Source of the DNA: Oscillospiraceae bacterium
Lineage (GTDB): Bacteria; Bacillota; Clostridia; Oscillospirales; Oscillospiraceae
DNA: 18,838 bases
Assembly (NCBI GenBank): GCA_017521875.1
Contig: JAFXBH010000254.1
Coordinates: 1 to 18,838 of the forward strand
Direction of reading: 5' to 3'
Positions within the stretch are counted from its first letter, which is position 1. The number at the start of each line of letters is the position of its first letter. The notes beneath the pieces were generated by a model. That model was not told the DNA's origin and ran no database searches. It saw only the letters and a list, made by a program, of their open reading frames with translations. Of this stretch, positions 1 through 18,838 are shown piece after piece. The translations under genes were made by a program, and so were the position numbers.

Positions 1-366
1 CTGGGTCGGTACTTTGCCCGGTTTGACGAGTCCCCCACACCCAAGGTGCTGGTCAACGGCATTTATATGAAGGAGTACTGGGGTGAAGGTTCTAACCGCG
101 CCCGGAACTGGCAGCGGTACGACCTAGGCGGCAACACCAAACTCACCTTTGAAGAGGGTGTCGACTCCTATGTCACCTACGCCGGCAGCCTTCACGACAA
201 TGTGGAAGCCAGCCTGTACAAGGTGAAATCCACCATGTGCAACTGCGGTGAACTGACTATCCCCGCTCTGCAGGAGAATGCAAAACTGACTTTGGTCTCC
301 TCCGTCTCCATTGTGGAGGGCGGCTATCACGATGTTACCCTGCGTTCCACCTCTACCGCAAAGTAA
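1..366 (+). CDS. C-terminal fragment of unrecognised protein (5' end outside window)
   Basis: The reading frame is open from base 1 to a TAA at 364-366 (121 codons visible). A GTG at 46 could be read as a start, but the frame continues upstream without a stop and no Shine-Dalgarno sequence precedes it, so I treat this as the end of a longer gene. The visible part is rich in beta-prone residues (V, T, Y, S), has a CNCGE motif near the middle and no obvious membrane segment. I do not recognise the family. It ends just before a strong hairpin terminator and is convergent with the lipoprotein gene that follows. Confidence 0.55.
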
Positions 367-377
367 GCAAAATAACA

Positions 378-410
378 ACGCCCCGATGGAAACCATCGGG
401 GCGTATTTTT
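378..410. terminator. Bidirectional intrinsic terminator between convergent genes
   Basis: A 12-bp perfect stem (378-389 with 393-404) closes an AAA loop and is followed by ATTTTT on the plus strand. On the minus strand it is followed by a weaker T-rich stretch. It lies between the fragment ending at 366 and the minus-strand lipoprotein gene whose stop is at 409-411, so it probably ends both transcripts. Confidence 0.85.
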
Positions 411-1941
411 ATAGGCTTTGCCGGGTGTAGTTCACATAGATAAAGGTGTCTATCGTAGTATAGGAACGGGAGAAGTTCAGTTTATACCCTTTGGTTGCCG
501 CGTACTGCTGGATTGCAGATTCACTGTTGTAAAGTACCGCATTGAAATCCATCTGCACACCGTTGGTGTAGATAATGATGTAGCCGTCGGATTTCAGCAG
601 TTTGTCCACCACAGATTTATAATTGTCTGCAACTTGGGTCTTGCCGGTAAGTTTCAGGGCGTAGTAGTCTGCATAGCGGTACTTTGCGCCACGGCAGGCA
701 GGATAGGAAAAGTCGGAATCGGGGGTATGGTTTTTGCCCATTTCCCCATCGGTCAGGTTATAATACTTGTAATATAACCATTCTCCGTCGGTATCGTTCC
801 AAGTTACATCCATTTGATACCATTCTCCGTCCAGTTTCACGGCGTTCCACATATGGGCGCCGCCATTTGCAACGCCGGAAATTTGGGTGGCGTTGATACC
901 GGTGCAGTAGCACAGATACTGGAAAAGTTTGGCATACCCTTCGCAGACCGCTTTCCCCTCTATGGCCGCGCCAAAGATATCATAGGCGTGGCACTGGCTG
1001 CTGCTAACGCCATTAGCGGCGGTGGCCTTGTCATACTGGACATTTTTCACGATATAATCGTGGATCAGCAGTTCTCTGTCTACCTGGGGCAGATTGGCCG
1101 GCAAGGAGGCAAGAATTTGGGAGATTTTGCTATTCAGTTGGGTGCGTTTCTGATGGATCATTGCCCTGTCCGCCACAGTAACGGGGTTGCCCTTCTTATC
1201 AAAGGTATCCCGTTTTGTGCCATCGCTGTAACTGAGAAGGATCTTGGAAACATTCCCGGTTGCGCTGTCATAGAAAACTGTTGTAGATCCGGACAGCCAA
1301 AAATACTGGGGATGATCTGCCCGCACCAGGTTGGCCAAACGCAATGCCTCCGATTGCTTCATTGAAATCCCGCTGACCGCTACCGTATTTTCCACATTCT
1401 CAATAGCGGTTACCAACTGATCGTACAATTGTTTTTCTTTTGCGGACAGGTTTGCGTAGTGATAATACGAACTTTTTGCAAGAGGCGTATGGTTATAGGT
1501 AGCAGGCGGCTCCACCTCCGGCGCGGGCTTGGGTTTCTCTTCGGCAGGCGGATTATCTCCGGAAGACTGGTTGCCGCCGGAAGGCTGTGTGGGAGTGGGC
1601 TGCGTGGGTGTACCGGGCTGGGGCGTTGGGTTTTGCGGCTGGGATTCCCCGCTTGCCGGCGGTGTATTTCCACCATCTGTAGGATTTTGGGGAACGGCGC
1701 TGTCATCATCCTCATTTCCCTGCGGAACAGTAGGTTCTTTCCCATTGTCTTCGGGTTGTTCAGAGGGTAGTTCCTCTGTTGGATCTATCATCCCATCTTC
1801 CTTGGATTCTTCCGGAACAAAGTTAACATCTCCGCCGGTAGGATCGGTACTCTCATTGGACGGTGGGGAAATCTGCATACAGGCAGACAAAGAGAGCAGA
1901 AACGTCAATATCAACAGGATACTAAGAATTCTTTTTTTCAT
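409..1941 (-). CDS. Transglutaminase-like domain lipoprotein
   Basis: Predicted 510-aa extracytoplasmic lipoprotein. The first 21 residues form a lipoprotein signal peptide (KKR, hydrophobic core, lipobox L-S-A-C with Cys21). Residues about 22-150 are a low-complexity linker rich in Pro, Thr, Gly, Gln and acidic residues, typical of a cell-wall spacer. Residues about 285-385 carry the transglutaminase/protease-fold triad: Cys333 in AVCEGYA, His363 in AHMWNAV, Asp378 in DVTWND. Bacterial relatives at the cell surface are often proteases or of unknown activity, so the substrate is open. A GTG (1950) and an ATG (1947) lie upstream in frame, but the GAGAGGTGAT ribosome binding site overlaps them and is correctly spaced only for ATG 1941. 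It is monocistronic and divergent from mrnC. Confidence 0.85.
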   Translation of the reverse strand: MKKRILSILLILTFLLSLSACMQISPPSNESTDPTGGDVNFVPEESKEDGMIDPTEELPSEQPEDNGKEPTVPQGNEDDDSAVPQNPTDGGNTPPASGESQPQNPTPQPGTPTQPTPTQPSGGNQSSGDNPPAEEKPKPAPEVEPPATYNHTPLAKSSYYHYANLSAKEKQLYDQLVTAIENVENTVAVSGISMKQSEALRLANLVRADHPQYFWLSGSTTVFYDSATGNVSKILLSYSDGTKRDTFDKKGNPVTVADRAMIHQKRTQLNSKISQILASLPANLPQVDRELLIHDYIVKNVQYDKATAANGVSSSQCHAYDIFGAAIEGKAVCEGYAKLFQYLCYCTGINATQISGVANGGAHMWNAVKLDGEWYQMDVTWNDTDGEWLYYKYYNLTDGEMGKNHTPDSDFSYPACRGAKYRYADYYALKLTGKTQVADNYKSVVDKLLKSDGYIIIYTNGVQMDFNAVLYNSESAIQQYAATKGYKLNFSRSYTTIDTFIYVNYTRQSL

Positions 1942-1989
1942 AGCCATCACCTCTCTGATCGAATCTTCCCGAACTGTTCTTGTAAGATC

Positions 1990-2018
1990 AGTATAACAAT
2001 CAATTGCAGGAATGTCAA
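1990..2018 (-). promoter_or_regulatory. Sigma-A-type promoter of the transglutaminase lipoprotein gene
   Basis: Reading the minus strand, TTGACA (2018-2013) is followed after exactly 17 bp by TATACT (1995-1990). Transcription would start near 1983, giving a leader of about 40 nt before ATG 1941. Confidence 0.75.
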
Positions 2019-2023
2019 ATCGG

Positions 2024-2052
2024 TTGCGAAAGCGCTGTGGATATAGTATAAT
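2024..2052 (+). promoter_or_regulatory. Sigma-A-type promoter of mrnC-rqcH
   Basis: TTGCGA (2024-2029), 17-bp spacer, TATAAT (2047-2052). The predicted start site near 2059 falls almost on the in-frame ATG at 2061, which argues that translation begins further downstream, at TTG 2097. The -35 box lies only 5 bp from the -35 box of the divergent lipoprotein promoter, so the two promoters sit back to back. Confidence 0.75.
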
Positions 2053-2096
2053 AGGTTTATATGTTAGAAAAACTACTTTTTAGGAAGAGGTATATT

Positions 2097-2504
2097 TTGG
2101 AAAATTATTTTCAGATGAATTTCACCGTCCAGCAGGTCAACGCAATGTCCAACCTGGGACTTGCCCATTTGGGCGACGGTGTATATGAATTGATGTGCCG
2201 GGCATACCTGTGTCAATCCGGCAATCACACTGTGCAGAATTTGCACAAAAAGTCTATCGCTTTGGTGAAAGCCCCTACACAGGCCGGCTTTGCCGACAAA
2301 ATTAAGACCCTGCTGACGGAGGAGGAATTGGGATACTTCCGCCGGGGCAAGAACGCCCACACTCACGATGCTCCCAAGTCTGCCAGCAAGGCAGAATACG
2401 CTAAGGCCACCGGTTTAGAGGCTCTCTTTGGTGCGTTGTATCTTTTGGGGCGGACAGAGCGGTTGCAGGAACTGTTCAACATTATGATGAAAGAGGACAA
2501 CTAA
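2097..2504 (+). CDS. mrnC: Mini-ribonuclease III (MrnC), TTG start
   Basis: Predicted 135-aa RNase III-like nuclease that lacks a double-stranded-RNA-binding domain; in Bacillus subtilis MrnC matures the ends of 23S rRNA. The RNase III core is visible: LAHLGDGVYELMCR (Asp27, Glu31) and TGLEALFGALYLLG (Glu108), with a basic loop HKKS...K between them. The frame also contains ATG 2061, but that codon sits at the transcription start. TTG 2097 follows AGGAAGAGG (2082-2090) at 6-nt spacing and gives the usual family length; ATG 2115 lacks a ribosome binding site. The gene directly abuts rqcH (stop 2502-2504, next ATG 2505). MrnC often neighbours cysS in Firmicutes; here it does not. Confidence 0.88.
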   Translation: MENYFQMNFTVQQVNAMSNLGLAHLGDGVYELMCRAYLCQSGNHTVQNLHKKSIALVKAPTQAGFADKIKTLLTEEELGYFRRGKNAHTHDAPKSASKAEYAKATGLEALFGALYLLGRTERLQELFNIMMKEDN

Positions 2505-4256
2505 ATGGCCTTTGATGCGTTTTTCTTATGCGCCGTACTCTCTGAAGCGGGGGAGAAACTGACCGGCGGACGGGTGGAAAAGATCCACCAACCGGGACGG
2601 GACACTGTGATCCTGCATTTTAAGTGCGCTGATTCCCGGCAGAAATTGCTGTTTGGCATCAACCCCACTGCCCCCCGCCTGCATTTGACCGCCGCCAGTC
2701 CGGAAAACCCCGCCGAGCCGCCCATGTTCTGTATGCTGCTTCGAAAGCACCTCAGCGGCGCAAGGCTGGCCGGCATCTCCCAGATTCCTATGGAACGGTG
2801 CGCCACATTTACTTTTGATTGCATCGACGAAATGGGTGACCCCGTACAGAAAAAACTGGTGGCAGAACTGATGGGACGCACCTGCAATCTGTACCTGCTG
2901 GGTCCGGACGGGCGAATCATTGACTGTCTGCGGCGAGTTGGTCTGGACGAAACTTCCAAGCGACCGGCATTACCGGGTATGTATTATCAAGACCCCTCCC
3001 CCATCACAAAGGAAAATCCAGCAGAGTGCAGTGATTTCACCCATACCCTGACCTCTGTGGGCGCGGATCTTCTGGCGGATCGGTTGATGGATACCTTTGG
3101 CGGCCTGTCCCCTTTGGTGTGCCGGGAGGCGGCATTGTTTGCCGCAGGAAACATCGACGCTCGGATAGACGGTATGGACACCGGGTCTGTGGCAGAAAAA
3201 TTAAGCCTCTTCTTCCGGGAAAATTTGCAAAATCCCGCTCCCTATCTATATACTACCCCTGACGGCACACCGAAGCAGTTTGCTTTCTGCCCCATTTATC
3301 AGTACGGCGGATGCAGCAGAGCAGATTCCTTTGGGGAACTCCTGGATATGTTTTACACTGTCCGGGATCGAAAAGATGCCATGCGGCAGAAAAGTCAGGC
3401 TGTGCGAAAGACAGTACAAAATCTGGTCACCCGCTTGACCCGAAAACTGGCCGTTCAGGAAAAAGAGCGATTGGAAAGTTTGGATCGGGAACGGCTACGG
3501 CAGTTAGGTGACATTCTCACCGCCAATTTGCATCAAATCCAAAAAGGACAAACCAAGGTAAAGGTACAGGATTTTTACGACGAGAATATGGCGGAAATCG
3601 AAGTGTCTCTCTCCCCCATTCTCTCCCCCCAGCAGAATGCCGCCAAGTTCTACAAGGACTATGCCCGTATGAAAACGGCAGAAAAAGAACTGACCCGGCA
3701 AATTGAACTGGGTCAGCAGGAACTGCAATATCTGCAAAGTGTGTTGGAGGAACTGAACCGGGCGGAGACCGATGCAGAACTGGAGGAAATTCGGCAGGAA
3801 TTACAATCCGGAGGATATCTAAAGCAGGATTCCGGCAAGCGGAAAATGAAAGCAGCCAAATTGGCGCCTATGCGGTTTGAATCCACCGATGGGTATCCCA
3901 TTTATGTGGGACGGAACAACCGGCAGAACGATGAACTGACATTTAAGTCTGCTCGCAAGGATGATATCTGGCTCCACGCCAGCAAAGTCCACGGCAGCCA
4001 TGTGATCATCGCCTGCGGCGGTGTGACCCCTCCCGACGACACCATTACCCAAGCCGCTCAGTTGGCTGCTTACTATGCGGAAACCACCGGTGGTCAAAAC
4101 ATCCCTGTGGATGTGGTGCCGGTGAAACTGGTGAGGAAAATCCCGGACAGAAAGCCGGGTATGGTGATCTATCATTCCCATCGGACGGTAATTGTCAATC
4201 CCTACCGTGACATCGTGGTAGACCCCTTAAATGCAGAGAAAAAACCGGAAGCGTAA
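2505..4256 (+). CDS. rqcH: RqcH (NFACT family), ribosome-associated quality control factor
   Basis: 583 aa, normal for the family (older name: fibronectin-binding protein A homologue). RqcH binds the 50S subunit carrying a stalled nascent chain and recruits tRNA-Ala to add C-terminal alanine tails that mark the chain for degradation. The NFACT-N domain occupies about 1-165 with the conserved GGRVEKIHQP and PPMFCMLLRKH motifs. The tRNA-contact pair (Asp-Arg in B. subtilis) is Glu97-Arg98 here. Long charged coiled-coil helices span about 283-345 and 385-435, and the NFACT-R domain is at about 463-575 with YVGRNN and DDIWLHASKVHGSHV. The start follows AAAGAGG at the end of mrnC, so the two are co-transcribed. 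The last codons form part of the terminator stem. Confidence 0.95.
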   Translation: MAFDAFFLCAVLSEAGEKLTGGRVEKIHQPGRDTVILHFKCADSRQKLLFGINPTAPRLHLTAASPENPAEPPMFCMLLRKHLSGARLAGISQIPMERCATFTFDCIDEMGDPVQKKLVAELMGRTCNLYLLGPDGRIIDCLRRVGLDETSKRPALPGMYYQDPSPITKENPAECSDFTHTLTSVGADLLADRLMDTFGGLSPLVCREAALFAAGNIDARIDGMDTGSVAEKLSLFFRENLQNPAPYLYTTPDGTPKQFAFCPIYQYGGCSRADSFGELLDMFYTVRDRKDAMRQKSQAVRKTVQNLVTRLTRKLAVQEKERLESLDRERLRQLGDILTANLHQIQKGQTKVKVQDFYDENMAEIEVSLSPILSPQQNAAKFYKDYARMKTAEKELTRQIELGQQELQYLQSVLEELNRAETDAELEEIRQELQSGGYLKQDSGKRKMKAAKLAPMRFESTDGYPIYVGRNNRQNDELTFKSARKDDIWLHASKVHGSHVIIACGGVTPPDDTITQAAQLAAYYAETTGGQNIPVDVVPVKLVRKIPDRKPGMVIYHSHRTVIVNPYRDIVVDPLNAEKKPEA

Positions 4257-4270
4257 TGCTTCCGGTTTTT
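4241..4270. terminator. Bidirectional terminator shared by rqcH and jag
   Basis: Stem AAAACCGGAAGC (4241-4252) pairs with GCTTCCGGTTTT (4258-4269) around a 5-nt loop that contains the rqcH stop codon. T-runs follow on both strands. The convergent jag gene ends at 4275. Confidence 0.85.
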
Positions 4271-4274
4271 TATA

Positions 4275-5129
4275 TTAGCGAACGTATTCGATGACTACAC
4301 GGCGGTTAGGCTCGGTGCCAACGGAATAGGTGGTAATGCGGTCGGTGTCCTGCAAGGTGGCGTGGATCACATGACGCTCATAGGCATTCATAGGCTCCAG
4401 GGTGGTGCGGCGGTGTGCCTTCAGCACCTGCTGGGCCTTTTTCTGTGCGTAACGGCGCAGGGAATCTTCCCGCTTCTGCCGGTAGCACTCAGCATCCACA
4501 TTGATGCGAATGTGGCCGTCAATACCGCGGTTGATGGTATAGTTGGCCAGGTGCTGCAGAGCATCCAGAGTATCGCCACGACGGCCGATCAGGTAACCCA
4601 AATCTTCGCCGGTCAGGTCTACCATATAAGTGTTTTGATCTGCTGCCCATGCGTGGGGGATAGCGGCGGAACCCATATGCTCCAGCAGACCCTTCAGGAA
4701 CACTTCGATCTTCTCCTCCACAGAACCAGGTGCTGCAGGAGCATATTCCTTCGGTGCAACAGGGGTCTCTGCCTTGGGTGCCTTGGGTTTCCGCTCCTTG
4801 GGGGTTTCTGTCTTTACAGGCTCTGCTTCGGGGGCGGCCTTAGGTGCTTCTGCCTTGGGTGCTTCGACTTTAGGCTCTTCTGCCTTGGGGACGGGTTTTG
4901 CCTTAGGCTTGGATCGGGAAGCCGAAGACAATGCTACCTTGGGGGCGGGATCGGGTGCTTCATAGGTCACTTCCACCTTAGCAGGGGTAGCGCCAATGCC
5001 CAAAAAGCCACTTTTGGCCTGAGCCAGCACCTGAACGGAAACATTGTCTCTGTCCAGTCCCAACTGAGAAAGGGCATTCTCGATGGCTTCATCGATGGTC
5101 TTGCCCGTTGTAATGATGGTTTTTTCCAT
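4275..5129 (-). CDS. jag: Jag/KhpB, RNA-binding protein with KH and R3H domains
   Basis: 284-aa cytoplasmic protein (SpoIIIJ-associated, KhpB), a regulatory RNA-binding protein linked in Gram-positives to cell division, cell-wall synthesis and membrane insertion. The Jag-N domain is at 1-55 (with KSGFLGIGATPAKVEV). Residues about 60-130 are a linker of repeated Pro-Lys-Ala-Glu units. A type II KH domain follows at about 137-213 with the IGRRGD loop (181-186), then an R3H domain at about 222-284 with Arg252 and His256. The ATG lies 3 nt after the yidC stop and its ribosome binding site (GGAGG) is inside the yidC 3' end, so translation is coupled. It is the last gene of the cluster. Confidence 0.93.
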   Translation of the reverse strand: MEKTIITTGKTIDEAIENALSQLGLDRDNVSVQVLAQAKSGFLGIGATPAKVEVTYEAPDPAPKVALSSASRSKPKAKPVPKAEEPKVEAPKAEAPKAAPEAEPVKTETPKERKPKAPKAETPVAPKEYAPAAPGSVEEKIEVFLKGLLEHMGSAAIPHAWAADQNTYMVDLTGEDLGYLIGRRGDTLDALQHLANYTINRGIDGHIRINVDAECYRQKREDSLRRYAQKKAQQVLKAHRRTTLEPMNAYERHVIHATLQDTDRITTYSVGTEPNRRVVIEYVR

Positions 5130-5132
5130 TAA

Positions 5133-6371
5133 TTATTCCTCCGTGTTTTCGGAAGCGTACCGGTTGGGATCGTAATTACGACCCTTGCAGTAAGGACGGC
5201 TGGGAATTCCGGACATCACGCTGGGTTTTTCCTCTTCCTCTACTACGATACCCTTCTTAGCGGCATACTCTCTGGCAGCAGCAGCCTTGGCAGCCTCCTG
5301 CTCCCGCTGTTGTTGCTGCTGTAATTTCTTTTTACTGGTATTGGTGGTGATGCCATCGGGGTTGGCAGCGCGGCGTTCCGCACGCAGACGCTCCTTCTCT
5401 GCCTCAATGGCTTCCTCTTCCATTGCCTTTGCCAATCGGGCTGCATCTTCTGCATCATAGATGGTGCGGTACTTCTTAGTCAGGTACACATCCATAGCAG
5501 TGGATACAAGGCCCTGAATCAGCCAGTACAGGCTCAATGCGCCGGGAACGGTAAAACCGATCCACAGGGACATCAGCGGCATCATATACATCATGGTCTT
5601 GCCGGTCTGATTGGACTGAGAGTTCTTGGCAGTTTCGTTATCCTGGAGACCCTTTTCATCGGTCACCAGAGAGTTATTCATTCTCCGGGAAATGAGCATA
5701 CTGACCACCTGACCACCGGCAGATAGCACAGGCAGCAGGAACAGGCCAATATTTGCCCAACTCCAAACTTCCCACTTAAACACATTGAAAGTGGGAATAG
5801 CGCCCAAATCCATGCCCAGAAAACCGAAATTCAAACCTTCCAAAGTGGCAGGATTGGAAACCACGCCCTTCAGTTGCTCTGCAAACTGGGGAATCAGGGG
5901 CACAGCGATCATCTGATCGTAGTACTCATTTTTGCCGAATGCTTCGGGCATTGCAGTCTTGATCACATTGACGATCTCGGCTGCTGTCTCTGCACTCTCG
6001 TGGAACATATAGGTGATAGGCTGACGCACAACTGCATACAGAGGCAGCAGAATCAGCAAGGGAACCAAACTCCACAGGCAGCCACCGCCCATAGATACGC
6101 CCTCTTCTCTATAGAGCGCCTGGGTGGCTTCGTTGAGTTTCTGTTGGTCACCGGCGTACTTCTTCTGCAAAGCCTGCAGTTTGGGGGTCAGCCGGGACAT
6201 CTTCATGGTGCTCTTCTTACCCTTGGCAGTGGCCGGCAGCAAGATGAACTTCAGAACGATGGCAAAGATGATCAATGCCCAACCATAGTTGTTGGTCAGT
6301 TGATACAACCAGGACAGCAAGTAGCCAAAAGGAACCTGGATAATATCGGCCAACCGAAATGCTAGAATCAT
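5133..6371 (-). CDS. yidC: YidC/Oxa1/SpoIIIJ membrane protein insertase
   Basis: 412 aa. It inserts and folds inner-membrane proteins, alone or with SecYEG. A short N-terminus enters TM1 (GWALIIFAIVLKFILLPAT, about 30-48), followed by the cytoplasmic helical hairpin with LTPKLQALQKKYAGD and further TM segments (VPLLILLPLYAVV, a segment near 205-225, the MSLWIGF and LSLYWLIQG segments). There is no lipoprotein signal and no large periplasmic domain. The groove Arg of B. subtilis SpoIIIJ aligns by eye with Lys41, keeping the positive charge. The tail (about 310-412) is highly charged, with a KKKLQQQQQREQEAA stretch, and could contact the ribosome. Start supported by TAAGGAGGAG before ATG 6371; yidD ends 12 nt upstream. 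Confidence 0.95.
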   Translation of the reverse strand: MILAFRLADIIQVPFGYLLSWLYQLTNNYGWALIIFAIVLKFILLPATAKGKKSTMKMSRLTPKLQALQKKYAGDQQKLNEATQALYREEGVSMGGGCLWSLVPLLILLPLYAVVRQPITYMFHESAETAAEIVNVIKTAMPEAFGKNEYYDQMIAVPLIPQFAEQLKGVVSNPATLEGLNFGFLGMDLGAIPTFNVFKWEVWSWANIGLFLLPVLSAGGQVVSMLISRRMNNSLVTDEKGLQDNETAKNSQSNQTGKTMMYMMPLMSLWIGFTVPGALSLYWLIQGLVSTAMDVYLTKKYRTIYDAEDAARLAKAMEEEAIEAEKERLRAERRAANPDGITTNTSKKKLQQQQQREQEAAKAAAAREYAAKKGIVVEEEEKPSVMSGIPSRPYCKGRNYDPNRYASENTEE

Positions 6372-6383
6372 GGATACTCCTCC

Positions 6384-6596
6384 TTAGGGAACGGGGTCAT
6401 AAGGATCGCCTTTGTAAAAGGGGTTGCAGCGCAAAATGCGCTTCATGGCCATAAAGCCGCCTTTCAGCGCCCCGTATTTGTGAATGGCTTCCATTGCATA
6501 AGCAGAACAGGTAGGGGTAAAACGACAGCAAGCAGCACGATAGGGAGAGATATTGCGCTGGTAGAATCCAATCATTTTCAATAATAACCGTTTCAT
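6384..6596 (-). CDS. yidD: YidD membrane protein insertion efficiency factor
   Basis: 70 aa, the usual size. YidD is a small membrane-associated protein that aids YidC-dependent insertion. The family signature [15 protein letters not shown] with the downstream [14 protein letters not shown] and the C-terminal DPVP are all present, including the three conserved cysteines. Its ATG overlaps the rnpA stop by ATGA (6593-6596) and it has only a weak ribosome binding site, so translation is probably coupled to rnpA. The arrangement rnpA-yidD-yidC is the classical one. Confidence 0.94.
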
Positions 6597-6931
6597 TGGG
6601 GCTTCAATACCCCTGCTTTCTCCGCCAGGGACAAGTAGGCTTTCGTGAGTTTTTGAAAATCGGCATTGACGCAGCGACTTCTGGCAACCACAACAATATC
6701 CCAGCCGGGATTGAACCGGTCTTCATTCAGTCGGTAAATCTCCCGCAGACGGCGGCGTACCCGATTGCGAACCACAGCATGTCCCAGTTTTTTGCTGGCG
6801 GTGATTCCCACCCGATTGGTGGCCGTCCGGTTGGGTCTGGCATACAGCACCAAATAACTGTTGGCCTGACCGGACGTGGCATACAAACGCCTGAAAATAT
6901 GATTCAGTTTTAGCGCGCAGGAAAATTTCAT
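6593..6931 (-). CDS. rnpA: Ribonuclease P protein component
   Basis: 112-aa basic protein that binds the RNase P RNA and helps it process the 5' ends of precursor tRNAs. The family signature is visible at residues 55-66 ([12 protein letters not shown]), preceded by [15 protein letters not shown] and followed by DIVVVAR. The frame is open back to 7036, but the extra 35 residues look non-coding; ATG 6931 follows GGGGAGA at 7-nt spacing and gives the normal family length. The 289 bp to rpmH hold an intrinsic terminator, and I could not find a convincing promoter of its own between that terminator and the gene. Confidence 0.93.
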
Positions 6932-7122
6932 ACAATTTCTCCCCAGATTGTCCATGAAAGGCGTACTTGTGGAATGGGAACGCTGATGATTCAGTAATAG
7001 ATTTTGGCTTAGATCAAGGTTGAACACCGAAGTCATACTTTGTGTATTACAAGGTGTTTAAAACCAAGGGATAAGCCAAAAGATATGCTGAAGCGCAGCG
7101 AAACGATTCCGAAAGTGCGCCC

Positions 7123-7171
7123 AAATAAAAAGGGAGCGGGGCGAATAGCCATTCACCCCGCACGGACTCCC
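7123..7171 (-). terminator. Intrinsic terminator between rpmH and rnpA
   Basis: On the minus strand a long hairpin (arms 7171-7151 and 7146-7132: GGGAG/CTCCC outer stem, GCGGGG/CCCCGC middle stem, ATTC/GAAT top) is followed directly by TTTTTATTT (7131-7123). It lies about 50 bp after the rpmH stop and about 200 bp before rnpA. It would end or attenuate rpmH transcription before rnpA. Confidence 0.8.
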
Positions 7172-7220
7172 ATTTTGCTTTTCAGCGGTGGCTTGCTATC
7201 ATTAAGCTACCATTTTTCGC

Positions 7221-7355
7221 TTAAGCAGATAAGACCTTACGGCCCTTGGCACGGCGACGGGCAAGAACCTTGCGGCCGTTGGAAGTAGCCATTCTCTGCC
7301 GGAAACCATGCACCTTGGAACGATGGCGACGGCTGGGTTGGTAGGTACGCTTCAT
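7221..7355 (-). CDS. rpmH: Large ribosomal subunit protein bL34
   Basis: 44-aa, very basic ribosomal protein. The sequence is an almost textbook L34: [20 protein letters not shown] at the start, [20 protein letters not shown] after it. The frame is open further upstream, but ATG 7355 follows AAGGAGGTG with the right spacing and matches the invariant L34 start. The usual upstream neighbour dnaA is absent; a BMP-type lipoprotein gene stands there instead. The leader of about 85 nt contains a 6-bp hairpin (7390-7405) and a 16-bp palindrome near its 5' end. Confidence 0.97.
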
Positions 7356-7422
7356 TTTTGTACACCTCCTTGAAATCACATAAGCTCGACAACCCCAAAG
7401 GGTTGCAGCGAAACATAATGAC

Positions 7423-7438
7423 TGACCATACATGGTCA
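7423..7438. repeat. 16-bp palindrome at the start of the rpmH transcript
   Basis: TGACCAT (7423-7429), AC, ATGGTCA (7432-7438): two perfect 7-bp arms around 2 bp, lying within the first nucleotides after the predicted rpmH start site near 7441. It could be an operator or a 5' mRNA structure; nothing in the sequence decides. Confidence 0.5.
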
Positions 7439-7447
7439 TACTAGGAT

Positions 7448-7476
7448 AGTATAACCGATAAAGCCCTTTTGGTCAA
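7448..7476 (-). promoter_or_regulatory. Promoter of rpmH
   Basis: Minus strand TTGACC (7476-7471), 17-bp spacer, TATACT (7453-7448), a close match to the sigma-A consensus. It places the start near 7441, just downstream of the terminator of the preceding lipoprotein gene. Confidence 0.78.
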
Positions 7477-7492
7477 CTGTTTTTTTCCATTT

Positions 7493-7532
7493 TTGCACAA
7501 AAAAAGAGGAAGACCGAAGTCTTCCTCTTTTT
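7493..7532 (-). terminator. Intrinsic terminator of the BMP lipoprotein gene, UUCG-type loop
   Basis: A 14-bp perfect stem (7501-7514 with 7519-7532) closes on a loop that reads C-TTCG-G on the transcribed strand, an extra-stable tetraloop, followed by a T-run (TTTTTTTGTG). It sits 18 bp after the lipoprotein stop codon. Confidence 0.9.
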
Positions 7533-7549
7533 ATCAATTTGCAAAATGC

Positions 7550-8722
7550 TTACTTCACTTCGTTCACAGTCACATTTGCAGTGCTTGCAGGGAACTCAAC
7601 CAGGTCAGCCTTGATCTCAACGGAACCGTCAACGATCTTAGCCAGCAGAGCCTCGTAGTCAGCAACTGCCCAGTTCTTCAGGGACCAGGTAGCAACAGGC
7701 AGGCCAACAGCGTTGTCCTTTGCGCCCAGAGCAGTGCTGGTGCCGCCCAGATCAGCGAACTTACCTTCGTAGAACTTGCCCAGTGCCCACTGTACGGAGT
7801 CGGACAGGCCCTTCATAGCGGAAGTGATAACTGTGGGAGATTGGCTGGACTGGTCAACGTCAACGCCAACGACCTTGCCGTCTTCAGCGCCGGCAGCAGC
7901 AACAACAGAGTTGAACATAGAACCGCCGCAGCAGAAGATAACTTCAGTGCCGTTCTGATACCAACCGGTAGCCATGGTCTGCAGTTCGCTGGAAGCGGAG
8001 AAGGTAGAGCCGTGGAGCCAGGAGTAGTTCACTTCTACCTTAACGCCCTTTGCAGCAGCGGCAGCCTCAGCGCCCTGTACAAAGCCGTAACCGAAGCGCT
8101 GGCAAGCGGGGTTAGTGCCGCCGCCACCACCGGTGAAGCCCAACTTGGTGTAACCTTCCATAACGGTAGCGTAGCCAGCCAGGTAGCCGGACTGCTCTTC
8201 CTGGAAGGAGATGCCAGCGATGTTCTTCAGAACAGGGCTGCCTTCAACAGCGGGATCTTCCACAACGGGATAGCCGTCGATAAAGATGAAACTTACATCG
8301 GGGTACTGCTTAGCAGCAGCGCGGAGAGCGCCTTCCTGCATAAAGCCGGCAGCAACAACAACCTTGGCGCCGTTATCGCAAGCAGCCTTCACAGCGTTGA
8401 TACGGTCGTCGTCAGTTGCCTGGTCGCCATTGGCGGGCATATAGTACTTGTAGGACTTGCCGTTGTTGGCAGCGTACAACTTAACGCCGTCAAAAGAGCC
8501 CTGGTTGAAGGACTTGTCCTTCAACTGACCAACGTCAGTGATGAAAGCAACTTCGTACTTACCATCGGTGCTGGTCATTTCGTCGGCGATCTTATCGGGA
8601 TCGGTGATCTTGGTATCTTCCTGGGGCTTGGTCTCGTCGTTACCGGCGGGCTTCTTACCGCAGGCAGCAAACATACCTACGACCATCAGAACAGCCAGCA
8701 ACAAAGCAAATAACTTTTTCAT
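7550..8722 (-). CDS. BMP-family (Med/PnrA-like) substrate-binding lipoprotein
   Basis: 390-aa solute-binding lipoprotein of an ABC importer. A lipoprotein signal peptide ends at FAAC (Cys21), followed by an acidic, Gly/Lys-rich linker to about 50. The body matches the basic membrane protein family: VAFITDVGQLKDKSFNQGSFDGV, DVSFIFIDGYPV, GYLAGYATVM, LGFTGGGGGT, EVIFCCGGSM and GVDVDQSSQSP. Characterised members (Treponema PnrA, Lactococcus BmpA) bind nucleosides. No permease or ATPase gene is adjacent. ATG 8722 follows GGAGGAA. A weak promoter-like pair (TTGATT, 17 bp, GACAAT at 8795-8767) precedes it; co-transcription with cdd, 107 bp upstream, is also possible because no terminator separates them. 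Confidence 0.9.
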   Translation of the reverse strand: MKKLFALLLAVLMVVGMFAACGKKPAGNDETKPQEDTKITDPDKIADEMTSTDGKYEVAFITDVGQLKDKSFNQGSFDGVKLYAANNGKSYKYYMPANGDQATDDDRINAVKAACDNGAKVVVAAGFMQEGALRAAAKQYPDVSFIFIDGYPVVEDPAVEGSPVLKNIAGISFQEEQSGYLAGYATVMEGYTKLGFTGGGGGTNPACQRFGYGFVQGAEAAAAAKGVKVEVNYSWLHGSTFSASSELQTMATGWYQNGTEVIFCCGGSMFNSVVAAAGAEDGKVVGVDVDQSSQSPTVITSAMKGLSDSVQWALGKFYEGKFADLGGTSTALGAKDNAVGLPVATWSLKNWAVADYEALLAKIVDGSVEIKADLVEFPASTANVTVNEVK

Positions 8723-8829
8723 GATTATTCCTCCATAAAAATTTTTGTGGCTTATTTGCTATTCGTATTGTCGCACATCTCTAGGTAAAAATCAACCGGT
8801 TTTGCGTTTTTTGTCAATATTTACCAAAT

Positions 8830-9240
8830 TTATGCCATATGTTTTTCTGCCTGGAAACTGTGGGGCAGGAGTTGCGCCAGCGTCAGGGTCTCGTAGGTAT
8901 CTTCCGGACCCACAATGTAGACCCAAAAGTCATCCCGGCAGAATTCCCGCATCACCTGCCGGCAAACACCGCAAGGGGGAAACGCGCCTGTGATCACGCC
9001 GTCTTTGCCTCCGCAGACGGCAATGGCGGCAAAATCCCGGTGGCCGTCGTAGACTGCCTTGAAAATAGCGGTACGCTCCGCACAGTTGGTAGGGCCGTAG
9101 GCAGCGTTTTCGATATTACAGCCCTGGTACACTGTACCGTCGGCACACAGCAGCGCTGCACCTACCTTATAGCCGGAATAGGGCACATAGGCGTGGGTCA
9201 TGGCTTCCTTCGCCAAGTCGATCAATTGTTCCGGTGTCAT
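8830..9240 (-). CDS. cdd: Cytidine deaminase
   Basis: 136 aa, the size of the small tetrameric cytidine deaminases. It converts cytidine and deoxycytidine to uridine and deoxyuridine in pyrimidine salvage. Motifs: PYSGYKVGAALL near the start, GCNIENAAYGPTNCAERTA with zinc ligand Cys53 and catalytic Glu55, and PPCGVCRQV with Cys90 and Cys93 as the other zinc ligands. The frame extends upstream to 9336, but that part encodes an interspersed repeat; ATG 9240 follows AAAGGTGG at 7-nt spacing. It stands upstream of the BMP lipoprotein gene on the same strand, which suggests joint nucleoside uptake and salvage. Confidence 0.95.
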   Translation of the reverse strand: MTPEQLIDLAKEAMTHAYVPYSGYKVGAALLCADGTVYQGCNIENAAYGPTNCAERTAIFKAVYDGHRDFAAIAVCGGKDGVITGAFPPCGVCRQVMREFCRDDFWVYIVGPEDTYETLTLAQLLPHSFQAEKHMA

Positions 9241-9272
9241 AGTATTTCCACCTTTCATAACGTTCGTTTTGG

Positions 9273-9307
9273 AGATTGCCACGTCGCTTGCGCTCCTCGC
9301 AATGACG
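9273..9307. repeat. Short interspersed palindromic repeat in the cdd leader
   Basis: Minus strand: ACGTCATTGCGAGGAGCGCA followed by AGCGACGTGGCAATCT. The ends ATTGC/GCAAT and internal complementary bases make an imperfect hairpin. The same word, translating as VIARSASDVAI, is one I recognise as recurring between genes of many Clostridia and other bacteria as a small non-coding dispersed repeat. Only one copy is in this window. It lies between the predicted cdd promoter and the gene. Confidence 0.6.
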
Positions 9308-9324
9308 TGATTGGCGTTGACTTT

Positions 9325-9353
9325 ATTATATGTCAAAAGGGCGTGTTTTGCAA
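9325..9353 (-). promoter_or_regulatory. Probable promoter of cdd
   Basis: Minus strand TATAAT (9330-9325) with TTGCAA (9353-9348) 17 bp upstream. The -35 box falls in the loop of the preceding gene's terminator. A second TTGACA directly abuts the -10 and is therefore not at a usable distance. TTGAC/GTCAA arms (9317-9321, 9332-9336) flank the -10. Confidence 0.55.
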
Positions 9354-9363
9354 CACGCCCTTT
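9331..9363 (-). terminator. Terminator of the P-type ATPase gene
   Basis: A 12-bp perfect stem (9336-9347 with 9352-9363) around a TTGC loop, starting 6 bp after the ATPase stop codon. The T-run after it is short (TTTTG), so termination may be incomplete and some read-through into cdd is possible. Confidence 0.7.
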
Positions 9364-9369
9364 GAAAGA

Positions 9370-12057
9370 TTAATATTTTGCGGTTTTTCTTTGAATGAAC
9401 TTCACCGTTTCCACGATAGGAATGATCAGGAATGCCAAACCCAGGGAGATCAGGTACTCCTGCAGACCCAGGTGTGCAAAGCCAAAGAGGTTGGATAGTA
9501 CATCGATTTCCACCACTGCGGTAGTCAGCAGGAAGGAGCCGATCATAGCACCGTACAGAGCCACATTGTGGGATCCCTTGAAAACCATACCCACGGAGGA
9601 CATCCGCTGAGAACGCATATTGAAGGAGTGGAAAATTTCACACATAGCCATGGTGAAGAATGCCATCGTCATACCGTGGGAACTGTCGGGAATGTTGAAC
9701 CAGCGGAAGGATTCACCGGGGTGCAGATTCAGGAACTCACCGATATAGAATGCCGCCACTGTCAGCACAGTCACCACAAATCCCTGGTATGCGCAATCCA
9801 CTCCCAAGCCACCGGCAAACACACCGTCGTTCTTGCTTCTGGGATTGCGGCGCATAATATTGGCTTCCGGTCTTTCCAAACCCAGGGCCAATGCGGGGAA
9901 GCAGTCAGTCACCAGATTGATGAACAACAGGTGGGGGGCTTCCAAAATGGTGAAGCCCATAATGGTTGCAAAGAAGATGGACAGCACTTCAGACAGGTTG
10001 GAGCCCAGCAGGAACTGGATGGCCTTACGAATATTATCGTAAATACGGCGGCCCTCGCCCACTGCGGTCACGATGGTGGCAAAGTTGTCGTCTGCCAGCA
10101 CCATATCCGCCACATTCTTGGTGACATCGGTACCGGTAATGCCCATACCCACGCCAATGTCAGCGGATTTGATAGAAGGCGCGTCGTTGACGCCGTCACC
10201 GGTCATAGCGGTAACATACCCCTTCTTACGCCAGGTATTGACGATCCGGGTCTTATGCTCCGGCTGCACACGGGCATAGACAGAAATGTGTTCCACCAAC
10301 GCCTCAAACTCATCATCGGTGTACTTGTCAATATCGCTGCCCATCATTGCCTGGGAGTCATCCGAGAGAATACCCAACTCGCGGGCGATGGCCTTTGCCG
10401 TATTGATATGGTCACCGGTAATCATAATAGGCTTAATGCCTGCGTTCCGGCACTCCACAATAGCATCTTTTACCTCGGGACGCACCGGGTCGATCATACC
10501 GGTGAGACCGATGAAGATCATATCTGTCTCCATGGCAGCAGACTCATAGGCCACGGGAGCAGCATCGTATTCCTTATAGGCAACGGCAAAGACGCGCAAC
10601 GCCTTATTGCCCATACGGGTATTTTCTTCCAATGCCTTTGCCAGGATTTCCTGACTCAGGGCTACCACCTTGCCGTCCACCAGTGCGTGGGTACACTTCT
10701 TGAGGATCTCGTCGGGAGCGCCCTTGGTATACTGGACGAACTTGCCGTTTGCCTGATGAACGGTGGACATCATCTTACGGCCGGAGTCAAAAGGAATCTC
10801 TCCTGCCCGAGGCGCTGCGGCAACCAAATCGGTTTTGGTCAAGCCCAAGGTGGCTGCATAGTTGATCAGCGCCACTTCGTCAGGCTCACCGGTGCCCTTG
10901 CCGTTTTCGTCCACTTCCGCGTTGGTGCACAACGCCATAGCGGTAGCCAGCAATTTTTCATCCTGGGCATAGTGATCCACAACGGTCATCACATTCTGGG
11001 TCAGGGTGCCGGTCTTATCGGAGCAGATGATTTGCGTACAACCCAAGGTTTCTACGGCGGTCATTTTGCGGATAATGGCGTTCTTCTTGGACATATTGGT
11101 CACGCCAATGGAAAGCACAATGGTCATAACCGCCACAAGGCCTTCCGGAATGGCAGCCACAGCCAGAGCAATCGCGGTAATGAAGGAGTGAAGGGCTACA
11201 TCAAAGAACTGGACGCCCTCGCCGCCGAAGAAGTATTTGGTAATGATATTGTAGCCAAAAATCACCAGGCAAACGCCGATGACCAACTTGGTCAGGACGT
11301 GGGACAACTGCTCCAGTTTCAGTTCCAGAGGTGTCTTACCCTCTTCTGCCTGAGAGATTGCGTCGGCAATCTTGCCCATCTCGGTATCCATACCGGTAGC
11401 AACAACCACGGCCTTGCCGCGACCATACACCAGGGTGGAACCCATATAAGCCATATTCTTCCGGTCACCCAGAGGCACTTCGTCACTCTTGGACAGTGTG
11501 AGCATATCCACCAATTTGTTGACGGGGACAGACTCGCCGGTGAGGGCGGCCTCTTCGATCTTCATACTGGCGCATTCGATAATACGGCAGTCTGCAGGAA
11601 TGGCGTCGCCGGCATCCAGCAAAATCACATCGCCCACTACCAGATCTTCACTCTTGATGGTGACAATCTTACCGTCCCGCAAAGTTCTGGTAGTGGCTGC
11701 GGACATTTTCTGAAGCGCTTCCACGGCCTTTTCCGCCTTACTCTCCTGGGCCACGCCCAGCACCGCGTTGATCAGCACCACCGCCAAAATAATAATGGAG
11801 TCAGTGGGGGTGACAAATCTACCGGCTTCGATGATCTCTGTCACTGCAGAAATGACTGCCGCTACCAAAAGAATAATGATCATAGGGTCCTTCATTTGGT
11901 TGAAGAACCGCTTCAGCATAGATTCCTTCTTGGCCTCGGCCAATTTGTTCTTGCCGTTTTTCAGCAGGCGTTCCTCTGCCTGGGCAGAAGTCAAGCCCTC
12001 TGCAGAAGAGTCCACTTCCCGAAACACAGATGCAATCGTTTCCAGATAATGCTTCAT
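9370..12057 (-). CDS. P2A-type cation-transporting ATPase (Ca2+/Mn2+ type)
   Basis: 895-aa membrane pump. Motifs in order: actuator TGES (173-176), PEGL in M4 (304-307), phosphorylation site DKTGTLT (Asp347), KGAPD (445-449), TGDGVNDAP (619-627). The ion-ligand positions of the sarcoplasmic Ca2+ pump are all present by motif: Glu305, Asn687 and Glu690 in M5 (SNLSEV), Asn714/Thr717/Asp718 in M6 (NLVTD), Glu807 in M8. About ten membrane segments are visible. The family exports Ca2+, but this gene lies behind a manganese-type riboswitch, and in Lactococcus and Streptococcus such riboswitch-controlled P2A pumps export Mn2+. Mn2+ export with or without Ca2+ is my inference. ATG 12057 follows AAAGGAG. 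Single-gene transcript. Confidence 0.93.
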   Translation of the reverse strand: MKHYLETIASVFREVDSSAEGLTSAQAEERLLKNGKNKLAEAKKESMLKRFFNQMKDPMIIILLVAAVISAVTEIIEAGRFVTPTDSIIILAVVLINAVLGVAQESKAEKAVEALQKMSAATTRTLRDGKIVTIKSEDLVVGDVILLDAGDAIPADCRIIECASMKIEEAALTGESVPVNKLVDMLTLSKSDEVPLGDRKNMAYMGSTLVYGRGKAVVVATGMDTEMGKIADAISQAEEGKTPLELKLEQLSHVLTKLVIGVCLVIFGYNIITKYFFGGEGVQFFDVALHSFITAIALAVAAIPEGLVAVMTIVLSIGVTNMSKKNAIIRKMTAVETLGCTQIICSDKTGTLTQNVMTVVDHYAQDEKLLATAMALCTNAEVDENGKGTGEPDEVALINYAATLGLTKTDLVAAAPRAGEIPFDSGRKMMSTVHQANGKFVQYTKGAPDEILKKCTHALVDGKVVALSQEILAKALEENTRMGNKALRVFAVAYKEYDAAPVAYESAAMETDMIFIGLTGMIDPVRPEVKDAIVECRNAGIKPIMITGDHINTAKAIARELGILSDDSQAMMGSDIDKYTDDEFEALVEHISVYARVQPEHKTRIVNTWRKKGYVTAMTGDGVNDAPSIKSADIGVGMGITGTDVTKNVADMVLADDNFATIVTAVGEGRRIYDNIRKAIQFLLGSNLSEVLSIFFATIMGFTILEAPHLLFINLVTDCFPALALGLERPEANIMRRNPRSKNDGVFAGGLGVDCAYQGFVVTVLTVAAFYIGEFLNLHPGESFRWFNIPDSSHGMTMAFFTMAMCEIFHSFNMRSQRMSSVGMVFKGSHNVALYGAMIGSFLLTTAVVEIDVLSNLFGFAHLGLQEYLISLGLAFLIIPIVETVKFIQRKTAKY

Positions 12058-12106
12058 TTGAATACTCCTTTAGAATATTTTACACAGGCAATACAGGGGT
12101 ACAAAC

Positions 12107-12146
12107 AAAAAACCCATGCACAGACCCAAAAATGCTGTGCATGAGT
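12107..12146 (-). terminator. Riboswitch-controlled terminator before the P-type ATPase
   Basis: Minus strand arms ACTCATGCACAG (12146-12135) and CTGTGCATGGGT (12123-12112) form a 12-bp stem with one G-U pair, followed by TTTTTT (12112-12107). The 5' arm contains the bases that close the aptamer P1 helix (12145-12141), so aptamer and terminator cannot both form fully. Confidence 0.85.
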
Positions 12147-12232
12147 CTCATTCTTTGCAAAGCATTCCGGGCTGAACGCCGGCTTGACGAAATGCTACGG
12201 GCAGGATAACCCACCCGGAATTACTCCCTCAT
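12141..12232 (-). ncRNA. yybP-ykoY-type manganese riboswitch aptamer
   Basis: Minus-strand leader of the ATPase gene. P1 is formed by ATGAG (12232-12228) and CTCAT (12145-12141). The conserved features of the family are present in order: GGGAGTAA just after the 5' P1 strand, a hairpin with GGGTGGGTTATCCTGCCC, CATTTCGTCAA, a GCCGGCG...GCCCGG helix, CTTTGCAAAG and TGAGAC before the 3' P1 strand. Known members bind Mn2+ and switch on exporters. Because P1 overlaps the terminator stem, ligand binding should favour read-through, i.e. Mn2+ turns the pump on. Recognised by eye; not scored with a covariance model. Confidence 0.85.
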
Positions 12233-12243
12233 AGTACTTTTTT

Positions 12244-12272
12244 AATATAGCAACTCTCCGGTGAAAAGTCAA
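12244..12272 (-). promoter_or_regulatory. Promoter of the riboswitch-ATPase transcript
   Basis: Minus strand TTGACT (12272-12267), 17 bp, TATATT (12249-12244). The start near 12237 lies a few bases before the 5' P1 strand of the riboswitch, as expected. The whole 322-bp gap 12058-12379 is accounted for by this promoter, the riboswitch and terminator, and the upstream region of the divergent carboxypeptidase gene. Confidence 0.8.
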
Positions 12273-12342
12273 TCGGAATTACCCTATTTTTACCAATTCC
12301 CAAAATTTTATACTTCCACTATCTTTTTTTACGCCAAAGATG

Positions 12343-12348
12343 TATAAT
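12343..12348 (+). promoter_or_regulatory. Possible -10 box of the D,D-carboxypeptidase gene
   Basis: A perfect TATAAT lies 31 bp before ATG 12380. The hexamer 17 bp upstream (TATCTT, 12320-12325) is a poor -35, so the promoter is either weak or depends on an activator or on another sigma factor. Confidence 0.45.
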
Positions 12349-12379
12349 AAGAACAATCCACACAAAAAAGAGGACAACC

Positions 12380-13369
12380 ATGAAAAAGATACTGTATTTG
12401 GAATTGGCTGTAATGGCCGTGCTGGTGATCGTGGCAATCATCGTATGTTTTACCTTCACCAACAAACCCGCGCTTCCCCCGGACAGCGGGGAACATCAAA
12501 AAGAACCCTCCCAGGAAACCACGGAAACGCCTACAGAATCTGTCACAGAATTCGTTCCCACCTGGAACACCTATCCCGCAGATCGCCAGTTGCTGGGCCA
12601 GCAGTATTTTGTGTATGACTGCAAGGCAAATACCTTCCTGATTCTCTCCGGACAGAAAACCGACCGGGTTTACCCTGCCAGCATCACTAAACTGTTCACG
12701 GCCTATGTGGCAATGCAGTATGTCCAGCCGGACACCCGGATCACCGCCGGCAGTGAATTGGATATGGTAGCCTGGGGCTCTTCGGTGGCTAAGATCAAGA
12801 AAGGCGACACCCTTACCGCAGAGCAGTTGGTAGAGGCTATGCTCCTGCCCAGCGGCAATGATGCCTCTTATATTTTGGCCTGTGAAGCCGGACGGATCAT
12901 CAAAAACGATCCCGGACTCAGTGCTGCCAGCGCGGTAGCCGCCTTTATGGCAGAGATGAACAAGCAGGCCAAAGATGTGGGAATGGTAAACACCCACTAT
13001 GTAAATCCCGACGGCATCCACGACAACAATCACTACACCACTTTTGAAGATTTGGCTATTTTAGGTAAACTCTCTATGGGTGAGGAAACCATTATGCGGT
13101 ATGCCGCCACCGCCAGAGAAACGGTCACCCTTCACGGCGAGGAGATTGAATGGAAGAACACCAACGCCCTGGTAGACACCACCTCTCCCTACTACTGCCC
13201 CTATGCTGTAGGATTGAAGACCGGGCAGACACCTTCCGCCGGCAGTTGTTTGCTTTCTGCCTTCCGTATGGATGACCACGAACTGCTGATCGGCGTGTTC
13301 GGTTGCCCCGAGGAAGAAGACCGGTTCGACGACACACTGCAACTATTGAATCAAATCGTTTTGAACTAA
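12380..13369 (+). CDS. D-alanyl-D-alanine carboxypeptidase (S11 family, DacF-like)
   Basis: 329 aa, cell-surface penicillin-binding enzyme that removes the terminal D-Ala from peptidoglycan stem peptides. A hydrophobic segment (about 5-27) without a clear cleavage site or lipobox looks like a membrane anchor, followed by an acidic, Thr/Pro-rich stalk to about 62. Catalytic motifs: SITK (Ser101, Lys104), SGN (158-160) and KTG (280-282), in normal spacing. The protein ends soon after the catalytic domain, lacking the C-terminal beta domain and amphipathic helix of DacA/PBP5. Start supported by AGAGGAC before ATG 12380. Monocistronic. Which D,D-peptidase paralogue it is cannot be told. Confidence 0.92.
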   Translation: MKKILYLELAVMAVLVIVAIIVCFTFTNKPALPPDSGEHQKEPSQETTETPTESVTEFVPTWNTYPADRQLLGQQYFVYDCKANTFLILSGQKTDRVYPASITKLFTAYVAMQYVQPDTRITAGSELDMVAWGSSVAKIKKGDTLTAEQLVEAMLLPSGNDASYILACEAGRIIKNDPGLSAASAVAAFMAEMNKQAKDVGMVNTHYVNPDGIHDNNHYTTFEDLAILGKLSMGEETIMRYAATARETVTLHGEEIEWKNTNALVDTTSPYYCPYAVGLKTGQTPSAGSCLLSAFRMDDHELLIGVFGCPEEEDRFDDTLQLLNQIVLN

Positions 13370-13375
13370 ACGACA

Positions 13376-13410
13376 AATCCGCACCTGCAAATGCAGGTGC
13401 GGATTATTTT
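13376..13410. terminator. Terminator between convergent carboxypeptidase and transporter genes
   Basis: A 13-bp perfect stem (13376-13388 with 13393-13405) around AAAT, followed by ATTTT on the plus strand. On the minus strand only a short T-stretch follows, but it is the only hairpin after the transporter stop at 13420. Confidence 0.85.
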
Positions 13411-13419
13411 GCATACTAC

Positions 13420-14601
13420 TTATCCCAATAGGATTACCAGTTGGCATACCAGAATGATTGCTGCCAGCGCCATAGGATAGGTGGCTGCGTAGGCTGCCGC
13501 CACATCGTCTGTACCGGCAGAGGAAATCAGCGTACCCAGCGCGGGGGTGCTGGTCATACCACCGGTGATAGAACCCAGATTGTTCAGCAGAGACAGTTTC
13601 AGTACCTTTGCTGCAAAGAAGTAGCCGATCAGCATAGGAACCATGGTCATCAGCGCACCGTAGACAAACAGAATGGGACCTTGCTCCTTCAGGATCGCCA
13701 CAAATTGCTTACCGCCTTCCACACCGGAACCGGCCAGGAACAGCACCAGGCCCAATTCCCGCAGGAGTTTGCTGGTGGTAGTGGGAACTTGCATATTCAG
13801 TCTGCCAATGCGGCCAAAGTGACCCAGGATCAAGGCAACAATCAGCGCGCCGCCGGTATTACCCAGAGAGAAGGAACTGCCGCCGGGCAGAGGAATCGTA
13901 ATCGTACCCAGCAGGATACCGCCCAAAATGCCCAGGCACACAGGCAGAAGGCCAAAGGGTTCAAAAGAGAACAGCGCCTTGCCGGTTTTTTCCTTTTCCG
14001 TCACTTTAGCGGCTTCGTTGCCCACGAGTTTCTTTCTCTCGGCATCCATATCTGCCCGCAGAATCTTGGGCATCAACTGCACAAACAGAACCACACCGAT
14101 GACGCCAAAGGGGTAGGCAACACCATTGCCCACGGCAACCAAGGATTCTCTTACTTCGCCGGCGGCTGCTTTGGCTGCGGCAAAACCGGGAGTACTGGTC
14201 AATGCGCCGGAGAGCATACCTGCAGTCAGGGCTGCATCCATGCCGGTGAGTTTGGTAATTGCAAAACAAGTCAGGCCGCCGGAGAGGATAATCACCAGGC
14301 CCAGCAGCACATAGGATTTGGCGTTTGCTTTCAGATTCCGGAAGAACTTCGGGCCGGCGATCAGGCCAACGGAGATCACAAACAGCACCAGGCCCAGATT
14401 CTGCACCACCTTGGGCATCTCTGCGCCAAACATGCTGTTGGGGTAGGCAGAACTCAGATGGCCAAACACCAATGCAACCAAAAAGACGGCAGAAGAGCCA
14501 AGGCCAACGCCCTTAATTTCGATTCTTCCAATGATGTAACCCAGGGTCAAAATCAGAAAGATGTTCAGCAGCACATATACCGATTGACTAAACACAAACA
14601 C
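13420..14601 (-). CDS. AspT/YidE/YbjL-type transporter, short form
   Basis: 393-aa integral membrane protein with two homologous halves. Each has the family pattern LGLVLFxxxxG near a long hydrophobic helix and a GxxxGxxTSTPxxA motif (first half about residues 130-140, second half about 345-355). The family includes the aspartate:alanine exchanger AspT. Usual members are about 550 aa and carry two regulatory TrkA-C domains between the halves; here the halves are joined by only a short charged loop (about 185-215). The substrate is unknown. Translation probably starts at GTG 14601, which follows AAAAAGGAGAG at about 7-nt spacing. It has its own promoter and is not cotranscribed with the CARF gene unless by read-through. 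Confidence 0.82.
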   Translation of the reverse strand: MFVFSQSVYVLLNIFLILTLGYIIGRIEIKGVGLGSSAVFLVALVFGHLSSAYPNSMFGAEMPKVVQNLGLVLFVISVGLIAGPKFFRNLKANAKSYVLLGLVIILSGGLTCFAITKLTGMDAALTAGMLSGALTSTPGFAAAKAAAGEVRESLVAVGNGVAYPFGVIGVVLFVQLMPKILRADMDAERKKLVGNEAAKVTEKEKTGKALFSFEPFGLLPVCLGILGGILLGTITIPLPGGSSFSLGNTGGALIVALILGHFGRIGRLNMQVPTTTSKLLRELGLVLFLAGSGVEGGKQFVAILKEQGPILFVYGALMTMVPMLIGYFFAAKVLKLSLLNNLGSITGGMTSTPALGTLISSAGTDDVAAAYAATYPMALAAIILVCQLVILLG

Positions 14602-14663
14602 GAGAATTCTCTCCTTTTTCAGTTCATATCATTGGCCATCACGGCCACAAAACGCTAACGGAA

Positions 14664-14692
14664 ATTATACCACAATCATTTCTTGATTGCAA
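14664..14692 (-). promoter_or_regulatory. Promoter of the AspT-like transporter with an inverted repeat in its spacer
   Basis: Minus strand TTGCAA (14692-14687), 17-bp spacer, TATAAT (14669-14664), with TGG before the -10 making it an extended -10. CAATCA (14689-14684 on the minus strand) and TGATTG (14678-14673) form a 6-bp inverted repeat with 5-bp spacing that fills the spacer and touches the -35 box: a plausible repressor site. Confidence 0.75.
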
Positions 14693-14741
14693 GCCATTTC
14701 CAGAGTCTTACGGTGTCATTTCCTCACTTTTTGCCCATGGT

Positions 14742-15905
14742 TCAAACGCAGATCACCGTAATATTCATTTCTTCTGCCCGCTGATCGTGGTGGGTTTCCA
14801 AAGGATTGGCGGTGACCAGTTCCCTTCGGGCGTATTTGCCGCCAAACCGGGAGGCTACCGTATCCAGTTCATACAGATCCATTTGATCCACATCGCCGCC
14901 CTTGCAGGAAATAAAGGTCAGCACATAGCCTCTGAGCAGCAGGACATCGATTTCATTGCCCACCAGATAGCCTTCATCCCTACTGTTCAATCCCCATTTC
15001 AGGTGGGTACCGATCTTACATCCGTCATACAGGCCGCTTTCCACCCGTTCATAATAAGTATGCAGTTCCAAAATGCAACCGGCTTCCAACAAGCAGCCGC
15101 GAACGGTATTGCTTCCGTAGCGGAAACTGATCCACTGGGAATCCTTGCGGAGATTTTCGATACAACCGGATGCGCGCAGGGCGTTTAAGTAGTCCATAAA
15201 CACATTTTCGTCCTCCAAAGGACGGCCAATACCCACAGATTTGCATATCTTCTCCCTGCTGATCTCCTCAGTATCGGTTTTATTACCTGGCTGCCGGGCA
15301 GTTTTCAGCGCCGCAGAAAAGCCATTCCATTTTCGCATATTCGGGCCGGCAATCTGCCAAATTTTTTCTACATCCCGCCGGGTATCCGGGTCGGACAGGT
15401 TGTCTTTGGATTCCTTTTGCATAGTATAATCCACTTTGCCGCCGTGGAGGCGGATCAGGTCATCAATGGTCAGAGGAATCTGCCGGGATTCTACACACTG
15501 GTCGATCCGCATGGCTTTGGTATTTAGGATCTTCAATTCCCCCTCAACAATGTCGTAGCGGTGCATAGGGATATTGTGGCTCGCAGAATACATACCCATA
15601 GCCACCAGCGCCATATCTGCGCCGCCGGTCAGGTCAAAGAAACACTTGCCCCCCTGTTGCTCCTCCCGCTGCACTGTGGAGGTGATGACCTGCAATACCC
15701 GGTCAATATCCTTCATACTCAATTCCACAAAGGAAATGTCGCTAATGTCGCAGATATCCCGCAGGGCAGTCTCGGTGATTTCCTTCGCCTCGCAGGTCAT
15801 ACCGTCCTTCTGGCCGAAGAAGATCACCTTGTCCATTTTAAAATTCAGACAGGTAACAATATTCTCAATAGGCTCTTTGTCAAAAAATTCTATATTTATA
15901 TTCAT
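14742..15905 (-). CDS. Stand-alone CARF-domain PD-(D/E)XK nuclease (Card1/Can2-like, DUF1887 type)
   Basis: 387 aa. Residues 1-130 read as a Rossmann-like CARF domain: strands at 2-8 and 26-31, and the ligand-loop motif DLTGGADMALVAMG (91-104) where canonical members have TGGTKxM. Residues about 140-265 look like a linker with a winged-helix-type region. Residues 266-387 show a restriction-endonuclease-like core: LLEAGCILE (Glu274), GNEIDVLLL (Glu318, Asp320), FISCK (Lys335), then ELDTVASRFGGKYARRELV. In type III CRISPR systems relatives are nucleases activated by cyclic oligoadenylate. No cas gene or CRISPR array is in the window, so activator and role here are unknown. ATG 15905 follows GGAGA; it has its own promoter, and no clear terminator follows its TGA. 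Confidence 0.85.
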   Translation of the reverse strand: MNINIEFFDKEPIENIVTCLNFKMDKVIFFGQKDGMTCEAKEITETALRDICDISDISFVELSMKDIDRVLQVITSTVQREEQQGGKCFFDLTGGADMALVAMGMYSASHNIPMHRYDIVEGELKILNTKAMRIDQCVESRQIPLTIDDLIRLHGGKVDYTMQKESKDNLSDPDTRRDVEKIWQIAGPNMRKWNGFSAALKTARQPGNKTDTEEISREKICKSVGIGRPLEDENVFMDYLNALRASGCIENLRKDSQWISFRYGSNTVRGCLLEAGCILELHTYYERVESGLYDGCKIGTHLKWGLNSRDEGYLVGNEIDVLLLRGYVLTFISCKGGDVDQMDLYELDTVASRFGGKYARRELVTANPLETHHDQRAEEMNITVICV

Positions 15906-15969
15906 ATCTGTTTCTCCGTTGTTTTTCGGCGATTCTGTGAGAGCATTGCCGACAAGACTCTCTTTTTAC

Positions 15970-15998
15970 ATCATATCACAGTTTTTGTCCCAAGCCAA
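15970..15998 (-). promoter_or_regulatory. Promoter of the CARF nuclease gene
   Basis: Minus strand TTGGCT (15998-15993), 17 bp, TATGAT (15975-15970) preceded by TGA, an extended -10. Start near 15963, leader about 58 nt. The divergent gap to 16210 (304 bp) also holds the two plus-strand promoters of the small unknown gene. Confidence 0.65.
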
Positions 15999-16011
15999 CC
16001 TTTTTTCCTCG

Positions 16012-16040
16012 TTGACATTTCTGTTAAAAATTTTTATAAA
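16012..16040 (+). promoter_or_regulatory. Upstream tandem promoter (P1) of the 83-aa gene
   Basis: TTGACA (16012-16017), 17 bp, TATAAA (16035-16040). Five of six bases match in the -10 and all six in the -35. Start near 16047. Confidence 0.65.
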
Positions 16041-16045
16041 AACCC

Positions 16046-16074
16046 TTGACAACGGGTCAAAACTATAGTATGAT
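16046..16074 (+). promoter_or_regulatory. Downstream tandem promoter (P2) of the 83-aa gene
   Basis: TTGACA (16046-16051), 17 bp, TATGAT (16069-16074). The -35 box is half of an inverted repeat TTGAC-N5-GTCAA (16046-16060), a possible operator. Start near 16081, giving a leader of about 129 nt. Confidence 0.75.
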
Positions 16075-16080
16075 TGCCCC

Positions 16081-16209
16081 ACGCAAGTTCCCATAAATTT
16101 TTAGCTTATTTTGCAAGGATTAGAATTTCCTAGGGAAGTTCTGTCCAAATGCAGGATAGGCTTTTTTTGCGCCTTCCTGACAAAATTTTATATTGTAGGA
16201 GGGACTGTT
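16081..16209 (+). promoter_or_regulatory. Structured 5' leader of the 83-aa gene
   Basis: Two hairpins are visible: one at about 16122-16142 (AGAATTTC with the G-U-containing complement up to GTTCT), and one at 16152-16179 (CAGGA, bulged T, AGGC pairing with GCCTTCCTG around a T7-rich loop). Neither is followed by a terminator T-run. I do not recognise a known riboswitch or small-RNA class. Confidence 0.4.
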
Positions 16210-16461
16210 ATGAGTCACTATTCCGACCCCACTGCCGCAAGAGCCCTTGGCCCCATCAACCGGGAGTTTTCCAAGATGGAAAAGAAGGCCAAAAACCTCT
16301 GCCGCCTTCTGGATGAAGGCAAAATTTCCCCCGAGGAATTTAATAGCGCCCACGCCCAGTTCACTGGCATCTTCCGGCACGTGCTGGACATCACCCACAG
16401 AGAATGGGAAGAAAAGAAAAAAGCCCGGGAAAATACGGGCAAAAGCGATTCCGTGGCATAA
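16210..16461 (+). CDS. Small charged helical protein of unknown function (83 aa)
   Basis: No recognised domain. The protein is hydrophilic and mostly alpha-helical by composition: MSHYSDPTAARALGPI at the start, then KMEKKAKNLCRLLDEGKISP, an EEFNSAHAQFTGIFRHVLDI helix, and a basic C-terminus EKKKAREN. No signal peptide or membrane segment. I have a faint recollection of similar uncharacterised proteins in Oscillospiraceae, not enough for a name. The frame is open back to 16111, but ATG 16210 has a strong TAGGAGGG ribosome binding site at 7-8 nt. It is driven by two strong promoters through a folded leader, which implies high or finely controlled expression, and it is divergent from the CARF nuclease gene. 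Confidence 0.8.
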   Translation: MSHYSDPTAARALGPINREFSKMEKKAKNLCRLLDEGKISPEEFNSAHAQFTGIFRHVLDITHREWEEKKKARENTGKSDSVA

Positions 16462-16468
16462 CGGAACA

Positions 16469-16494
16469 GCCCCCACCGATTGGTCGGTGGGGGC
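16469..16494. terminator. GC-rich terminator hairpin after the 83-aa gene
   Basis: GCCCCCACCGA (16469-16479) pairs perfectly with TCGGTGGGGGC (16484-16494) around TTGG. The T-run after it is interrupted (ATTGTCTATATTT). It lies between convergent genes and may also end the galK operon read from the other strand. Confidence 0.75.
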
Positions 16495-16540
16495 ATTGTC
16501 TATATTTCCGGCAAGGCCATCGCCTGCAGGTATGTTTCCC

Positions 16541-17299
16541 TTAACCTACACAGGTTTTCTTTCTGTCTTTCAGATACCAGGGCAAATAAGCCACTGCAAA
16601 CATCACCGAAACCACTGCCGCCATCACACAAACCCGCAGGGCAAAGTTGGGAGGCAGAATATCCAGTATGGAAGGTGTCTCTTCAGGCTCGGCCATAAAC
16701 AGGTAGTTTGCGCCCGGGCCCAACATTCTGTTGGCAAAATATGCAATCACCGCTAAAACTGTAAGACCTGCATAGGGTTTGATAAACGACTTCTTATTGG
16801 GCCGCATCTTGTGAACGAAGATCATATAGAAAATCGCCACATAGATTCCCAGATGCTGGGCCCAGAACTGATAGTAACGGAATCGGGTAGGTCCTGTGTA
16901 GGATATGACCGTGGGTGTGATGAGCGCAAAAATCGAGCCGGAGAATGCCCAGAAATAGCAAATATCAAACAAGCCCTGGGATTTGCCAATGACCATATAA
17001 CTGGCAAAGACCGCCACCCAGCCGCATACGGTGATGGGAAGGTGATCTACCGGATTGGGTTCCAGAGAAGGAACGCCTACCAGTCGCCAGAAATAGGACA
17101 TCTCACTGACGATCAGCATAAAGGCGATGATGTAACGGAACACATGCTCGTTTTTCATTCCCCGCAGATCATTGCGGTAACGACGGATCAAAAAAATAAC
17201 GGCAACAGCAACAATGATCGGCAAAAAGTGCGCCAATGAAAAATTGGTAAACTCAATGGCCTCACCTTTTCCAAAAAAGTAACGCATAAACTCCAGCAT
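16541..17299 (-). CDS. YwaF/TIGR02206-type integral membrane protein
   Basis: 252-aa membrane protein with about seven hydrophobic helices. The pattern fits the uncharacterised YwaF family: an N-terminal FTNFSLAHFLPIIVAVAVIF helix, a second-loop HLPITVCGWVAVFASY motif, YFWAFSGSIFALITPTV, YYQFWAQHLGIYVAIFYM, and a late GPGANYLFM...PEETPSILDILP loop. The His, Gln-His and Glu residues in or near the membrane are typical of the family; no biochemical role is established that I can state. ATG 17299 follows AAAAGGAGAG. Only 18 bp separate it from the PHP gene upstream, so it is the last gene of the galK-PHP-YwaF transcript. Confidence 0.8.
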   Translation of the reverse strand: MLEFMRYFFGKGEAIEFTNFSLAHFLPIIVAVAVIFLIRRYRNDLRGMKNEHVFRYIIAFMLIVSEMSYFWRLVGVPSLEPNPVDHLPITVCGWVAVFASYMVIGKSQGLFDICYFWAFSGSIFALITPTVISYTGPTRFRYYQFWAQHLGIYVAIFYMIFVHKMRPNKKSFIKPYAGLTVLAVIAYFANRMLGPGANYLFMAEPEETPSILDILPPNFALRVCVMAAVVSVMFAVAYLPWYLKDRKKTCVG

Positions 17300-17317
17300 T
17301 TTGATTCTCTCCTTTTC

Positions 17318-18001
17318 TTATCGTTCCTCAGTGAAAATTTCTGTCTCACCATTCTTCACTTTGGCAACAAAATCTTCCACACAAGAAACAGGCTCTTTGC
17401 AGCAGACACCAGCCAGGTAGGGGTGGTTGTGGTTGCCGGCAGCGTGGTTATCCGACCCGGCAAATTCCAGCAGACCGTAATACCGGGCGTAGGTTCTGGC
17501 CATGGCGTTTTCTGCATCGCTTTGGCAACTGTTGATTACTTCTACGCCGTGGACACATCTGGGTAACAGTCGGATGTGGTCGATATAATGGGCCTCCCGG
17601 TAAGGGTGGGCCTGAATGATCAGCGCGCCGGCATCCATCATCAGGCGAAGCCGGGCGGAGTATTTCATATCCATAATCTCCGGGTGGGACAAAAACCACC
17701 CCTTGTCCAGTCCGTAAATCAAAAAATCCGTGCCGTGGTAGGAAATTTCCACGCCGCAGAATACCGGAATACCAAGGGTCTTTCCCACCTCCACGCCACG
17801 CTCGTAGTCTGAAAAGTAAAATTCCACCTTCTTGGCATAGGGTATGGAATCTTCAATATTGATATTGCCATCCAGAAAGTGGTTGGTGATAAACACGCCG
17901 GCATAACCCTTTGCTTTGTAATATGCCAACGTCTCCTCTACAGATGCTTTGCCGCATCTGCTCACAGGGAATGTGTGCAGATGGGTCTCATATTTGTACA
18001 T
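17318..18001 (-). CDS. PHP-domain metal-dependent phosphoesterase
   Basis: 227-aa cytoplasmic protein of the polymerase-and-histidinol-phosphatase superfamily. Metal ligands visible: His7 and His9 (ETHLHT), His41 (ITNH), Glu85 (GVEIS), His132 (QAHPYR), Asp184 and His186 (GSDNH), the usual trinuclear-site set. The length fits stand-alone PHP phosphatases, not PolC or PolX. Substrate unknown; histidinol phosphate or a nucleotide or sugar phosphate are possible. Its ribosome binding site GAGGTGAT overlaps the galK stop, and the ATG lies 9 bp past it, so translation is coupled to galK; this makes a role near sugar-phosphate metabolism plausible but unproved. Confidence 0.85.
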   Translation of the reverse strand: MYKYETHLHTFPVSRCGKASVEETLAYYKAKGYAGVFITNHFLDGNINIEDSIPYAKKVEFYFSDYERGVEVGKTLGIPVFCGVEISYHGTDFLIYGLDKGWFLSHPEIMDMKYSARLRLMMDAGALIIQAHPYREAHYIDHIRLLPRCVHGVEVINSCQSDAENAMARTYARYYGLLEFAGSDNHAAGNHNHPYLAGVCCKEPVSCVEDFVAKVKNGETEIFTEER

Positions 18002-18010
18002 TCTATCACC

Positions 18011-18838
18011 TCATACAGAGATTTCCACGCCACCGCAAGGACGAATGGTCAAAACATGGCAAGCGCCTGCTCCCAATACGCCATCCATTCCGGCGCAGAA
18101 ATCCTCCAGCATTTCAAAAGGCACAAATGCCTGGACCGTACCGGCAAATCCACCGCCATGCACACGGCAAGCGCCCTTGCCCTGCAGGAAATGCTCACAC
18201 ATTGCCAGCGCCAGCGCCACATTCTGATGTTCCTTGCTACCGCAGGAGACCACATTTTGCAGATACATATAAGAAGAACGGCCGCTTTCTCCAACCAACT
18301 GCAAAAATCTTTGAAAATCACCTTGCTCCAAAGCCGCCACCTGTTGCGGTACACGAGCATTTTCCTGATAAAAATGCATAGCGCGGAGTACTGCGCGGTC
18401 TCCGCAGGATTCCCGGAGTGCCGGAATGGCCCCGTAGAAATCTGCTTCACTTACCTGAATCAGTGCATCCTTGCCGAACTGCGCGGCAATCGCCTTCATT
18501 TCGTTGGGAATGGCGGCATATTCATCTGTCAGATCTGCGTGGCTTCCTCGGGTATCAATAATGCACAGGGCGTGTCCACAAGACGCAAAATCAAAGTCCA
18601 CTGAGCGAATCTCAGGATGATCTTTATCACAGAAATCTATGGTTACCAAATTGCCCACAGCAGAAGCCGTCTGATCCATCAAGCCGCAAGGTTTGCCGAA
18701 AAACACATTTTCCGCATACTGACCGATTTGGGCAACTTCTGCTGGAGATACCTTGCCGTCAAAAAACAAGTGGTTAATAATGGTACCTATCAGCACCTCA
18801 AAGGCGGCAGAGGAAGAAAGACCGCTGCCGGGAAGTAC
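18011..18838 (-). CDS. galK: Galactokinase, N-terminus outside window
   Basis: 276 C-terminal codons of a GHMP kinase that phosphorylates galactose to galactose 1-phosphate in the Leloir pathway. The ATP-binding loop LPGSGLSSSAAFEVL begins at the window edge. Further family motifs are GLMDQTASAVGNLVTIDF, DTRGSHADLTDEYA, and the late HGGGFAGTVQAFVP (motif III). The N-terminal galactose signature (GRVNLIGEH type) would lie outside. Galactokinase fits better than other GHMP kinases because of the CGLMDQ and SHADLT motifs. The gene is the first visible member of an operon with a PHP protein and a YwaF-type protein. Confidence 0.93.
   Translation of the reverse strand, partial: VLPGSGLSSSAAFEVLIGTIINHLFFDGKVSPAEVAQIGQYAENVFFGKPCGLMDQTASAVGNLVTIDFCDKDHPEIRSVDFDFASCGHALCIIDTRGSHADLTDEYAAIPNEMKAIAAQFGKDALIQVSEADFYGAIPALRESCGDRAVLRAMHFYQENARVPQQVAALEQGDFQRFLQLVGESGRSSYMYLQNVVSCGSKEHQNVALALAMCEHFLQGKGACRVHGGGFAGTVQAFVPFEMLEDFCAGMDGVLGAGACHVLTIRPCGGVEISV

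Follow-up and report, generated by a model that had tools for sequence, protein, structure and literature searches.

Each CARF family has been known since at least 2014 to include genes that are unlinked to CRISPR (PMC4012209), and a 2025 classification describes CARF homologs as abundant away from CRISPR loci (PMC12669027). An orphan CARF gene is no novelty by itself, and our literature search for CRISPR-unlinked orphan CARFs turned up no paper. The solved fold closest to the protein described here is VC1899 (DUF1887/PF09002; PDB 1XMX), an orphan with an acidic pocket and weak, cA4-independent RNase activity that has been described as perhaps a degenerate enzyme, "cast adrift" from CRISPR (PMC7969007). 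Two further nucleases of this fold are informative at the residue level: a cA4 phosphate is held by Lys99 of Can2 (PMC7969007), and Cdn1 has a metal site of Glu274, Glu308, Asp310, Glu323, and Lys325 and engages its ligand through T9, K104, and Y124 (PMC12825302). In many CARF domains, strand 1 closes with Ser or Thr and strand 4 is followed by a [DN]X[ST]XXX[RK] motif, although most members of the RtcR CARF family have no basic residue there (PMC4012209); RtcR is a transcription activator whose ligands are 5′ tRNA fragments that end in a cyclic phosphate (PMC7790460). Finally, a PD-XXK-E motif, in which the carboxylate has moved out of (D/E)XK and the Lys remains in place, has been described for Cfr10I and NgoMIV (PMC551604).

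The window analyzed here is a complete contig of 18,838 bases and carries a stand-alone gene for a protein that had been predicted, from its letters, to join a CARF-type sensor to a restriction-type nuclease (Table 1). Its AlphaFold2 model (pLDDT 89.7) combines a CARF half with a Rossmann fold and a PD-(D/E)XK half, and its full length matches VC1899, Cdn1, Can2, and Card1. The proposed check by structure prediction against Card1 and Can2 therefore found neither domain missing, and the predicted architecture holds. Model residues 1 to 132 match the CARF domains of Csm6, Csa3, Cam1, and ring nucleases in VIA-align, and the PADLOC CARF4 profile CARF_PDDEXK matches residues 2 to 379 (E = 4e-30); homologs at E ≤ 1e-3 number 1180. 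PF09002 scores 21.2 bits over residues 279 to 385, below its gathering cut-off of 26.4, and is present in P0002, a relative with 86% identity, and in many among the at least 120 homologs listed. Judged against the PD-(D/E)XK superfamily, the fold, D320, and K335 are present, with a second acid only via the proposed Glu346; judged against the CARF superfamily, the Rossmann fold and DLT are present, with Asp97 in place of the final R/K and Asp9 as the strand-1 residue, a departure also seen in exceptions of the RtcR type. "Card1/Can2-like" thus describes the fold correctly but not the membership: because other residues stand in for both the ExK Glu and the CARF Lys/Arg and PF09002 stays below its cut-off, we file the protein as an uncharacterized sister clade, not as Can2 or Card1, both of which it resembles in fold.

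Table 1. Positions of the CARF nuclease gene, its functional residues, and its flanking genes in the window.
Feature	Position	Strand	Details
AspT/YidE/YbjL-type transporter	13420..14601	-	TIGR01625 E = 5.9e-58
Solitary CARF-PD-(D/E)XK protein	14742..15905	-	CDS, 387 aa, ATG start
PD-(D/E)XK nuclease core, residues 266-387	14745..15110	-	Structure matches and sub-threshold PF09002
Glu346, next helix, proposed relocated carboxylate	14868..14870	-	E346 in 104/121 rows
Ser333-Cys334-Lys335, SxK replacing ExK	14901..14909	-	Each 121/121 rows
GNEID 316-320 (Asn317, Glu318, Asp320)	14946..14960	-	N317, E318, D320 each 121/121 rows
Glu280, helix acid of nuclease site	15066..15068	-	121/121 rows
CARF (Rossmann) domain, about residues 1-132	15510..15905	-	VIA-align structure rows
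DLTGGAD loop (91-97) after CARF strand 4; Asp97 at K/R position	15615..15635	-	GG 121/121 rows
Asp9, end of CARF strand 1 (Ser/Thr in most CARFs)	15879..15881	-	121-row alignment
Likely ribosome-binding site GGAG	15914..15917	-	8 nt upstream of ATG, read from sequence
Small divergent ORF	16210..16461	+	ATG at 16210; ORF list starts at TTG 16111

We compared the nuclease site across a wide alignment of 121 rows, from which 3 of 81 locus ORFs outside the length limits were left out and which contains a few genes fetched twice (L051/L070, L063/L071, L062/L075, L064/L077). Seven positions are invariant: Glu280, Asn317, Glu318, Asp320, Ser333, Cys334, and Lys335. The original prediction placed DLTGGAD, GNEID, and ISCK (332 to 335) exactly, but two of its residue readings need correction: Glu274, named as a core residue, lies at a position where at least 90% of 45 aligned sequences have Asp and our protein has Glu, the conserved helix acid being Glu280, and ISCK departs from an ExK-type core motif in having Ser where Glu is expected. 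By motif order, the metal-site residues of Cdn1 (PDB 9U49) would correspond to Glu280, Glu318, Asp320, Ser333, and Lys335, so that the ExK Glu (Glu323 in Cdn1) is replaced by Ser333. Can2 has ECK at this point and VC1899 has ECK together with a Lys on the helix, in contrast to SCK and Glu346 here. Card1 likewise has ExK.

In place of the lost Glu, one is found on the next helix. In 104 of the 121 rows, Glu346 is present and position 343 is Ala, Ser, or Asp; the other 17 rows combine Glu343 and Lys346, and no row belongs to both types. When PF09002 proteins were added and the set was reduced to 141 non-redundant segments (leaving out 12 of 358 sequences without a readable nuclease motif), Glu was found at 346 or 343 in 79 of 82 SxK members (E346 in 65/82, E343/K346 in 14/82); among 59 ExK members, position 346 is never an acid (0/59; Lys or Arg in 56/59) and position 343 is Glu or Asp in 5/59. 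The corresponding Fisher p of 1.4e-24 is inflated by relatedness and is no valid test, because the tree has only about three changes and relatedness explains most of the count. That tree, of 134 rows (7 of the 141 were left out for length or set aside, including P0173, an ExK protein of 729 aa), has at least three S/E changes, with the Glu343/Lys346 type confined to a single branch (support, 97) and P0169 as a nested reversal (Glu at 333, Tyr at 346, Glu at 343); two to three of the changes are independent (two pairs on supported branches), too few for significance. As a motif layout, Ser333 with next-helix Glu346 equals PD-XXK-E, its spatial position being predicted, and Glu346 is predicted to reach the metal. 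The likeness to Cfr10I and NgoMIV is one of motif layout, and the nuclease here is CARF-linked. Among the matches listed in a literature search for the SxK variant there was no relevant paper, and the variant may already be reported.

The sensor pocket is kept but altered, which suggests a changed ligand for the CARF domain as judged from its residues. In the 121 rows, the DxTGG loop is near-fixed (D in 117, T in 108, GG in all 121), position 9 is mostly D (88; G, 15; S or T, 11; others the rest), and position 97 is D in 60, S in 24, G in 16, E in 15, N in 5, and K in 1. The CARF Lys/Arg is absent in 61 of 62 non-redundant clade members, compared with 4/59 ExK and 7/20 other SxK members, where unread motifs (1/62, 2/59, and 5/20, respectively) are scored as lacking K/R. 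Can2 has its cA4-binding Lys99 where our protein has Asp97; VC1899 keeps Arg96, to which Asp97 likely corresponds by motif, and the ligand Lys of Cdn1 also has no counterpart. Because both the pocket and the cutting site differ from those of studied relatives, a different signal is likely, and cleavage of DNA or RNA would use a rearranged active site. RtcR shares the lack of a basic residue after strand 4, though it is an activator of transcription and ours a predicted nuclease, and its ligand is a lead, not evidence that the CARF nuclease binds the same one.

We give roughly even chances to a one-gene defense or stress effector in which the CARF domain gates nucleic-acid cutting upon binding a nucleotide-type ligand other than cA4, and our best reading is that a mobile gene encodes, by itself, a CARF nuclease whose ligand has changed and whose active site has been rearranged, with ligand, geometry, and activity being predicted. 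The dimer would bind the ligand across its two CARF domains and the nuclease cleft would open, as in Can2 and Cdn1; Asp320, Glu318, Glu280, and Lys335, joined by a relocated Glu346 that substitutes for the ExK Glu, would bind metal and cut; and the ensuing RNA or DNA damage would stall the cell or the invader. The likeliest ligand class would be a nucleotide or RNA end that is either cellular or induced by phage. A tentative alternative, possible though on the unlikely side, is a CRISPR-free one-gene alarm nuclease, spreading among gut-type Clostridia, with a non-cOA signal and a PD-XXK-E site, recruited by type III systems at least once; its signal could be, for example, broken or cyclic-phosphate-ended RNA from phage attack, and its nuclease would give the Card1/Can2 superfamily a second active-site layout.

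The immediate surroundings of the gene agree with the original prediction in part. It is flanked as described, by a transporter (TIGR01625) on one side and a small ORF without an NCBIfam match on the other, but the idea that it is transcribed alone from a promoter of its own is not supported: promoter-like sites are near the shuffled level (5 versus 2.9 ± 1.7), and the only terminator-like site found within 14500 to 16300 lies upstream of the gene. The transporter gene is on the same strand, 140 bp downstream, and could be co-transcribed. It has AspT/YidE/YbjL duplication domains, yet at 393 aa it is shorter than the profiles (553 to 562), and it is absent from all four other same-genus genomes searched; it is not a conserved partner of the CARF nuclease. 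The contig nonetheless fits its genus, despite the missing transporter, because RqcH identity is highest to same-genus genomes (59 to 69% to these four, compared with at most 53% to 43 further genomes with a match), and contamination was rejected as an explanation. Elsewhere in the window (4275 to 7439) a small cluster resembles, by eye, jag/yidC/rnpA/rpmH genes, a cluster typical near the replication origin.

As predicted, no cas10, csm/cmr, or repeat array is visible on the whole contig: nine neighboring ORFs scanned with NCBIfam include no cas gene, and no CRISPR-like array occurs in the window among the 20 of 40 direct-repeat families listed. The genome itself (82% complete), searched as the original prediction had proposed for Cas10 and cyclic-oligonucleotide synthases, has no match to the Cas10 palm (PF22335), RAMP (PF03787), mCpol, or SMODS, and the gene is an orphan here as in most other carriers. 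Homologs occur in 37 of 295 genomes of the order, including our own; in G036 and G156 (order set) and in G036, G341, and G461 (family set), the nuclease part alone matches, inside long ORFs. Such ORFs of 835 to 1512 aa with a Card1-type nuclease part (G036:C12, G341:C33, G156:C9, G461:C6, and G789:C10 [L143]) suggest fusions to other domains.

These genomes bear directly on whether the protein is a normal type III effector acting in trans, responding to cyclic oligoadenylate that is supplied by a Cas10 at another place in the cell or by an incoming element, which we regard as doubtful. PF22335 alone is uninformative, since it also matches in E. coli (weak partial matches look like GGDEF proteins), and it was read together with strong matches (≥90 bits) and RAMPs. 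Strong Cas10 is not enriched (2/37 carriers versus 6/258 other genomes of the order), nor does the picture differ for any Cas10 match over the cut-off (3/37 versus 14/258). SMODS occurs in 1/37 versus 11/258 (PF18144 does not cover all CD-NTases), and mCpol is slightly commoner in carriers (3/37 versus 5/258; p 0.065), two of these matches being weak (G016, G166) and the third, in G272, being the Cas10 ORF itself. By a hand-compiled count, 33 of 37 carriers have no strong Cas10, SMODS, or mCpol, as do 23 of 27 carriers with completeness of at least 90 and contamination of at most 5; each count drops by one if a weak 27.7-bit match of G222 is included. RAMP genes are present in 6 of 62 carrier genomes (in G521 by a single 34-bit match) and absent from 56, our own included, so that most carriers, unlike the setting of Can2 and Card1, are without a type III match. 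The replaced CARF Lys/Arg contact also stands against a trans role.

The type III explanation stays alive because of one genome. In G272, a compact cmr-type operon, probably III-B (L070, G272:C9, 856 to 9380), has a GGDD Cas10 and ends with a CARF-PD-(D/E)XK gene of the E343/K346 type, which lies 42 bp after a RAMP gene and is followed by a 12-repeat CRISPR array. Because this homolog combines both altered traits, the clade is not severed from type III everywhere, and because its loop (DLSGGED) has no Lys, loss of the Lys need not abolish cOA binding. G144, too, carries a homolog on one contig and a strong Cas10 on another. Linkage to type III is nevertheless found at 1 of 77 loci of relatives, and the one further Cas10-like protein that was read, from G526, has AGDE where G272 has GGDD. 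Of the two options originally offered, CRISPR independence fits most carrier genomes and action in trans fits a minority (G272, G144).

Several other loci were recorded alongside. The G526 protein comes from one of three type III-like compact loci (L157, G526:C19; L158, G550:C20; L159, G520:C41) with Cas10-like ORFs of 515 to 559 aa and RAMP matches in long ORFs, each locus having two such matches within one ORF; the G550 locus has a 6-repeat array at one end. In L071 (6583 to 8562), a 659-aa ORF that looks AAA-ATPase-like by eye lies 28 bp downstream of the G144 homolog on the same strand. L035 has a CRISPR array (13181 to 13587; 6 repeats, GTGTCAATGCCC...TTTCTAC) about 2 kb downstream of a homolog, and its genome has no RAMP match. 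A candidate array in L103 was rejected; its repeats are short, phased, and inside a His-codon-rich ORF.

The gene neighborhoods of homologs, whose comparison had also been proposed, yielded no recurrent partner: among 144 immediate neighbors at 75 loci, no Pfam family has more than 3 members, and among the 25 of 49 PADLOC families listed, none has more than 2. The survey covered flanks of up to 10 kb, with 7 of 84 loci lacking an intact ORF match and 2 truncated loci left out; one of the homolog searches covers relatives that share two peptide patterns. Single PADLOC matches were to IetA, MkoA, MkoC, Hhe, and PDC-S37, and a Cmr6 match (E 1.4e-28) likely belongs to the L070 neighbor. Most neighbors look metabolic, and phage, plasmid, and viral-contig collections contain no homolog; cargo of a mobile element was rejected as unsupported. 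These observations would fit a housekeeping RNA- or DNA-processing enzyme steered by a metabolite, with no role as a defense gene. The absence from viral, phage, and plasmid collections also counts against a defense reading, for which direct support is thin, and the metabolic-looking neighbors against an effector reading.

The distribution of the gene makes a housekeeping enzyme improbable all the same. It is patchy at every level sampled, with a match in 37/295 genomes of the order, 35/250 of the family, and 1/5 of the same genus. Moreover, the CARF nuclease is 44, 41, and 40% identical to homologs in Lachnospiraceae G519, G520, and G526, whose RqcH identities are 33, 32, and 32%, and 30% identical to those of both family-mates G252 and G222, with RqcH at 53 and 43%. 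Because the identity order of the nuclease inverts that of RqcH, horizontal transfer is the best explanation of the pattern. A decayed remnant of a CRISPR system that has been lost, the status proposed for the orphan VC1899 with its weak activity and acidic pocket (PMC7969007) and one that the loss of the ExK Glu in our protein also favors, is very unlikely given seven invariant nuclease positions, a retained DxTGG loop, a next-helix Glu matching the lost one, and signs of transfer between lineages; a clade that is large and patchy, with a catalytic set that is invariant though rearranged, argues against mere decay.

The preferred reading, a mobile one-gene CARF nuclease with a predicted change of ligand and a predicted rearrangement of its active site, makes this clade an assayable protein for an open question, CARF sensing outside CRISPR. 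For the Ser-for-Glu swap and its next-helix Glu, a single mutant would be decisive, and through the cmr-linked homolog of G272, ligand use could be compared inside and outside a type III operon.
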